Notes under the pieces: model-generated
Seen by the model: only the letters and a program-made list of their open reading frames with translations
Told to the model about the DNA's origin: nothing
Databases searched by the model: none
Source of the DNA: Antricoccus suffuscus
GTDB taxonomy: Bacteria; Actinomycetota; Actinomycetes; Mycobacteriales; Antricoccaceae
Length of the DNA: 64,000 nt
Assembly (NCBI RefSeq): GCF_003003235.1
Contig: NZ_PVUE01000005.1
Coordinates: 1-64,000, forward strand
Reading direction: 5' to 3'
In this document: piece after piece, positions 1 through 64,000 of the stretch
Numbering within the stretch: position 1 is the stretch's first letter
Layout of the letters: each line of letters starts with the position of its first letter
Program-made: the position numbers and the translations under genes

Positions 1-118
1 ACGTTGTTCTTCTGCGGTATAGAAACCTTCTAAGGGCAAGACAATCAACTCCATGGGAATGGGTGACTGACTCACAACCAGACTGACACGTAGGGGCCGG
101 CCGCAACTCGTAGAACGA

Positions 119-140
119 GTTCACCAAAACGTCACCTCGG
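119..140 (+). promoter_or_regulatory. Candidate PHO box 1 upstream of pstS
   Basis: GTTCACC is followed exactly 11 nt later by CGTCACC. This matches the 11-nt direct-repeat layout of actinobacterial PhoP binding sites (GTTCACC-like units). It lies about 190 nt upstream of the pstS start. Assignment rests on motif and context; binding is inferred. Confidence 0.5.
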
Positions 141-173
141 CGTGCTTGTGTGTGCTGGCTCACGAAGCGTGGA

Positions 174-195
174 GTTCATCCCCCGTTTACCGGCT
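174..195 (+). promoter_or_regulatory. Candidate PHO box 2 upstream of pstS
   Basis: GTTCATC and GTTTACC are spaced 11 nt apart, again the PhoP direct-repeat arrangement. The first box starts 55 nt further upstream, about five helical turns away, so both could be bound on the same DNA face. Confidence 0.5.
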
Positions 196-327
196 TTGGG
201 ACGACGCGTCATGTTGGCCCCTTACGTTGAGTCCGGGCTTGCGAGCGATCCCGCTCGCCACCGAGTGGCCCCCTCTATTCCAACCAGGTGAGTACGAGGC
301 CGAACACCCTAAGAAGGGAATCAGTAG

Positions 328-1425
328 GTGAAGCTTTCACGTACCTACGCACTCGCCGCAGTCATGGCGGCGGGCACCATCGCACTTTCTGCTTGCTCCG
401 ATAACGTCGCGGCTTCGTCAGACAGCGGTTCGGGCTCCGGGAGCTCTAAGATCGACTGCGGCACAGGCAATCTCAACCTCAGCGGCTCGACCGCGCAGGC
501 GAAGGCAATCGACGCGTGGCAGTCGGACTTCGCGGCCGTCTGCCCCGACATCACCGTCAACTACGACGGCACGGGCTCCGGTCAGGGCATTACGGACTTC
601 ACCGCCGGCAAGACCGACTTCGCGGGATCCGACTCATACCTCAAGCCCGAAGAGGCAACGGCCGCCGACGCCATGTGCAAGACCGGCAAGGCCATCAACT
701 TGCCGATGGTCATCAGCCCGGTCGCGATCGTCTACAACATTAAAGGCGTCGACAAGCTCACCCTTGATGCTAAGACGCTCGCCGGCATATTCAGCGGCAC
801 GATCACCAAATGGGATGACCCGGCCATCGTCGCGCTCAACAAAGACGCGAAGATGCCGAGCACGACCATCGGCACGGTCCACCGTTCCAAGGACTCCGGT
901 ACAACCGACAACTTCACCAAGTTTCTCGACAAAGCCGGCGCGGGCGCATGGACCTTCGGCACGGGCAAGGGCTGGAAGGCGCCCGGCGGCGAAGGCGCGC
1001 CGGACTCGGCTGGCGTCGTCTCGGCGGTCAAGGCGACCGACGGCGCGATCTCGTACGTCGATGGCTCTGATGCCAAAGGCAACAACATGACCACGGCGCT
1101 CCTGGACACCGGCCACGGCGGCGTCGCACTCGACGACGCAAGCGTTGGCAAAGCGGTGGCCGCAGCAACGCCGGCCGGAACCGGCAACGATCTGAAGGTG
1201 GACATCAACTACGGGCTGTCCGAGGCCGGCGCCTATCCCGCAGTGCTCGTGACCTACGAGATCGTCTGCGAGAAGGGCAAGGATGCTGATAAGACGAAGG
1301 CGATCAAAGCATTCCTGACCTACACCTCGACGGACGGACAGAAGAAGCTCTCGGACATCGGCTACTCGCCGCTGCCAGCCGAGCTCGCTAGCAAGGTCCA
1401 GAAGGCCGTCGCGGCGATCTCCTAG
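328..1425 (+). CDS. pstS: Phosphate ABC transporter substrate-binding lipoprotein PstS
   Basis: This is the extracytoplasmic phosphate receptor of the high-affinity Pst importer. The first 23 residues form a lipoprotein signal peptide ending in the lipobox LSAC (Cys23). A Ser/Gly-rich linker follows, then the PBP fold. Typical phosphate-contacting loops are visible: SGST at 52-55, GTGSGQG at 81-87, SD at 101-102 and the HRSKDSGTTDNF segment at 185-196. The 365-residue length fits the family. The start is a GTG preceded by GAAGGGA. pstC, pstA and pstB follow on the same strand but only after a strong hairpin, which fits the usual excess of PstS over the membrane parts. Confidence 0.97.
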   Translation: MKLSRTYALAAVMAAGTIALSACSDNVAASSDSGSGSGSSKIDCGTGNLNLSGSTAQAKAIDAWQSDFAAVCPDITVNYDGTGSGQGITDFTAGKTDFAGSDSYLKPEEATAADAMCKTGKAINLPMVISPVAIVYNIKGVDKLTLDAKTLAGIFSGTITKWDDPAIVALNKDAKMPSTTIGTVHRSKDSGTTDNFTKFLDKAGAGAWTFGTGKGWKAPGGEGAPDSAGVVSAVKATDGAISYVDGSDAKGNNMTTALLDTGHGGVALDDASVGKAVAAATPAGTGNDLKVDINYGLSEAGAYPAVLVTYEIVCEKGKDADKTKAIKAFLTYTSTDGQKKLSDIGYSPLPAELASKVQKAVAAIS

Positions 1426-1491
1426 GTCAAATCACGTCGTACGGCACGGCCCCCAGTGCCTAACGATCTGCGAGGTCACCACTAGGCCGTC

Positions 1492-1531
1492 CGGCGCCGC
1501 GTGGTCGGACACATCCGACCACGCGGCGCCG
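1492..1531 (+). terminator. Strong hairpin between pstS and pstC
   Basis: An 18-bp perfect inverted repeat (1492-1509 with 1514-1531) surrounds a CACA loop. It is extremely G+C-rich and is followed by a pyrimidine-rich CTCCTCTCT stretch. It could be a partial terminator or an mRNA 3'-stabilising structure that sets pstS expression above pstCAB. Confidence 0.7.
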
Positions 1532-1723
1532 TGCCTCCTCTCTAATCCTGTGGTTAATCTCCAAAGCTTTGCCTAAACGAACATGACCAGTTTTAATAGC
1601 GCGGGGACATACCTATCTCGCTCGGCGGCGAACCAGTCGCCCCCGAACTCGGAGCGATTCGGCACCGCTCGCCGACCATGACGCGCAGCCGCGCCGGCGT
1701 ACCTGATCAGACAAAGGAACCAG

Positions 1724-2725
1724 ATGTCGACACAACTCGACGAGCCCGAGGCGAACGCGCCCGCGGCGATCCCGCCGGACGGGCCTCCAGCGGCTCCGGC
1801 GCCCAAGGTGCGCGCCGGGGACCGAGTTTTTCGGGCGCTGTCGGCCGGGTCCGGCGCCATCGTCTTGATCATGATGGCCGCGATCGCGTTCTTCCTTGTC
1901 ATCAAGTCGATCCACGCGCTCACCAGCAACCAGGCGAACTTCTTCACGTACTCCGGCTGGGGTCCAGACAACGATCCGGCAATGTTCGGCATCGCCGCGC
2001 TGGCATTCCACACGCTGCTGACTTCGCTCATCGCGCTGATCATCGCCGTGCCGGTCGCCGTGGGAATCGCGCTTTTCATCACCTTCTACGCCCCGCGCAA
2101 GGTCGCATCCACGCTCGCCTACCTGGTCGACCTTCTCGCCGCCGTACCATCGATCGTCTACGGCCTCTGGGGCGTCTTCTTCCTCGCACCCCAAATGACT
2201 GGCCTGACGCTCTGGTTGAGCAAGTACTTCGGCTGGACGGTGCTGTTTGACTACCGCCCGGACAACATCCCGAGCAACCGGTCGGACTTCACCGCCGGAA
2301 TCGTGCTCGCGATCATGATCCTGCCGATCGTCGCCTCGCTGTCACGCGAGGTCTTCCAGCGCGTGCCCCGCACCAACATCGAGGCCGCCCTCGCGCTGGG
2401 GGCGACCCGCTGGGAGATGGTGCGGATGTCCGTCCTTCCCTTCGGACGCCCCGGCGTCGTATCGGCGTCCATCTTGGGCCTTGGCCGGGCGCTCGGCGAG
2501 ACGCTCGCGGTCATGATGATCCTGTCCGCCGTCTACGAGGTGAACCCGCACATCACCGAAAGCGGAGGCATCACCTTCGCATCGAATATCGCGCTGAAGT
2601 TCGGCGAAGCAGGAGCGATCGGCTCCAGCGCGCTCATCGCGTCCGGCATGGTGCTGTTCCTCATCACGCTCATCGTCAACTCGATCGCCCAAGCGATTTT
2701 GCGCCGGGGAATGGTGAAGGATTAA
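1724..2725 (+). CDS. pstC: Phosphate ABC transporter permease PstC
   Basis: This is one of the two membrane-spanning subunits of the phosphate importer. An N-terminal cytoplasmic Pro/Ala-rich tail of about 40 residues precedes the first membrane helix (about 44-62). Further hydrophobic segments and the large periplasmic loop typical of PstC follow. The permease EAA loop, which docks onto PstB, is at about 220-260 (EAALALGATRWE through GLGRALGET). AAAGGAAC supplies the ribosome binding site 5 nt before the ATG. The stop codon overlaps the pstA start by one base (TAATG), so the two are translationally coupled. Confidence 0.96.
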   Translation: MSTQLDEPEANAPAAIPPDGPPAAPAPKVRAGDRVFRALSAGSGAIVLIMMAAIAFFLVIKSIHALTSNQANFFTYSGWGPDNDPAMFGIAALAFHTLLTSLIALIIAVPVAVGIALFITFYAPRKVASTLAYLVDLLAAVPSIVYGLWGVFFLAPQMTGLTLWLSKYFGWTVLFDYRPDNIPSNRSDFTAGIVLAIMILPIVASLSREVFQRVPRTNIEAALALGATRWEMVRMSVLPFGRPGVVSASILGLGRALGETLAVMMILSAVYEVNPHITESGGITFASNIALKFGEAGAIGSSALIASGMVLFLITLIVNSIAQAILRRGMVKD

Positions 2726-3807
2726 TGACAACGCCTACACAGACCGCGCGCGCGACTAAACCCGGCCGCGACAACAACCCGCTGCGAGGTAGGAAGCTGC
2801 CGCAGGCCGTTGTCGTACTGCTGCCGATCGCTGTTCTCTTGCTGACACTCGGGCTGTTCTCGATCACGGGACTGCAGGGGTACGCCGGTTATGTCGTGAC
2901 CGCGCTGGTCCTCTACCTCATCGTCCAATCCGTCGTCAGCTTCGCGTACGAAGGCCCGAGGCAAGCCCGCGATCGACTGGCCACGACGCTCATTTACGTC
3001 GCGTTCGCCCTGGCAATGCTGCCTCTCGTGCTCATCTTGGCCTACACGCTCGCTCGTGGACTTCGGGCACTCAGCGGCGAGTTCCTAACCCACTCGATGT
3101 TCACCATCTCCTCGTTTGAGGCCGGCGGCGGCGCGACCCACGCAATCTTGGGCACGATTTATGTGTCGCTCATCGCCGCGGTGTTCGCCGTACCGCTGGG
3201 GATACTGACCGCGATCTATCTCGTCGAATACGGCGGCAGGACACGGTTCGGCAAGTCGGTCAGCTTCTTCGTCGACGTAATGACCGGCGTACCGTCGATC
3301 GTTTCCGGTCTATTTATCTACACCTTCTGGCTACTGACGCTCGGGTTCAGCAAGACCGCGTTCGCCGGCGCGCTGTCGCTGGTGCTATTGATGTTGCCGA
3401 TCGTCGTCCGGTCGACCGAAGAGATGCTTAAGCTCGTCCCCACCGACCTGCGCGAAGCGTCGTACGCTCTCGGCATACCCAAATGGCGCACGATCATCAA
3501 GGTGGTGTTGCCGACGGCGCTATCGGGCATCATCACCGGTGTGATGCTCGGCGTCGCGCGGATCATGGGTGAGACCGCTCCCCTGCTGCTGCTCGTCGGC
3601 TCGACGCCGCGGATCAACGCCGATCCGTTCAATGGCCAGATGTCGACGCTACCAACCTTCATCAACCAGTACTTCGGGCTGGCAGCAGGTAACGCGCAAT
3701 CACCGAACGCCGATCGGGCATGGGCCGCCGCCCTCACTTTGATCCTGCTCATCATGGCGATCAACCTCGCGGCCAAGGCTGTCGCCCGGTTCACGCGGGC
3801 CCGTTAA
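2725..3807 (+). CDS. pstA: Phosphate ABC transporter permease PstA
   Basis: This is the second transmembrane subunit and pairs with PstC. It has about six hydrophobic segments, two of them early (about 29-70), and an EAA loop beginning REASYALGIPKWR in the C-terminal half, followed by GVARIMGETAPLL. The 360-residue length is slightly above many PstA proteins because of the N-terminal tail. It starts in the pstC stop codon. PstB follows after 27 nt with its own AAGGA ribosome binding site. Confidence 0.96.
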   Translation: MTTPTQTARATKPGRDNNPLRGRKLPQAVVVLLPIAVLLLTLGLFSITGLQGYAGYVVTALVLYLIVQSVVSFAYEGPRQARDRLATTLIYVAFALAMLPLVLILAYTLARGLRALSGEFLTHSMFTISSFEAGGGATHAILGTIYVSLIAAVFAVPLGILTAIYLVEYGGRTRFGKSVSFFVDVMTGVPSIVSGLFIYTFWLLTLGFSKTAFAGALSLVLLMLPIVVRSTEEMLKLVPTDLREASYALGIPKWRTIIKVVLPTALSGIITGVMLGVARIMGETAPLLLLVGSTPRINADPFNGQMSTLPTFINQYFGLAAGNAQSPNADRAWAAALTLILLIMAINLAAKAVARFTRAR

Positions 3808-3834
3808 CACCTGAAATTTCAGATAAGGATTCCA

Positions 3835-4611
3835 ATGAGCAAGAGCATCGAGGTCGAAGACCTCAACATCTACTACAGCAAATTCCTTGCCGTGGAAGGT
3901 GTCACGATGTCTATCGAGCCGCGGTCGATCACCGCGTTGATCGGCCCGTCCGGGTGTGGCAAGTCGACGTTCCTACGCACTCTCAACCGGATGCACGAAG
4001 TCATCCCGGGCGCGTACGCCGAAGGCAAGGTCCTCCTCGACGGCGACGACATCTACGCCTCGAGCGTTGACCCGGTCAACGTCCGGCGCAGCGTCGGCAT
4101 GGTCTTCCAGCGCGCGAACCCGTTCCCGACGATGTCGATCTACGACAACGTCGTCGCCGGCCTGAAGCTGCGGGGCCGCACCAAGAAGAGCACGACCGAC
4201 GCGGTCGTGGAAAAGGCGCTGCGCGGCGCGAACCTCTGGGAAGAGGTCAAAGACCGACTGAACAAGCCCGGTTCGGGACTGTCCGGCGGGCAGCAGCAAC
4301 GTCTGTGCATTGCTCGCGCTACCGCGGTCGAGCCCGAGGTCCTGCTCATGGATGAACCCTGCTCAGCGCTCGACCCGATCTCGACGCTGGCGATCGAAGA
4401 CCTGATGCAAGAGCTCAAGGACCGCTACACAATCGTCATCGTCACGCACAACATGCAGCAGGCGGCACGCGTATCGGACCGCACCGGGTTCTTCAACCTC
4501 GCGGCAACGGGTAAGCCCGGAAAGCTGATCGAGTACGACGTAACGACCAAGATCTTCTCCAACCCGAGCAACAAGCGCACCGAGGACTACATCACCGGCC
4601 GTTTCGGCTAA
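3835..4611 (+). CDS. pstB: Phosphate ABC transporter ATP-binding protein PstB
   Basis: This is the cytoplasmic ATPase that powers phosphate import. Walker A GPSGCGKS is at 37-44, the ABC signature LSGGQQQR at 149-156 and Walker B VLLMDEP at 169-175. A switch His follows (IVTHNMQQA). The 258 residues match the family. An AAGGA ribosome binding site precedes the ATG by 5 nt. No phoU follows, which is common in actinobacteria; the next gene is convergent. Confidence 0.98.
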
Positions 4612-4690
4612 GTTTCGTACCGCCACGGGCGCATCACGGCACGCTCGACCGACGCTCAGGCAGGCCAGCCACGCGACGCCCCGTCGTACG

Positions 4691-4770
4691 CGACGGATCA
4701 CCGAACATTCGTGACGGATCACCGGACATTCGTGACGGATCGCGGGTTATTCGTGACGGATCGCGGGTTA
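4691..4770. repeat. 21-bp tandem repeat, four units (GTGACGGATC family)
   Basis: The core GACGGATC starts at 4692, 4713, 4734 and 4755, an exact 21-bp period, with the variable half reading ACCGAACATTC, ACCGGACATTC or GCGGGTTATTC. The array fills the space between convergent pstB and the beta-glucosidase gene, and its last unit ends on that gene's stop codon. The same repeat occurs at 11742-11876 and 24227-24270. Confidence 0.9.
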
Positions 4771-7044
4771 GTGGTTGGCGGTGCCGATCCAGTCTTCTAG
4801 CTCGCCTTCGGAGACGGGGAACCCGGGAAACCGCGCCATTCGGATCGTCGGGATCGCCCGGAACATGCGCGCGTGCTGCGGATCGGCGAAGTAGCCGGCA
4901 TACGGCGTGCCCTCGAGCGCACGATGCAGCCGCTCTCCTACTGCCGGATGGTCGAGCCAGTCACCGATCTCGGCGTCCAGCTCCAGCGGTGGGGTGAGGT
5001 CTTCGCCGGTCAACTCGATCGGCGCCGACAGCCGAATGTCCCTCGACGAGGCGCCCACTCGGATCTCGAACGCACCTCCTTCGACCACCCACCGATGAAG
5101 TGAAATGTGCCAGTAGGAGAACGCGCGAGGGCCGAGCTTGAGTACGACGCGACTGCTCTGGCCCGGCTCGAGAGCGACCTTGGCAAACGATCTCAGCTCT
5201 TGATCCGGACGGAAGACCGTGGCCTGAGGATCACCGACGTACAGCTGGACGGTTTCCTTGCCGAACCGGTCGCCGGTATTGGTGACCGTGAGCTCGACCG
5301 TGACGCGCGGTGCCGCGCCGTCGTTGTCGACCGTCACGGTGAGGTCGTCGTACCCGAAGGTCGTGTAGGACAGCCCGTGTCCGAACGGATAAGCAACGTC
5401 GAGCCGTCGCGCGTCGTACCAGCGATACCCGATGAGCAGCCCCTCGCCGTATCGGACCTCGCCCAGCCCGCCCGGGAAGGCCCCAACAGTCGGGTTTTCC
5501 TCGTAACGCATCGGTATGGTCTCGGCAAGCTTGCCGGACGGGTTCGCACGTCCGGTTAAAAGGTCCGCGAGCGCCGAGCCGCCGGCCTGTCCCAGCAGCC
5601 ATCCCTCCACGAGTGCCTTGGCCTGTTGCTGCCACGGCGCGACGGTGACGACCGAGCCGTTGGACAGTACGACGACCACATTCGGGTTGACCTCGTAGAT
5701 CGCGGCCAGCAGATCGAACTGGTGGGCCGGCAGGTCCATGTCTTCGCGGTCATAACCCTCGGACTCGTACGCCGGCGGCAGACCCAGGAAGAGGACGACC
5801 GTCGCCGCACGCTGGGCGTGAGTGACCGCCTCGCTGACCAGCTCCGGCGCGGCCGAGTCGGCCTCGATGCTGTAGCCGGGGGCGAAGGTGACCTCGCGCT
5901 CGAGCACCGCACGCAGCGAGCTCAGCGCATCGTCGACGCGGGTCGGCCGCACCTGCGAGCTGCCGGCGCCCTGATACCGGGGGCGTCGAGCGAACTCCCC
6001 GATCACCGCCACCGGGCCACCCTCGGTCGGATTGAGCGGCAGGATCGCGCCGTCGTTCTTGAGCAGTACGGCGCTCTCACGCGCGGCCTCGGCCGCGAGT
6101 GCATGATGCGCGTCGTAGTCGACGACGACCTCGGTCGCCAACGCCGGCTGCGCGCGCTGCACCAGTTGCAGCACCCGGCGTACGGACCGGTCCACCTGCG
6201 CGGTCGTGACGGTGCCAGCCTCCACGGCCTGCACGATCGCGCGCGCACCGCTTCCTCCGGACGAGGGCATCTCCAGGTCCAGCCCAGCCGGTAACGCGGC
6301 CTCCCGGCGGTTGACCGCGCCCCAGTCGGAGACCACCAGGCCGTCGAAGCCCCACTCGTCGCGCAGCAACTCTGTGAGCAGCCACGGGTCTTCCGAGGTG
6401 TAGATGCCGTTGAGCCTGTTGTAGGAGCACATGACCGTCCACGGAGCCGCCATCGTGACCACGGTCTCGAACGCCGGCAGGTAGATCTCGCGCAAGGTGC
6501 GCTCGTCGACCTGCGCCGAGACCGACATCCGCGCGGTCTCCTGGTTGTTGGCCGCGAAGTGCTTCACCGACGTACCGACGCCTTGGCTCTGTACGCCGAT
6601 GACGAACGCCGCGCCAAGCTCACCGGCTAGCACCGGGTCCTCGGAGAAGTACTCGAAGTTGCGCCCGCACAGCGGTGAGCGCTTCATGTTGACGCCCGGT
6701 CCAAGCAGCACCGAGACGCGTTCGGCGCGGCACTCCCGGCCGAGTGCGTCACCGACCCGGGTCAGCAGCGCGGTGTCCCAGGATGAGGCGAGGCCGGCGG
6801 CCGGCGGGAAGCACGTCGCGCGGGCGGTCTCCCCGGCACCGAGGTGGTCTCCGCCCGCGGACTGTTTGCGCAGGCCGTGCGGGCCGTCGGTCATCATGAT
6901 CGCCGGAACGCCGAGCCGGTCCAGCGTCCTGGTGTGCCACATGCCGGCCCCATCGAGCAGGGAGGCCTTCTCCTTCAGTGTCAGGTTGGCGACGAGCCCT
7001 TCGATATCGAGCGGCACGCCGCCCTCCTCGCGGTCCTTGGTCAT
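4768..7044 (-). CDS. Glycoside hydrolase family 3 beta-glucosidase
   Basis: This is a retaining exo-glycosidase releasing terminal beta-linked sugars, most likely beta-glucosidase. The GH3 N-terminal barrel contains KHFAANNQE (161-169) and the nucleophile Asp240 in the VSDWG motif. The GH3 C-terminal alpha/beta sandwich and a fibronectin-III-like C-terminal domain follow. There is no PA14 insert and no signal peptide, so it probably acts in the cytoplasm on imported oligosaccharides. The 758-residue length is typical. AAGGGAA precedes the ATG. It stands alone, with SURF1 diverging upstream. The precise sugar specificity cannot be read from sequence. Confidence 0.93.
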   Translation of the reverse strand: MTKDREEGGVPLDIEGLVANLTLKEKASLLDGAGMWHTRTLDRLGVPAIMMTDGPHGLRKQSAGGDHLGAGETARATCFPPAAGLASSWDTALLTRVGDALGRECRAERVSVLLGPGVNMKRSPLCGRNFEYFSEDPVLAGELGAAFVIGVQSQGVGTSVKHFAANNQETARMSVSAQVDERTLREIYLPAFETVVTMAAPWTVMCSYNRLNGIYTSEDPWLLTELLRDEWGFDGLVVSDWGAVNRREAALPAGLDLEMPSSGGSGARAIVQAVEAGTVTTAQVDRSVRRVLQLVQRAQPALATEVVVDYDAHHALAAEAARESAVLLKNDGAILPLNPTEGGPVAVIGEFARRPRYQGAGSSQVRPTRVDDALSSLRAVLEREVTFAPGYSIEADSAAPELVSEAVTHAQRAATVVLFLGLPPAYESEGYDREDMDLPAHQFDLLAAIYEVNPNVVVVLSNGSVVTVAPWQQQAKALVEGWLLGQAGGSALADLLTGRANPSGKLAETIPMRYEENPTVGAFPGGLGEVRYGEGLLIGYRWYDARRLDVAYPFGHGLSYTTFGYDDLTVTVDNDGAAPRVTVELTVTNTGDRFGKETVQLYVGDPQATVFRPDQELRSFAKVALEPGQSSRVVLKLGPRAFSYWHISLHRWVVEGGAFEIRVGASSRDIRLSAPIELTGEDLTPPLELDAEIGDWLDHPAVGERLHRALEGTPYAGYFADPQHARMFRAIPTIRMARFPGFPVSEGELEDWIGTANH

Positions 7045-7162
7045 CAGGGGTTCCCTTCGGCCGGCGCGCTCTTCGCCAGCACTCTAACGCGTACGACGTA
7101 CCTGAAAAGGTAATTGCCCACTCTCACGCCAATCGAGCGCACGGACCGGGTAGCGTCTCAGT

Positions 7163-8047
7163 GTGTACCGCTTCCTGCTAACCCCCAAATGGCTTGCCAG
7201 TATCGCCGGAGTCGTGATTGCCATCCTGGTGATGATTGGCCTGGCCAACTGGCAGCTGGACCGGCTGTACACGAAACGCGCGGCCAACGCGGCGATCACC
7301 GCATCAGCGAAGGCCGCCGTCGTACCGGCAGACACGCTGCTCCCCGCATCGGCCAAGGAAGCGCCGAAAGGTTCGGCCGAATGGCACCGCGTCAGCGTCA
7401 CAGGGACATATCTCGTGGACAAGACGGTCTTGATCCGCGGTAGTACCACCGATCAGGGGGTCGGGTTCGAGGTCGTCGTACCGCTCAAGGCCGCAGACGG
7501 CAGCGTTTATCTCATCGATCGCGGGTTCGTGCTCGCGCCGAGCTCGGCCGATCAGCTGCCCACCATCCCCGATGCCCCGAAGGGCCAGGTCGACGTCACC
7601 GGACGTGCCCGCCTCACCCACGCCTCGATCGGATCGGCAACTGAGATCGACCTCATCCAAGGCACTCGCACCGTCCGGGCACTCAACACCGAGAGTCTCG
7701 CCCACGCACTCAAGCTCAAACTATCGGGTGGCTACGTCACGGCGCTGGAGGAAGTCCCCGCCGACGGGGCGTCGTACCCCAAAATCGAACGGATCGCGCT
7801 GCCCAACCTCGATGAGGGTCCACACCTGTCGTACGCCGTGCAGTGGTTCCTGTTCGCCGGCCTGTCGTTTGTGGCGTTCCTCTATCTCATCAAGCGAGAA
7901 GGCGATCTACGACTGCTCGGCGATGACGACTGGGACGACGAGCCGTTCGACGATGACGAGCCCGACCGCGCTGGCACCTCCGGCGGGCCAACCGGCGACG
8001 ATCCGCCGCCCGACCCGTCCAAGTACAGTACGAAAGTGTTGCACTAG
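7163..8047 (+). CDS. SURF1 family cytochrome oxidase assembly protein
   Basis: This is a membrane assembly factor for aa3-type cytochrome c oxidase. It has the SURF1 architecture: an N-terminal membrane helix (about 10-28) followed by NWQLDR, a large extracytoplasmic domain, and a second helix near residues 220-242 within YAVQWFLFAG, the family's C-terminal signature. A charged Asp/Glu-rich cytoplasmic tail (DDDWDDEPFDDDE) closes the protein, as in actinobacterial homologues. The start is GTG. It is divergent from the beta-glucosidase gene. A caa3-type CtaG homologue lies about 9.5 kb downstream. Confidence 0.9.
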   Translation: MYRFLLTPKWLASIAGVVIAILVMIGLANWQLDRLYTKRAANAAITASAKAAVVPADTLLPASAKEAPKGSAEWHRVSVTGTYLVDKTVLIRGSTTDQGVGFEVVVPLKAADGSVYLIDRGFVLAPSSADQLPTIPDAPKGQVDVTGRARLTHASIGSATEIDLIQGTRTVRALNTESLAHALKLKLSGGYVTALEEVPADGASYPKIERIALPNLDEGPHLSYAVQWFLFAGLSFVAFLYLIKREGDLRLLGDDDWDDEPFDDDEPDRAGTSGGPTGDDPPPDPSKYSTKVLH

Positions 8048-8118
8048 CCCGTCCGCTGCAGCAGAAGTAAGCAGCGAGGCGGCCTGAGAATACCGTCGAC
8101 GAAAGGCATTGAAGTCTT

Positions 8119-8667
8119 ATGAGCCGTCCTCTTGAACGCCCCACAGCACCCGACCCGTACGCACTCCTGCCGCAGGTCCCGTCCTTCACCGTCACCAGCA
8201 CCGACGTCACTGATGGCCAGCAGATGAGTCTCGCCCAGGTGCACACCATGGGAAACCCAGACGGCGGAAACACCTCTCCGCAGCTAGCGTGGTCCGGCGC
8301 GCCCGAGGGGACCAAGGGGTACGTCGTCACCTGCTTCGATCCCGATGCACCGACCCCGTCCGGCTTCTGGCACTGGCTGCTAGTCGACCTCCCGGCCGAC
8401 GTCACCGAACTGCCCACCGGTGCCGGCGCGGCCGATGGCGGGCTGCCCGGCAAGGCATTCCAGACCCGCAACGACTTCGGCACGTTCGACTTCGGCGGCG
8501 CCGGCCCGCCTCCCGGAGACGGTCCGCACCGCTACATCTTCGTCGTACACGCCATCGACGTCGAGACGCTAGGCGTCGACAAGGACGCGTCCGCGGCGTT
8601 CGTCAGCTTTAACCTGGTGTTCCACACGTTCGCCCGCGCGATCATCGCGCCGACGTTCGGCCACTAA
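8119..8667 (+). CDS. YbhB/YbcL family (PEBP-like) protein
   Basis: A 182-residue protein of the phosphatidylethanolamine-binding/Raf-kinase-inhibitor-like superfamily. The fold signature is visible as [16 protein letters not shown], then [15 protein letters not shown] (the DPDxP anion-binding pocket), and later [13 protein letters not shown]. Bacterial members are small cytoplasmic proteins of mostly unknown role. It follows SURF1 after 71 nt on the same strand. A substantial hairpin lies just beyond its stop. Confidence 0.92.
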
Positions 8668-8668
8668 G

Positions 8669-8729
8669 TCTCGGTCGTCGAGCGCAGCGAACGAAGCCGA
8701 GACGCAGCAAGTCGGCGCTCGACGACCGA
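8669..8729. terminator. Overlapping inverted repeats between convergent genes
   Basis: A perfect 15-bp inverted repeat (8671-8685 with 8715-8729) and an overlapping 7-bp one (GTCTCGG at 8669-8675 with CCGAGAC at 8697-8703) share their left arm. They sit between the convergent PEBP and carboxylase genes, so a bidirectional terminator or an interspersed palindromic element is likely. Confidence 0.6.
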
Positions 8730-8740
8730 AATTCTGAGCT

Positions 8741-10309
8741 CTAAGGGCGCATGCCGAATGACGGGCGGCCGACCAGCGGCGGCAGCAGCCGGTAGGCGTC
8801 ACGCACCCACTCACACAGCAGCCGGCGCGAGTCGCGCGGGTCGATGAGGTCGTCGACGCCGAATCGTTCGGCGGTACGAAGCGGTGACCGGATCGCCTCC
8901 ATCTCCTCCTGGATCTTCGCGAGCAGCGCGTCCGGGTCGTCCGAGGCCTCAAGCTCCGAGCGGTACGCCGCCTCGATCCCGCCTTCGACCGGCAGCGATC
9001 CCCAGTCCCCGGACGGCCACGCCCACTGCGGGACATAACCGTGCCTGTTGACCTGGCCGGCGCCACCGACCCCGAAGACGCGGCGTACGACGACCTCGGC
9101 CATCGGCACGTTGGCTTGGTACGCCGCGGAGATCGCGCGGGCGCCATCCCGGATCGCGCCGGTCCTCTCGGCGGCGAGGCCGATCGCGAGACCCGACTGG
9201 TCGGTGAGGCTGACGATCGGAAGGTGGAACATCGTGCACAGATCGACCAGCCGCGTCATCGCCTGTCCGCCCTGTCCCGTCATGGCCGCGCCCTTGTAGG
9301 GGTCCGTAGCTATGACCCCGACCGGATGCCCGTCGAGCCGGGCGAGCCCGGTGAAGATCGACCCGCCGTACTCGGCGTACGTGAAGACCGAACCACTATC
9401 AAAGACGCCATCGAGCAACGGCTTGAGCCGGTAGACCTTGCGGCGGTCGCGCGGGATGAGTGAGATCAGCGCCTCGTCGCGCCGGTCGACCGGGTCGTCG
9501 TTGTCGATGACGGTCGGAATCTCGTTGACGTTAGAGGGCAGGTAGGACAAGAATCGGCGGATCTCGGCGAACGCCTCTTCCTCGCTGTCGACCCAGCGTT
9601 CGACGGCGCCCGAACGACGATGCACTTCGTAGCCGCCGAGCTCCTCCTTGGTCAGATCCTGCCCGGTCGCGTGCAGCACGACGGGCGGGCCGGCCACGAA
9701 CAGCTGCGCGAGGCCCTTGACAAAGATGGCCAGGTGCGACATCGCGGTCCGTCCGGCGCCGAGGCCCGCGACCGGCCCGCCGCCATAGGCGATGACCGGG
9801 ATTACCGACATGTTGTCCACGACGGTGTCCCAGGCGGGGTTCGCCGGGACGTACGTCGCCCCCATGGTCTCCAACGACTTGATGCTGCCGCCGCCACCGG
9901 TGCCCTCAATCATCCGCACCAACGGCAGGCCGAGCTTGTTAGCCATGAGCTCCGCGTGCAACTGCTTCCCGCGGATCGACGCGTCCGACGCACCACCGCG
10001 GACCGTGAAGTCATCCGCCCCAATAATGACCTTGCGACCCTCGACCCGGCATGAGCCGACAACGAAGTTGGGCGCGGCCAGGTCGGTGAGCTCGCCGTTT
10101 TCGTCGTACTCGCCAAAGCCGGCAATGGCGCCGACTTCGGCCCAGGTGCCCGGGTCGGCGAACGCATCGATGCGCTCACGCACGTTGAGCCGGCCGGCGT
10201 CACGCTGCCGCTTGAGCTTCGCCTCGCCGCCCATCCGCTCGACGAGCTTGCGGCGAGCCGCAATTTGCTCAACTTCCGGGGACCAATCACCGGACTTCTT
10301 CGTCGTCAT
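8741..10309 (-). CDS. Acyl-CoA carboxylase, carboxyltransferase (beta) subunit
   Basis: This subunit transfers a carboxyl group from carboxybiotin to an acyl-CoA such as acetyl- or propionyl-CoA. Its 522 residues contain two crotonase-like halves. The N-terminal half has GADDFTVRGGASDASIRGKQ and the Gly-rich EGTGGGGS stretch. The C-terminal half has GGQAMTRLVDLC and the VFGVGGAGQ loop typical of these subunits. No biotin carboxylase or biotin carrier gene is adjacent, so its partner must be encoded elsewhere and the substrate is open. It lies downstream of the LCP gene on the same strand, with a gap of about 90 nt. Confidence 0.92.
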   Translation of the reverse strand: MTTKKSGDWSPEVEQIAARRKLVERMGGEAKLKRQRDAGRLNVRERIDAFADPGTWAEVGAIAGFGEYDENGELTDLAAPNFVVGSCRVEGRKVIIGADDFTVRGGASDASIRGKQLHAELMANKLGLPLVRMIEGTGGGGSIKSLETMGATYVPANPAWDTVVDNMSVIPVIAYGGGPVAGLGAGRTAMSHLAIFVKGLAQLFVAGPPVVLHATGQDLTKEELGGYEVHRRSGAVERWVDSEEEAFAEIRRFLSYLPSNVNEIPTVIDNDDPVDRRDEALISLIPRDRRKVYRLKPLLDGVFDSGSVFTYAEYGGSIFTGLARLDGHPVGVIATDPYKGAAMTGQGGQAMTRLVDLCTMFHLPIVSLTDQSGLAIGLAAERTGAIRDGARAISAAYQANVPMAEVVVRRVFGVGGAGQVNRHGYVPQWAWPSGDWGSLPVEGGIEAAYRSELEASDDPDALLAKIQEEMEAIRSPLRTAERFGVDDLIDPRDSRRLLCEWVRDAYRLLPPLVGRPSFGMRP

Positions 10310-10403
10310 GCAGGACTACTCCTTCAACCGTCGGGAACGCGAGGCGTTTCCGATCATGCCCTAACGGGCCGAGAGGGCCGCGCACAGGCGTCGCCCCCGA
10401 CGT

Positions 10404-12035
10404 TCAGCAGGTCTCGACGACCGGCGCGGTCGCAGTCGGGGCCGACTCGCTCGGGGCGCCCCAGGTGCTGCCCTGCGCGTCGTCGACGGCGCCCGGCCCC
10501 GCGTTGGGGTTGGGCTTGGCCGTGCTGTCGGCCGGCTGCTGGTCCTGCCCACCCGCCGGCGTACTTTCCAGCGGCTGGTCGTTGATGATCGCGTCGAACA
10601 TGGCCGGGCCGGCGTTGTCATCGATGCGTAGGCCGACGGCTGACGAGTCCGGCAACGGAATAGTCGCCGCGGACATCGGCGGCACGACGATGACGGCCGC
10701 GCCGGACTTCTCGTGTTTGCCGAGGTCGCTGAGTGACCCGGCCAGGGTGCGCATCTGTCCGAGCGTCGTCGAGTCGTCGATGGTGAGCGCGGCGGCCGAG
10801 GCGAAAGCGAACTTCGTCGCGCGCACCGGATTGATCAGGGTCTGTGCGCTCAGCGCGGCCGAGAAAAGCTTGGACAGGAAGTCGATTTGACGAGTCGCGC
10901 GGGCCGGGTCGTCACCGCTTCCCTGGTTGACTGCGCGCACATAGTCGGCCGCCTGTTTGCCGTCGAGGGTCGTCGTACCGGCCGGCAAAGACAGTTTCTG
11001 TGCGGGATCCTTCAACGGGTCCTTCAGACACACGTCAATGCCGCCGAGCGCATCGACTACCTCGGGGAACTTCCCCAGGTCGACGCCGATGTAGTGGTTG
11101 ATCATGATCCCGGTCGTCGCCTGCACGGCCGCCACCGAGCACCTGGCACCGCCCGCGGCGTACGCCGACTCAATCGTCCCGGTAAAGGTCGCGACCGGCT
11201 TCTTGGCGGTGCCGCAGGGTGGTATGTCGACGACGGTCGTCCTGGGGAAGCTGACGATCACCAACCGCTTTTCATTGGCCGACAAGTGCGCAAGCGCGGT
11301 GATCTGCGCGCCGTTCGCGTCGTGGCTCGAGCTGTCAGACACGGTGATCAAGTAGTTCTGGGCGCCCTCCTGGAGCGGGCGGTCGACGACTTCCGCGCCA
11401 TCGACCCGCAGCACCGACTCGCGGGCGATCTGAGCGCGCGCGATAAACAGCACCGCCACGTAGTACGCCGCGACGATCCCGACAACGATCCCGACAACGA
11501 GCAGCGCGCGCACCGCCGGATGCCGCTGATAGATGCTGCGACGGTCGCGTTCGCCGTCCTCTGACGGGTCGAGCAAGACGCTCGAGCGGGGCTGTTCTGC
11601 GGCCGAATCGAGGCTGTTCGAGGCAAGTTCATCGTCGTCGGAATTGTCGTTTCCAGCGCCGTCGATATCGGAGCCGTCCTCAGCACCGCTGTCGGTGCCG
11701 AGGTCGCGCCCACTCGCCGCGGATCGCGGCGCGGGTTCCCGCGGATCATCGGAGGTTCGTGACGGATCGCCGGAATTTCGTGACGGATCGCCGGAATTTC
11801 GTGACGGATCATCGGAATTTCGTGACGGATCGCCGGAATTTCGTGACGGATCATCGGAATTTCGTGACGGATCGCGCTCGTCCTCGTCTTCCGCGGCGCG
11901 GCGTCGCCGCGACCCGGTGTCCTGTTGCCGGCCGAGCCGGGCCATCAGCTCCGCGACCGTGACCTGCGGTGCCAGTCCTTCGGGTTCGCCATCGTCGCCG
12001 ACACTGTGGTTATCGGCGTGGTGCTCATCGGTCAT
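10404..12035 (-). CDS. LCP (LytR-CpsA-Psr) family glycopolymer transferase
   Basis: LCP proteins attach lipid-linked anionic glycopolymers to peptidoglycan on the outer membrane face. The ATG beginning MTDEHHAD is chosen because longer forms run into the upstream ligase gene. Order: a disordered cytoplasmic tail of about 170 residues, one membrane helix (about 176-199), then the LCP domain with its phosphorylated-lipid-binding Arg-rich segments (SFPRTTVVDIP; DPARATRQIDFL). No LytR_C domain follows; the tail is Pro/Ala-rich and ends in Cys. Residues 55-96 are six DPSRNS(D/G) heptads encoded by a 21-bp DNA repeat also found outside genes. It is the last gene of the envelope operon, 10 nt after the MurF-like gene. 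Confidence 0.9.
   Translation of the reverse strand: MTDEHHADNHSVGDDGEPEGLAPQVTVAELMARLGRQQDTGSRRRRAAEDEDERDPSRNSDDPSRNSGDPSRNSDDPSRNSGDPSRNSGDPSRTSDDPREPAPRSAASGRDLGTDSGAEDGSDIDGAGNDNSDDDELASNSLDSAAEQPRSSVLLDPSEDGERDRRSIYQRHPAVRALLVVGIVVGIVAAYYVAVLFIARAQIARESVLRVDGAEVVDRPLQEGAQNYLITVSDSSSHDANGAQITALAHLSANEKRLVIVSFPRTTVVDIPPCGTAKKPVATFTGTIESAYAAGGARCSVAAVQATTGIMINHYIGVDLGKFPEVVDALGGIDVCLKDPLKDPAQKLSLPAGTTTLDGKQAADYVRAVNQGSGDDPARATRQIDFLSKLFSAALSAQTLINPVRATKFAFASAAALTIDDSTTLGQMRTLAGSLSDLGKHEKSGAAVIVVPPMSAATIPLPDSSAVGLRIDDNAGPAMFDAIINDQPLESTPAGGQDQQPADSTAKPNPNAGPGAVDDAQGSTWGAPSESAPTATAPVVETC
11742..11876. repeat. In-frame 21-bp minisatellite inside the LCP gene
   Basis: GACGGATC cores start at 11761, 11782, 11803, 11824, 11845 and 11866, an exact 21-bp period, with variable halves GCCGGAATTTC or ATCGGAATTTC. 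A degenerate unit (GCGGATCATCGGAGGTTC) precedes them. Because 21 is divisible by 3, copy-number change would add or remove one heptapeptide without shifting frame. Confidence 0.92.
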
Positions 12036-12045
12036 GCGTGAATAC

Positions 12046-13602
12046 TCACGGATAGTGCACGGGAAGGTCGTTTTCGTAAAGTACGCCGTCCCCTTCGCCA
12101 AGCTCAGAACGCAGCATCTGAACGGCATCCTCGCGGCGGGCGACCTCGGTAGCCTTGATCCCGGCCCGTTTCGCGCCGGCAAGCAGGGCGCGGCGGTTGG
12201 TGTGCCCGACCACGATGAGCCGATCGACATACCCGATTGACTCGGCGATCCACGCCTCGTTTTCGGCATCTTGGCGGCTACCGAGCTCCACCATGCCGGG
12301 TGTCACGACGACCGCCGTGCCGTTTGTCCGCCGCCGCAGGTCGGCCGTCGCGGCCCGCGCGCCGGCGGGGTTGGAGTTAAACGTGTCGTCGATGACGACC
12401 CAGCCGCCGGGCGCCGTACCGGCAACGCGGCGGTTCTTCGGTCGCGCGATTCGGCCGACGTTGTGCAGCACGGTCGCGGGGTCGATGCCCAGCGCCAAGA
12501 TCGCGCCGAGAGCGCTGGCCAAGTTTTGCGCGTCAAGCGATTGCGCGTCCTCGTGGACCGCGTGCAGGTGTTGCCCGCGTACGTCGATGTCGAACCCGTC
12601 AGCCACTGTGACGACGGTGATATCGGCGCCGGCCGCTGGGGTAGTCGCCACTCGGATCACCTCACTGGACACGGAACGGTCGGCGCACATCCGCTCGGCG
12701 AGCGCGGCCAGCGGCGAGTAGTCGACATTGATGACGGCCGGTTTGCCGGGCTGGAAGATCTCGCTCTTGGCCGCGACGATCCCCTCGATCGTCTTCATAC
12801 GTTCGAGGTGGACCGGTCCGACTGCGCAAAAGACCGACACGTCCGGCGGGAAGTAACGACACAGCGCGGCGATCTCACCGGGGCCGTAGGTGCCCATCTC
12901 CGCGACGAAGACCTCGGTGCCGGGCTCGAGCTTTTCGCTGACCGCGCGGCTGAGGCCCGCCTTGTTGTTGAACGACGCAGGGCTCGGCACGCACGACTTG
13001 ACGCCCTGCAACAGCGTCGCGACGTACTCCTTCGTCGTCGTCTTGCCGAAGCTGCCGGTGATCGCGATCGTGGCCGGGTTGACCTTGCGCAGTGCCTGTG
13101 CCGCGGCCGTCGCGTACTTCTCACCGATCGCGCTTTCGATCGGTAGCGCGATGATGAGCGCGACGTCGACCAGAAGCGGTGTAACGAGCGCGGTGACGGT
13201 AAGCGAGATACCGAGCCAGATCCCCGGCAGCGCCCATAGGACGAGCGCAAGGACGACGAGCAGTACGACGCTGAGGATGGTGACGACGATCAGCCGCCGG
13301 GTGAACTTCGCTGTCAGTTCGAGACGACGCACCGAGAGGTCGACCGGCGCAACAACCATCAAGATGCACGCGGCGATGAGTACGGCGGACGCGACGAGGG
13401 GCGCGGTGAACAGCACGCCCAGGATGGCCAGGACGACCGCGACGGCGAGAATCACGTAGTTGGTCGGTATGACGGCGAACCAGCGGCGAAGAGTGGCGAC
13501 CACGGATCCGGGGATGTAATGCTCGAGTTGCGCGATCTTGAGGCTGCGTAGCAGGAGTACGACGACGGCGATACCGGCGACGACCGCGGCGAGAATACTC
13601 AT
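12046..13602 (-). CDS. Membrane-anchored MurF-like Mur ligase family protein
   Basis: This is an ATP-dependent amide ligase of the Mur superfamily. About five hydrophobic segments occupy residues 2-155, in place of the UDP-binding first domain of MurF. The central ATPase domain follows, with the P-loop GSFGKTTTK (183-191), the MurF-like FNNKAGLS and VAEMGTYGPGEIA motifs, VGPVHLERM and AAKSEIF. A Mur ligase C-terminal domain (DDTFNSNPAG...) ends in VLYENDLP. Its four-base ATGA start overlap with the hydrolase gene, and the Ddl-like gene just upstream, suggest it couples the product of that ligase to an envelope acceptor. The acceptor is unknown; the missing UDP domain argues against ordinary Park-nucleotide synthesis. 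Confidence 0.85.
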   Translation of the reverse strand: MSILAAVVAGIAVVVLLLRSLKIAQLEHYIPGSVVATLRRWFAVIPTNYVILAVAVVLAILGVLFTAPLVASAVLIAACILMVVAPVDLSVRRLELTAKFTRRLIVVTILSVVLLVVLALVLWALPGIWLGISLTVTALVTPLLVDVALIIALPIESAIGEKYATAAAQALRKVNPATIAITGSFGKTTTKEYVATLLQGVKSCVPSPASFNNKAGLSRAVSEKLEPGTEVFVAEMGTYGPGEIAALCRYFPPDVSVFCAVGPVHLERMKTIEGIVAAKSEIFQPGKPAVINVDYSPLAALAERMCADRSVSSEVIRVATTPAAGADITVVTVADGFDIDVRGQHLHAVHEDAQSLDAQNLASALGAILALGIDPATVLHNVGRIARPKNRRVAGTAPGGWVVIDDTFNSNPAGARAATADLRRRTNGTAVVVTPGMVELGSRQDAENEAWIAESIGYVDRLIVVGHTNRRALLAGAKRAGIKATEVARREDAVQMLRSELGEGDGVLYENDLPVHYP

Positions 13603-14369
13603 CCGGCGTCCTTGAGGATGATGGTGATCGCTGCCTGCAGCTCGTCGCGCATCTCGTTGACGGTGTCGTGTCCGGTGGCCTCGCCTACGACGACGTGCGT
13701 GGCGCCGAGGACTTCAGCGAGTTTGTCGACCTGAGCTGCCGGGGCCTCAGTGTCGTTTCGCCCCCAGACCAGCGCGACCGGCTTGTGCTGCTCGCCGACC
13801 GCCCGAAGGTCGTCGTCGTAGTTGTCGTTGACGATGCGCACAAATACCGGGCGCAGGGCGGGCCCGGCCGTGCGGTAGTCGGTGCTGCCGTACTTCTGTC
13901 GTTGCTTTTCCATCAGCGAGTCCGGGAGCACCTTGATTTTGTTGAGCATCTTGGCCACCCGAAACGCTAATGCCGGTTTGGACTTGGGCGCGTCGTCGGG
14001 CCGGATCAACGGCGATCCGGTGATCACCAGCCCGGCGACCAGGTCGGGGCGCTTGGCGGCAAGGCGTACGGCGACCCGTCCCCCGAACGAGTGTCCGGCC
14101 AGCACCATGTTCTTCCAGCCACGCGTGTCGAGTGCGTCAGCGACCGCGTCAGCGTATTCCGGCGTACCCCACTCCGACGACGGCAGCTTGGTCTGGCCGA
14201 ATGCGGGCAGATCGATCGCGACGGTCGGGATTTCGGTGGCGAGCAGCCAGTCGAAGTCGTGCGCGGTCCGCTGCCATCCATGCATCGCGAGTACGGCGGG
14301 CTGCTGCGCATTGGTGCGCCCGAAGATCGGGATCTCACCAAGTGGGAGGGACCTGGGCGTTGCGCTCAT
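13599..14369 (-). CDS. Alpha/beta hydrolase
   Basis: A 256-residue serine hydrolase-type protein. HGW at 30-32 supplies the oxyanion-hole region, the nucleophile elbow is GHSFGG with Ser94, the acid is probably in WGRNDTEAP, and the His is in GEATGHD near the C-terminus. There is no signal peptide. It overlaps the stop of the Ddl-like gene (ATGA) and in turn overlaps the start of the MurF-like gene (ATGA), so all three are translationally coupled. Its substrate is unknown; context suggests hydrolysis or release of an envelope precursor or dipeptide ester. Confidence 0.85.
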   Translation of the reverse strand: MSATPRSLPLGEIPIFGRTNAQQPAVLAMHGWQRTAHDFDWLLATEIPTVAIDLPAFGQTKLPSSEWGTPEYADAVADALDTRGWKNMVLAGHSFGGRVAVRLAAKRPDLVAGLVITGSPLIRPDDAPKSKPALAFRVAKMLNKIKVLPDSLMEKQRQKYGSTDYRTAGPALRPVFVRIVNDNYDDDLRAVGEQHKPVALVWGRNDTEAPAAQVDKLAEVLGATHVVVGEATGHDTVNEMRDELQAAITIILKDAG

Positions 14370-15475
14370 GCGAGCTTCGAGGCGATGCTGTGCGCGTCGC
14401 GCAGCAGCCGGCCGTCGGCGCCTTGCGAGGTCCACCGGCCAACACCGCGCGCGCCGGCCTCCTCGATCAGGCCGGTCAGCAGGGTCTTGAACGCCTGTTG
14501 CGGCGTACCGGACCAGAGGTACTTCGCCCAGGAGCCGGGCAGCGCGTTGAGCTCGTTGACGACGTACGACGTGCCGTCGGTCATGAAGTCCAGCCGCATC
14601 ACGCCCCGGGCCGGGAGCGCAGCCGCGATCGCCGATGCCGCGTCGCCGAGCTGTTTGCGCAGCTCAGGGGTGATGTTGGCGGGGAGTTCCCGGGCCGCCC
14701 CGGCCATACCCTCGCCGCTGACGTACTTGTCGTCGTACGACAGCGCGCCGACGCCTTTGCCGATCGGCCGCTCGAACTCCGACAACGTGGGCTCGGGGTA
14801 GTTGCGCATCGCGACGTTGACGTCGTACCAGCCATCGAGCATCTGCTCGACGTACGCACCGGCGGCGTACAGCGACTGCGACTTGATCAGCGCGACGGCG
14901 TCGTCGATGGTGTCGACCACTTCGACGCCGAGCGAGGAGCCGCCGAAACGCGGCTTGAGGACGTATGGCCCGTCGAAGCCCGGCGTGATTGGCTTGCCGC
15001 CGGCGATGAGGATGCGCTTGGCGACCGGCAGTCCGAGGCTCGCGGCAAACGCGGCGAAGGCGAGCTTGTCCATGCACAGCGCCGCCTCGCGCAGGGTCGG
15101 GCCGGTGTAGGCGATGCCCGCCAGCTCCAGCAGAGCCTGCAGGTGACCGTCTTCGCCGGGCGCACCGTGGCAGCCGACGACCGCGACGTCGATCTCCACC
15201 TTGGATGTACGACCCAACCGACCCTTGACGACCAAACCCGGATCCGTGCCGAGCTGCCAGTCGACGTCCTTGCCGCCGGCGGGAACACCGTCGGCGAACG
15301 CGCTTGCCTCGAGGGTCGGCTCGTGCAGGCTCCACCGGCCCTGTTTCGACCAGTAGAGCACCGACACGTCGTACCCGATATCGGCAAGTGCGCGGGCGGC
15401 CTGTAGTCCGGTCAGGATGCTGACATCGTGCTCGGGGGAAGGCCCGCCAACTATGACGGCCAGACGCTTATTCAT
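14366..15475 (-). CDS. D-alanine-D-alanine ligase-like ATP-grasp protein
   Basis: An ATP-grasp ligase of the Ddl family, 369 residues. GPSPEHDVS (N-terminal Ddl signature), GCHGAPGEDGHLQ, the ATP-binding GGSSLGVEVV loop and MRLDFMTDG with the Mg-binding ELN are all present. The segment after ELN reads ALPGSWAKYLW, whereas standard Ddl proteins have NTxPG(M/F)TxxS, whose Ser helps bind the second D-Ala. Substrate specificity may therefore differ. The start MNKRLAV is chosen; an in-frame ATG lies three codons upstream. It begins 10 nt from the kinase stop and overlaps the hydrolase start. Confidence 0.85.
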   Translation of the reverse strand: MNKRLAVIVGGPSPEHDVSILTGLQAARALADIGYDVSVLYWSKQGRWSLHEPTLEASAFADGVPAGGKDVDWQLGTDPGLVVKGRLGRTSKVEIDVAVVGCHGAPGEDGHLQALLELAGIAYTGPTLREAALCMDKLAFAAFAASLGLPVAKRILIAGGKPITPGFDGPYVLKPRFGGSSLGVEVVDTIDDAVALIKSQSLYAAGAYVEQMLDGWYDVNVAMRNYPEPTLSEFERPIGKGVGALSYDDKYVSGEGMAGAARELPANITPELRKQLGDAASAIAAALPARGVMRLDFMTDGTSYVVNELNALPGSWAKYLWSGTPQQAFKTLLTGLIEEAGARGVGRWTSQGADGRLLRDAHSIASKLA

Positions 15476-15485
15476 GGGAACCATC

Positions 15486-16400
15486 CTAATGGGCACCGGT
15501 GACTTCATCCCGCGTTGGCGGGGCCGCACCGGCACGCGAAACTGTGATCGCCGCACAGGTGAGCGCGAAGTCTACGAGGTCAGTTAAGTGTTCTTGGGTC
15601 ATTTCAGTGAGTGAGTGCCTACCGAGCAGGTCGCGTTCGGCTAACCCTGCCAGCAATCCCGCCATCATCGAGTCGCCCGCCCCGACCGTATCGACCACGG
15701 CGACGGTCCGCGCCGGCCGGGCGACGTACTCCTCGCTCGTTAGCGCGAATGCCCCGTGTGCGCCTCGGGTGATCACCACGACGGCCGGACCTTTTGCGAT
15801 CCAGTCACGGGCGATCTGTACGAGATCTCGCGGCTCCGGGTAGAGCCAGCGCAGGTCATCCTCGCTGGCCTTGACCACGTCGGCGAGCGCGACTTGACGC
15901 TCGACACGGACGACCTCCTCGTCACGACTTCGGCCGCCGGGACGCACATTCGGGTCGTAGCTGATCGTGGCGTCGCTGCTGCGTGCCAGGCTCTCGAACA
16001 GTTCCGGGTCACGCTGCATCGCCAGCGAGCCGAGGTGCAGCACGTCCGTGACGCCTACCGGCGGAGCGGTGTCCCAGTGACTGTCCGCCGTACCGTCCAG
16101 GTAAAACTCGTACGCCGCATCGCGTTCGTCGTCCAGCGTCGCCATCGCCAGCGATGTCGGTTGGTCGGTCCGACGTACTAGTCGGTCGCTGACGCCGTTG
16201 TCGGTGAGGTGTTTCAGGATGCGCTCCCCGAGCGGGTCGGTGCTGATCCTGGTGAGAAAAGCGGTGTCCAGGCCGAGCCGCGCCGCGCCGACCGCAACAT
16301 TGAGCGGGCTGCCCCCGACGTGGGCGGCGTACTGCTGCCCATCGGTGGTGACCAGGTCGATGAGCGCCTCGCCGGCGACGACGAGGCGTGCGGTGCTCAT
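15486..16400 (-). CDS. PfkB family carbohydrate kinase (fructokinase-like)
   Basis: This protein phosphorylates a free sugar using ATP. GGSPLNVAVGAARLG near the N-terminus and the C-terminal DTVGAGDSMMAGLL, with the catalytic Asp in GAGD, are the two PfkB signatures. At 304 residues it fits fructokinase or ribokinase. It sits 8 nt downstream of rmlB and 10 nt upstream of the Ddl-like gene, in an envelope-related operon, which hints at sugar supply for a glycopolymer. The exact sugar cannot be read from sequence. Confidence 0.88.
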   Translation of the reverse strand: MSTARLVVAGEALIDLVTTDGQQYAAHVGGSPLNVAVGAARLGLDTAFLTRISTDPLGERILKHLTDNGVSDRLVRRTDQPTSLAMATLDDERDAAYEFYLDGTADSHWDTAPPVGVTDVLHLGSLAMQRDPELFESLARSSDATISYDPNVRPGGRSRDEEVVRVERQVALADVVKASEDDLRWLYPEPRDLVQIARDWIAKGPAVVVITRGAHGAFALTSEEYVARPARTVAVVDTVGAGDSMMAGLLAGLAERDLLGRHSLTEMTQEHLTDLVDFALTCAAITVSRAGAAPPTRDEVTGAH

Positions 16401-16408
16401 CTCGTTCG

Positions 16409-18540
<2,132 letters not shown>

Positions 18541-18566
18541 GCTAACCCAGCCATCCGGAATCACCG

Positions 18567-18643
18567 CTTGTGTCACCGACCATGCTCTTGTGTCACCGAC
18601 CTCGGTGACACAAGGCCACAGGCCACGACACAAGCGGGGCCGG
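18567..18643. repeat. 77-bp interspersed repeat, copy A
   Basis: It contains two CTTGTGTCACCGACC blocks and the palindrome TTGTGTCACCGACC/TCGGTGACACAA, ending AAGCGGGGCCGG. Copy B at 19664-19740 differs at only two positions and has the same orientation. The pair brackets the AbiEi/DUF559-like gene. Confidence 0.9.
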
Positions 18644-18652
18644 ACCTGTCGG

Positions 18653-19570
18653 TCAACGCCCAAGCCGCGCGCGGCGTACTTTGGCCTCGATCCTGCCCGC
18701 GACGCCCAAGTCCCTCCACACCACTCGGGCGACGCCGTAGCCCAACGCGCGGAGCTGGTCCTCTCGCACCTTCTCAGCGATAATCGCCTCACGTGCATCG
18801 TCTGGGCCGTACTTCATCAGGCCGTCGAACTCGACAATCAGGCGGTGACGTGGCAGCAAGAAGTCGACCCGGCCGACGAACGCCCCGGACTCGTCGTAGA
18901 TTTCCACCTGTGGTCTGACCGGACCGAGGTCGAGGGAGTTCAGCACCAATCTGGTCCGGGACTCCCCCGGAGACTCCGTCCGTGGCTCAGCGAGTTCGAC
19001 GGCGCGCCACGCGCGGCTTACCTTCGGGAATCCGGCCATCCGGTCAAGCCATTCATGCAGGTGATCGATCGTTGTGAGGCCACTTGCGAGCGCCCCATCT
19101 GCAGCGACCACGCCGGATTCAATGCCACACACCATCGCCGTACCGAGTACGGCGATCGTCGGGTGCACAGCACGCAGTCCCTCGATCACGACCAGTTCGC
19201 GCGGCCCATAGCTCGGGTGCACCGCGACGCCGCGCCGGCTGTAACGCTCGCCGGCATCGACCCTCGCGAAATGGATCCGGCTCAGATCGGCGCCCCAGAT
19301 CGGAATGTCGTGCAGTGCCAACGCCGAGTAGTGACTCGCAACGACCGGGAAACTGAACGTCGGCAACGTCGCCTCAACCCGAAGGACATGTCGCTGCTCC
19401 GGATGCAGCGCCCGAAACTCGGTCATCCCGACGTAGCAGCCTTTCGCGATGCGCATGATCTCGCCGCTTCGAACTTTGTCGGCCAGCTTCTGCGCCGACC
19501 AACCATCACGACGCGCATCGAGCGCGGTAAAGAGCGGCGCGGTCGCGGGGCGGTAGGGGGTCGAAGTCAT
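18653..19570 (-). CDS. AbiEi antitoxin-like / DUF559 domain protein
   Basis: A 305-residue protein. The N-terminal part, with a winged-helix look (WSAQKLADKVRSGEIMRIAKGCYVG), matches the AbiEi-type antitoxin N-terminal layout. The C-terminal part resembles the DUF559/Vsr-like PD-(D/E)XK nuclease fold: ESRTRLVLNSL, then GRVDFLLPRHRLIVEFDG, EKVREDQLRALGYGVARV. Such proteins are abundant and poorly understood in actinobacteria; no toxin partner is adjacent. The ATG beginning MTSTPYRP is preferred to a GTG 16 codons upstream. Nearly identical 77-bp repeats flank the gene, consistent with a mobile or recombination-prone cassette. Confidence 0.75.
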   Translation of the reverse strand: MTSTPYRPATAPLFTALDARRDGWSAQKLADKVRSGEIMRIAKGCYVGMTEFRALHPEQRHVLRVEATLPTFSFPVVASHYSALALHDIPIWGADLSRIHFARVDAGERYSRRGVAVHPSYGPRELVVIEGLRAVHPTIAVLGTAMVCGIESGVVAADGALASGLTTIDHLHEWLDRMAGFPKVSRAWRAVELAEPRTESPGESRTRLVLNSLDLGPVRPQVEIYDESGAFVGRVDFLLPRHRLIVEFDGLMKYGPDDAREAIIAEKVREDQLRALGYGVARVVWRDLGVAGRIEAKVRRARLGR

Positions 19571-19663
19571 GTGCAGATGGTCGCCAATAATTCGGCGTGC
19601 TAATGGCCGTGGATGCACTAAATGTGGACGACACGCACCTTGTGGATAATCACAACGTCCGCA

Positions 19664-19740
19664 CTTGTGTCACCGACCATGCTCTTGTGTCACCGACCTC
19701 GGTGACACAAGGCCACAAGCCATGACACAAGCGGGGCCGG
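19664..19740. repeat. 77-bp interspersed repeat, copy B
   Basis: Direct-orientation copy of the element at 18567-18643, identical at 75 of 77 positions. It lies between the AbiEi/DUF559-like gene and the BioD-like gene. It contains the same perfect palindrome centred on CCGACCTCGG. Confidence 0.9.
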
Positions 19741-19777
19741 GACGGCGAGTCGAACCGGTAAGCGGGTCGCAGAGCGA

Positions 19778-20293
19778 CTAGTCGAACCAGGTGACCGAGT
19801 GGGCTTGAAAGTCGTCCGGCTCCATTGCCGCACAACCCAGCGGTAACGCACCGATCACCGGTACGCCGGTGATCGTCTGGAGGAACTCCTTCGCCTCGGT
19901 GCGTGCAGATTCCTCGACCGGGGCGTCATCCAGGACCAACCCGTCGAGCGGCACCTCGAGAATGTCACGCAGCGCCTCGACGACCTCGAGTGCGCGGTCG
20001 GTGTCCCGCCCGACGGCGAGATTCATCGTCACGTCGATGTCGAGGCGGCGGGCGGCGCGGTAGACCCGTTGCACCGTCGTCATGTCGTCGGCCGGCTCGG
20101 CGAAGTAGACGACAACCAGGTCGGTGTCTTCGAGTTGGCGGCGTACGGCGTCGGCAAACGCGTCCGGCGCGACCGCCGTGTCGTTGATCTCGCCCAGATT
20201 GACCCTTACCCCTCGTCTCCCCGCGGCCGCCGCCATCGCCGCGCCGACCAGGGGCGCGTGGCCGCCACCGGGTGCTACCAAAACCAACGTCAT
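19778..20293 (-). CDS. BioD-like protein with degenerate P-loop
   Basis: A 171-residue protein of uncertain function. The C-terminus (GVPVIGALPLGCAAMEPDDFQAHSVTWFD) resembles the end of dethiobiotin synthetases. The start (LVLVAPGGGHAPLVGAAMAAAAGRRGVRV) sits where BioD has its GTDTGVGKT P-loop, but the Lys and Thr are missing, so normal ATP binding is unlikely. The protein is also shorter than BioD (about 220-240). It stands alone, divergent from the kinase gene. It may be a repurposed paralogue; family assignment is tentative. Confidence 0.5.
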   Translation of the reverse strand: MTLVLVAPGGGHAPLVGAAMAAAAGRRGVRVNLGEINDTAVAPDAFADAVRRQLEDTDLVVVYFAEPADDMTTVQRVYRAARRLDIDVTMNLAVGRDTDRALEVVEALRDILEVPLDGLVLDDAPVEESARTEAKEFLQTITGVPVIGALPLGCAAMEPDDFQAHSVTWFD

Positions 20294-20444
20294 CGCGCTG
20301 ACTCCCAACGTGTCGCCGTACTCGCAGTAGCCATCGTGTCATTTCGAGGCGAAGGTCAACCAAACGGGCTCCGCGTGCGTCGTACGTCGGTGGGCCGGAG
20401 ATTCCCACTACGATCTCCCCTATCACCGACGGATTGGGATCCGC

Positions 20445-22025
20445 GTGCAACCAGAAGTCATCGCCAACCGCTATCGGATCGCCGCAGCGATCGGTCGCGG
20501 CGGCATGGGCACGGTCTGGCTGTGTCTCGACGAAGTCCTCGGGCGCCGGGTCGCGGTCAAGCAGATCGGCGACGTTCCCGGCGATGAGACCGACGGCGTC
20601 GTACGCGCGATGCGTGAAGCTCGGCTCGCGGCGTCCCTGAACCATCCCAACGCCGTTTCGGTGTACGACGTCGTCGAGCACGACGGTCGGCCGTGGCTCG
20701 TCATGGAGTACGTCGAGGCGAAAAACCTGGCTCAGGTGATCACCCAGTACGGCCGGCTGCCGGTCGAACGGGCGGCGGCCATCGCGGCGCAGGTCGCGGA
20801 CGCTCTTGCGGCGGCGCATCGGGCCGGAATCGTGCACCGTGACGTCAAGCCGAGCAACATCCTCGTCGATGTACGCGGTCACGCGAAGATCACCGACTTC
20901 GGCATTGCCCGAGGGCACAGCGATCCGCAGCTCACACGTACCGGCATGTTGACCGGTACGCCGGCGTACTTCTCGCCAGAACTGGCGCGCGGTAAGGCAT
21001 CGTCCGCGGCATCGGACGTCTGGGCGCTCGGCGCGACGATCTATCACGCCATCGAAGGTGAACCGCCGTACGGCCTGTCCGAGAACACCATCAGCACGCT
21101 CTACCGGATCGGCAGCGAGCAGCCGCGTCCACCACAGCACGCAGGCGCGCTACGACCTGCGCTCGACCGCATGCTCGATCCCGATCTCTCGACCCGCTGG
21201 CACATGCCAGAGGCCGCCCGGCGTTTGGCCGAGATTGCCTGGGGCTCAGGCGCAGTAGCCAACGACACGGGCGACCGTACTAACCTCATCAGCCTGGGTC
21301 CGGCGTACGGCGTGGCCGAATCGCAGTCGGCCGGGTCAATGACACCGGCGACCGCGTCACCCGTCACTCCGCCGTCCGGCCCGCGGCCGGCGTACCCACT
21401 TGGGCCAACGTCCGATGCGCCTAAGAAGCACTCATCGGCGCTACTCATCACGGTGTTCGCCATCGTCCTCGCGGCAATCGTCGCGGTCGGCGGCTACGTC
21501 ATCATCAGTCACAACAAGACGACGCATGCGGCCGGCAACTCCACATCGGGCACGAAGTCACCGAACGCATCACCATCAAATAAGCCTGACCCGTCGCAGT
21601 CAGCCGATCCGCAGAAGACGTCAGCGTCGTCCGCGACCACCTCGACGGCCAGTAGTTCGCAGCAGCCGTCAGAGTCGCAAAAGCCGTCTGCACCACCTGA
21701 TCCCGGTGCCGCGATGGACGGATTCGTCTCGATGTACTACGGCTTGCTTCCCGCCGACCCGACCGGCGCGTTCAACTATCTCGCGCCCAGCATGCAGAAA
21801 AATGGCGGGCTGAGCGGCTACAAGAAGTTCTGGGCGACGATTGCTTCAGTCAGCGTGTCCAACGCGAAGGCCGATCCTGCGGCGGGAAAGGTCACCTTCG
21901 ACATCGTCTACCACCGCCTCGACGGCACGACGCTGTCCCAGCAGCAGGTATTCACGCTCACCCCGAACGGCGACACCTTCAAGATCACGGCCACCGCCGT
22001 ACCGCAGATCTACTCCGACAACTGA
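20445..22025 (+). CDS. Membrane Ser/Thr protein kinase (PknB/Hanks type)
   Basis: A 526-residue receptor-type kinase. The Gly-rich loop GRGGMG is at 18-22, the ATP-binding Lys is in VAVKQ (about 39), the catalytic loop HRDVKPSN begins at 131 and DFG is at 151-153. A Pro-rich juxtamembrane stretch leads to one membrane helix (331-355) and an extracellular region: a Ser/Thr/Pro-rich linker, then a small domain of about 100 residues that looks NTF2-like. There are no PASTA repeats, so it probably does not sense muropeptides like PknB. The start is GTG. It is divergent from the BioD-like gene. Confidence 0.92.
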   Translation: MQPEVIANRYRIAAAIGRGGMGTVWLCLDEVLGRRVAVKQIGDVPGDETDGVVRAMREARLAASLNHPNAVSVYDVVEHDGRPWLVMEYVEAKNLAQVITQYGRLPVERAAAIAAQVADALAAAHRAGIVHRDVKPSNILVDVRGHAKITDFGIARGHSDPQLTRTGMLTGTPAYFSPELARGKASSAASDVWALGATIYHAIEGEPPYGLSENTISTLYRIGSEQPRPPQHAGALRPALDRMLDPDLSTRWHMPEAARRLAEIAWGSGAVANDTGDRTNLISLGPAYGVAESQSAGSMTPATASPVTPPSGPRPAYPLGPTSDAPKKHSSALLITVFAIVLAAIVAVGGYVIISHNKTTHAAGNSTSGTKSPNASPSNKPDPSQSADPQKTSASSATTSTASSSQQPSESQKPSAPPDPGAAMDGFVSMYYGLLPADPTGAFNYLAPSMQKNGGLSGYKKFWATIASVSVSNAKADPAAGKVTFDIVYHRLDGTTLSQQQVFTLTPNGDTFKITATAVPQIYSDN

Positions 22026-22215
22026 TCGACGTACGCCAGGTGAGCGAAAGTTTGAAACCCACATGAGAAGCCTCGAATCCGAGCCGCTCGTAAGACCGAT
22101 GGGCATCCTTCCGACTGGCATCCGAGGTCAACTGCACCAGCTCGGCGCCGACCACGCGAGCCTCATCGATGGCCCACTGAACTAACAGCGTAGCCAGGCC
22201 CGCAGACCGCTTCAA
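21985..22215 (-). pseudogene. GNAT acetyltransferase remnant (C-terminal part only)
   Basis: About 58 codons (22042-22215) read like the C-terminal half of a GNAT N-acetyltransferase: AGLATLLVQWAIDEARVVGA (acetyl-CoA motif A), then LVQLTSDASRKDAHRSYERL and GFEASHVGFKLSL. The N-terminal part of about 90 residues is absent; the recognisable sequence begins directly at the stop codon of the DUF2075 gene. I infer truncation by insertion or deletion at this junction. Whether the remnant is still translated (there is a TTG overlapping the preceding stop) is unknown. Confidence 0.7.
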
Positions 22216-24062
22216 GGAATCAACGACTCAAGGAGTGACTGGGTCTCCGGATCCGTGGAATAGACGATCGCTCCTCGCATGCCACGGGTAAGAAGGACCT
22301 TGTAGGTGTTTCGAACCGCGCGATCGAAATCACTCACCGTTCCTCGTTTGACCGCGCTGTCTCGGCTTCCGTCCGGTTGCGCAACCCAACGATCGGTCCG
22401 CCAGACCAGATCCGGGCCCATGATCACACCCGCGTAGTCGTACTCGAAGCCTTGCGCGGTGTAGACGCAACCGACTTGTTCGAAGCCTGCAGGATCAGTC
22501 GCCCAGTACGGCGTTCCTGGCGCGCCCGCGTGCGATGTGTCCTTCTTATTGTTCCAGGGACGTTGCCAATCCCCAATGACCACGTCCGGGACAAGGCCAC
22601 CGTCTTTGATCGGGTCGCTCCAACGCCAGCAGTACCCCGCGGCCATCCGCGCACCATAGCCACGCGTCAGGTAGGACCGGAGACGGTCTTCCATTGGGCT
22701 CGGCGACTGCGCGAGTAATAGCGAAAAAGACTCGTCCCCCTCCCACTCGATGGGTCCGCCTTCTTCGAGACCAAGCAGCCGTAGCACCCAGTTCTCGTAG
22801 GCTCGGCTCCCGCCGCAACGAAACTGCCCATCAAGCTCGATGACTCGCGTCTCAAGTCCTGCGGCCCGCGCCGCGACCCGAATATCTTGGACTGTTCCAA
22901 TCTCGCCCGGCCGGACGACCTGATGCTCGTCGAGCATGAATACCGGGACTCGTGCGGCATCGATTAGCTCAGCGACCTGCAGCTTGCCGGTGCGCATTTC
23001 GGCCTTCGTGTAGCGGTTCGCCGATGTTTCCCGCAGGCGGTGCGCTTCGTCGCACAGCAGCACGTCGATCCCATTCGGCGCGGCGTCAACGAACTGGTTG
23101 AAGTACTTGAACATGCCTTGCACCCGTGGTGCCCGTGAGCCGGCCACGCGGCGCAGCGTCTTAGTGAATGCACTCGATCCGGTCGCATGTAGCGCGGTCA
23201 TTCCCCGACGCGATAACTCACCAAGCAGGGACAACGCGATCACACTCTTGCCGGAACCAGGACCGCCAGAAATCACGATGACTTCCTTTGTGTTTTGTGC
23301 ATAAGAACGCTCGATCGCGCGCATCACCAATGCGTACGCCGTTTGCTGCTCGTCCAACAGCACGAACTGCTCGCGACGCTGCACCTCGTCCGCAGCAAGG
23401 GCCATCAGCTGCTTGCTCGGCCGGATCGCCGAGGTAAGGAGCTCATCGGCCACATCAGCAGCAGGATCAGGCGCCAACCGGGTCCGCAGATACGTCTGAA
23501 ACGCGCCGCGCTTCTGGCCGGTAAACATCATGCTCAACGACGTCTCGGGAAGCCTCCAGAGGCTGCCGATATCGAGGTCAGTCGCGTTGTGGAGGTACGC
23601 AACACCGGAGACATTCTGCGGATCCCCGCCAAGGGCGCCAACAAAATCCGTCAGATGGATGCAGTAGCGGCGCACCTGCTCCATCGGATGCAGCCTCTCG
23701 CCGAAGCCATCGAGAGTCACCACATCGTCTGTGTCGTCGAGCAGCTGGGCGCTGGTCCACTGCTTGAGTTCGACGACAACGTACGACGGCTTCCGCGACT
23801 TCGGGTGCCGTCCGCACAGGACTACGTCGGCACGCTTACTCGTCAGCGGGAGTTGGTACTCCACTAAAGCCTCGACGCTCTCTAACCCAGCGTCCATGAG
23901 GTCCGCGGCAAGGATTCTCAGGCTTCGCTCCCACGAGCGAATCTCAGCCGGCGACGCGCGTCTTCCGAGCTTGTATCGATACTGCTCCGACAACACGGCG
24001 ACGAGTGACCCGGCCTCTATCTGTGCATACATACGCGCGACGGATCCGCGAAAAAGCGGCAC
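22212..24062 (-). CDS. DUF2075 family protein, nuclease-helicase-like
   Basis: A 616-residue protein. The N-terminal region (about 60-105) has the spacing of a PD-(D/E)XK nuclease (VEYQLPLTSKRADVVL, then VVVELKQW). It is followed by a superfamily-1-like NTPase: Walker A GGPGSGKS at 266-273, Walker B DVLLCDEAHR at 333-342, FMLDEHQV, an ELDGQFRCGG motif and a C-terminal VYTAQGFEYDYAGVI plus LLTRGMRGAIVY. Family members usually begin LxxGSV, supporting the GTG start (MPLFRGSV). It is isolated, abuts a GNAT remnant on one side and a 21-bp repeat on the other, and looks acquired. A role in nucleic-acid processing or phage defence is inference. Confidence 0.85.
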   Translation of the reverse strand: MPLFRGSVARMYAQIEAGSLVAVLSEQYRYKLGRRASPAEIRSWERSLRILAADLMDAGLESVEALVEYQLPLTSKRADVVLCGRHPKSRKPSYVVVELKQWTSAQLLDDTDDVVTLDGFGERLHPMEQVRRYCIHLTDFVGALGGDPQNVSGVAYLHNATDLDIGSLWRLPETSLSMMFTGQKRGAFQTYLRTRLAPDPAADVADELLTSAIRPSKQLMALAADEVQRREQFVLLDEQQTAYALVMRAIERSYAQNTKEVIVISGGPGSGKSVIALSLLGELSRRGMTALHATGSSAFTKTLRRVAGSRAPRVQGMFKYFNQFVDAAPNGIDVLLCDEAHRLRETSANRYTKAEMRTGKLQVAELIDAARVPVFMLDEHQVVRPGEIGTVQDIRVAARAAGLETRVIELDGQFRCGGSRAYENWVLRLLGLEEGGPIEWEGDESFSLLLAQSPSPMEDRLRSYLTRGYGARMAAGYCWRWSDPIKDGGLVPDVVIGDWQRPWNNKKDTSHAGAPGTPYWATDPAGFEQVGCVYTAQGFEYDYAGVIMGPDLVWRTDRWVAQPDGSRDSAVKRGTVSDFDRAVRNTYKVLLTRGMRGAIVYSTDPETQSLLESLIP

Positions 24063-24226
24063 GACAACCCCAGGAAGACAGCAAAGACTTCCCGCTCGGG
24101 TGGAGACTTGTCAGTGGACGCGCCTGTCGGGCCGCAGCGGACTTACAGGGCGACAGTATCGGTGTGCGAACCGGGATGCGCACTGGGCTCGCCGCCCGTT
24201 GCCAACACGATGCGACAGAAACAAGT

Positions 24227-24270
24227 CGTGACGGATCGCCCACCATAAGTGACGGATGGCGGTTGGGTGG
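24227..24270. repeat. 21-bp repeat, two degenerate units
   Basis: GTGACGGATC and GTGACGGATG cores begin 21 bp apart (GACGGAT at 24230 and 24251). This matches the period and core of the arrays at 4691-4770 and inside the LCP gene. It lies between the DUF2075 gene and the CMD-family gene. Confidence 0.8.
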
Positions 24271-24282
24271 CACACTCGGGGC

Positions 24283-24870
24283 ATGACTACTCCCCCGGTG
24301 CTCACACCGATCCCCGAAGCCGATCTCACCGATGAGCAGCGCGCGCTCTACGACGCGATCCTCGACGGCCGCAAGCCGATCAGCAAGAACACCTCGCTGA
24401 CCGCCGACAAGGGCGAGCTGCGCGGCCCGTTCGATCCGCTGCTGCGCGCGCCGAAGGTCGGGCACGCCGTGCAGCAGCTTGGTCTCGCGCTGCGGCACCA
24501 GACGGACCTCCCGCCGGCGGCCACCGAGACGGCGATCCTGACCGCCGCGATCCATCACGAGGCGGAGTTCGAGTGGTACGCGCACGCCAACATCGTGCGC
24601 ACGCGCAAGCTCATCACCGAAGAGGACATCGACCGGATCCGCAAGAACACCCAACCCGAAGAGGCGGACGCCGCACTCGCCTGGAAGGCCGCGACCGCGT
24701 TGCTGAAGATGAAACCTCTCGATGCGCAGCTCGTCAGCGAAGTCACCGATCGATGGGGGGAACAAGGTCTCGTCGAGCTCACCTGCATGGTCGGCCATTA
24801 CACGCATCTGGCGTTGCTGATGCACGCCCTCAACATCACCCCGCCGGTGCCGTCGGACATGCGGGGCTAG
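24283..24870 (+). CDS. Carboxymuconolactone decarboxylase (CMD/AhpD-like) family protein
   Basis: A 195-residue helical protein of the CMD family. The central part RGPFDPLLRAPKVGHAVQQLGLALRHQTDLPPAATETAILTAA matches the family core, followed by EFEWYAHANIVRTRKL. There is no CxxC, so it is not a typical AhpD peroxidase; members without it are often lactone-decarboxylase-like or of unknown function. The start is the ATG of MTTPPVL, just after the 21-bp repeats. It is convergent with the acyl-CoA synthetase remnant. Confidence 0.85.
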   Translation: MTTPPVLTPIPEADLTDEQRALYDAILDGRKPISKNTSLTADKGELRGPFDPLLRAPKVGHAVQQLGLALRHQTDLPPAATETAILTAAIHHEAEFEWYAHANIVRTRKLITEEDIDRIRKNTQPEEADAALAWKAATALLKMKPLDAQLVSEVTDRWGEQGLVELTCMVGHYTHLALLMHALNITPPVPSDMRG

Positions 24871-24880
24871 CAGAACCCAT

Positions 24881-26544
24881 TTAGTGCTGGCGAAGTTCGG
24901 CCGTGCGTTCCTTGCGCAGAATGTAGCGCTGCACCTTGCCGCTAGGCGTCTTCGGCAGCTCGGCGACGTAATGCACGACCCGAGGGTAGGCGTGCGCGGC
25001 GAACTTCGTCTTCACCAGTGACTGGAGCTCCCCAGTCAGATCGTCACTGCCGGAGACCCCAGTCGCGAGTACGACGTACGCCTCTAGAACCTCGCCACGC
25101 AGTTCGTCCGGTACGCCGACGACGGCACACTCAGCGACGGCGTCGTGCATGGCGAGCACGCTCTCGACCTCGAACGGGCCGATCCGGTAGCCGGCCATGA
25201 TGATCACGTCGTCATCGCGACTGGAGAAGTAGAAGTGCCCGTCGGCGTCCTTGCTGCCCGCGTCGCCGGTGAGGTACCAACGCCCGTCGGCGCTGTACCG
25301 CTCCCGCGTCTTCTCCGACGAATTGAGGTAACCGGTGAACCACATCATCGGGCTCGCCGTCGTGTCGATGGCAACCCGGCCGGCGGTTCCGGCAGGCGCG
25401 ATCTCGTCGGAGCCGTCGAGGAGTACTTCGGCGCCCAGCCGGGAATCGGGCGTCCCATCGACCCGGGTCGCACGTCTTCACGGAGCCCGTCGGCCCAGCA
25501 GTTGCAGATCATCATTCCCTGCTCGGTCTGCCCGTAGTGGTCGCGCACCGTCGTACCCAACTTCTCCTGCGCCCAGGTGATCACGTCCGGCGTCAGCGGC
25601 TCCCCGGCCGACGATGCGCGGCGCAGTGATACGCCCTCAGGAATCGGCGTCGGGTCGTTACGCAGAGCTCGATAAACCGTTGGGGCGCCGGCAAAGTTGG
25701 TCACCCCAAATTTGTCCATGACCGCCCACGACAGGGCTGGCGAGAAGCCCGCGTGCAGCAGGATGCTGGGCTGCCCGATCGCCAGCGGACCGGCAATCGC
25801 ATAAAACAGCCCATAGGCCCAGCCCGGATCGGCGGCGTTCCAGAACGTGTCGGAGCGTCGTAGGTCGACCGCGAACTCGAGGTACGAGTGGATCGACGCC
25901 AGCGCGCGCACCGGGATCGGCACGCCCTTCGGTACGCCGGTCGTCCCTGACGTAAACAGCAGGATCAGTGGCGCGTCGCCGCCGGTGATGCATGCCTCGT
26001 TGCCCGGGGAGTCCACGTCGTACGACGCCATCAACTCGCTGAAGGAACGCTCGCCGTCCGCCACCGCGCCGACGACGACGGTCGTCCAGTCACCGTCCGG
26101 CATGTCCTCGCTCGGCGCCAGCTTGGGCTTCTGGTCCTCGTCCACGATGACAACCTTGGCCTCGCTGGCAGTGAGCCGCAGCGCGATCGCCGGCGCCGCG
26201 AACGCGGTAAACAGCGGGACGTGTACGGCGCCGCGCCGCCAGATTCCCAGCAATGCCACCACGAGTGCCTCGGATTTGCCCATCAGTACGCCGACGGCGT
26301 CGCCTTGCTCGACGCCGAGGTCCGCGAGCGCCGCGGCAAAGATCCGCGACTTGTCGCGCAGTTCGCCGTACGTGATGTCCTTGGCAGAGAGGTTGGGCTC
26401 GACGAGCGTGAAGGCCACCGCATCCGCCGGATGCCGGTCGCAGAGCAGTTCTGCCGCGCAGGCCTGCGGATCGCCGTACTCCTCCAGCAGGTCGCGCACG
26501 CGCACATCAAAATCGATCCCATTGGTTGGTATATCGGCGGTCAT
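24881..26544 (-). pseudogene. Acyl-CoA synthetase (AMP-forming) with a single-base frameshift
   Basis: The two parts of one adenylate-forming ligase lie in different frames. The N-terminal part (from the ATG of MTADIPTN) carries LLFTSGTTGVPKG and the DHYGQTE motif. The C-terminal part carries WYLTGDAGSKDADG, SRDDDVIIMAGYRIGP and TPSGKVQRYILR. The switch is at about 25430-25440, in the run GGCTGGGCGCCGAAG. One missing base there changes PGWAAEVLLDG to PGWAPKYSS. Restoring it gives 554 residues, a normal length for an acetyl/medium-chain type synthetase. Either the gene is broken or there is a sequence error. Confidence 0.88.
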
Positions 26545-26736
26545 ATTGTCGTCCCCTCTCGGCGCAGCGCTGAGCAACACACGCGTGAGGGAACAGTATC
26601 TGTTGTTCGACATGCCTGAAAGGCTGGATCCGACGCCTATCATCGATCGCCGAACTATGCTCTAGTGACGAAAAACCGCTCACCATTCGACTCTGCCGGG
26701 CACTTGCCACTATCGACACGAATGAAGGTCATCGAG

Positions 26737-27519
26737 ATGACGCATAACGAGCATGACGCAAACCAGGGACAGCCGCAGCCGTACCCGCCGCAGCCCGGTG
26801 CGCCACAACCCGCCGGATATCAGCCGCCCCCGTCCGAGCAGACCACCGCCTACCCGGTCTCGGACCGGCCGAACGTTCCAGGCGACGAGGCAGACCGCAC
26901 GTCCTACATGCCGACGTCGAGTACGTCGGACCCATACGAGTTCAAAGATCCGATCACCGGCGGGCCGGCAGACCACTCGTTCGAGCCGCCCGTGTCCACG
27001 CCCGAACCGCAGGTCGCCGGCGCGCGTATGTCGAAGTTCGGCGGCTACCTGCTCGGGCTTGTCCGGATCCTGCTGGGCTGGCAGTTTCTATGGGCATTCC
27101 TGGACAAGACGTTCGGGTTCGGTCGCTCAACGGCGAGCGGCGACGCGTGGATCCACGGCGGCCGACCGACCGCGGCCTACCTAGCAGGAGTCACCGGTCC
27201 GAAGTCCGATAACCCGTTCAAGTCGTTCTTCAAGATCTTCGAGGGACACGCCTGGGCGGACTGGGTCTTCATGGTCGGACTTGTCGGCATCGGTCTCTGC
27301 CTCATGGTTGGGCTCGGGATGTGGATCGCGTGCATTGCCGGCGCCGTGCTGCTTCTCCTCATGTACGCCGCCTCATGGCCGATCGCGCAAAACCCGTTCC
27401 TGGATGAGCACCTGCTCAACGCGATCATCCTCATCGCGCTGCTGGCCTGCAACGCAGGCGCCTATCTCGGTCTCGGCAAGCGGTGGAAACACCGGGTACG
27501 TCGTACCGCGACCGTCTAG
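26737..27519 (+). CDS. DoxX-like membrane protein with Pro-rich N-terminus
   Basis: A 260-residue protein. The first 110 residues or so are hydrophilic and Pro/Gln-rich (QPQPYPPQPGAPQPAGYQ), probably a cytoplasmic tail. Four hydrophobic segments follow, arranged as in DoxX/DoxD-type proteins (LVRILLGWQFLWAFLDKTFG first, then WADWVFMVGLVGIGLCLMVG and two more). DoxX-like proteins associate with respiratory or redox functions but the role here is unknown. The ATG of MTHNEHD is chosen because GAAGG precedes it by 8 nt. Confidence 0.75.
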   Translation: MTHNEHDANQGQPQPYPPQPGAPQPAGYQPPPSEQTTAYPVSDRPNVPGDEADRTSYMPTSSTSDPYEFKDPITGGPADHSFEPPVSTPEPQVAGARMSKFGGYLLGLVRILLGWQFLWAFLDKTFGFGRSTASGDAWIHGGRPTAAYLAGVTGPKSDNPFKSFFKIFEGHAWADWVFMVGLVGIGLCLMVGLGMWIACIAGAVLLLLMYAASWPIAQNPFLDEHLLNAIILIALLACNAGAYLGLGKRWKHRVRRTATV

Positions 27520-27544
27520 CGTTCGTTAGTTGTAGCGCGGAAGA

Positions 27545-28804
27545 CTATTTTGCCGACGGGATGTTGAAGCTCTTGGCTTCGGGCGACTCGTTCAGTTCTT
27601 GCACGATCTTCAGCGAGCCTTTGGCGGCCGGGTCGACCTGCTCGACGAACGTGGACCGAGTCGCGACGTCGCCCTGCTTCGAGTAGTCCAGAGGCGCGGT
27701 GAGCCCTTGGGTGTCGACCTTGATCTTGCGCGCGGCCGTCATGAGTCCCTGGCGGGTCATGTCTTTGTCTTTGCAGGCGCGCTCAAGGACCGCTTGGTAG
27801 GCCAGCCCGAATGAGTAGCCGATGTTGATTCCATCCTGTTCGGGATCCTTGTACTTCGCCTCGTACTCCTTAGCGATCTTCTGGGTGATCGGCTTGTTCG
27901 CGTCAAACGGGGCGATGAAAGTGCCGCGGTAGTAGTGGCCGAGCGCGCTCTTCGCGGGGGTCTGCAACAGAGTCGGATCAAACGTGGGGTTGACCCCAAT
28001 CAGAGGCAGAGCGCCGAGACCCTGGGCGGCCATCTGCGTCGCCGCGGAGCCCATCTGCACCGGCGTGGTGGTGACCAAAACGGCCGAGACCCCTTTGCTC
28101 TTCAACTGCGTGATCGCCGAGGACATGTCGTTGTTGTCGCCGGTCACCTGGATCGGCACCAGTGTCTGGTTGTGCGACGCGACGTAGTGCTGCGCGCCGA
28201 GCAGACCGTCCCCGCCGTACTCACCGGTGATGTAGATGATCCCGAGCTTGTCGCCGTCCTTGATCAGGCCCTGCTTCTGGACGTAGCTCATCGCGTTGAT
28301 CATCTCGATGGCGTACGTCGAACCCACCTGAAGGATCGCCGGCGACGCGAGGTTGCCGGTCGCCCAGGACGCCGGGATGGAGAGCATGTTGTCGCTGAGG
28401 ATCTGCGACTTCAGTGCGGCGACGATCGGCGAGCCCAGCACCTGCAGCATTCCGACGAGGTTGCCCTTCATTGCGGCGTACAGGGTGACCGCCTTCTCGG
28501 CGTTGTAACCGTCGTCGCGGGTCTCGATCTTGATCTGGCGTCCGCACACTCCACCGGCGGCGTTGACGTCGTCCGCCCACAGTTCGCTTCCCTCGGCCTG
28601 GGCAATACCGATGACCTTGAAAACGCCGGACTCGTCGACCAGCATGCCGAGATTGATCGTGCTGTCCGTGACGCCGAAGTCGGTCTTGATCCCGCCCTTG
28701 CTGCTCTTCTGCGCACCGGTGCTTCCGCCCTTGGTGCTGCACCCAGCCACTGAGAGTGTCAGCGCTATGGCACCTGCCATGACGGCGGTTGAGATTTTCC
28801 GCAT
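27545..28804 (-). CDS. Branched-chain-amino-acid-type ABC substrate-binding lipoprotein
   Basis: A type-I periplasmic binding protein of the LivK family, 419 residues. The signal peptide ends in the lipobox VAGC (Cys22). INLGMLVDESGVF, ADDVNAAGGVCGRQIKI and GYNAEKAV are typical of the Leu/Ile/Val-binding fold. Despite the family name, members bind diverse ligands including aromatic acids and amides. No permease or ATPase gene is adjacent, so it must work with a transporter encoded elsewhere or act in sensing. It is convergent with the DoxX-like gene. Confidence 0.9.
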   Translation of the reverse strand: MRKISTAVMAGAIALTLSVAGCSTKGGSTGAQKSSKGGIKTDFGVTDSTINLGMLVDESGVFKVIGIAQAEGSELWADDVNAAGGVCGRQIKIETRDDGYNAEKAVTLYAAMKGNLVGMLQVLGSPIVAALKSQILSDNMLSIPASWATGNLASPAILQVGSTYAIEMINAMSYVQKQGLIKDGDKLGIIYITGEYGGDGLLGAQHYVASHNQTLVPIQVTGDNNDMSSAITQLKSKGVSAVLVTTTPVQMGSAATQMAAQGLGALPLIGVNPTFDPTLLQTPAKSALGHYYRGTFIAPFDANKPITQKIAKEYEAKYKDPEQDGINIGYSFGLAYQAVLERACKDKDMTRQGLMTAARKIKVDTQGLTAPLDYSKQGDVATRSTFVEQVDPAAKGSLKIVQELNESPEAKSFNIPSAK

Positions 28805-29014
28805 GAATACACACCCCTTCGCCCGCGTGCGAAGAAGCCCGCTCCCGTTAACTAATCAGGGTTCTCGCAACGCGTCGGCATCTTCGATATTCGCAGAAAA
28901 TCCCCTATGCGAAGGCAGATAGCACCGGACGAGGGGTGAATTGCAACCTTCGTTAAATGCACATTTGCTGCGCGTGCCAGGATGCGCTATTCGTTAACGC
29001 CAAGCGAATGCGGT

Positions 29015-29782
29015 CTAGTTGAGCAGCAGGCCGCCGTCGACCGGCAGGCTCACGCCCGTGATGTACGACGCCGCGTCGGACGCTAGAAAAATCGCCGCGT
29101 TGACCAGTTCGGAGGACTCACCGAGACGGCCGGCCGGCGCGCGGTCGGCGACCCGCTTCAGGAAGTCCGCGTCTTGCGCGTCGGTCATCTCGGAAGGGAA
29201 GTAGCCGGGCTGGATCGCGTTGACGCGGATCCCCTTGCGCCCGGTCAGCTGCACCGCGAGGTCGCGCGCTAACCCGATGACGGCCGCCTTGCTCGCGGTG
29301 TAGGCGCCCTGCGGCAGTCCGGTCGAGGTAGTCGCGAGCACGCTGGAAATGTTGATGATGTTGCTGCCCGGCTTCATCCGGCGGGCCGCCGACTGCGACA
29401 TCCAATAGGTGCCGTTGAGGTTGATGTCGATGACCTGCCGGAAGTCCTCGGGCTTCTCGCGGGTCATCGGGTTCGCCGTACCGATCCCGGCATTGTTGAT
29501 GAGTACGTCGAGGCGGCCGAACTCCTCGATCGCGGCCTCGGCCAGCCGTTCGCAATCTTCTGGGCTGCTGACATCAGCCTGCACTGGCAAGCACCGCCGG
29601 CCCAGCTTTTCGACCGCGGCAGCGGTCTGCTCCAACCGATCCATTCGTCGCCCGCTCACTACTAGGTCCGCGCCCTGACCGGCGAATCCCTCGGCCATCG
29701 CCGCGCCAAGCCCCGACGAGCCGCCGGTAATCAGGACGACCTTGCCGTCGAAGCGGGTCTGGTCGGTAAACGAAGCGCTCAT
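29015..29782 (-). CDS. Short-chain dehydrogenase/reductase
   Basis: An NAD(P)-dependent classical SDR of 255 residues. The cofactor motif TGGSSGLG is near residue 20, NNAG marks the central strand, and the catalytic Ser and YTASK (Tyr and Lys) follow. The C-terminal ASYITGVSLPVDGG segment is standard. The basic residues following the Rossmann strand (SGRRMDR) favour NADP(H). The substrate cannot be assigned. AGAGGA precedes the start. It shares orientation with the MFS gene to its right. Confidence 0.93.
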   Translation of the reverse strand: MSASFTDQTRFDGKVVLITGGSSGLGAAMAEGFAGQGADLVVSGRRMDRLEQTAAAVEKLGRRCLPVQADVSSPEDCERLAEAAIEEFGRLDVLINNAGIGTANPMTREKPEDFRQVIDINLNGTYWMSQSAARRMKPGSNIINISSVLATTSTGLPQGAYTASKAAVIGLARDLAVQLTGRKGIRVNAIQPGYFPSEMTDAQDADFLKRVADRAPAGRLGESSELVNAAIFLASDAASYITGVSLPVDGGLLLN

Positions 29783-29824
29783 GGAGTCCTCTTCTATCGG
29801 AAGGCGTGCGGGCTTCCCAGCAGC

Positions 29825-31441
29825 CTAGACAACGCCGCCGCGCTCGCGACGCGCACTGCCGGTCCCCGAGTCGCCCTCGTTTATCGGGTCACCATCTGTC
29901 GTCTCGTCGATCGTCGTTCGCAGCAACTGTTCGCGCATGTTCAGCACGCAGATCAACGATATGACTGCCATCGCGGCCATGAGCCAGAAGATGTGTCCGG
30001 TCGCCAGGCCATACGAGTCGCGGACGACTGCGCGCATACCTGCCGGCATCGTGCCAACATCGCCAAGTGACCCGAGTAGAGCATCGGCAGTCGGGTGAGC
30101 GCCGGGCAGCGTGGCAAGCCCGTCGGCGAGAACCGCGCCAAGGCGGTTGTTGAGCATGACGCCGAGTATGGCGACACCCGCGCCGCCGCCGAATGACCGG
30201 AAAAAGCCGACGAGCGCCGTTGCGGCGCCAAGGTCCGCCGTCGGCACGCTGTTTTGAACCGCGAGAACCGTGTTTTGCGAAGTCATTCCCAGCGCCATGC
30301 CGAGCAGCCAGATCCACACACCGACCAGCCATATCGGAGTCTGTGAAGTTAGGAAGATCATGCCGACGCTGGCGACCGTCATGAGCGCCATGCCCGTGAC
30401 CAGCCACAACTTCCAGCGACCGGTCCTTGTCACCCGGTATCCACTGTATGTCGACAGCGCGACCAGCCCGATGATCATCGGTAACGTAAGCAGACCGGAC
30501 TCAGTGGCGGTGTGGCCGCGCGCGACCTGGAAGTACTGGCCGAGAAACGGCGGCAGGCCGAACGTCATGAGCCCGACGTTGATACTCAGCACAATCGCCA
30601 TCAGCATGGTGCGATTCGCGAATAGGTTCAGCGGAATCAGCGGTACGGCGACGCGCAGTTCATAAAGGACGAATACCACCAGCGCGATCGCTGATGGGAC
30701 GACAAGTGCCGCCGACGGCAGCGACATCCACGGGAAGTCCCGTCCGGCAATCGTGACCCAGACCATGAATCCGCTGATCGCTGCGCTGAGCAGCGCCGCG
30801 CCGATGATGTCGATCTTGACCTTGCCCGCGGTCACGGCCGGCAGCGTGAGGTTGCGATACACGAGCACCATCGACACGATCGCGATTGGTACGACGATGA
30901 AGAAACACCAGTGCCAGCCCAGCCACGGGGTGTCTACGATGACCCCACCGACCAGCGGCCCTGCGACGGTCCCGACGCCGAACGCCGACCCGATGTAGCC
31001 GGAGTATTTCCCGCGCTCGCGGGGGCTGACGATCGCCGCCATCACGATCTGGCCCATCGCTTGGAGACCGGCGTGACCGATCCCTTGGAGCCCACGCGCG
31101 AACAGTAACCATGTCACGCTTCCAGATATGCCGCACAGCATCGAGCCCACAACGTAGATTCCGACCCCGGCAAGCAGGAGAGTCTTCTTGTTGTAAACGT
31201 CGGAAATTTTTCCCCACACCGGCGTCACGGCCGTCGACACCAGAAGGGTGATAGCCACGATCCAGGTGTATTGGCTCTGGCTACCGTGCAGTTCGCGGAT
31301 GATCACCGGGAGCGCGTTGGCGATAATAGTGCCCGACATGATGCCGACGAACAGCGACAGAACGATCCCGGTCATCGTGAAGTTGATGGCCCGGCGCGAC
31401 ATCAACGGCTGACGGCCCTGGTCGCTGAGCTGATCGGTCAT
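29825..31441 (-). CDS. MFS drug:H+ antiporter, DHA2 (EmrB/QacA-type)
   Basis: An inner-membrane efflux transporter of 538 residues with about 14 hydrophobic segments, the DHA2 hallmark. TAVTPVWGKISDVYNKK is the motif-A loop, and GPLVGGVIVDTPWLGWHWCFFI is the motif-C region with the DHA2 W-R/H-x-CF loop. An ATG start is preferred over the adjacent TTG. Two near-identical operator-like sites lie in the intergenic region shared with the thiolase-like gene, suggesting ligand-responsive control. Confidence 0.93.
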   Translation of the reverse strand: MTDQLSDQGRQPLMSRRAINFTMTGIVLSLFVGIMSGTIIANALPVIIRELHGSQSQYTWIVAITLLVSTAVTPVWGKISDVYNKKTLLLAGVGIYVVGSMLCGISGSVTWLLFARGLQGIGHAGLQAMGQIVMAAIVSPRERGKYSGYIGSAFGVGTVAGPLVGGVIVDTPWLGWHWCFFIVVPIAIVSMVLVYRNLTLPAVTAGKVKIDIIGAALLSAAISGFMVWVTIAGRDFPWMSLPSAALVVPSAIALVVFVLYELRVAVPLIPLNLFANRTMLMAIVLSINVGLMTFGLPPFLGQYFQVARGHTATESGLLTLPMIIGLVALSTYSGYRVTRTGRWKLWLVTGMALMTVASVGMIFLTSQTPIWLVGVWIWLLGMALGMTSQNTVLAVQNSVPTADLGAATALVGFFRSFGGGAGVAILGVMLNNRLGAVLADGLATLPGAHPTADALLGSLGDVGTMPAGMRAVVRDSYGLATGHIFWLMAAMAVISLICVLNMREQLLRTTIDETTDGDPINEGDSGTGSARRERGGVV

Positions 31442-31468
31442 CAATTCCCTATGTTCGCCGAAGAGTGC

Positions 31469-31487
31469 TTAGCGATGTTAACGAGTA
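31469..31487. promoter_or_regulatory. Operator-like site A (TTAGC-N3-GTTAAC type)
   Basis: TTAGCGATGTTAACGAGTA shares 16 of 19 bases with site B at 31544-31562 in the same orientation. It lies 27 nt upstream of the MFS start, a position where a bound repressor could block transcription or initiation. The regulator is unknown. Confidence 0.45.
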
Positions 31488-31543
31488 TGCCGCGGGGCGG
31501 CCCTCACCGGCTGCCCAGGGATGGGCACGGGGCCAACGTGTCT

Positions 31544-31562
31544 TTAGCAACGTTAACTAGTA
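31544..31562. promoter_or_regulatory. Operator-like site B
   Basis: TTAGCAACGTTAACTAGTA is the second copy, 75 bp from site A. It lies in the divergent promoter of the MFS and thiolase-like genes and could control both. It is followed by ACTTTGTAT-type A+T-rich promoter sequence. Confidence 0.45.
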
Positions 31563-31683
31563 CCGCGTTCTACTTTGTATGCGGATCCGTTAATGTGACG
31601 AGCAGAGGTAATCCGGCCTCACGCACACCGCTGGGCGACGCGGACACCGCGCCAGCACAAACGCGAATCGGAGTTTCCGAATA

Positions 31684-32841
31684 ATGACAGCTAAGTACTC
31701 AGCCGTTCTGGTTGGCGCTTACGAACACCCGGGTCGTCACCTGCCCGACACCTCACATGCCCAGATCCACGCCGAAGTTGCGCTCGGCGCGGTCGCCGAT
31801 GCAGGACTGACACTTGCCGATGTCGACGGCTACTTCTGCTCCGGCGACGCCCCCGGCTTCGGCGGGCTCACGATGGCCAACTACATGGGCCTGAAGCTCT
31901 CTTACCTGGACACGACCGAGATGGGCGGGTCGTCGTACGTCGCCCATGTGGGGCACGCTGCTGCCGCCATCGCGGCCGGCAAATGCAAGGTTGCGCTGAT
32001 TACCCTCGGCGGTAAACCGCGCACCGGGCCGGCGTGGTCCCGCCCGAAGAACGCGCCCGAATACCCGTTCGAGGACATCTACGGCCTGACGACACCGGGT
32101 GGCTACGCCCTCGCCGCGCAGCGCCACATGGCCGAGTTCGGCACGACAAGCGAGCAACTGGCCGCGATCAAGGTCGCCGCGTCGAAGCACGCGAAGCACA
32201 ACCCCAATGCGTTCCTGCCCAAGGAAGTCACTGTCGAAGAGGTACTTGAGTCCCCCATGGTCAGCGATCCGCTGCACCGTTTGGACTGCTGCGTCGTCAC
32301 CGACGGCGGAGGCGCGCTCGTGTTGGTGCACAAAGATGTCGCGAAGGATCTGAAGCGCCAGTCGGTGTCGATCCTCGGGCATGGCGAGACGATCAAGCAC
32401 ACCGGCAGCGGCAATCTCGACCTCACCTTCACCGGTGCTCGCTGGTCCGGTCCGCGCGCGTTCGAAGAGGCCGGCATCAAGCACGCCGACATCAACTACG
32501 CGTCGATTTACGACTCCTTCACGATCACCGTCCTCGAGACGATCGAAGACCTCGGGTTCTGCGAAAAGGGCAAGGGCGGTGAGTGGGTCCTCGACGGCGC
32601 GCTTGAGGCGCCGTTCGGCAAGCTGCCGTTCAACACCGACGGTGGCGGCCTCTGCAACAACCACCCCACCAACCGTGGCGGCATCACCAAGGTCATCGAA
32701 GCGATGCGCCAGCTGCGCGGCGAAGCCAACGCGCCCGTACAGGTACCGGACTGCGAGATTGCCCTGGTGCACGGCACCGGCGGCTCGATCGGCAACCGCA
32801 TGGGTAGCGCGACTCTTATTCTCGGAAGGGAATCAGCATGA
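31684..32841 (+). CDS. Thiolase-like (SCP-x/Ltp-type) protein
   Basis: A 385-residue thiolase-superfamily protein. DVDGYFCSGDAPGFGGLTMANYMG and the GGSSYVAHVGHAAAAI segment occupy the position where true thiolases carry the nucleophilic Cys, but here there is Ser-Ser and no Cys. NNHPTNRGG and LVHGTGGSIGN near the C-terminus are kept. Members like this, paired with a DUF35 protein, include the retro-aldolase Ltp2 of steroid side-chain breakdown; an acyl-CoA aldolase or cleavage function is inferred. It overlaps the DUF35 gene by four bases (ATGA). Confidence 0.85.
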   Translation: MTAKYSAVLVGAYEHPGRHLPDTSHAQIHAEVALGAVADAGLTLADVDGYFCSGDAPGFGGLTMANYMGLKLSYLDTTEMGGSSYVAHVGHAAAAIAAGKCKVALITLGGKPRTGPAWSRPKNAPEYPFEDIYGLTTPGGYALAAQRHMAEFGTTSEQLAAIKVAASKHAKHNPNAFLPKEVTVEEVLESPMVSDPLHRLDCCVVTDGGGALVLVHKDVAKDLKRQSVSILGHGETIKHTGSGNLDLTFTGARWSGPRAFEEAGIKHADINYASIYDSFTITVLETIEDLGFCEKGKGGEWVLDGALEAPFGKLPFNTDGGGLCNNHPTNRGGITKVIEAMRQLRGEANAPVQVPDCEIALVHGTGGSIGNRMGSATLILGRESA

Positions 32842-33251
32842 CCGAAACAACATTGCCTAACCCCGTCCCGCCGATTACTCCGGATACGACGGAGTTCTGG
32901 GAAGCCACGAAGCGCGGCGAGCTGCTGCTGCAGCGCTGCACCAGCTGCCAGAGCGTCATCTGGTACCCACGCATGATGTGCCCCGAATGCTCCGGTACGT
33001 CGCTCGAGTGGTTCACCGGCAGCGGCAAGGGCGAGATCTACAGCTGGACGAAGACCCGCAAGGGCCTCGGCGACTATGCGAAGGCCGGCCCATTCATCCT
33101 CGCCTACGTGCAGCTCGAAGAAGGCCCGAAGGTAATGACCAACATCGTTGACTGGACCGACGAGGACCTTGTCATCGGTAAGCCGGTGGAGGTCGCCTTC
33201 ACCCCGACCGAGGACGGTACGGCGCTACCCCGCTTCCGCCCCGCTAAGTAG
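32838..33251 (+). CDS. DUF35 OB-fold protein with zinc ribbon
   Basis: A 137-residue acyl-CoA-associated protein. A helical N-terminus is followed by the rubredoxin-like zinc ribbon CTSCQS...CPECSG (two CxxC pairs) and an OB-fold domain (GEIYSWTKTRKG... FILAYVQLEEGPKVMTNIVD). DUF35 proteins form complexes with thiolase-like enzymes and present CoA thioester substrates. Overlap with the thiolase-like gene supports a two-subunit enzyme. Confidence 0.92.
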   Translation: MTETTLPNPVPPITPDTTEFWEATKRGELLLQRCTSCQSVIWYPRMMCPECSGTSLEWFTGSGKGEIYSWTKTRKGLGDYAKAGPFILAYVQLEEGPKVMTNIVDWTDEDLVIGKPVEVAFTPTEDGTALPRFRPAK

Positions 33252-33273
33252 CACTCTTCTTGCACAACGTCAT

Positions 33274-33303
33274 ACGCCCCGGTCGCTGTAGCGAACGGGG
33301 CGT
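33274..33303 (+). terminator. Intrinsic terminator after the DUF35 gene
   Basis: ACGCCCCG and CGGGGCGT flank TCGC-TGTA-GCGA, giving a stem of about 12 bp with one mismatch and a TGTA loop. It is followed by the T-rich TTTGGCGTTGTTTGG. It sits between convergent genes. Confidence 0.75.
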
Positions 33304-33334
33304 TTGGCGTTGTTTGGAGTTCAGATGAGTTGAG

Positions 33335-34525
33335 CTACCAAGCGACGGGGAGGCTTTCGATCCCGAAGACGATGGAGAACATCCGAAACTCGGTCTCGTC
33401 GATCGGTCCTTGGTGCTGCAGCGTTGGGAACCGCTTGAACAATGCCGGCAGTGCCTGGCGAAGTTCCATCCGCCCCAGTTCCGCGCCAATACAGCGGTGA
33501 ATTCCGTAGCTGAAGGCGAGGTGGGACATCGACCCACGCTCCGGCACGAACTCGTCCATGTTGGCGCCGAGCGACTCGTCCCGATTTGCCGCGACAAGGG
33601 AGCCGATCACGAGCTCGCCGGCCTTGATCTGCTGGCCGCCGAGCACGAGGTCCTCCTTCGCGAGCCGAGGAAACGGCACCTGTACGACGGTCAGGTAACG
33701 AAGCAGTTCGTCCACAATGTCCGAGACCTGCTTGTCGTCACCGTCACGCATCAGGGCGACGTGATCGGGGTTCTTCATCAGCACGTGCGCGGCGAGGGAG
33801 ATCATCGAGGCCGTGGTCTCGTGCCCTCCGGTCAGGATGCCGTCCGCGAGGCCGGCGAGCTCGACGTCGGTGATTGCGTCGCCGTGTTCGGCGATGATCT
33901 GGCCGATCAGCCCGTCATTGGGGTTCTGACGAATCTTCGCCACGACCCCGCCCATGTACTTCAGTGACTCGCCGATCTCGCCGAGCGAGTCGGAGAAGTC
34001 ACCGGTGAAGTTAAACCGGTCCTGACTGTGCTTCTGGAACTCATCGCGTTCCTCATACGGGACGCCGAGCAGATCGCAGATGACGAGCGCCGGAATCGGC
34101 ATGGCGTAATGCTCGACCAGGTCGGCGCCCTGGCCAGCCTTCTCAACCTCGTCGAGCTGCGCGGCGACGATCGCGTCGATCTTCGGCACCAACCGCCGCA
34201 GACGACGCATCGTGAACTCCGGCGTCAGGATCTTACGCAGCCGCGAGTGGTCGGGCGGGTCGATCATGCCCAGACCGCCGGGATCCTGCTGCAGGAGCAT
34301 CTGCAACTCGCCGGCCTCGGTCACCTTGCTGAAGTCGTTACTGAACCGCGCGTGATCGCCCAAGAACGCCTTGACGTCGTCGTACCGCGTCACCAGCCAC
34401 ACCTTGACCCCGATCCCCGGGATCTCGAGCTGGACGATCGGCTGCTCGGACCGCAGCGCCCCCAGCTCCTCGACAGGGTTGACCCCGTCGCGCAACAACG
34501 GCATGACGAACGGGACTTCGCTCAT
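33335..34525 (-). CDS. Cytochrome P450
   Basis: A soluble bacterial P450 of 396 residues. The I-helix oxygen-activation motif is GGHETT, the K-helix ExxR is ELLR, and the heme-ligand loop is FSYGIHRCIG with the proximal Cys. Length and lack of a membrane anchor fit class I P450s needing ferredoxin and ferredoxin reductase, neither of which is adjacent. The ATG of MSEVPFV is chosen. It lies among lipid-catabolism genes, downstream of a FadD-type ligase on the same strand, so it may hydroxylate a hydrophobic substrate. Confidence 0.94.
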   Translation of the reverse strand: MSEVPFVMPLLRDGVNPVEELGALRSEQPIVQLEIPGIGVKVWLVTRYDDVKAFLGDHARFSNDFSKVTEAGELQMLLQQDPGGLGMIDPPDHSRLRKILTPEFTMRRLRRLVPKIDAIVAAQLDEVEKAGQGADLVEHYAMPIPALVICDLLGVPYEERDEFQKHSQDRFNFTGDFSDSLGEIGESLKYMGGVVAKIRQNPNDGLIGQIIAEHGDAITDVELAGLADGILTGGHETTASMISLAAHVLMKNPDHVALMRDGDDKQVSDIVDELLRYLTVVQVPFPRLAKEDLVLGGQQIKAGELVIGSLVAANRDESLGANMDEFVPERGSMSHLAFSYGIHRCIGAELGRMELRQALPALFKRFPTLQHQGPIDETEFRMFSIVFGIESLPVAW

Positions 34526-34638
34526 GTACTTCGACCTCACGTGTTGAAATCAGATTTGCTCAGTTAGCAGGCTCGACGATATCGCGATTCCGATCTGCAG
34601 CGGTGCAGCGACCGACGTAGTACGCCGCGGCTGAGCGG

Positions 34639-36171
34639 CTATGACGCGATTTCGGGGTCGGCGGCGGCGTTATCCCGAAGCACCCGCTTGAGCAGCTTGC
34701 CCGAACCGTTGCGCGGCAGCTCGTCAACGAAGATGACCTTCTTGGGCACCTTGAACTTGGCGAGCGTCTTACGGCTGTGCTCGATGAGCTCTTCAGAGGT
34801 CACGTCGCCCTTCTTCACCACGAAGGCGGACACGATTTCAATCCATTTCTCATCCGGCAGCGCGACAACCGCGACCTCGGCAACGGACGGGTGCGTATAG
34901 AGCGCGTCCTCGACGTCGCGAGAGGCGACAAGGATGCCGCCGGTGTTGATGACATCCTTGATCCGGTCCACGACGGTGATGTATCCCTCGTCGTCCATCT
35001 TGGCCAGGTCGCCGGAGTGGAACCAACCGCCTCGGAATGCTTCCTCGGTGGCCTCTGGGTTATCCCAATAGCCCTCGCATAGCTGCGGCGAGCGGTAGAC
35101 GACTTCGCCGGACTCGCCGACCGGTACGTCGTTCATGTCCTCATCGACGACGCGCATCTCGACGAACAGCACCGGCCGCCCACACGATTCCGGCCGGTCC
35201 GCGTGCTCTTCGGGACGCAGCACCGTCGTCAAAGGCCCCACCTCGGACTGACCGAAACAGTTGTAAAAGCCCAGTCCTGGCAGCGCTTTTTGCAGTCGCT
35301 GAGTCACCGGTACCGGCATGATCGACGCACCGTAGCAAGCCCTGCTCAGTGAAGTCAGGTCGAATTTGTCGAAGTCCGGATGGTTGGACAGCGGCACCCA
35401 CACGGTCGGCGCCAGGAACAGTGTGTCGATCTTGTCCGCCTCGATCCGACGCAAAATCTCTGGGATGACGGGGACCTGCATAAGGTGGATCGTGGCGCCA
35501 ATCGCAAGGTTAGGCAGGAAGAAACAGTGCATGCCCGCCGAGTGGTACATGGGCATCGGGATCAGGGTGCGGTCATTGGGCTTTAGATCCAGGGCGTCAA
35601 TGCACGACGCGTAGTGGTGCACCAACGCCCGCTGGGTCATGATCGAACCCTTCGGTCGCGACGTCGTACCGGATGTATAGAGCAACTGCGCGACGTCGGT
35701 ATCTGCGATGTCGTAGTCCACCGCCGGTACCTCACCGTTGCGCGCCGCCTCGAGAATCGAGTCAGGGCCCGTCGTCATCGAATGACGAATCGTGGGAGCC
35801 TCGTCGAGCGCATCGACGTACTCAGCCAGATGATCGTCGACGAAGATCGCTGTCGATCCCGACTGGTCGATCAGGTAGGACAGTTCCCCGCCGGTCAGCG
35901 CATAGTTGATGGGCACATGGATCAGGCCGGCGCGCGTACATGCGAGGAAGAGAATGCCGTAGGCGTCGGAGTTTTGGCCGTACGCCGCAACGCGATCCCC
36001 TTTTTCGAGCCCGAGGTCGCGGAGATATTTCGCGGCGCGCGAGACCGCGTCGTCGTACTCCCGGTAGGTCCAGCTACGGTCCTCGAACGTCACCGCTAAG
36101 TTGTCCGGTGCTTTGCGTGCACTTCTGGTTAGTACGTCGCTGATGGTGCTGCTGCGGACTCGTGATGACAT
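34639..36171 (-). CDS. FadD-type acyl-CoA synthetase (AMP-forming)
   Basis: This enzyme activates a carboxylic acid to its CoA thioester via an acyl-adenylate. At 510 residues it is normal length. LLYTSGTTSRPKGSIMT is the P-loop-like motif A3, NCFGQSEVGP is A5, GGWFHSGDLAKMDDEGY is A7, and the catalytic Lys lies in PRNGSGKLLKR at the end. The hinge reads VDRIKDVINTGGILVASRDVE. Its substrate is unknown; a MFS importer lies upstream and a P450 downstream on the same strand. Confidence 0.93.
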   Translation of the reverse strand: MSSRVRSSTISDVLTRSARKAPDNLAVTFEDRSWTYREYDDAVSRAAKYLRDLGLEKGDRVAAYGQNSDAYGILFLACTRAGLIHVPINYALTGGELSYLIDQSGSTAIFVDDHLAEYVDALDEAPTIRHSMTTGPDSILEAARNGEVPAVDYDIADTDVAQLLYTSGTTSRPKGSIMTQRALVHHYASCIDALDLKPNDRTLIPMPMYHSAGMHCFFLPNLAIGATIHLMQVPVIPEILRRIEADKIDTLFLAPTVWVPLSNHPDFDKFDLTSLSRACYGASIMPVPVTQRLQKALPGLGFYNCFGQSEVGPLTTVLRPEEHADRPESCGRPVLFVEMRVVDEDMNDVPVGESGEVVYRSPQLCEGYWDNPEATEEAFRGGWFHSGDLAKMDDEGYITVVDRIKDVINTGGILVASRDVEDALYTHPSVAEVAVVALPDEKWIEIVSAFVVKKGDVTSEELIEHSRKTLAKFKVPKKVIFVDELPRNGSGKLLKRVLRDNAAADPEIAS

Positions 36172-36246
36172 GCCAAACCCCTTCTTCCCCTAGATGAAGC
36201 CAAGGTTATACGCACGCTCATCGAGCACACCGCAGTATCGACTCTC

Positions 36247-37494
36247 CTAATCGCCGACGGACTGCTTGCGAGTCGCGAATTTCGACCCGCCGAAGACGGC
36301 CTGGGTGAAGACGACGGCAACAAGTGCCGCAAGGGCAAGACCGAGAAGGCCAATCCGATAGTTCCCGGTCGAGGTATACAGAGCACCCATTTCCAGCGGC
36401 GGCACGAACCCTCCGAGACCGCCGGCCGCACCGACGACTCCGGTGACCGCACCAACCCGATCGCTCGGCACGAGCGCGGCGACTAAGGCGAAGACCGCGC
36501 CGGACGCGGCGCCTAGGCAGACGGCCATGACCAGGAAAACGACGGAGCCGATCGGTATCAGAGTGGGCAGAATGTGCGGATGGAAGGACGCACCCAACGC
36601 CGTAATCGCCACGCCCGAATAGCAGACGAGCAGGGTGCCGATCGGCGTCCACTTGTCTGATAGCCAGCCGCCGATCGGCCGGCACGCGACCGCGACGATG
36701 ATGAAGACCGCGGTTCGCATTGCCGCGCCGGACTGGTCGATCCCATACGAGTTGACGAGAAATGTCGGCATATATACGCCGAATGCGACGTAGCCGCCAA
36801 ACGCTACGGTGTAGAGAAACGACAGTTGCAGAGTCACCGGCTGCCGAAACGTCGTCCAGAAGCGACCGAGCATCGTCCCTTCCTGCCGGGCTGGGGGTTT
36901 CGCGTCCCGGAGGAAGATCGCGCCCACGACGGCGTATACCGCCAGCACGATCGCTACGACGACGAACGGCGCCTTCGTGTTGAACGCCTCGGCGAGCGGG
37001 TTGGTAGTGAACGCGGCAACAGCCGTGCCACCCATCCCGATGCCGAAGATGCCGATCGCGGTGCCCCGCCGCTCGGGCGGATACCACGCGTTGACCAACG
37101 GCACGCCGATCGCAAAGACCGTGCCTCCCAGGCCCAGTAAGAATCCGAATACCAGAAGGAGCGGGTACGACGTACCCATGAAGCCGACCAGCAGCACCGG
37201 CACGATGGTGAGCGCGCTGATGAGCGGAAACATCGTGCGTGCGCCGTATCGGTCGGTGAGTGCCCCGACAGGAATCCGGCCAAGTGAGCCGACGAGCACC
37301 GGTACGGCCACGAGGATCGATGTCTCGAACGCGCCGAGCTGGAACTTGGCGGCGTAACTAGGCGCCAGCGGACTGATCAACCCCCACGCCCAGAAGCCCG
37401 CGAGGAATCCGACGAGCGCGAGGCCCAGCATTATTGTGCGGGTGTTTGCGGCAGGAGGTAGGCCACCTGCACTTGAGCTCGCAGTCACAGGCAA
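36247..37494 (-). CDS. MFS transporter, NarK/NNP nitrate-nitrite-type
   Basis: A 12-helix MFS protein of 415 residues. FWAWGLISPLAPSYAAKF, GRIPVGALTDRYG and RPIGGWLSDK match the NNP family, including the two Arg residues that bind nitrate in NarK. The second nitrate signature is GAAGGLGGF. The first is altered (GIGMGGT, lacking the usual Asn). With no nitrate reductase nearby and a FadD ligase downstream, nitrate as substrate is likely but not certain. Confidence 0.8.
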   Translation of the reverse strand: MPVTASSSAGGLPPAANTRTIMLGLALVGFLAGFWAWGLISPLAPSYAAKFQLGAFETSILVAVPVLVGSLGRIPVGALTDRYGARTMFPLISALTIVPVLLVGFMGTSYPLLLVFGFLLGLGGTVFAIGVPLVNAWYPPERRGTAIGIFGIGMGGTAVAAFTTNPLAEAFNTKAPFVVVAIVLAVYAVVGAIFLRDAKPPARQEGTMLGRFWTTFRQPVTLQLSFLYTVAFGGYVAFGVYMPTFLVNSYGIDQSGAAMRTAVFIIVAVACRPIGGWLSDKWTPIGTLLVCYSGVAITALGASFHPHILPTLIPIGSVVFLVMAVCLGAASGAVFALVAALVPSDRVGAVTGVVGAAGGLGGFVPPLEMGALYTSTGNYRIGLLGLALAALVAVVFTQAVFGGSKFATRKQSVGD

Positions 37495-37527
37495 ACCGTC
37501 CTTGCATCGCAGGGCGTCATTGTCTTA

Positions 37528-37540
37528 CTACTTAAGGTAG
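37528..37540. promoter_or_regulatory. Short palindrome in a divergent promoter
   Basis: CTACTTAAGGTAG is a near-perfect 13-nt palindrome between the NNP-type transporter and the SRPBCC gene. It is surrounded by A+T-rich sequence suited to a promoter. It may be an operator; no cognate regulator is adjacent. Confidence 0.3.
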
Positions 37541-37606
37541 AAAATAACAGCAGCGGCCGGTATGCACAACGCCCCTCGACGGCACACAGCATGAGTCACT
37601 ACCGTT

Positions 37607-38080
37607 ATGGGCATGGACCCTGCGAAGCGACTGAGCATCACCGTTGTCACCGACGCGGCGATCCCTCTCCTCTTCGACTTCCTGACGTATCCCGCCAACC
37701 ACGTGCGCATCGACGGGTCTCGGACGCTGCACGCATTGACCGGTACGGCGCGGATCACCAAGGTCGGCGACGTCTTCGGCATGAAAGTAGAGTTTCCGGA
37801 CGGTCCGGCGTACGAGGTCGTCAACCACGTCGTCGCGTTCACACCGGACGTGGAGATCGCCTGGATGCCCGCCCGGCCCGGCGAAGCGCCGATCGGCGTG
37901 CGCTGGGACTGGCAGTTCGATGTGGGCCCTAAGCGCGAAACCCAGATCACCCAGACCTGCGACTGGTCCCGCGTCACCGACGAGGCATATCTCGCCAGCC
38001 GGACACTGCCGCGGGTGAGCGAGCATCAGATGCGCCGGTCCGTCGCGACGCTGATCACCCACGCAAGTAGCAAGTCCTAG
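37607..38080 (+). CDS. SRPBCC (polyketide cyclase/START-like) family protein
   Basis: A 157-residue single-domain protein with the SRPBCC layout: LSITVVTDAAIPLLFDFLTYPANH at the start (helix-grip entry), a VGDVFGMKVEFPDGPAYEVVNHVVAF strand region, and a C-terminal helix (SEHQMRRSVATLI). Members bind hydrophobic ligands; no function can be assigned. The FAH-family gene begins 34 nt downstream and may be co-transcribed. Confidence 0.8.
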   Translation: MGMDPAKRLSITVVTDAAIPLLFDFLTYPANHVRIDGSRTLHALTGTARITKVGDVFGMKVEFPDGPAYEVVNHVVAFTPDVEIAWMPARPGEAPIGVRWDWQFDVGPKRETQITQTCDWSRVTDEAYLASRTLPRVSEHQMRRSVATLITHASSKS

Positions 38081-38113
38081 ATTCAACCCACCCAGTCATT
38101 TCGGAGGATTGAT

Positions 38114-38962
38114 ATGCGTTTGGCCAGGCACGGCGACAGCGGTTCTGAACGACCCCTCATCGGCAACGCCGAGGGCGCGTGGTTCGATCTCAGCTCGATC
38201 ACCGAGGACATCACACCGCGATTCCTCGCGATCGGTCTGGATAGCGCTCGCGCCGCCCTCGAGTCCGAGTCCCTGGCCGCGGTCACCGACGTACGCCGGT
38301 TCGGTCCGCCGCTGACCGGCATTGGCAAGATCGTGTGTGTCGGGCTCAACTACCGCGCCCACGCGGCCGAAACCGGCGCTACTCCACCCACCGAGCCGAT
38401 CCTGTTCATGAAGGCTCCGGACACCGTTGTCGGCGGCAATGACACGGTGTACGTCCCGCGCGAGTCGAAGAAGACCGACTGGGAGGTTGAACTCGCGGTA
38501 GTTATCGGGTCTGAAGCGGCGTACCTCTCAAGCGTCGATGACGCTGCGGGCGTCATCGCCGGGTACGCCGTCAGCAACGACGTATCTGAGCGGGAATTTC
38601 AGTCCGAACGCGGCGGCCAGTGGGACAAGGGCAAGAACTGCGCGACATTTAACCCGTTCGGGCCGTGGATCCGCACCGCGGACGACATCGCCGATCCGCA
38701 GGGCCTTGCGCTTCGCACGTGGGTGAATGGCGAGCTGCGCCAGGACGGCAATACCTCGGACATGATCTTCGGCGTCTACGAGCTTGTGCACTACATCAGC
38801 CAGTTCATGACCCTCTACCCCGGCGACGTCATCAACACCGGTACGCCGGCCGGCGTCGCCTTGGGCAGCAACGGCAAATTCCCGTTCTTAGCCGCGGGAG
38901 ACGTGGTCGAGCTCGAGGTTGACGGCTTAGGCCGCCAGAAGCAGACCTACGCCCAGGCCTGA
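38114..38962 (+). CDS. Fumarylacetoacetate hydrolase (FAH) family protein
   Basis: This family acts on 2-oxo-acid C-C bonds or isomerises them, typically at the end of aromatic catabolism. At 282 residues it has the FAH fold. KIVCVGLNYRAHAAETG and the metal-binding DWEVELAVVIG are visible, followed by GYAVSNDVSERE and MTLYPGDVINTGTPAGVA. The ribosome binding site GGAGG precedes the ATG. Candidate activities include 2-hydroxyhepta-2,4-diene-1,7-dioate isomerase or acylpyruvase; the sequence does not decide. Confidence 0.92.
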   Translation: MRLARHGDSGSERPLIGNAEGAWFDLSSITEDITPRFLAIGLDSARAALESESLAAVTDVRRFGPPLTGIGKIVCVGLNYRAHAAETGATPPTEPILFMKAPDTVVGGNDTVYVPRESKKTDWEVELAVVIGSEAAYLSSVDDAAGVIAGYAVSNDVSEREFQSERGGQWDKGKNCATFNPFGPWIRTADDIADPQGLALRTWVNGELRQDGNTSDMIFGVYELVHYISQFMTLYPGDVINTGTPAGVALGSNGKFPFLAAGDVVELEVDGLGRQKQTYAQA

Positions 38963-39124
38963 CCACAATCCGTGTTTCCACGCGGGCTAATCACGTGAGT
39001 AGCGCTCGTCGCCCGGTCGCGTTTCGTCTTCGCGCACAAATGTATGGTTCGGCAACGCCGACGGCGAAACCTTGCTGCTTAATGGCACAAATGTGCGATC
39101 GGCGTCATGATTTCGTTGTGGAAT

Positions 39125-40363
39125 TCAACTGCGGTCTGAAATGTGTGCCGGCCGGGCACGGACCCGGCCTGCTGCCCTGATCTTGGCGCCGGCGTACAGA
39201 AGCAGTAGCGCCGAGACGATCAGCCCGCCGCCGACGAACGCCCACCCGCCGGCAAACGAGTGGTGCTGGATCCAGAATCCGAACAGCAGCGGTCCGGTCA
39301 CCGCGCCGATCGCCGTGCCGACTTGAGTAAACGCCGTCGCAGCCGCCGGTCGCGCGGGATTGAGCTTCACTACGGCAAAGATAAACAGGCCCGGCCATCC
39401 CCAGCCAAATCCGAAACCTACAAGCGCGCCCACGACGAACAGCGGCTTGGCATCGGACATCATGGCGACGCACCCGGCTGCGCCGATCAGCATCATGCAC
39501 GCGATCGTGCCGAGGTGGTCCAACCGGAACTTGTCGGCCTGCCAGCCGGCAAGGAAACGACAGATGATGCCGGTCAGGCTCGCGAACGCGAACAAGAGCC
39601 CTGCTGCTCCGTTTGCCCAGCCGGTCGCAACCGCTGCCGAGACGAGGTAGACGCCCATCGACGTACCGCAGGCTGCCGCGATCCCCGAGGTGAAGGCCAA
39701 CAGGGTCTGTAACGGCTTCGACAACTCTTCATCGGACTTGGCTACGATGATCGGCTGCAGCGCGCCTTTACGCCCGCCCGGAGTGCGGAGGCCCATGATC
39801 GCGACGATCAGGGCAAACACGCCGAACGCCCACCGCCAGCCAAACGTGATCCCTAGGACGGGTACGGCGAGACCGGCCAGCAGCGAAGCAGTCGGGATCG
39901 CCGACTGCTTCGCGCCGTACGCCACGCCCTGACGAGTGATGGTGACTCGTTCAGCCACGAACTGGTTGGTGGCTGGTTGTGCCACCGCGTTCCCCACGCC
40001 TGCGATCACCAACGCGATCAGCAATGCGGGAAGTGAGTTGACGATTAACCCGGTCAGAAGCAGCAGGATCGCAACCATGAACGTCGAGATCCGCATGGCC
40101 AACTTCGAGCCGAGCCGATCGACCAGGGCGCCGGTGAACGGTGAAAACACCGCCTGCGCGCCAAAGAACGCCGCCGATGCAGCGCCGAGTGCCGACGGAG
40201 CGAGCCTCAGTTCCGCGCTGATCTGTACGGCGAGGCCGGCGGTCAGGTAGAGCGGCAGGACGCTGATCGACGATACGGTGATCGCGTCGATCGCCGGCTT
40301 GAGCAGCGGCTGCTTCGCAGATGGATCGGTGAAACCGCCCGTCGCGGCTATCGAGCCTTCCAC
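39125..40363 (-). CDS. MFS transporter, last gene of the catabolic operon
   Basis: A 412-residue, 12-helix MFS transporter. GALVDRLGSKLAMRISTF is the motif-A loop, and the second half has a similar loop (GWQADKFRLDHLG). There is a GTG start, overlapping the 3' end of the enoyl-CoA hydratase gene by 16 nt. It is the most downstream member of the leftward operon starting at 53301. It may export a product or import an alternative substrate; specificity is not evident. Confidence 0.88.
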   Translation of the reverse strand: MEGSIAATGGFTDPSAKQPLLKPAIDAITVSSISVLPLYLTAGLAVQISAELRLAPSALGAASAAFFGAQAVFSPFTGALVDRLGSKLAMRISTFMVAILLLLTGLIVNSLPALLIALVIAGVGNAVAQPATNQFVAERVTITRQGVAYGAKQSAIPTASLLAGLAVPVLGITFGWRWAFGVFALIVAIMGLRTPGGRKGALQPIIVAKSDEELSKPLQTLLAFTSGIAAACGTSMGVYLVSAAVATGWANGAAGLLFAFASLTGIICRFLAGWQADKFRLDHLGTIACMMLIGAAGCVAMMSDAKPLFVVGALVGFGFGWGWPGLFIFAVVKLNPARPAAATAFTQVGTAIGAVTGPLLFGFWIQHHSFAGGWAFVGGGLIVSALLLLYAGAKIRAAGRVRARPAHISDRS

Positions 40364-41139
40364 TGTGGCGTCCGCTTCTCGACAAATGCCGCGACACCCT
40401 CGACCCGGTCCTCGCTCGTGTAAGGATTCGGGCCGACATGCAGTCGCAGCGCAGCTGAGATCGGCAGGTCGCCGCCCTTGGTGATCATCTCCTTGTAGCG
40501 GCGTACGGTCAGCGGCGCGTTGCCGGCAAGGGTGCGCCCGAGCTTGATCGCCTCGTCCATCAGCGACTCGGCCGGGTAGACGTGGTTGACCAAGCCGATG
40601 CGGTACGCCTCGGCAGCGTCGATGATCTCGCCGGTGTAAAGCATCTCGTAGGCGATTCCGCGCGGCACAATGCGCGGCAGCATCTGGCAGCCGAAGTTAG
40701 CGCCCATCCCCCGCTTTGCCTCTGGCATACCCAATCTCGCCGTTTCGGACGCGATTCGGATGTCGCACGCGAGTGAGATCTCGCAGCCGCCGCCGACCGC
40801 GACGCCGTTGAGGGCGGCAACGACCGGCTTGCGGCAGTCGAGGATTGTCTCGAAAGCGTTGCGTCCCGAGCCGCCATTGGGGCTGCGCGCCATCCGCTTG
40901 GCCTGGTCTCCGGAGTTAACCTCCTTGAGGTCGACGCCCGCGGAGAAGGCGCGATCGCCGGCTCCGGTGATGACGACCGCCCAGACGTCGTCGTCATAGC
41001 TGAAGTCATCGAAGAGGTCGACCAATCCCTTCATCATGGTCTGGTCGATTGCATTGAGTCGTTCAGGTCGATTGAGCGTGACTACCGCAAGCCGGTCGTC
41101 GAGTTCGACCGCGATCCCGTCCACCGTCGTGAGCGTCAT
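40348..41139 (-). CDS. Enoyl-CoA hydratase/isomerase family protein
   Basis: A crotonase-fold enzyme of 263 residues. AFSAGVDLKEV is the CoA-binding loop and ALNGVAVGGGCEISLACDIRIAS forms the oxyanion hole. GMPEAKRGMGANFGCQMLPRIV carries a Glu near one of the usual catalytic positions. It overlaps the acyl-CoA dehydrogenase gene upstream by four bases. Its likely role is hydration of an enoyl-CoA produced by the dehydrogenase pair. Confidence 0.94.
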   Translation of the reverse strand: MTLTTVDGIAVELDDRLAVVTLNRPERLNAIDQTMMKGLVDLFDDFSYDDDVWAVVITGAGDRAFSAGVDLKEVNSGDQAKRMARSPNGGSGRNAFETILDCRKPVVAALNGVAVGGGCEISLACDIRIASETARLGMPEAKRGMGANFGCQMLPRIVPRGIAYEMLYTGEIIDAAEAYRIGLVNHVYPAESLMDEAIKLGRTLAGNAPLTVRRYKEMITKGGDLPISAALRLHVGPNPYTSEDRVEGVAAFVEKRTPQWKAR

Positions 41140-42239
41140 CGGCCCGCCACCTTCTCATTACGCCGCTCCGGCGCGAGGCCCGTGGTAATCCGCGGCCACA
41201 GTGCATCGGCGCCCTCCTCCGCGAGATGCGCACCGAGCCGACGAGACCACGAGGCCTCCGAGCCGCACTCATCACGCCACGACCACAACCGCCTCGTCAG
41301 CTGACCCAACTCGTATTCCTTCGTCATACCAATCGCCCCATGCGCCTGGTGTGACGCCGCGGACACGATCCCGGCCGCCTCACTTGCGACGATCTTCGCC
41401 GACGCGATATCGAAGAAGTCCAGCCCCGTCACCGCATTCGTCGCGGCCGCATCCACCGCCATCTGCGCCGACACACTCTGCTCCGCGATCCGCACCAAAT
41501 GCCGCTGGACGGCCTGGAACCGCGCAATAGGCCGCCCGAACTGCTCACGCTCAGCGGTGTAACGCACCGTGACCTCGGTGACTCGCTCCAACGCACCGGA
41601 GATCAACGCGGCCCGGCTCAACGCCGCCCGCAACTCAAGCGCCTCCGCCGTGACACTGGCCGGAGCCGCGACCATCGCGTCCGCCGGCACGCTCACCTTG
41701 TCGAACCGCACCAGATCCCGAGACTCCAACGCCACATTGCGTCCGGGCTCGATCGTGACCGACGCCGTCGGCACCACGATCAACTGCGCCGCACCATCAA
41801 GGTCGGCCAACACCACGATCTGAGCGGCGTTACTCGCCCACGGCACCCGCGTCAGTACGCCGTCCAACACCGCGCCACCGTCAGCGGCAGTCACCGATAG
41901 TGACTCAGACGAACGAGTCGACATCGTGCTCACGCCCTCAGGCAGCGCCCGTCCGGCCTCGGCCAGCGCCCACCCGGCCAGCAACGTGTGCTCGGCAAAC
42001 GGCACCGCCGCCGCCGCCCGGCCAACCTCATGCAGTACGACGCACGCATCGGCGAGGTCGCCGCCGGACCCGCCCGCCGACTCGGGAATCGAGATCGACG
42101 CGAAACCGCCCTCACCGAGTACCTTCCACGCTTCCTCGGCGAAGCCCGGCCCTTCGGCCGCGATCACCGACTCCTGGGTGGAGTGATCAGCGAGGATCGC
42201 ACGCAACGCCGAGGCTATAGCTGACTGATCCTGGTTCAT
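41136..42239 (-). CDS. Acyl-CoA dehydrogenase, atypical partner subunit
   Basis: An acyl-CoA-dehydrogenase-fold protein of 367 residues. EAWKVLGEGGFASISIPESAGGSGGDLAD matches the family N-terminus and QFGRPIARFQAVQRHL the third domain. The C-terminal FAD-binding GGTxE motif is missing, replaced by RLWSWRDECGS. This pattern is known for the second subunit of heterotetrameric dehydrogenases, for example in mycobacterial steroid catabolism. The four-base overlap with the canonical dehydrogenase gene supports a hetero-oligomer. Confidence 0.88.
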   Translation of the reverse strand: MNQDQSAIASALRAILADHSTQESVIAAEGPGFAEEAWKVLGEGGFASISIPESAGGSGGDLADACVVLHEVGRAAAAVPFAEHTLLAGWALAEAGRALPEGVSTMSTRSSESLSVTAADGGAVLDGVLTRVPWASNAAQIVVLADLDGAAQLIVVPTASVTIEPGRNVALESRDLVRFDKVSVPADAMVAAPASVTAEALELRAALSRAALISGALERVTEVTVRYTAEREQFGRPIARFQAVQRHLVRIAEQSVSAQMAVDAAATNAVTGLDFFDIASAKIVASEAAGIVSAASHQAHGAIGMTKEYELGQLTRRLWSWRDECGSEASWSRRLGAHLAEEGADALWPRITTGLAPERRNEKVAGR

Positions 42240-43372
42240 TTCGCGAGTCCTTTCGAGGCAACCGAACGCAGCACTTCGGTCGTACCGCCGCGCAACGTAA
42301 ATGACGGCCCGCTCAGCGTGGCCTCTGCAAGCAACAGCTCAAACATGCTGCCCTGATGCGGATCGAGCTCGATATCGACCACATCACGGATCAACGCGAT
42401 CGTCTGCTGCTCAAATTTCGTACCGATGTCTTTGACCAGCGCGGCCTCGATCGCCGGCGCCCCGCCCTCATCGATCGTCCGCGCGATCGACAGTGACAAC
42501 TGCCGAATCGTCCAATACCTCGCGGTGATCTGACCAACCACGCGCTGCTGCTCACTGCTCAACGACGACGGCTCATGCTCGGCCAAGAAATACTTCAACA
42601 ACCCGAAAGTACTCAAAAACCGATCCGGACCAGAACGTTCATACGCCAGCTCCGAGGTCACCTGCATCCACCCCGACCCCAGCTCGCCCAGCACCCGATC
42701 ATCCGGAACGAACACGTCCTTCAACACGACCTCGTTGAAATGATGCCCACCATCGAGGAACGGGATCGGGTTGACCGTGACGCCCTCCGCACGCAGGTCC
42801 ACGATCAACTGGCTCAGACCGTTGTGCCGGTCCCCGTCGAACGGAGATGTGCGACACAACACCGCGAAATAGTCGTTCTGATGCGCGCCACTGGTCCAGA
42901 CCTTGGTGCCGTTCAGCAGCCACCCGCCCTCAACCTTCGTCCCCGCCGTCCGCACCGACGACAAATCCGATCCCGAATCCGGCTCGCTCATCCCCAGCGA
43001 GAACGCAAGCTCACCAGCGGTGATCTTCGGAACGAAGTAGCGCCGCTGCTCCTCGGTGCCAAACTTCATGATCGTCGGCGCGGTCTGCCGGTCTGCGACG
43101 AAATGCGCACCCAACGGCGCACCACGCGACAACAGTTCCTCGGTCACGATGAACCGGTCGACCGCCGTGCGCGCCTGCCCGCCGTACTCCTTCGGCACCG
43201 CCATCCCCAACCAGCCACGCGCAGCTAGCTTCTTTGAGAACTCACGATTCGCGCCGGCACCCATCCCCAAACCCGGCCGGAAGTCCGGCGGCAACTCCGC
43301 GGCAAGGAACTCGCGTACGTCGTCGCGTAACCGTTCCTCCTCCTCGGTAAGAACAGTTGGTGTGAACTTCAT
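42236..43372 (-). CDS. Acyl-CoA dehydrogenase, canonical subunit
   Basis: A flavoenzyme oxidising an acyl-CoA to the 2-enoyl-CoA. Its 378 residues include MAVPKEYGGQARTAVDRFIVTEEL, the substrate/FAD segment FSLGMSEPDSGSDLSSVRT, LNGTKVWTSGAHQND and the C-terminal RGGTTEVLRSVASKGL (FAD contact). It begins three bases after the CoA-transferase stop and overlaps the partner subunit gene by four. It is likely the FAD-bearing subunit of the pair. Confidence 0.94.
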   Translation of the reverse strand: MKFTPTVLTEEEERLRDDVREFLAAELPPDFRPGLGMGAGANREFSKKLAARGWLGMAVPKEYGGQARTAVDRFIVTEELLSRGAPLGAHFVADRQTAPTIMKFGTEEQRRYFVPKITAGELAFSLGMSEPDSGSDLSSVRTAGTKVEGGWLLNGTKVWTSGAHQNDYFAVLCRTSPFDGDRHNGLSQLIVDLRAEGVTVNPIPFLDGGHHFNEVVLKDVFVPDDRVLGELGSGWMQVTSELAYERSGPDRFLSTFGLLKYFLAEHEPSSLSSEQQRVVGQITARYWTIRQLSLSIARTIDEGGAPAIEAALVKDIGTKFEQQTIALIRDVVDIELDPHQGSMFELLLAEATLSGPSFTLRGGTTEVLRSVASKGLAK

Positions 43373-43375
43373 CTT

Positions 43376-44656
43376 CTACTCCTCGTTACTATTCGGCGAC
43401 GACACACCGTCACCGGCAACATGTACGGCGCCGGAATCGGCGAGCGTGGAAATTTGTGCCGCGGTGTAACCGATCTCGCTCAAGACAGAGGCCGTGTGCG
43501 CGGCAAACGACGGCGTCGGCGGACTGCCGCCCATCGGCGTATCACTCATCCGAATCGGCACGCCGATCCCCCGGAACTTGCCGACGACCGGATGGTCGTA
43601 CTCGGCAATGAGCCCTTCAGCGATTGCGTGCTCGTCGAAGAGCATCTCCTCGATATGCCGGACTGGGGCTACCGGAATGTCAGCCGCGCGAAGGTCCGCG
43701 ATCCACTCTTCATTGGTGCGGGTCAGTAGGGCTTCCTTGAGTCTCGCGCCGAACGTCGCCGGCTGTTCGGTCGCCAAGACGGAATCGACGCCGACCAATG
43801 CGGCCAGCCGCTCGCGAGTGTTGGGGCTGCCGGCGCCGACGGCAAGAAAACCGTCCTTCGTAGCAAACGCCCGGTAGTGCGCCGTGTGTCCCGGAGGATC
43901 GGCGCGGTGCGAGATCCGCTCGGCCTCCACTTCGGCTCGAGTCGCTCTCGCGCGGCGCATGGCCGGGAGGGTCTCGTGCACGAAATCTTCCCGCCAACCG
44001 TCTTCGGCGACGTGGTGGGCAAGGGAGTTGTTTTGCAGGGCCAGCGCGCCACCTAGCAGCGCAACGTCGACTCGCTGGCCCTTGCCAGTGTTGGTCCTCG
44101 CATACAGTGCAGCGGATATTCCGCCGTACAAGAGCAATGCCGAGGCGTAGTCGGTTGCCTGGACCTCGCTGTGATGCGGCGTACCGTCGTTCTCGGCCGC
44201 CAACGAACTCATCAGCCCCGACCTCGCCTGAACGACGACGTCCATGCCCGGCAGCGGCGCTTCGGGACCGATCTGTCCGTACGCGGTCGCCGCTCCGTAG
44301 ATGGCCCGCGGGTTCAGCGCGGCCACCCGTTCGTAGTCCAGTCCGCGGCGCTTAACCGCCGACGGGCTGAGGTTGATCAGTACGACGTCCGCCAGCTTGA
44401 TCAGCTCCTCAATGACCGGCGCCGCATCGGGATGCGCAAGGTCGATCGAGACACTCTCCTTGCCGCGGTTCTTGATCAGGAACTGCCGGGTGAACCCGGG
44501 CGCAAGTTGCCCCACCCCCGATCGGTAGGCGTCCCCGCGAAGTGGTTCGACCTTGATGACGCGCGCACCGCTGTCGGCTAGTAGCTGGCTGCAGAAAGGT
44601 ACGACGACGAACTGGCCGAACTCAACGACCGTGATTCCCGCGAATGGTCCTGCCAT
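43376..44656 (-). CDS. CaiB/BaiF family CoA-transferase
   Basis: A class III CoA-transferase of 426 residues that moves CoA between carboxylates through an aspartyl thioester. ITVVEFGQFVVVPFCSQLLADSGARVIKVE is the standard start. KNRGKESVSIDL and the catalytic-Asp region VQATDYASALLLYGG follow. It starts directly after the DppF stop (no gap) and precedes the dehydrogenase genes. In this operon it could activate the substrate by CoA transfer from a pathway product. Confidence 0.93.
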   Translation of the reverse strand: MAGPFAGITVVEFGQFVVVPFCSQLLADSGARVIKVEPLRGDAYRSGVGQLAPGFTRQFLIKNRGKESVSIDLAHPDAAPVIEELIKLADVVLINLSPSAVKRRGLDYERVAALNPRAIYGAATAYGQIGPEAPLPGMDVVVQARSGLMSSLAAENDGTPHHSEVQATDYASALLLYGGISAALYARTNTGKGQRVDVALLGGALALQNNSLAHHVAEDGWREDFVHETLPAMRRARATRAEVEAERISHRADPPGHTAHYRAFATKDGFLAVGAGSPNTRERLAALVGVDSVLATEQPATFGARLKEALLTRTNEEWIADLRAADIPVAPVRHIEEMLFDEHAIAEGLIAEYDHPVVGKFRGIGVPIRMSDTPMGGSPPTPSFAAHTASVLSEIGYTAAQISTLADSGAVHVAGDGVSSPNSNEE

Positions 44657-45760
44657 CTACTTCTCGGCTCCTACTGTTGTCTCGATTATGTCCTCTGGTC
44701 CGGTGCCGACGACCGGGCCCGCCGGATTGGTTGGTTTCAGGTCCCCGAGGGGCGATCCGGCGAGGGCGGGTCCGGTGGTCTGCAAGTGACAGGCCACGTC
44801 GCCTCCACCATCCACCGATGTCATCGGCGGCATCTGCTGCTTGCAGATATCCATCACATACGCGCACCGGGTCTGAAACGGGCACCCCGACGGCGGATTA
44901 GCCGGGTCCGGGAGTTCACCCTTCAACAGAATCCGATTACTCTTCTCCCGGTACGGGCTGGCATCCGGGATCGCCGAGAGCAACACCTGCGTGTACGGGT
45001 GCGCCGGATCGTTGTAGACCCGTTCCGCCGGCCCGATCTCCACAATATGGCCCAGATACATGACCGCGACCCGGTGCGAGATGTGCCGCACGATCGCCAG
45101 GTCGTGCGCGATGAACAAGTACGACAACCCGAACTCGGTACGCAGCTTCTCCAGCAAGTTGATGACCTGGTTCTGCGTCGATACATCCAACGCCGACACG
45201 GCCTCATCACACACAATGAACTTCGGGTTCAACGCCAGTGCCCGCGCGATCGCGACGCGTTGACGCTGCCCACCGGAAAACTCATACGGGTAGCGGTTCA
45301 CGTGACTCTCTCGCAGCCCGACCAGCTCAAGGAGTTCAACGGCTCGCGCCCGCGCGTCTTTCGCCGACATGCCCTCGTGCACCAGGAGCGGTTCACTGAT
45401 GCTCGCACCGACCGTGGCCGAGGGATCCAACGAGGAATACGGGTCCTGGAAGATCATCTGCATGTTCCGCCGCGCCGCGCGCAGGGCCTTACCCTTCAGC
45501 GCGACCAGATCCTGCCCCGCGACGGTGACGTCGCCGGCGGCGACGGGAACTAGCTGCAGCACCGCCCGGCCCGTCGTCGACTTCCCCGACCCGGACTCCC
45601 CGACAAGCCCGAGGGTCTCACCCTCGGCGATCTGGAACGAGACATCCTTCACCGCCCGCACAACACGGGCCTTCTTGAACAGTTCTTTCTTCTCAAACGT
45701 GACATCGAGGCCACGCACATCCACCAGCGGGGCCTGGGTACTCGAATTCGGCGTGCTCAT
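44657..45760 (-). CDS. Peptide/nickel-type ABC transporter ATP-binding protein (DppF/OppF-like)
   Basis: One of two ATPases of the importer. The 367-residue protein has Walker A GESGSGKS, the signature FSGGQRQRVAIARAL, Walker B KFIVCDEAVSALD, and the C-terminal oligopeptide-transporter zone with Cys-rich GCPFQTRCAYVMDIC. It overlaps the DppD-like gene by four bases. Together with the two permeases and the adjacent binding protein it forms a complete Dpp/Opp transporter. Confidence 0.93.
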   Translation of the reverse strand: MSTPNSSTQAPLVDVRGLDVTFEKKELFKKARVVRAVKDVSFQIAEGETLGLVGESGSGKSTTGRAVLQLVPVAAGDVTVAGQDLVALKGKALRAARRNMQMIFQDPYSSLDPSATVGASISEPLLVHEGMSAKDARARAVELLELVGLRESHVNRYPYEFSGGQRQRVAIARALALNPKFIVCDEAVSALDVSTQNQVINLLEKLRTEFGLSYLFIAHDLAIVRHISHRVAVMYLGHIVEIGPAERVYNDPAHPYTQVLLSAIPDASPYREKSNRILLKGELPDPANPPSGCPFQTRCAYVMDICKQQMPPMTSVDGGGDVACHLQTTGPALAGSPLGDLKPTNPAGPVVGTGPEDIIETTVGAEK

Positions 45761-46761
45761 TTCGCTCCCTCCAGTGTCAGCTCCGCGATCCGCGCACAGC
45801 GACTCGCCCGCCCGTCACCGAGTCGCTCCAGCGGAATCACCCCGCTACGGCATACATCGGTGGTGTACTTACAGCGCGGGTTGAACCGGCACCCGCCGGG
45901 CATCGCCCACGGCTCGGGCGTCCGGCCGGGGATCGACGCGAGCTGCTCGCCCCGCTCACCAAGCTGCGGCATCGCAGTCAACAACCCCTCTGTGTAGGGA
46001 TGTTTCGGCTGCACGAACAAGTCCCGCCCGACAGCGGTCTCCACAACCTCACCGGCATACATCACCACAACCTTGTCGCACAACTCCGACACAACGCCGA
46101 GGTCGTGGGTGATGAAAATGATCCCGGTCCCGGTCTCATCGCGCAGCTTGCTCAGCAACTCCAGAATCTGCGCCTGCACCGTCACATCCAGCGCCGTCGT
46201 CGGCTCATCGGCGATCAGCAGCTTCGGATCGCACACGAGCGCCATCGCGATCATCGCCCGCTGACGCATACCCCCGGAAAACTCGTGCGGATAATCCCTG
46301 ACCCGCCGGCTCGCGTTCGGGATACCCACCAGGTCGAGCATCTGCGCGGCCCGGTCCATCGCGGCCTTCTTCTTACCACCCCGATGCTGCCGATACGCCT
46401 CGGCGATCTGGTCGCCGATCGTGAACGCCGGGTTCAGGCTCGTCATCGGCTCCTGGAAGATCATCGAGATCTCGTTACCGCGGATCTTGCGAAGCTCGGC
46501 TGGCGGCATCTCGGTCAGGTCTTTGTCCCGATACCAGATATGCCCCCCGGACTTACGGCCCGGTGGCTGTGGAATCAGCCCTAGAATCGACAGGCTCGTC
46601 ACGGTCTTACCCGAACCGGACTCCCCCACCAATCCCACGATCTCATTCGGCGCCACATCGAAGGAGACTCCGTTGACGACGTTCGCCCATCCGTGATCGG
46701 TAGCGAAGTCGACCTGCAAGTCCTCGATCCGAAGCAGCGGCTGCGTGGAGGTGTCGCTCAT
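45757..46761 (-). CDS. Peptide/nickel-type ABC transporter ATP-binding protein (DppD/OppD-like)
   Basis: The second ATPase, 334 residues. Walker [29 protein letters not shown] (Q-loop), signature [15 protein letters not shown], Walker [13 protein letters not shown]. The C-terminal family domain has [14 protein letters not shown]. Four-base overlaps on both sides (with the DppC-like and DppF-like genes) show tight translational coupling. Confidence 0.94.
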
Positions 46762-47732
46762 TTGTCTCCCTTACGGGTTTCCCGGCCGAACGAGTCACGC
46801 AGACCGTCGCCGATCAAGTTGAAAGAAAGCGTCGCCAGCGCGATCGCGATACCCGGATACACCACCAGCATCGGCGTACTACGGATGTCGGCGAACCCGC
46901 GCCCGAGCATGTTGCCCCAACTCGGCGTCGGCGGGATCACGCCCAGACCCAGCAGGCTCAACGCCGCCTCGGCCAGCAGCGCCGCGGCCAACAACAGCGA
47001 GATCTGGACCAGCAGCGGCGAAAGGATGTTCGGCAGTATCCGCTTGCGGATGATGGTCATGCTCGGCGTGCCGATGCTGATCGAGGCCTCGATATAAGTC
47101 TCGGCGCGCACCCCGAGAGTCGAGCTTCGCACGATCCGGAACAACCGCGGTGAGTACACAACGCCCAGCGCCGTCATCGCCGTAGTCAGACCAGGACCCG
47201 TCGCGGCGATGATCGCGATCGCCAGCACAATCGCCGGAAACGTCATGAGCACGTCCGCTGCCCGGCTCAGTAGCCAGTCAGCCTTGCCGCCGACGTAACC
47301 GGCGAGCATCCCCAACGGCACTCCGACCACGACCGCGATACCCACGGCCAGTGCGGCCGCCGCCAATGACGCGCGGCCGGCGTACATCAACCTGCTCAGA
47401 GTGTCCCGGCCAAGGGAGTCGGTGCCGAGCCAATGCTGCACCGTCGGCCCCGACAACCGGTTGACGACATCGATCTCGTCCGGCCGATACGGCGCGATCA
47501 GCGGCGCCGCGACCGCCACCACAATGATCAGCAGCAACACCACGCTGGCCACGACCGCGAGCTTGTTGCCCCAGAACCGGCGCGCGAACCGCTTCAGCCC
47601 AATAGTGCGTATCGACTGCGACTGCGGGGCTACTGCCTCGCCCGCTCCAATAGCGGCCTCGTCGGCCGATGTCTCATCGGCCGCGGCATCCGCGACGATC
47701 TCTGGTTCTTGTGCTTCGTTGTTGTCGCTCAT
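46758..47732 (-). CDS. ABC transporter permease (DppC/OppC-like)
   Basis: A 324-residue membrane subunit. An acidic N-terminal tail of about 40 residues precedes the first helix. The OppC_N-type region WLGTDSLGRDTLSRLMYAGR is followed by five hydrophobic segments with the EAA loop (VRAETYIEASISIGTPSMTI), and the C-terminal GVIPPTPSWGNML segment is typical of DppC. It overlaps both neighbouring transporter genes by four bases. Confidence 0.94.
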   Translation of the reverse strand: MSDNNEAQEPEIVADAAADETSADEAAIGAGEAVAPQSQSIRTIGLKRFARRFWGNKLAVVASVVLLLIIVVAVAAPLIAPYRPDEIDVVNRLSGPTVQHWLGTDSLGRDTLSRLMYAGRASLAAAALAVGIAVVVGVPLGMLAGYVGGKADWLLSRAADVLMTFPAIVLAIAIIAATGPGLTTAMTALGVVYSPRLFRIVRSSTLGVRAETYIEASISIGTPSMTIIRKRILPNILSPLLVQISLLLAAALLAEAALSLLGLGVIPPTPSWGNMLGRGFADIRSTPMLVVYPGIAIALATLSFNLIGDGLRDSFGRETRKGDK

Positions 47733-48673
47733 GCTTTCCTGATCCTCGGGTTGAAGTAGCCGTAGGACACATCAACGATCAAGTTGATCAGCAGAATGAG
47801 CGCCGCGGTAAACAGCAACACTCCCTGCACCATCGGGAAGTCCCGCGCGAACACCGACTGATACGCCAACTGGCCCAGTCCCGGCAGGACGAACAGTTGC
47901 TCGATCACGACCGTGCCGCCGATCAGCCGGTTGGCCTCGATACCGAAAACTGTCACCACCGGAACGGCCGCGTTCTTCAACGCGTGCTTCGCGATCACCC
48001 GTTTACGAGTCAAGCCCTTGGCGTCCGCGGTCCGGATGTAGTCCTCAGTCATCACCGTCGCGACCGAGGCCCGGGTCTGCCGCGCGATCACCGCCATCGG
48101 CGCGATAGCCAACGACAACGCGGGAATGATCAGATGCTTGAACCACTCAAACGGATTATCGGTCAACCCGACATAGCTCGTCGCCGGCAGTATCGGGTTG
48201 TTAATCGCAAACAACAACACCAGGATCATCCCGACCCAGAAATACGGCAACGCCACGCCCACACTCGCGCCTACCGTCGCAAGACGATCAATCCAGCTAC
48301 CGGGACGCAGACCCGCGACCAGGCCGAGCGCGACACCAAGAATCGCCGCAAGCAGCAACGCCAGGAACGTCAACGACAATGTCACCGGTAACCGGCTCAG
48401 GATCGAGGACCACACGTCTTCACCGGTAAACAGTGACTTACCGAGATCAGCGTGAAAAGCATCGGTGAGCCAATGCCAATACTGCAGCAGGAACGGGTCG
48501 TTGAACCCGAGTTTCTCACGGACCGCTTCGATCTGATCCGGAGTGGGGTTCTGACCGGCAAGCGCGACCGCGGGATCACCCGGGACCAACACAATCAAGC
48601 TATAGATAAGGAAACTGACGACGAGTAGCAAAGGAATCGTCATCGCTAAACGGGTGCCGAAAAGGCGAAGCAC
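47729..48673 (-). CDS. ABC transporter permease (DppB/OppB-like)
   Basis: A 314-residue membrane subunit with a short N-terminus leading straight into the first helix (LAMTIPLLLVVSFLIYSLIVLVPGD, split here only for reading). FNDPFLLQYWHWL and GKSLFTG are DppB-type periplasmic motifs. The EAA loop lies in the segment with TADAKGLTRKRVIAKHALKN. It is the first membrane gene after the binding protein, with a 66-nt gap. Confidence 0.94.
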   Translation of the reverse strand: MLRLFGTRLAMTIPLLLVVSFLIYSLIVLVPGDPAVALAGQNPTPDQIEAVREKLGFNDPFLLQYWHWLTDAFHADLGKSLFTGEDVWSSILSRLPVTLSLTFLALLLAAILGVALGLVAGLRPGSWIDRLATVGASVGVALPYFWVGMILVLLFAINNPILPATSYVGLTDNPFEWFKHLIIPALSLAIAPMAVIARQTRASVATVMTEDYIRTADAKGLTRKRVIAKHALKNAAVPVVTVFGIEANRLIGGTVVIEQLFVLPGLGQLAYQSVFARDFPMVQGVLLFTAALILLINLIVDVSYGYFNPRIRKA

Positions 48674-48739
48674 GAGGGGCCTCCGTTGCCTGGGTGGGGC
48701 CGGCCATAAACCTGACCGACCCCACCAGAGGTTGACTGA

Positions 48740-50314
48740 CTACTTCTTGATTGCCACTCCGCGGAACTGCCGCGTGGCGTCGGCGAAGATCTCGACGCCC
48801 ATCACCTTCTTGTTCATCGTGAATGGTGTCGTGAGGTGGCACAGGACAATGTCCGGAACAACCGCGTCGTACGCCGCCTTGTAGAGCTTCTTGTACGTCT
48901 TCGCGCGTTCGTCCGTCGTGGCCCCAGCCTTCCCTTCCTCATTGAGCTTCGTGATCTCCGGATCCGACCAGTTGCCCGGATTGTTGAAGCCGCCCTTGAT
49001 GTAGTACGACTCGATCTGGATGCTCGGGTCGGACTCTGCCTTCTGTTCGGACATCTGCGCGTCGGCGGTCTTGCTTACCGAGAAGTCGTCGGCCAGCTTG
49101 TTGATTTCGACGGGGACGATGTTCATCTTCACACCGACCTCTTGCAAGTTGGCCTGAATTACTTCGGCCAGCTGCTGATAGAGATCGAGGTTGATGACCT
49201 CCATCGTGAACTCGAAACCATTCGTCAGCCCGGCCTTCTTGAGCAGGTCCTTAGCCTTCTGCGGGTCATACGGGTACTTGTCGGCAGTCAAGTCAGGATC
49301 TGACGCGAAGTAGGACTCTGGGTACATCTGTCCACCGGGCTCGCAGAATCCGTTAGTGACTGCGGCCAGCGACTTGCGATCGATCGCATAGTTGAGAGCC
49401 TGGCGCACTTCCTTCTTGCTGAACTCCGACTTCTCGGTGTTCAGAGCTATCTGGTAGCTCGATAAACTCGGTGCTTCACAGACAACCAGTCCGGCCTGTT
49501 TTGCCGGGTCGTACATGCTTGCCCGCAAGAACGTCGTATCCGCCGCACCGCTGATCACGGAGTTGAGGCGAGCGTTGTCGTCACCTGAGACGAGGTAGAC
49601 CATCTTGGCGACCCGCAGATCGTCGGGCGACCAGTAGTTTTTCACCGCGGTGTATTCGACCTTGCTGCCCGGGGTGTATCCGCTGAGGGTAAATGCTCCA
49701 GATCCACCGGTCGGAGTCAGCGCCTGGTTGGGGTCATCGAAGACCGAGGGGCTCATCATCATGCCGGCCGAGCTAGCGAGGACGGCAACCAGCGGCGCCG
49801 CACCGTTTGCGGTGTCGATCTTGACGGTGTCCGCATCCACGACCGTCACATTCGTGACGTCACTCAGTGCCTGCTCATTCCAACTACCGGCGGCCCGGTG
49901 CCGATCCAGGTTTGCCTTAACAGATGCGGCATCGAACGGCGTTCCGTCGTGGTACTTCCAGTTCGGGATCAGCTCGAGTGTCATCGACTTGCCGTCGATA
50001 GACCACTTTTTGGCCAGCATCGGCTCCGGATTGCCCTTAGCGTCGATGTGCACCAGGCTGTCGTAGATCGGGTACAGGTACATCTGGCTGTTGTTTGTGG
50101 TGATCTTGTCCGGATCGAAGCTGGTGTTACCGACGCTGTAGATCCATGTGAAAGTGGCCGAGGGGTCGTTTGTCCCCTTTTCGTACGCCGGGCAGGCGGA
50201 CGTTTCCGCTTTGCGTTCGGACTTACCGGTGGAGCTGCTTCCACCGGAACTGCAGGCAGTGGCGAAGGCCAGGCAGGCGGCCATCACCACTGCCACTGTC
50301 AGTTTGTTACGCAT
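48740..50314 (-). CDS. ABC transporter substrate-binding lipoprotein 1 (SBP_bac_5 family)
   Basis: Family-5 extracellular binding protein, as used by peptide, nickel and opine importers, 524 residues. The chosen ATG opens a lipoprotein signal peptide with ATAC (Cys21). NTSFDPDKITTNNSQMYLYP and AKKWSIDGKSMTLELIPNWK are typical SBP_5 N-terminal motifs, and EVRQALNYAIDRKSLA sits in the middle. It is about 70% identical by eye to the binding protein encoded at 54206-55777. The ligand is unknown; the surrounding acyl-CoA genes suggest something other than ordinary peptides. Confidence 0.93.
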   Translation of the reverse strand: MRNKLTVAVVMAACLAFATACSSGGSSSTGKSERKAETSACPAYEKGTNDPSATFTWIYSVGNTSFDPDKITTNNSQMYLYPIYDSLVHIDAKGNPEPMLAKKWSIDGKSMTLELIPNWKYHDGTPFDAASVKANLDRHRAAGSWNEQALSDVTNVTVVDADTVKIDTANGAAPLVAVLASSAGMMMSPSVFDDPNQALTPTGGSGAFTLSGYTPGSKVEYTAVKNYWSPDDLRVAKMVYLVSGDDNARLNSVISGAADTTFLRASMYDPAKQAGLVVCEAPSLSSYQIALNTEKSEFSKKEVRQALNYAIDRKSLAAVTNGFCEPGGQMYPESYFASDPDLTADKYPYDPQKAKDLLKKAGLTNGFEFTMEVINLDLYQQLAEVIQANLQEVGVKMNIVPVEINKLADDFSVSKTADAQMSEQKAESDPSIQIESYYIKGGFNNPGNWSDPEITKLNEEGKAGATTDERAKTYKKLYKAAYDAVVPDIVLCHLTTPFTMNKKVMGVEIFADATRQFRGVAIKK

Positions 50315-50346
50315 CTGCGTTCTCCTAATGAATGGTTGGAAGTGGG

Positions 50347-51084
50347 TCACGAGCTGTTGCGGCGGCGCTGCGACCACATCTGAATGCCGCGTTCGAATTG
50401 CAGGCCTGCGTCCCAGCCCATGCCGCCCGTCTCGGCCTCGGCGCGGAATGACCGGGTGGCCTCGCGGGACAGTTCGGGGTCTTTCGCTGGGCGCGATGCG
50501 AGTTCGAAGGCCAGTGCCTCGACTTCGGCGTCGTCGACTGCCTTCCACGCCAGTCCGATCTCGACCGCGCGTTCACCGTTGATCTCTTCTTGGAACAAGC
50601 CCATCGCCGCAGTGCCCTCACGGCCCGCGGTCCGGGAAGAAATCGTGAAGTAGCCGCCGCCTGGGTGCAAGCCGATCTTGAGGAAGCCCGAGATGAGACG
50701 CGCGTTCTTCGCCACGATTCGCATGTCGGTCGCGAGTGCGAGGTTCATTCCCGCGCCGACGGCAGCGCCGCGGACCGCCGCGACGGTGGGAACGGTGAGT
50801 TTGCCGACCCGCGTAAACGCTCGGTATACCGCGCCAGATTCCTTGTAGGTCTTGTCTTCTGCTTGGTCGCTGCCCGGCTGCCAGCGGCGGCGGTCGGCCC
50901 CGGAGCAGAATGTCCCCGCAGCGCCCTGTACGACGGCGGCTCCGATGCTCATGTCGCCATCGATCTCATCGCAGAAGCCGGCGAGCTCCCGACCCATGTC
51001 GGGAGTGAGGCCGTTTTTGACCTCCGGCGAGTCGATCGTCAGAATCGCGACGCCGTCCTTCTTCTCAAAGCCGATCTTTCCCAT
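50347..51084 (-). CDS. Enoyl-CoA hydratase/isomerase family protein (second copy)
   Basis: A crotonase-fold enzyme, 245 residues. It starts KKDGVAILTIDSPEVKNGLT. TFCSGADRRRW is the CoA-binding loop and AAVRGAAVGAGMNLALATDMRIVA the oxyanion-hole segment. Usual catalytic Glu positions are not obvious, so the reaction may be isomerisation or hydrolysis. It lies between the acyl-CoA ligase and the binding protein genes, with 66- and 32-nt gaps, in the same operon. Confidence 0.92.
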   Translation of the reverse strand: MGKIGFEKKDGVAILTIDSPEVKNGLTPDMGRELAGFCDEIDGDMSIGAAVVQGAAGTFCSGADRRRWQPGSDQAEDKTYKESGAVYRAFTRVGKLTVPTVAAVRGAAVGAGMNLALATDMRIVAKNARLISGFLKIGLHPGGGYFTISSRTAGREGTAAMGLFQEEINGERAVEIGLAWKAVDDAEVEALAFELASRPAKDPELSREATRSFRAEAETGGMGWDAGLQFERGIQMWSQRRRNSS

Positions 51085-51150
51085 ACGTGGTGTCCCCTTA
51101 CGGTTGTGTTTGTTGGTAGTTATGGCTGCGCCCGGTGGCGCCGACTGTGT

Positions 51151-53301
51151 TTACGCCGGTGTGGCACTGATGAGTACGTCGACGGCGCATGCGCCCCGGC
51201 CTTTGGGCGCGACAATTAGCGGGTTGATCTCAAACTCAATGACCCGGTCGGCGAACTGCTCGATCAAACGGCCGACGGCGACAATCGCATCTACCGCAGA
51301 CTCGATGTCTGCGACGGGCGCGCCACGAAATCCATCGAGTAGCGGCCAGCCTCGCAACTTCTCGAGCATGCGACGAGCCACTTCCGCGGTCACCGGCGCG
51401 ATCTGCGAGATGACGTCCTGATAAATCTCCGTAGTCACACCGCCGATGCCGACCGTGACCGTCGCCGGAAACCCGTCACCGGTGCTCGTCGCGCCGACAA
51501 TGAGCTCTACACCGGTCGGGATCATCTCCTGGACCAGCACGCCCGCGGCGTCAATACCGTTAGCAGCCGCGATACCCATCAGCCGGTCGTATTCCACACC
51601 GGAGTCTTCCGCGGCGACGCCTAGGACGACGCCGCCCACATCCGACTTATGCGCAAGATCCGGCGCATGCACCTTCAGCACGACCTGGCCGCCCATCTCG
51701 GCCGCCGCCTGCGCGGCCTCCGCCGCGTTACGCGCCAGGACCGACCGCGGGCGGGCAATGCCTAACGCGTCGAGAAGGTCTTCAGACTCAGCGTCTCCAG
51801 CGGCACAAGCCTCGGTCAGCGCGCGCAACTCGCCGGCGTTGCCCTCCGGCTCCCGGGCGGACTTTACTGCGCGCACCCCGAGATCGTTGGCTGTCGGCGC
51901 GATATGGCCGATCGTGCGGGCAACGTCGCCAACCGAGGCGAACACGGGAAACCCGTGTTCTCGGTAGACCGCACGCCCCTCGGTCGTCTGTTCACGACCC
52001 GCGAGCCAGCTGACGAAGACCGGTTTGCCGGCAGTGCGCGAGGCCTCGACCACGGCGTCAGCGAGCCGTGCGCCACGCTCACCGGTCACCATTGTCAGCA
52101 CCACGCACACCGCGTCCACCGACTCGTCACGCGCGACCGTCTTACACACCTCACCAAATGCAGCTGTGCCATTGGGCTTGTTCAAGATCTGAGCGGTCAC
52201 GTCGACCGGGTTCGAGGTAGCACCGAAGTCCGGCACGTCTATCTCCAGCGCCGTCTGCGTCACCTCTGCGAGCTCGGGAACGCCGATACCGTTGAGCTCG
52301 AAGTGATCGGCCGCAAGAATCCCCGCCCCACCCGACGTCGTCACGATGCCGACCCTCCGGCCCACCATCGGCGTCGTCGAGGCCAGCGCGGCACCAACTG
52401 CCAACAACTCGTCGACATCGTCAACGAGGATCACGCCGTACGCCTGCGCGGTGAGCACCAGCGAGATGTCGTCGCCGAGCATTGCACCGGTGTGTGATGC
52501 GGCCGCTTTGCGCCCGACACTCGAACGCCCCGAGCGCAGCATCACCAACCGTTTGCCTCGCGAGTGTGCCTTCGCGGCAAGCGCCACGAAGCTCGCGCCG
52601 TCGGTGATGCCCTCGGCATACAGCAGGACCACGCGCACACCGTCATCGTCGAGCAGTGCCGTCGCTACCTCGACCAGTGACAGGTCGGCCTGATTCCCGG
52701 TACTAGCCCAAGCGGTCAACCCGAGACCCATCTCCGTGGACAGATCCAGCACCGAGCCGCCGATCGCGCCGCTCTGACCGACGTATGCGACTCCACTCGG
52801 AGGCGGCAACGGCCGATCCGCCGCGCCGGTGAAGGTCCCGATCAGGCCAGTCTCGTTGTTGATCACGCCTTGACAATTCGGACCAAGGACGCGCACGTTT
52901 GCCGCGCGCGCCGCCTCCGCAAGCTCCTGCTGCAGCGCCGCGCCGTCCGGCCCGATCTCGGCGAACCCGGACGCGAACACGACCACGGCCTTCGCTGCGA
53001 CCTCTCCGGCTTGACGAACGACGTCGACGACACCTGCTGCCGGCACCATGCTCAGCACCAGGTCGACCGGCGCACCGATCGATGCCAGCGATGGGTAGCA
53101 CTTGAGCCCGCGCAGCTCCTCGTAGTTTGGATTCACCGGATACAGCGCTCCCGCGAATTCGCTGCGCAGCAAGTACTGCAGCGGCCGCGAAGTAAGGCTT
53201 ACTTCCTTTCCAGATATACCGACGATCGCGATAGAACGCGGGTGGAACAGGGCGGCGAGCAGATCGCCTTCTGCGGACGTAACGGGGCGCGTCTGCGGCA
53301 C
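51151..53301 (-). CDS. ADP-forming acyl-CoA ligase family protein (acetate-CoA ligase type)
   Basis: A 716-residue NDP-forming acyl-CoA synthetase. Order: CoA-binding Rossmann domain (FHPRSIAIVGISGKEVS... LGPNCQGVI), a succinyl-CoA-ligase-like domain with the phospho-His loop AAASHTGAMLGDD, and a C-terminal ATP-grasp domain (QVVLKVHAPDLAHKSDVGGVVLG... VGIGGVTTEIYQDV). This fusion layout is the Acs/Pta-type alpha-beta fusion. It is the first gene of the leftward operon; its promoter shares operator-like repeats with the TetR gene and with binding protein 2. Confidence 0.93.
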   Translation of the reverse strand: MPQTRPVTSAEGDLLAALFHPRSIAIVGISGKEVSLTSRPLQYLLRSEFAGALYPVNPNYEELRGLKCYPSLASIGAPVDLVLSMVPAAGVVDVVRQAGEVAAKAVVVFASGFAEIGPDGAALQQELAEAARAANVRVLGPNCQGVINNETGLIGTFTGAADRPLPPPSGVAYVGQSGAIGGSVLDLSTEMGLGLTAWASTGNQADLSLVEVATALLDDDGVRVVLLYAEGITDGASFVALAAKAHSRGKRLVMLRSGRSSVGRKAAASHTGAMLGDDISLVLTAQAYGVILVDDVDELLAVGAALASTTPMVGRRVGIVTTSGGAGILAADHFELNGIGVPELAEVTQTALEIDVPDFGATSNPVDVTAQILNKPNGTAAFGEVCKTVARDESVDAVCVVLTMVTGERGARLADAVVEASRTAGKPVFVSWLAGREQTTEGRAVYREHGFPVFASVGDVARTIGHIAPTANDLGVRAVKSAREPEGNAGELRALTEACAAGDAESEDLLDALGIARPRSVLARNAAEAAQAAAEMGGQVVLKVHAPDLAHKSDVGGVVLGVAAEDSGVEYDRLMGIAAANGIDAAGVLVQEMIPTGVELIVGATSTGDGFPATVTVGIGGVTTEIYQDVISQIAPVTAEVARRMLEKLRGWPLLDGFRGAPVADIESAVDAIVAVGRLIEQFADRVIEFEINPLIVAPKGRGACAVDVLISATPA

Positions 53302-53359
53302 TGAAGCTCCTTGCGCATTGGATCCCGGACTCAGGGACGAGGTAAGCGGCGAGTTAAAT

Positions 53360-53379
53360 TGACATCGATGTCACTATCA
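53360..53379. promoter_or_regulatory. TetR operator candidate O1 (operon/tetR intergenic)
   Basis: TGACATCGATGTCA is a perfect 14-bp palindrome, extended by CTATCA. It lies 59 bp upstream of the first operon gene. O2 (53388-53407) and O3 (55842-55861) carry the same core. The AGTTAAA preceding O1 is also found at O3. Confidence 0.6.
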
Positions 53380-53387
53380 ACTAAACC

Positions 53388-53407
53388 TGATGTCGATGTC
53401 AATATCG
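53388..53407. promoter_or_regulatory. TetR operator candidate O2
   Basis: TGATGTCGATGTCAATATCG begins 28 bp from O1 and matches its core (CGATGTCA) and spacing to the trailing ATATC. The pair would let a TetR dimer control both the operon and its own gene. Confidence 0.55.
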
Positions 53408-53493
53408 CGTAGACAATGAACTACGTCGTAACCAAATCGATACATCACGACAGCGCAAAATCCACACCAAGGAACGAATGGACCAGGTCGCGA

Positions 53494-54216
53494 ATGATCG
53501 ACGAGCCGGCGCCATCGGGCGCCACACCCGAACCCAGAACGGCGTTAACGAAAGGCCAGCGCACTCGCTATAACTTGCTCATCTCCGCCGAGTCCGTCTT
53601 CGAACGGCTCGGCTTTCTCGACGCGCGGGTAGCGGACATCGCGGCCGAAGCCAAGGTCGCACACGGCACTTTCTATACATACTTCGAGTCGAAGACGGAC
53701 ATCTTCCGCGCGGTGCTCACCGAATTCCTGCCCCCCATTTATCAGAAGAGCGACTATGGGGGCGCCACGAACCCCACGCCGTTTCAGCGCGTCGAGTTTG
53801 GGAACAGGCGGTTTCTGGACGTGTATCGCGGCAACTCGAAGATGCTCGCGCTACTCGAGCAGGCCGCAACCTTCGACCCTGAAGTGAAGGTCCTACGCAC
53901 AAAGCTTCGCCACACTGCCGAACGCCGGATTCGTCGAAACATCATCCGGATGCAGGAAGACAACATCGTCGATCCCGGCCTGGACGCCGAGATCGCCGCA
54001 AGCTGCCTCGTTGCGATGGCTACGCATTCGTTCTACACCTGGCTCGTCACGGACAAGCGCGACTACGACATGGAGAGCGCGGTCATCACACTGAGCCGCC
54101 TGTGGGGCAACGCCCTCGGGCTCAAGTCCGAAAGTAGCGATCGACCTGAGTACAGGTCAGTGACGAGTACGACCAAGGGGGTAGTTGAATCCCTCGATCT
54201 CGACGCTACTTCTTAA
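53494..54216 (+). CDS. TetR/AcrR family transcriptional regulator
   Basis: A helix-turn-helix repressor-type protein, about 240 residues. The N-terminal DNA-binding domain reads AESVFERLGFLDARVADIAAEAKVAHGTFYTYFESKTDIF. The rest is a helical ligand-binding domain. The ATG of MIDEPAPS is chosen; an upstream in-frame ATG would add 26 residues and overlap the operator region. It diverges from the 12-gene catabolic operon and converges (11-nt overlap) with binding-protein-2 gene. It most likely regulates both through the repeated operator; inducer unknown. Confidence 0.9.
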   Translation: MIDEPAPSGATPEPRTALTKGQRTRYNLLISAESVFERLGFLDARVADIAAEAKVAHGTFYTYFESKTDIFRAVLTEFLPPIYQKSDYGGATNPTPFQRVEFGNRRFLDVYRGNSKMLALLEQAATFDPEVKVLRTKLRHTAERRIRRNIIRMQEDNIVDPGLDAEIAASCLVAMATHSFYTWLVTDKRDYDMESAVITLSRLWGNALGLKSESSDRPEYRSVTSTTKGVVESLDLDATS

Positions 54217-55777
54217 TCGCCACCCCTCGGAATTGGCGCGACGCATCGGCGTAGATCTCGACGCCCATTGTTTTCTTATTCATCGTGAATGGGGTCGTGA
54301 GGTGACACAGTGTGATGTTCGGCGCGACCGCGTCGTACACCGCCTGGTAGAGCTTCTTGTAGGTCGCCGACCGCTCCTCCGTGGTAGCACCGGCCTTCGC
54401 CTCGTCGTTCAGGCTGGTGACCTTATCGTCCGAGAAGTTCCCCGGATTGTTGAATCCGCCCTTGATGTAGTAAGACTCGATCTGGATGCTTGGATCAGAC
54501 TCGGCCTTCTGCTCGAACAGCAGCGCTTCTGCCGTCTTATTGACAGAGAAGTCCTCGGCGAGCTTACCCAGATCCGCAGGAATGATTTCCATCTTCACGC
54601 CGATTTCGGCAAGGTTGGCCTGCACGATTTCAGCCATCTGCGTGTAGATATCGGCGCTCGACACCTCAACAGTAAATCCAAAGCCGTTCTTTAGCCCGGC
54701 CTTTTCGAGCAAATCCTTCGCCTTCCCCGGGTCGTACGCATAGTCTTCCTCGGTGAGATCAGGGTTCGACGCGTAGTACGACGTCGGATACATCTGAACT
54801 CCTGGTTTACAGAAGCCGTCGAGCACCGACGCGATGGCAGAGCGGTCGATAGCATAGTTCAGAGCCTGACGCACTTCAGGCTTGCCAAACTCGGATTTCT
54901 CGACGTTGAGGTTGATCGTGTACGACGACAGGCTCGGCGCTTCGCAGACGACGAGGCCGGCCTGTTTTGCCGGCTCGTACATGCTGGCCCGCAAGAACGT
55001 CGAGTCGGAGGAGCCACTGATGACCGAGTTCAAGCGCGCGTTGTCGTCGGTGGAGACGAGGTAGACCATTCTCGCGACGTGCAGAGAGTCTGGATCCCAG
55101 TACTTATCGACCGCGAGGTATTCGGCGGAGGTCGCCGACGCATACTCGCCCAGCTTGAATGCGCCCGATCCTCCCGTAGGAGTCAGCGCCTGACTGGGAT
55201 CGTCGAAGACCGCCGGGCTCATCATCATGCCGGCTGAGCTCGCTAGCACTGAGACTAGCGGCGCGGCGCCGTTCGTAGTCTCGATCTTCACCGTGTCGCT
55301 GTCCACGACGGTCACACCGGTGACATCCTTGAGAGCAGCTTCGTTCCACGACCCCTTGGCACGATGCCTGTCCAGGTTCGCCTTGACCGACGCCGCATCA
55401 AAGGACGTGCCGTCGTGGTAGGTCCAGCCCTGGATCAGGTCCAAGGTCATCGACTTGCCGTCGACGGCCCACTTCTTTGCCAGCATCGGCTCTGGCGAGC
55501 CCTCGGCGTTTATCCGCACCAGGCTGTCGTAGATCGGGTACAGGTACATCTGGCTGTTGTTCGTGGTGATTTTGTCCGGATCAAAGCTCGTATTCCCGGC
55601 CGTGTACATCCATGTGAACGTCGCCGTGTTGTCCACGACCCCCTTTTCTACCGCGGGACATTCCGACGTTTTTGCGGCCCGTTCGGCTTTTCCGGTGTTG
55701 CTCTTGCCGCTGGAACTACAGGCCGTGGCGAGGACCAAGCACGCCGTAATGGCAGCGATCGTCAACCTTCTGGGCAT
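54206..55777 (-). CDS. ABC transporter substrate-binding lipoprotein 2 (SBP_bac_5 family)
   Basis: A 523-residue paralogue of the operon's binding protein, with the same lipoprotein signal (ATAC, Cys20), the same NTSFDPDKITTNNSQMYLYP block and an almost identical C-terminus (TPFTMNKKTMGVEIYADASR). It has no transporter genes of its own, so it probably delivers a related ligand to the shared DppBCDF-like complex. Its promoter contains the TetR operator-like sequence O3. The 3' end overlaps the convergent tetR gene by 11 nt. Confidence 0.93.
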   Translation of the reverse strand: MPRRLTIAAITACLVLATACSSSGKSNTGKAERAAKTSECPAVEKGVVDNTATFTWMYTAGNTSFDPDKITTNNSQMYLYPIYDSLVRINAEGSPEPMLAKKWAVDGKSMTLDLIQGWTYHDGTSFDAASVKANLDRHRAKGSWNEAALKDVTGVTVVDSDTVKIETTNGAAPLVSVLASSAGMMMSPAVFDDPSQALTPTGGSGAFKLGEYASATSAEYLAVDKYWDPDSLHVARMVYLVSTDDNARLNSVISGSSDSTFLRASMYEPAKQAGLVVCEAPSLSSYTINLNVEKSEFGKPEVRQALNYAIDRSAIASVLDGFCKPGVQMYPTSYYASNPDLTEEDYAYDPGKAKDLLEKAGLKNGFGFTVEVSSADIYTQMAEIVQANLAEIGVKMEIIPADLGKLAEDFSVNKTAEALLFEQKAESDPSIQIESYYIKGGFNNPGNFSDDKVTSLNDEAKAGATTEERSATYKKLYQAVYDAVAPNITLCHLTTPFTMNKKTMGVEIYADASRQFRGVAIKK

Positions 55778-55841
55778 TCTGGACTCCTTGACTACGACAT
55801 GACAGATCCGCGCGGCGGCGCGACGTATGGTTCAAGTTAAA

Positions 55842-55861
55842 TGATGCCGACGTCACTATCA
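55842..55861. promoter_or_regulatory. TetR operator candidate O3 upstream of binding protein 2
   Basis: TGATGCCGACGTCACTATCA, preceded by AGTTAAA. It matches O1 (TGACATCGATGTCACTATCA, also preceded by AGTTAAA) at most positions and lies 65-84 nt upstream of the start codon. Confidence 0.55.
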
Positions 55862-55907
55862 TGTACCGGAAAAGATATGTCAACAGGCCTTGCGCTCGCG
55901 CGCGAGA

Positions 55908-57242
55908 TCAGAGACTAGAGTCCGGGGAAGATTCCTTATAGGAATGCGCTTTTAGGGTGAGCCTCTGGGCGTGGCTGCCGGCATCGACTCTGACCGGCAG
56001 GCGGCGTACGCCGCGGATCACGCGCGATGGTCGGATCGGCACCTTCCCGTTCAGTCGCAGCGTCGGCATCCGCTCGGCGATAACGCGTAGCGCGATAGTG
56101 GCCTCGAGTCGCGCCAACGAAGCACCGACGCAGTAGTGAATTCCGCTAGAGAACGCGAGGTGGTTTGACGCGTCGACGCGCGTGATGTCGTAGCGGCCGG
56201 GTTGGTCGAACACCTTCGGGTCGCGTCCGGCGGCTGCCAGAATCGGAATCACCCATGAGCCCTTGCGTACCAGTCGGCCGCCGATCTCGATGTCCTCACG
56301 GGCAACGCGCGACGTGAGCTGCACGGGCGGGTCAAAGCGCAGCGTTTCCTCGACCGCGCCCGCAGCGAGCCCAGGGTCCTCGACGAGTCGGTCCCATTGG
56401 TCGCGGTGTCGCATCAACTGGTGAATGGCGTTGCCGATCAGATTTACGGTGGTCTCAAATCCAGCGACCAGCAGCAAGGTACACAGCGGCATCATCTCGT
56501 CGGCGGAGATCGTGTCGCCTTCATGCTGTGCAAGAGTGGTCAGCATGTCTTCGCGCGGGTCGGTTCGCCGTTGCTCGATCAGCGGTTCGAACATCTCGCG
56601 CAGCGCGTCGCGGGCGGACGTCGCCTCGCGCATATGTCGCATGGACTGCGGGCCGTCCAGCAGCCCGCCAAGCGCGGTGCCGTAACGCACGAACGCCACG
56701 TCATCGACATCATCGACGCCGAGCAACTGGCTGATGATCGCGATTGGCAGCGGCGCCGCGATGAGCTTCTGCAGATCGAAGTTGCCTCGCGCAATGGCAC
56801 GATCCACAATCTCCTGGACCAGCGTTTCGATTCGCTCTTCGTACGCCGCCATGCGACGAGGCGTGAACGCAGGCGCGGCTACCCTGCGTACCCGCGTATG
56901 GTCTGGCGGATCCATCTCCAGGAGCGAGAGGTCAACGACGCGGTCGAAGGGTGAGTTGTCATCGCGCCCAACGGTGCCGAAGCTGCGGCTCGTCAGCACT
57001 TGTTTGCAGACGTCATGGTGAGCGGTCGCGTAGACGCCTTTCGCGAGCCCGCGGGCGATCGGCCCTTCGGCGCGGATACGTTCGTACTGGGGGTACGGGT
57101 TCGCGTGCCACGGCGATATCGAGGACCTTGCCAACGGATTCCCGCGCACTCGCCCGACGTATTGCAGGTAGCACTTCGTCATGTATAACGACGAGAGAAA
57201 CCGGGCGGCGCGGACCAGCTCTTCGCGCGAGGACAGTTTCAT
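55908..57242 (-). CDS. Cytochrome P450 (second)
   Basis: A 444-residue soluble P450. I-helix motif LLVAGFETT, K-helix ExxR in EETLRFDPPVQ, heme loop FSSGIHYCVGASLARLE. The start ATG (MKLSSREEL) is chosen for its GGAGG ribosome binding site 7 nt upstream; longer readings lack this. It has an N-terminal stretch of about 45 residues before the P450 fold. It diverges from an MFS gene with a palindromic operator between them. Confidence 0.93.
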   Translation of the reverse strand: MKLSSREELVRAARFLSSLYMTKCYLQYVGRVRGNPLARSSISPWHANPYPQYERIRAEGPIARGLAKGVYATAHHDVCKQVLTSRSFGTVGRDDNSPFDRVVDLSLLEMDPPDHTRVRRVAAPAFTPRRMAAYEERIETLVQEIVDRAIARGNFDLQKLIAAPLPIAIISQLLGVDDVDDVAFVRYGTALGGLLDGPQSMRHMREATSARDALREMFEPLIEQRRTDPREDMLTTLAQHEGDTISADEMMPLCTLLLVAGFETTVNLIGNAIHQLMRHRDQWDRLVEDPGLAAGAVEETLRFDPPVQLTSRVAREDIEIGGRLVRKGSWVIPILAAAGRDPKVFDQPGRYDITRVDASNHLAFSSGIHYCVGASLARLEATIALRVIAERMPTLRLNGKVPIRPSRVIRGVRRLPVRVDAGSHAQRLTLKAHSYKESSPDSSL

Positions 57243-57382
57243 CCAACTACCTCCGGTACTTCGGTGCCATCGCTGCGCGATAGCTCGGGCGAGTTGTGCC
57301 ATCGCCAACGTTACCCACGAGTCGCAGCAGCGGCCAATCCTCGCGATTGGACGTGTCAAATCTCTGTTAACGGAGTGTCAAA

Positions 57383-57403
57383 TTATAGAACATGATTCTA
57401 TAA
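57383..57403. promoter_or_regulatory. 21-bp palindrome between P450 and MFS genes
   Basis: TTATAGAA and TTCTATAA are perfect 8-bp arms around CATGA. A TTGACT hexamer follows at about 57410, suggesting overlap with the MFS promoter. The A+T-rich, symmetric character in a G+C-rich genome is typical of a dimeric regulator's operator; no regulator gene is adjacent. Confidence 0.6.
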
Positions 57404-57509
57404 CAGGCCTTGACTTCGGGATTTGAATCAGGCTTTATGTGACGGAAGGCGCTGGTCACGACCAGCGTCTCTTCCACCGGCATCCGATGGTCACACCTGG
57501 AGGAACACC

Positions 57510-58856
57510 TTGGCATTGTCCTGGACCCGCGAACTGGATGAGTATCCAGTCGGCGGTCAACGTCGAAAATTCCTGTTTATGGCCGTTCTGGCGAGCCTCA
57601 TCTGCTCTTACGAGGCGGCGATCGCACCGGCCGTACCGCTGCTGCTACCCGATCTGCACATGGACCTGGTGACCTACGGCCTCATCACCGCATCCGCGCT
57701 GGTCGTCGGGGCGCTGGCGGGCATGGTCGCGGGTCCGCTCTCGGACAAGCTCGGACGGGTGCGCATCCTCATCCCGTTGATGGGGCTGACCTCCATACTG
57801 GCCTTCACGATGACCCTCGTCGACACGCCGACCCACCTGGTCATTGTGCGCTGTGTGCTGGCGCTGGTCGAAGGCATGGCAATCACGACCACCGCGCCAT
57901 TGGTGCGTGACTACTCGCCGCGGATGGGACGCGCGCAAGCGTTCGGATTCTGGGCGTGGGGTCCTGTCGGCGCCAACTTCATTTCCGCCGGGATCGCGTC
58001 GCTCACCTTGCCAATGTTCAACAACGCTTGGCAATCGCAGTTCATCATCATTGGCACACTTTCGCTCATCGCCTCCGTGGTGATCGCGCTCAACATCGCC
58101 GATCTCTCTCCGCGCCTGCGGGCGGAGGTCCTGGAAACCGAGAAGGTGGTCATTGAGAACGCCGAGGGCGCACCCCCGGCTAAGTTCTCCACGCTCCTGA
58201 CCAATCCCATGGTCTGGGCACACGTCATTGGAATATCGGCGTTCCTGCTGCTCTACCTCACCGTCACCGGCTTCGGGCAGCTCATCATTACCACGACATT
58301 CCACAAATCAGCGGCCGAAGCATCGTTCATCATGGCCATGTTCTGGGTACTGAATCTGACCACACTTTTCCTGGCCGGTCGGTGGTCGGACACCTTGCAG
58401 CTGCGGCGGATATTCAGCCTCGTCTTCTCAGTGCTGTCTCTGGTGGTGATGATCTACTTTGCGACGCTGCTTGGCGATCCGAACACGTCGACCGTCACGC
58501 TCGCCATTACGGGCGCGATTCTCGGTGGCGCGATGGGTGCGGCGTACAGCCCATGGATGGCCAACTACTCAGAGAACTCCGAAGACCTCGATCCGCGTCT
58601 GCAAGGCTTGACGTGGGGCATCTTCTACCTCGTCGTTCGGTTGGCGTCGGTCGCCCTCACGATCATCGCGCCGATCATCGTCAAGCAGACCGGCTCCTGG
58701 CAGACCTGGATCATCGTCTGCGTCGTTGGCGTGGCCGTGTTCATCGTATTGATGCCCTTCTACAAGGGTCCGTGGACTCGTGCCCAGCTGGCGGCTACCC
58801 AGGCGCCCGTTGGCGATATCTCAAGCCGCGAGGATCCTGTGGTTACCAAGAGGTAA
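57510..58856 (+). CDS. MFS transporter
   Basis: A 12-helix MFS transporter of about 448 residues. YEAAIAPAVPLLLPDL and GPLSDKLGRVRILIPLMG (motif A) place it in the general sugar-phosphate/drug MFS group. A TTG start is chosen because GGAGG lies 6 nt upstream; a longer frame reading has no ribosome binding site. It is controlled from the divergent region shared with the P450 gene. Substrate unknown. Confidence 0.85.
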   Translation: MALSWTRELDEYPVGGQRRKFLFMAVLASLICSYEAAIAPAVPLLLPDLHMDLVTYGLITASALVVGALAGMVAGPLSDKLGRVRILIPLMGLTSILAFTMTLVDTPTHLVIVRCVLALVEGMAITTTAPLVRDYSPRMGRAQAFGFWAWGPVGANFISAGIASLTLPMFNNAWQSQFIIIGTLSLIASVVIALNIADLSPRLRAEVLETEKVVIENAEGAPPAKFSTLLTNPMVWAHVIGISAFLLLYLTVTGFGQLIITTTFHKSAAEASFIMAMFWVLNLTTLFLAGRWSDTLQLRRIFSLVFSVLSLVVMIYFATLLGDPNTSTVTLAITGAILGGAMGAAYSPWMANYSENSEDLDPRLQGLTWGIFYLVVRLASVALTIIAPIIVKQTGSWQTWIIVCVVGVAVFIVLMPFYKGPWTRAQLAATQAPVGDISSREDPVVTKR

Positions 58857-58879
58857 TCCAACCGAGCAGTCAGCGAACG

Positions 58880-58940
58880 AGAAGTGCGCCCTAGAGGGAG
58901 TCGAGAATTCGACGGAGTTTCCTAATATGGGCGCACTTCT
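58880..58940. terminator. Nested inverted repeat between convergent genes
   Basis: AGAAGTGCGCCC (58880-58891) and GGGCGCACTTCT (58929-58940) form a 12-bp perfect stem. Its loop holds a smaller hairpin GTCGA-GAAT-TCGAC. It overlaps the last codons of the LLM oxidoreductase gene and could terminate both convergent transcripts. Confidence 0.5.
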
Positions 58941-59928
58941 CTTCGACTGACGCCCCCGCAGGCTTTACGTTGATCATCGTTACACCCGCCGCGGCGTACA
59001 CACTGAGTCGTTCCCGCACCAGCGCCTCGGTACCGACGAGCGAAATCCCCTCCAGCAGTTCGCGGGGCACCGCCTCCTCTGCCGCCGTCTTCTGACCGTC
59101 GAGATAAAGATCCTGAATCTTGGCCGCCTCGGCCGGGAACCCATAGGACACCGCGAGATCGTTGTAGAAGTTTTGGCCGCGAGGTCCCATCCCACCGACG
59201 TAGTGCGCGACGAACGGACGTTGATCATCGACGTACGCCGCGACGTCGTCTCCAATGGCGAGATGCGCAGCCGTCACGATCTGCATCGTCCCGAGGTCGG
59301 CGGATCGCTTCGACTTCCCTTCGGCCAAGGCACTTCCCCACACCTGCTGGCACTTGTCCGGCCAGAAGAACGTCGGTATCCAGCCGTCCGCGACCTCTGC
59401 CGTGAGCGCGACATTGCGACCGCCAAGCGCGGCGATATAGACAGGAATCTGCTCGCGCGGAGGCTTCGCGATGAGCTTGAGCGGACGCCGAGGAGACTTC
59501 TCGTTGACCAACGGAATCTCGTATCGACCGTGGTTCTCGAGCCGCTGGCGCCGCCAGACTGCCCGGCAGATCTCGATGATCTCGCGAGTGCGGGCTACCG
59601 GTGCGTCGTACGGTACGCCGTGCCAACCCTCGATCACAGCCGGCCCGGAGGCGCCGAGGCCAAGCGCCGCGCGGCCTCCCGAGATCGCGTCGAGGCCGGC
59701 AGCGGTCTGCGCAATCAAGGCCGGAGTCCGGGTGTACAGCGGAATAATCCCTGGCCCCACCTGGATCCGGGAGGTCGCTTGCGCGAGTGCGCCGAGCGCG
59801 GAGATCGCGTCGTACCCATAAGACTCACCGAGCCAGACGGCGTCGATTCCGGCGTTCTCAAAAGCAACGACCTCACTGATGATCGATGGAAAGTCCGTCG
59901 CGGACGAGTAGCTCACTCCGATACGCAT
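58891..59928 (-). CDS. LLM-class flavin-dependent (F420-type) oxidoreductase
   Basis: A luciferase-like monooxygenase-fold TIM barrel of 345 residues. GIDAVWLGESYGYDAISALGALAQATSRIQVGPGIIPLYTRTPA is typical of the actinobacterial F420-dependent group, including the GIxPLYxR stretch; DAISGGRAALGLGASGPAV and the C-terminal YAAAGVTMINVKP follow. It lies 14 nt downstream of the DUF4916 gene on the same strand and may be co-transcribed. Substrate unknown. Confidence 0.9.
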   Translation of the reverse strand: MRIGVSYSSATDFPSIISEVVAFENAGIDAVWLGESYGYDAISALGALAQATSRIQVGPGIIPLYTRTPALIAQTAAGLDAISGGRAALGLGASGPAVIEGWHGVPYDAPVARTREIIEICRAVWRRQRLENHGRYEIPLVNEKSPRRPLKLIAKPPREQIPVYIAALGGRNVALTAEVADGWIPTFFWPDKCQQVWGSALAEGKSKRSADLGTMQIVTAAHLAIGDDVAAYVDDQRPFVAHYVGGMGPRGQNFYNDLAVSYGFPAEAAKIQDLYLDGQKTAAEEAVPRELLEGISLVGTEALVRERLSVYAAAGVTMINVKPAGASVEEKCAHIRKLRRILDSL

Positions 59929-59942
59929 GGTAATTAGCCCTT

Positions 59943-60476
59943 TCAGTGGCCAAGATGTGCAAGTGCCTGCAATAGCAATAGAGCCTGACCGCCGCCGATT
60001 TCAGCCTGCATCCGCGGATCGCGAGCCTCCTGCGGCGTCAGCCAGCTGAATTCGAGCGCATCCTGCTGCGGATGGCAGTCACCCTCCACGGGTACGACGT
60101 ATGCCAGCGAGATGGCGTGCTGACGCGGATCAAAGAATGGTGACACCCCGGGCGTTGGGAAGTATTCGGCAACCGTGAACGGCTGCGGGGACGCGGGGAG
60201 CCGCGGCAGCGCGAGCGGTCCGAGGTCTTTCTCCAGATGCCGCAGAAGCGCTGTGCGGATGCGTTCGTGATAGAGCACCCGCCCGGAGACGAGTGAACGG
60301 TTGATCTCCCCGGTGCTGGTCACCCGTAGGAGCAGGCCGACCGCGGTCACCTCCCCCAAGTCGTCGAGCCGGACCGGTACCGCGTCGACGTACATGATCG
60401 GTAAACGCTGACGCGCGCTATCGATCTCTTCGGTGCTGAGCCACGGGCTGTCCGATTGCGGAGTTGGATGCGACAT
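59943..60476 (-). CDS. DUF4916 (NUDIX-like) family protein
   Basis: A 177-residue actinobacterial protein of the NUDIX-hydrolase-like DUF4916 family. LSTEEIDSARQRLPIMYVDAVPVRLDDLGEVTAVGLLLRV is the recognisable start; no full NUDIX box (GX5EX7REUXEEXGU) is visible, so hydrolase activity is doubtful. Function is unknown. It is divergent from the MpaB-type gene. Confidence 0.8.
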   Translation of the reverse strand: MSHPTPQSDSPWLSTEEIDSARQRLPIMYVDAVPVRLDDLGEVTAVGLLLRVTSTGEINRSLVSGRVLYHERIRTALLRHLEKDLGPLALPRLPASPQPFTVAEYFPTPGVSPFFDPRQHAISLAYVVPVEGDCHPQQDALEFSWLTPQEARDPRMQAEIGGGQALLLLQALAHLGH

Positions 60477-60533
60477 GTGCTCTTTCTACCTGCGACCGCT
60501 GCCGCGTCCTAGAACCGGGGGTTAACTGGTGGG

Positions 60534-61391
60534 GTGAACACCGACACAGTCCGCACGATTCTGGCTCAGGCACTGCGCAGCCGAGTGGTCGGCGACGACC
60601 CGAGCGAAGCGGCGCGCAACGTGTGGGCCACTCCAGGTCCGCGCTGGTACGCCGAGGACGCCGTCATCCGTGCAGTGCATCAGGACGCGGCCATGTTCAT
60701 CGGCGGCATCCGGGCCCTGCTGCTGCAGTCGCTTCACCCGCTGGCGATGGCAGGGGTCGCCGGCCACTCAGGCTATCGGGGCGATCCGTGGGGCCGATTG
60801 CAGCGGACCAGTGCGTTTATCGCGATGACCACCTTCGGCCCCGAGCCGCTGGCGGAGGAGCTGATCGCGAAGGTACGCGAGATTCACCGTCGGGTTCGCG
60901 GGGTGAGCGAAGACGGCCGACGTTACAGCGCAAATGATCCTCGCCTGCTGATGTGGATCCATTTGGCCGAGGTCGACAGCTTCCTTACGGCGTACAAGAA
61001 GTACGGCGCAGGCAGAATCACCGCCGCCCAATGCGACGAGTACGTCGACGAGGCCGCGCTGGTCGCCGCGAAGGTCGGAGTCATCGACCCTCCTCGGACG
61101 TATGCCGACGTACGACGGGGCCTGGACGCCTACCGACCACAGCTTCACGCCACTCGCGAGGCACGCGACACGGCGCGTTTTCTGCTCATCGACCCGCCAC
61201 TGCCCCTGGCAGCCCGACCTGGCTACGCGATGCTCGCGACCGCGGCCGTGACGTCGCTACCTTACTGGGCGCGCAGGCATTTCTGGATTCCACGCATACC
61301 GGTCGCCGAACCACTAGTGGGGCGAGTCGCCGGGCAGGTCGCGACGCGTGCCATCCGGTGGGCGATGTCCGCTCCGCTGCCCGGCCAGTAG
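60534..61391 (+). CDS. MpaB/DUF2236 family oxygenase-like protein
   Basis: A 285-residue protein of the family that includes rubber oxygenase (Lcp) and MpaB. GIRALLLQSLHPLAMAGVAGHSGYRGDPWGRLQRTSAFI holds the conserved histidine region, and LLMWIHLAEVDSFLTAYKKYG the second motif, both probably heme-related by family knowledge. The start is GTG. Whether it cleaves polyisoprenoids is unknown; most actinobacterial DUF2236 proteins are uncharacterised. Confidence 0.88.
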   Translation: MNTDTVRTILAQALRSRVVGDDPSEAARNVWATPGPRWYAEDAVIRAVHQDAAMFIGGIRALLLQSLHPLAMAGVAGHSGYRGDPWGRLQRTSAFIAMTTFGPEPLAEELIAKVREIHRRVRGVSEDGRRYSANDPRLLMWIHLAEVDSFLTAYKKYGAGRITAAQCDEYVDEAALVAAKVGVIDPPRTYADVRRGLDAYRPQLHATREARDTARFLLIDPPLPLAARPGYAMLATAAVTSLPYWARRHFWIPRIPVAEPLVGRVAGQVATRAIRWAMSAPLPGQ

Positions 61392-61408
61392 CCGGTACGG
61401 ATCTGGAG

Positions 61409-61443
61409 TGTAGAGATTGGGCGCTTCGCACCCTTCCTCTACA
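61409..61443. terminator. Hairpin between convergent genes
   Basis: TGTAGAG and CTCTACA pair around GGG...CCC, giving a stem of about 12 bp with internal mismatches, in the gap between the convergent MpaB-type and lactonase-like genes. No clear T-run, so terminator strength is uncertain. Confidence 0.4.
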
Positions 61444-61466
61444 AACGAACCTGCTCGCGGGCTTCG

Positions 61467-62270
61467 TTACGCGATGCGGACCGCGAACCCCTCGAGCTCC
61501 GGCGACGCCGCGGGAAAGCGCTCCATGACGCGTGGGTCGTGACCCGGAATAATCAGCTCTTCAGTCGAGGCCAACTCGCGAAGCTTGTCGAACGCGAGAT
61601 ACATCGAAGGCAGGTGGTCGACGATCGCAAACGGCCGGTCGGTCTGGAAGTTTTCGTAGAAGTGACTCGAGTCGGACGCGAGCGCGACGTAACCCTTGTT
61701 GGTCTTGACCCGCACGGCCTGCATGCCCGGCGTGTGCCCTCCGAGGAAGTGGGTGGTAATCCCGGGTACGACGGTCGTGTCCCCGTCGAGCAACCGCACC
61801 CGCCCGGCGTCGAGTTGACCCGCGAGATAGTCCATGTCGCTCTTATACGACAGGTGGGCGTAGTCGCCGCGATCGGCCATCGGCCCGGACCAGAAGTCAT
61901 ACTCGGCCCGCTGGACAAGGACTTCGGCCCGCGGGAAGTCCGCGATATGGCCGACATGGTCGTAATGCAGGTGCGTGATGACCAGATGCTCGACGGTGTC
62001 GGCCGCGCGCCCGAGACCGGACAAGGTCTCCATCGGCGTACGGAGGTATTCCCGGCCGCCTCCTCGGGTGGCCGCCGTCTGCGGCGTAAAGCCGGCATCC
62101 ACGATCACCGTCGTCGACGGAGAGATCGCCGCCCACACATAGAAGTCCATCGGTGAGAGTTGATCCTGGCAATCATCGAAGCCATAGAAATGCTCCGCCC
62201 GTACGCCGGACTCCCGGTGCGCGTAGCGCATCGCATAGACCTCGAACTCGTCCGTCGACTCACCACTCAT
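61467..62270 (-). CDS. N-acyl homoserine lactonase-like metallo-beta-lactamase-fold hydrolase
   Basis: A 267-residue MBL-fold hydrolase. The dinuclear metal motif THLHYDHVGH gives His100, His102, Asp104 and His105; further ligands are likely His in FLGGHTPG and Asp in ASDSSH. The closest described group is AHL lactonases, but many MBL lactonases of this group act on other lactones. The ATG of MSGESTDE is chosen; upstream extensions would read into the AlkB region in antisense. It diverges from alkB. Confidence 0.85.
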   Translation of the reverse strand: MSGESTDEFEVYAMRYAHRESGVRAEHFYGFDDCQDQLSPMDFYVWAAISPSTTVIVDAGFTPQTAATRGGGREYLRTPMETLSGLGRAADTVEHLVITHLHYDHVGHIADFPRAEVLVQRAEYDFWSGPMADRGDYAHLSYKSDMDYLAGQLDAGRVRLLDGDTTVVPGITTHFLGGHTPGMQAVRVKTNKGYVALASDSSHFYENFQTDRPFAIVDHLPSMYLAFDKLRELASTEELIIPGHDPRVMERFPAASPELEGFAVRIA

Positions 62271-62405
62271 CAGACAACGTCCTTCCCATTGACGTCTCGA
62301 CCTTGCATGACTCACCTTCTCACGTCCGACCTGGCACGTGCGTTTACGTGCGGAATACTGGGCGACGTACTCGACCAGATTCCCGAGGACTGAGGAAGGG
62401 GCACG

Positions 62406-63056
62406 ATGAGCGCGCTGTTTGATACCGGACGCAGGGAGATCGCCCAGGGCGCCGTTCACGTGCCCGGCTGGCTCGACCTCGATCAGCAGCGCCGTCTGGT
62501 CGAGGCATGCCGCGAGTGGGCCCGCGGCCCGGTCCCCATACGTGCCGCGAAACTGCCTGGCGGCCACCAGATGTCGGTGCAGACGGTGTGTCTGGGGTGG
62601 CACTGGGCGCCGTACAAATACACCCGGACCGCGGACGACGCCGGCGGCGCACGCGTCGGTGAGATGCCCGAGTGGCTCGCCCGACTCGGCCGCGAGGCCC
62701 TTGTCGCGGCCTACCAGGACGATGCGACGACGTACCAACCCGATGTCGCGCTGGTCAACTTCTACGACGACAAGGCGAAAATGGGAATGCACCAGGACAA
62801 GGACGAACGGTCTCGCGAGCCGGTCGTGTCGTTAAGCGTCGGCAATACGTGCCTCTTCCGGTTCGGCAACACCGAGAACCGCTCGAAGCCATACACCGAC
62901 GTCGAGCTCGCCTCCGGAGACATGTTCGTCTTCGGCGGGCCGTCCCGGTTGGCGTTCCACGGCGTACCGAAGACCTATCCGCGAACCGCCCCTCCCGAGT
63001 GCGGCCTGGCCAACGGCCGACTCAACATCACGATGCGTGTCACTGGGATGGCCTAA
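62406..63056 (+). CDS. alkB: Alpha-ketoglutarate-dependent DNA repair dioxygenase AlkB
   Basis: This enzyme oxidatively demethylates 1-methyladenine and 3-methylcytosine in DNA. Iron ligands are His129 and Asp131 (HQD) and His185 (FHG). The 2-oxoglutarate-binding Arg is in RLNITMR near the C-terminus (Arg205, Arg211). The 216-residue length matches bacterial AlkB. The tag gene starts 11 nt downstream, making an alkylation-repair operon. Confidence 0.96.
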   Translation: MSALFDTGRREIAQGAVHVPGWLDLDQQRRLVEACREWARGPVPIRAAKLPGGHQMSVQTVCLGWHWAPYKYTRTADDAGGARVGEMPEWLARLGREALVAAYQDDATTYQPDVALVNFYDDKAKMGMHQDKDERSREPVVSLSVGNTCLFRFGNTENRSKPYTDVELASGDMFVFGGPSRLAFHGVPKTYPRTAPPECGLANGRLNITMRVTGMA

Positions 63057-63066
63057 TGTCGGACCA

Positions 63067-63660
63067 ATGACGGCAACTGTTACCGGTGACGACGGCCTGG
63101 CGCGGCCGGTGTGGGCGAGCGTCGACCCCATGCTTCGCGACTACTACGACCACGAATGGGGCATGCCGGTCCGCGACGAGCACGGACTCTACGAACGGAT
63201 CAGTCTCGAGGCTTTCCAGGCCGGCCTGTCGTGGGCGACGATCCTGCGGAAGCGACCGGCGTTCCGCGCGGCGTTTGCAAACTTCGATCCCGACATCGTG
63301 GCGACGTACGACGAGGGCGACGTCGAGCGGTTGATGGCGGACGCCGGGATCGTCCGCAACAACCTCAAGATTCGGGCTGCGATCACCAACGCGAAGGCCA
63401 CCATCGCGATGCGCGAAGAGGGCGGCCTCGTCGATTTCGTCTGGTCGTTCCAGCCCAAGGAGACGCCTACTCCGGCGTCGCTCGAGGAGATCCCGACCAA
63501 GTCGCCCGAGTCAATCGCACTGTCCAAGGCGCTGCGCAAGAAGGGCTTCGCGTTCGTGGGCCCGACGACGATGTACGCGCTCATGGAGGCAATCGGAATC
63601 GTCGACACCCATCTGGTCGACAGCCACCGCCGCGGCAGCTCCGGCGTCTGGCCTGCCTAG
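63067..63660 (+). CDS. tag: DNA-3-methyladenine glycosylase I (Tag)
   Basis: This enzyme excises 3-methyladenine from DNA. YYDHEWGMPVRDE, LYERISLEAFQAGLSWATILRKR (with the catalytic-pocket Glu and Trp) and DAGIVRNNLKIRA match Tag. Compared with E. coli Tag the zinc-binding residues are not conserved (Pro in place of Cys4, Tyr in place of His17, and no C-terminal Cys179). A zinc-less variant is suggested. The ATG of MTATVTG is used, 10 nt after the alkB stop. Confidence 0.92.
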   Translation: MTATVTGDDGLARPVWASVDPMLRDYYDHEWGMPVRDEHGLYERISLEAFQAGLSWATILRKRPAFRAAFANFDPDIVATYDEGDVERLMADAGIVRNNLKIRAAITNAKATIAMREEGGLVDFVWSFQPKETPTPASLEEIPTKSPESIALSKALRKKGFAFVGPTTMYALMEAIGIVDTHLVDSHRRGSSGVWPA

Positions 63661-63720
63661 CGGTGGTCAGATCCGCGGCCATCGGTAGACGTCACCGACA
63701 ATGGCGTCAATGATGGGCAG

Positions 63721-64000
63721 ATGCAATCAACCCCGAGCACCACAGAATTTGACCTGATCGTCGTCGGTGCCGGCGCGATCGGCGAAAACGTCGCCGACCG
63801 CGCAGCCCAAGGCGGACTTAGCGTCGCCATCGTCGAGTCCGCTCTCGTCGGGGGTGAGTGCAGCTACTGGGCCTGCATGCCGTCAAAGGCCCTGCTGCGC
63901 CCTGGTATTGCGATGCGCGCGGCGCAAGCCGTCGACGGTGCCCGACAAGCCGTCAACGGCACGCTCGACGTACCGGCGGTACTTCGTCACCGCGATGAGG
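63721..64000 (+). CDS. NAD(P)/FAD-dependent disulfide oxidoreductase, partial
   Basis: The first 93 codons of a class I pyridine-nucleotide-disulfide oxidoreductase; the window ends inside the gene. The FAD-binding VGAGAIGENVADRAAQGG is at about 15-32 and the redox-active Cys pair is CSYWAC (47 and 52). GGECSYWACMPSKALLRP is typical of an actinobacterial group related to dihydrolipoyl dehydrogenase and mercuric reductase. The exact substrate cannot be determined from this part. Confidence 0.88.
   Translation, partial: MQSTPSTTEFDLIVVGAGAIGENVADRAAQGGLSVAIVESALVGGECSYWACMPSKALLRPGIAMRAAQAVDGARQAVNGTLDVPAVLRHRDE

Follow-up and report, generated by a model that had tools for sequence, protein, structure and literature searches.

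The actinobacterium Antricoccus suffuscus carries three adjacent genes, coding for a Ddl-like ligase, an alpha/beta hydrolase and a MurF-like ligase with a predicted membrane domain, which quite probably constitute the host's route to D-Ala-D-Ala, or a close dipeptide, and its attachment to the stem peptide of peptidoglycan. As judged from gene content and sequence comparison, the trio would replace the canonical Ddl and MurF jointly, and it was probably obtained as a block by horizontal transfer. MurF and Ddl catalyse essential textbook reactions that are also drug targets, and most depictions of the pathway show a single universal scheme in which the pentapeptide precursor is soluble. A widespread and mutually exclusive swap to a membrane MurF without the nucleotide-binding domain means that the parts of this scheme are not universal, and perhaps its order is not either. 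Among the matches listed from the open literature, the parts covered neither mention a membrane MurF nor describe these Actinobacteria as having lost MurF.

Organisation of the locus

The genes are located in the first 64,000 nucleotides of contig NZ_PVUE01000005.1, the whole stretch of DNA that was analysed and that is called the window here (Table 1). The ATGA-coupled three-gene set described in the sequence-only reading was confirmed, with one ATGA overlap between the Ddl-like and hydrolase genes and another between the hydrolase and MurF-like genes, all on the minus strand. The MurF-like and LCP genes do not overlap but are separated by 10 bases, and the LCP gene is perhaps on the trio transcript in the window genome. 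A pfkB-like kinase gene lies upstream of ddl, also at a distance of 10 bases, and a gene for a dTDP-glucose 4,6-dehydratase likewise lies upstream of the trio.

Table 1. Features of the trio and of the adjoining LCP gene in the window
Feature	Coordinates	Strand	Description and basis
Ddl-like ATP-grasp ligase	14366..15475	-	369 aa, ATG at 15475; Pfam/NCBIfam matches, conserved residues
Alpha/beta hydrolase	13599..14369	-	256 aa; Pfam match, invariant Ser94, Asp206, His234
Membrane-embedded MurF-like ligase	12046..13602	-	518 aa; Pfam, TIGR01143, AlphaFold2 model
MurF-like membrane domain, residues 1-155	13138..13602	-	Five predicted transmembrane segments, N-out/C-in; AlphaFold2, hydropathy, charges
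MurF-like cytoplasmic loop 1, residues 20-46	13465..13545	-	Family consensus WLRVAQREHY; alignments, charges
MurF-like cytoplasmic loop 2, residues 85-104	13291..13350	-	Family consensus GPxGLxxRGRTSxLAWTRRLR; alignments, charges
Mur ligase central and C-terminal domains, about residues 176-515	12058..13077	-	Pfam, structure comparison
LCP-family protein	10404..12035	-	Likely ATG at 12035; 10 bases downstream of the MurF-like gene

The only MurF and Ddl found in the host genome

Profile searches of the host draft genome found no second MurF or Ddl. The best MurF match is the window protein (about 158 bits), followed by a protein of the murCDE cluster (62.8 bits), and the best Ddl match is again the window protein (about 167.7 bits), followed by a match to only part of the model (64.2 bits). 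The MurF-like gene lies outside the dcw cluster and is the only MurF-type gene found in this draft, in a cell that has the other peptidoglycan precursor genes. Since the genome yielded no further MurF or Ddl, the trio most likely encodes the housekeeping enzymes, an outcome that the sequence-only reading had named as the one that would overturn its own proposal. However, the trio is not "simply" housekeeping because in many Actinobacteria the standard pair has been swapped for a differently built one.

A canonical murF and ddl could in principle have escaped the assembly, which consists of 43 contigs and is 97.77% complete. However, the murE-mraY junction is unbroken inside a contig, with murE ending at 10157, mraY starting at 10154 (L015) and no murF in between. 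Moreover, the pattern recurs in other carriers, including the single-contig genome G134 and the 7-contig genome G251, in which a membrane MurF is present and canonical MurF is absent. An assembly gap is therefore a scarcely credible explanation.

Distribution of the trio and loss of the canonical pair

Out of 135 relatives found, 80 were kept. The hydrolase, MurF and Ddl genes are adjacent on one strand in 71 of these 80 loci, which excludes a chance association. Two loci (L066 and L070) have a membrane MurF without partners nearby, and G258 has its Ddl match on one contig and its MurF match on another. For the residue comparisons described below, 35 of the 80 loci and the window were aligned for MurF (A1, 36 rows), 34 loci and the window for Ddl (A2) and 33 loci and the window for the hydrolase (A3); A3 omits the hydrolase of L039, for which start calling gave a fused frame, L066 lacks both partners, and alignment A4 omits L089.

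Of 61 genomes sampled from the order, 58 exceed the MurF cut-off and the same number exceed the Ddl cut-off; three genomes fail both, and these three carry the membrane MurF. Canonical MurF scores above the cut-off in 263 of 296 genomes sampled from the phylum, and the 33 below it comprise 27 with a membrane MurF and six with a canonical MurF that is just below the cut-off or fragmented. G164 and G321 possess a full-length canonical MurF 5-6 bits below the cut-off, G229 shows a match over model positions 1-332 (270 bits), G081 has the protein as two pieces on two contigs, and C-terminal pieces are present in G099 and G194. None of the 27 membrane-MurF carriers has canonical MurF, which is seen in all the other 269 genomes, and the membrane form explains why every gene of the carrier genomes falls short of the cut-off of the curated MurF model.

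The murF slot after murE was inspected by BLAST in 20 carriers: 14 leave no room for the gene, four retain a stump of canonical murF and two (L143 and L149), in which mraY was not found near murE, were left unjudged. The interval between gpsA and thiL is a usual ddl site, and in several loci the trio occupies it. In a set of 27 genomes, seven retain a second, short Ddl, so that the cluster Ddl is not the sole ligase everywhere; in an eighth, G104, the edge of a contig carries a 97-bit fragment. Helicase-like, ExoIII and PH-domain-like genes each occur near the trio in 21-23 of 78 loci, a count that omits the near copies L077 and L086 and in which the helicase-like and PH-domain-like genes were named by eye and ExoIII from one representative. 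No obvious pathway partner was found among the recurrent neighbours in these 78 loci. A search of viral contigs with the MurF alignment yielded no more than two matches, both weak and partial.

These distributions also bear on the idea, put forward in the earlier reading, of an extra module beside a normal MurF and Ddl, in which the dipeptide would be attached to an envelope polymer other than peptidoglycan. The LCP gene adjoining the trio and the dehydratase and kinase genes upstream would fit such a specialised function. However, searches of the host genome revealed neither a second MurF nor a second Ddl, and canonical MurF is excluded from the carriers in the order and phylum samples. Moreover, an LCP match beside the trio was detected in none of the 80 related loci at an E-value of 1e-4 (flanks of at most 8 kb, some ended by contig edges). 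LCP adjacency holds for the window, but not a conserved partnership with the trio. The extra envelope module with LCP was rejected on these grounds; it is largely refuted already and very improbable.

A MurF-like catalytic part joined to a predicted membrane domain

Pfam assigned Mur_ligase_M (78.4 bits) and Mur_ligase_C (44.2 bits) to the MurF-like protein, both above cut-off. The central domain contains the P-loop, the carbamylated-lysine region (AKxEI) and the DDTYNxNP motif. The active-site residues G183, G186, K187, T188, E235, H265 and K279 as well as E281, N360, R391, D405, D406, N409 and N411 are invariant in 36 of 36 aligned proteins. The protein can be aligned to MurF structures, and the best structural match of its model is MurF 3zl8 (Z 36.2, 342 residues, rmsd 2.4 A). 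While the central ATP-binding and C-terminal domains and the active-site motifs are shared with canonical MurF (TIGR01143; 3zl8, 4qf5, 4cvk), the window protein has five predicted spans instead of the N-terminal UDP-binding domain and belongs to a separate clade. This clade was recovered in a tree of 24 of the 36 MurF alignment rows, from which L123 and L163 were omitted and the canonical rows L158 and L159 were lost to the P-loop pattern.

The window protein remains under the curated cut-off of TIGR01143 (157.8 versus 288.6 bits) and aligns at model positions 61-402 of 418 only. Model positions 1-60 are unmatched, the N-terminal UDP-MurNAc-binding domain being absent and a membrane domain present instead, as the sequence-only reading had recognised. 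The membrane forms in one set of 27 genomes begin at model positions 58-65, except for G273 (23) and the fragment in G114 (from 275), and those in a 6-genome set begin at 60-63, except for G186 (26).

AlphaFold2 predicted helices at residues 2-26, 47-64, 68-84, 102-123 and 141-174 of the membrane domain with a pLDDT of 93.5, and hydropathy and charges indicate that the loops follow the positive-inside rule. Ten residues of this domain (Q25, E27, H28, Y29, W41, P86, L89, T101, R103 and E156) are invariant in 36 aligned proteins and again in a 35-row alignment. A wrong start codon as the origin of the N-terminal helices, about which the earlier reading had been cautious, was excluded by the invariant residues, the pLDDT and the positive-inside loops. 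Pfam and NCBIfam assign nothing to residues 1-140. For the membrane domain alone, Foldseek retrieved no known fold with an E-value under 0.66, a null result that is no proof of a new fold, and VIA-align gave no match with Z > 5.5. The charged loops that this domain presents at the membrane face are invariant, which appears to go beyond what a mere anchor would require.

Proposed reaction and the choice of acceptor

In the cytoplasm, Ddl would form the dipeptide. Held in place by five membrane helices and with its catalytic domain on the cytoplasmic side, the MurF-like enzyme would use ATP to activate the terminal carboxylate of the tripeptide and would then join the dipeptide to it at the membrane. 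Its conserved cytoplasmic loops, which are positively charged, probably substitute for the UDP-binding domain and would grip the diphosphate of the precursor. Because a membrane region replaces the UDP-binding domain, the doubt about a UDP-linked acceptor expressed in the earlier reading is fair. Tentatively, we regard a lipid-linked tripeptide, formed after MraY, as a somewhat likelier acceptor than UDP-MurNAc-tripeptide.

A lipid-linked tripeptide is plausible by analogy to MurT of the lipid II amidotransferase MurT/GatD. MurT and the membrane MurF both have Mur ligase central and C-terminal domains, and the MurT structure 6gs2 shows detectable sequence similarity to the membrane MurF (E 8.5e-10). 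In contrast, MurT/GatD amidates D-Glu with ammonia supplied by GatD and does not attach a dipeptide, and the GatD glutaminase is absent next to the membrane MurF, whose neighbours in the window and in 71 of 80 loci are the hydrolase and Ddl. Moreover, MurT is not known to have a multi-span membrane domain.

The same housekeeping reaction could also take place on soluble UDP-MurNAc-tripeptide, with helices that merely anchor MurF near MraY and a uridine grip that is dispensable or provided by another surface. This possibility, which we consider less likely but far from negligible, agrees with the fully MurF-like catalytic domains and with the statement that MurNAc makes little or no contact with Mur ligases (PMC6085368). 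Furthermore, C. jejuni MurF is described, in a passage of PMC5530802, as acting on the UDP-linked precursor. In an older membrane-fraction study, as cited in a passage of PMC4987650, the tripeptide nucleotide was a much weaker substrate of MraY, which argues against a tripeptide lipid route. However, the uridine-binding domain is missing in the window protein and in nearly all carriers, and in its place stands a domain whose charged loops, at the face of the membrane, are invariant.

In its fullest form, which we put forward a little more tentatively than the lipid-linked acceptor itself, our preferred reading implies an altered order of precursors. MraY would make tripeptide-lipid I, and the membrane MurF, its loops recognising the diphosphate of the lipid rather than uridine, would complete the pentapeptide on the membrane; the block would have spread horizontally in Actinobacteria and would probably be shared with Campylobacterota. 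If true, soluble UDP-MurNAc-pentapeptide (Park's nucleotide) would no longer be needed.

The Ddl-like ligase and the hydrolase

The Ddl-like protein matches Dala_Dala_lig_N (81.6 bits) and Dala_Dala_lig_C (56.4 bits) of Pfam above cut-off but remains under the curated cut-off of TIGR01205 (167.5-167.7 versus 245.65 bits). The catalytic residues E15, K137, K174, Y251, R294, D296, E308 and N310 are invariant in 35 of 35 rows, as is K250, and E235 and Y247 are conserved in 34 of 35 rows (a single F otherwise at Y247). A segment with the family consensus NEVNTIPGSLAxYLW, NELNALPGSWAKYLW in the window, departs from the common Ddl form at the place where Ddl holds the second D-Ala. Known Ddl enzymes, that of H. 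pylori (2pvp) above all, come closest to the window protein: they share both Pfam domains and the catalytic residues with it, and 2pvp has a comparable segment, NEINPIPGSLANYLF, with PGSLAxYL common to both.

The altered segment in the window and in H. pylori Ddl could reflect another product, such as D-Ala-D-Ser or the depsipeptide D-Ala-D-Lac, by which the end of the stem peptide would be changed. However, the loop tyrosines and lysine, which fit D-Ala-D-Ala, are kept, and the H. pylori enzyme is still named D-Ala-D-Ala ligase; a different product is thus unlikely. In favour of another product, the second Km of H. pylori Ddl is tabulated as 627 under a mM heading and footnoted "maximum D-Ala concentration tested" (PMC6899670). 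In a tree of 24 of the 35 Ddl alignment rows (L120 omitted), the cluster Ddls branch apart from the actinobacterial long, short and Van-type Ddls, subject to a long-branch warning. H. pylori Ddl joins them (94/87), but on a very long branch flagged by the program as a possibly false join, and this grouping carries little weight.

The hydrolase matches Abhydrolase_6 (59 bits, above cut-off), and its catalytic residues are invariant in 34 of 34 proteins. It probably works in the cytoplasm as an active serine hydrolase, and its substrate may, speculatively, be a precursor or dipeptide that it trims or edits. The three gene types also occur close together in C. jejuni, as Cj0798c (Ddl), Cj0796c (hydrolase) and Cj0795c (MurF), where a passage of PMC5530802 describes the hydrolase as suspected to be essential. 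This trio of another phylum was likened to ours by annotation, and the arrangement places a possibly essential hydrolase beside a core pathway.

Gene order and the membrane domain of the MurF-like ligase

An ATGA is common to the Ddl/hydrolase and the hydrolase/MurF junctions of the trio (see table). The sequence-only reading had described genes coupled in this way and followed by an LCP gene; both junctions and the downstream LCP gene stand, but the MurF-like and LCP genes lie 10 bases apart. The gap between ddl and the upstream pfkB-like gene is likewise 10 bases. The N-terminal part of the LCP protein carries six tandem seven-residue units, DPSR(N/T)S(D/G) (window 11748-11873, minus strand).

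Features of the trio region, of the murE-mraY junction in the same genome and of canonical MurF remnants in carriers of the membrane form
Feature	Location	Strand	Remarks
Ddl-like ATP-grasp ligase	window 14366-15475	minus	first in transcription order
alpha/beta hydrolase	window 13599-14369	minus	second in transcription order
MurF-like ligase	window 12046-13602	minus	third in transcription order
LCP protein	window, likely ATG 12035	minus	after MurF-like gene
murE, dcw cluster of own genome	L015 8436-10157		overlaps mraY
mraY, dcw cluster of own genome	L015 10154-11233
MurF stump, Marisediminicola	L128 3916-4929		337-aa frame without P-loop; murF model 186-412, 109 bits
MurF stump, Salinibacterium	L129 3774-4790		338-aa frame without P-loop; murF model 177-418, 102 bits
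MurF stump	L142 4850-5219		about 122-aa frame, MurF C-terminal domain only, overlaps both neighbours; 44% identity to canonical 347-453, 70 bits
MurF stump fused to MurE, Actinotalea	L133 9458-11749		weak: 42% over canonical 388-475, only 41 bits, E 4e-5

The MurF-like protein contains the Pfam domains Mur_ligase_M (residues 181-304) and Mur_ligase_C (397-508). With the murF model TIGR01143 it reaches 157.8 bits (cut-off 288.6) and the match begins at model position 61; thus, the N-terminal UDP-binding part is absent. When the window protein was aligned with those of 35 of the 80 kept related loci, residues 1-160 proved mostly hydrophobic, with ten invariant residues (Q25, E27, H28, Y29, W41, P86, L89, T101, R103 and E156), and the identical ten were recovered in a 35-row alignment. 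AlphaFold2 modelled the whole protein with a pLDDT of 93.5 and a pTM of 0.89, placing helices at 2-26, 33-44, 47-64, 68-84, 102-123, 130-139 and 141-174. The invariant residues in 36 proteins and the confident model bear out the earlier proposal that membrane helices replace the UDP-binding domain of MurF, and the structure prediction suggested as a check returned a helical membrane domain (pLDDT 94.4 for residues 1-172 alone). Because the mean number of K+R is high in the loops 20-46 (4.6) and 85-104 (4.1) and in 153-175 (5.8) and close to zero in the loops 65-67 (0.0) and 124-129 (0.1), a topology of five predicted spans would fit, with the N terminus outside, the catalytic domain inside and both conserved loops, QREHY and RGRTS, at the cytoplasmic face. 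The remainder of the model is MurF (Foldseek best match 4qf5, E 3.7e-21; VIA best match 3zl8, Z 36.2, 342 residues, rmsd 2.4 A). The membrane domain alone gave no convincing match to solved structures with Foldseek or VIA.

MurF and Ddl in genomes with the membrane form

The genome of the window is a 4.68 Mb draft in 43 contigs, 97.77% complete, in which the window gene is the top MurF match (158 bits). Of five weaker matches, four (62.8, 55.7, 53.2 and 44 bits) fall within the dcw cluster of contig 10, in genes taken to be murD, murC and murE (the latter in two pieces); the fifth (27.3 bits) is on contig 17. Read by eye, the dcw cluster comprises murC, murD, murE, mraY, murG, ftsI and ftsW, with no murF between murE and mraY. 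The window gene is also the top Ddl match (167.7 bits), and the next (64.2 bits) covers only part of the model. Since profile matches in this 43-contig draft yielded no second MurF or Ddl, the trio does not appear, as far as the draft shows, to be the extra module beside housekeeping enzymes that the sequence-only reading had envisaged. As the dcw genes imply a need for MurF and the window gene is the only candidate, we are fairly sure, judging from gene content, that the membrane MurF is the housekeeping MurF of the cell.

In the order sample, the cut-offs for MurF and for Ddl are each passed by 58 of 61 genomes, and the same three (G000, the window's own, G048 and G056) fail both; all three carry the membrane MurF, at 627, 681 and 681 bits against the family profile. 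In the phylum sample, 263 of 296 genomes pass the MurF cut-off. The membrane-MurF profile identified 26 carriers with at least 229 bits, and 27 with G114, whose gene is truncated at a contig end; G297 comes next with 205.9 bits, and from there on canonical MurF is matched from about position 120-170. Match-by-match inspection of the 27 phylum carriers (G000, then 20, then six) found canonical MurF in none, and in the remaining six of the 33 genomes below the cut-off, canonical MurF either falls narrowly short of the score or is fragmented. Thus, all 296 genomes show one of the two forms, and none shows both. Among the literature matches listed, no paper concerned the membrane MurF or its replacing the canonical enzyme in Actinobacteria, and the available parts of a dcw paper (PMC8871954) and a Mur-family paper (PMC11915815) do not mention it.

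A check set of 27 genomes combined 20 phylum carriers, G048, G056 and Aciditerrimonas, Marisediminicola, Actinotalea, Arsenicicoccus and Salinibacterium. None passes the MurF cut-off; six pass that for Ddl, all of family f21 and each at most about 1.3 kb from the membrane MurF. A second, short Ddl is kept in seven (G048, G056, G189, G350, G351, G352 and G353), and G104 has a second Ddl fragment (97 bits) at a contig edge. In 'Frankiales' loci, a short second Ddl immediately precedes the hydrolase (L176 9345-10283, L082 6341-7291, L084 3380-4330), giving two Ddl types per cluster. G009, a genome of the order that also has canonical MurF, harbours a divergent full-length second MurF (model 3-416, 177 bits) next to Ddl-type matches (G009:C45:15274-19670).

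Traces of replacement

The murE-mraY interval leaves no room for murF in 14 of 20 carriers (at most 143 bases between matched parts), mraY was not found beside murE in two (L143, L149), and four contain canonical MurF stumps (see table). Because these frames stay open in four genomes, they hint that a non-catalytic function has persisted, perhaps that of a scaffold for MurE and MraY. After mraY in its dcw cluster, Salinibacterium also has a short murD frame (L129 5872-6900, 342 aa; TIGR01087 1-177 only, 60 bits) without the GTNGKT P-loop, and may possess another MurD elsewhere.

At three loci (L059, L079, L092), the hydrolase starts 3-4 bases past gpsA and thiL follows Ddl within about half a kilobase; upstream lie leuC, leuD, a murA-like gene and plsC. 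NCBIfam named gpsA, thiL, leuC and the acyltransferase, at one locus each, and other neighbours were assigned by similarity or by eye. The gpsA-thiL site is one that canonical ddl can occupy, as in G006 (gpsA-Ddl-thiL) and partly in G001 (gpsA-Ddl), where no thiL was found in the surrounding stretch.

Distribution, subtypes and probable transfer

The conservation of the cluster in other actinobacteria, another check proposed at the outset, was confirmed: the trio is adjacent on a single strand in 71 of 80 related loci, in the order hydrolase-MurF-Ddl, which differs from the Ddl-hydrolase-MurF of the window. Ddl is missing in two loci and the hydrolase in three, on short contigs or with matches near a contig end, and one partner is inverted in L060 and L064. 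In L066 and L070, membrane MurF stands alone; neither hydrolase nor Ddl was found within the 8-kb flanks. Named carriers include many Acidimicrobiia MAGs, Aciditerrimonas, Candidatus Microthrix, Marisediminicola, Salinibacterium, Glaciihabitans, Actinotalea, Arsenicicoccus and 'Frankiales' MAGs.

The f21 subtype, which also has hydrophobic stretches, carries QLE(G/S)Y and TGRAxR in place of QREHY and RGRTS (11 of 11 loci, L113-L123); thus, a QxExY loop is common to both subtypes. In the catalytic-domain tree, membrane forms (24 rows), f21 (10) and canonical MurF (8) are each set apart by a well supported branch (100/99, 100/99 and 100/100). Since all four other sampled genomes of the window's family (G002, G016, G028, G037) have canonical MurF, the trio most likely entered the window's lineage by transfer. 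In three of them, canonical murF and ddl are adjacent and divergent (L132 in G028, L154 in G016, L155 in G002) and group on a branch of their own in both trees; in G002 and G028, a long distance separates the pair from the dcw-cluster murD-type matches. This canonical pair may have been exchanged in the family more than once.

Function and acceptor

All 36 aligned MurF-like proteins agree at fourteen positions, and all 34 hydrolases keep the Ser, Asp and His. In Ddl, eight positions do not vary among 35 sequences, and E235 and Y247 are kept in 34 of them; we take all of these to be active-site positions. The acceptor could be a lipid-linked tripeptide, a reading that we regard as possible but a little short of probable. 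According to excerpts of PMC6085368, the Mur N-terminal domain is the part that binds uridine and touches the diphosphate, and MurT, which has the central and C-terminal domains of a Mur ligase, uses lipid I and lipid II as amidation substrates and no soluble UDP-linked precursor. Moreover, the replacing domain places invariant charged loops at the membrane face, although a mere anchor would explain the helices too. Purified B. subtilis MraY accepted the tripeptide nucleotide with conversion only 17% less, but an older membrane-fraction study, cited in the same paper, described it as a much weaker MraY substrate (PMC4987650).

The Ddl segment around the second D-Ala site deviates and resembles H. 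pylori Ddl there. A link to Campylobacterota would rest on gene content and this Ddl motif. H. pylori presumably has the same three-gene grouping as C. jejuni. In a table excerpted from PMC6899670, H. pylori Ddl has a very high second Km. According to the accessible part of PMC5530802, genes for Ddl (Cj0798c), an alpha/beta hydrolase (Cj0796c) and MurF (Cj0795c) lie together in C. jejuni, the same three gene types as in the window trio. There, preliminary attempts to delete Cj0796c, the counterpart of the hydrolase, failed; when this gene was expressed from a second site, about one in ten transformants formed filaments and most were unchanged (PMC5530802).
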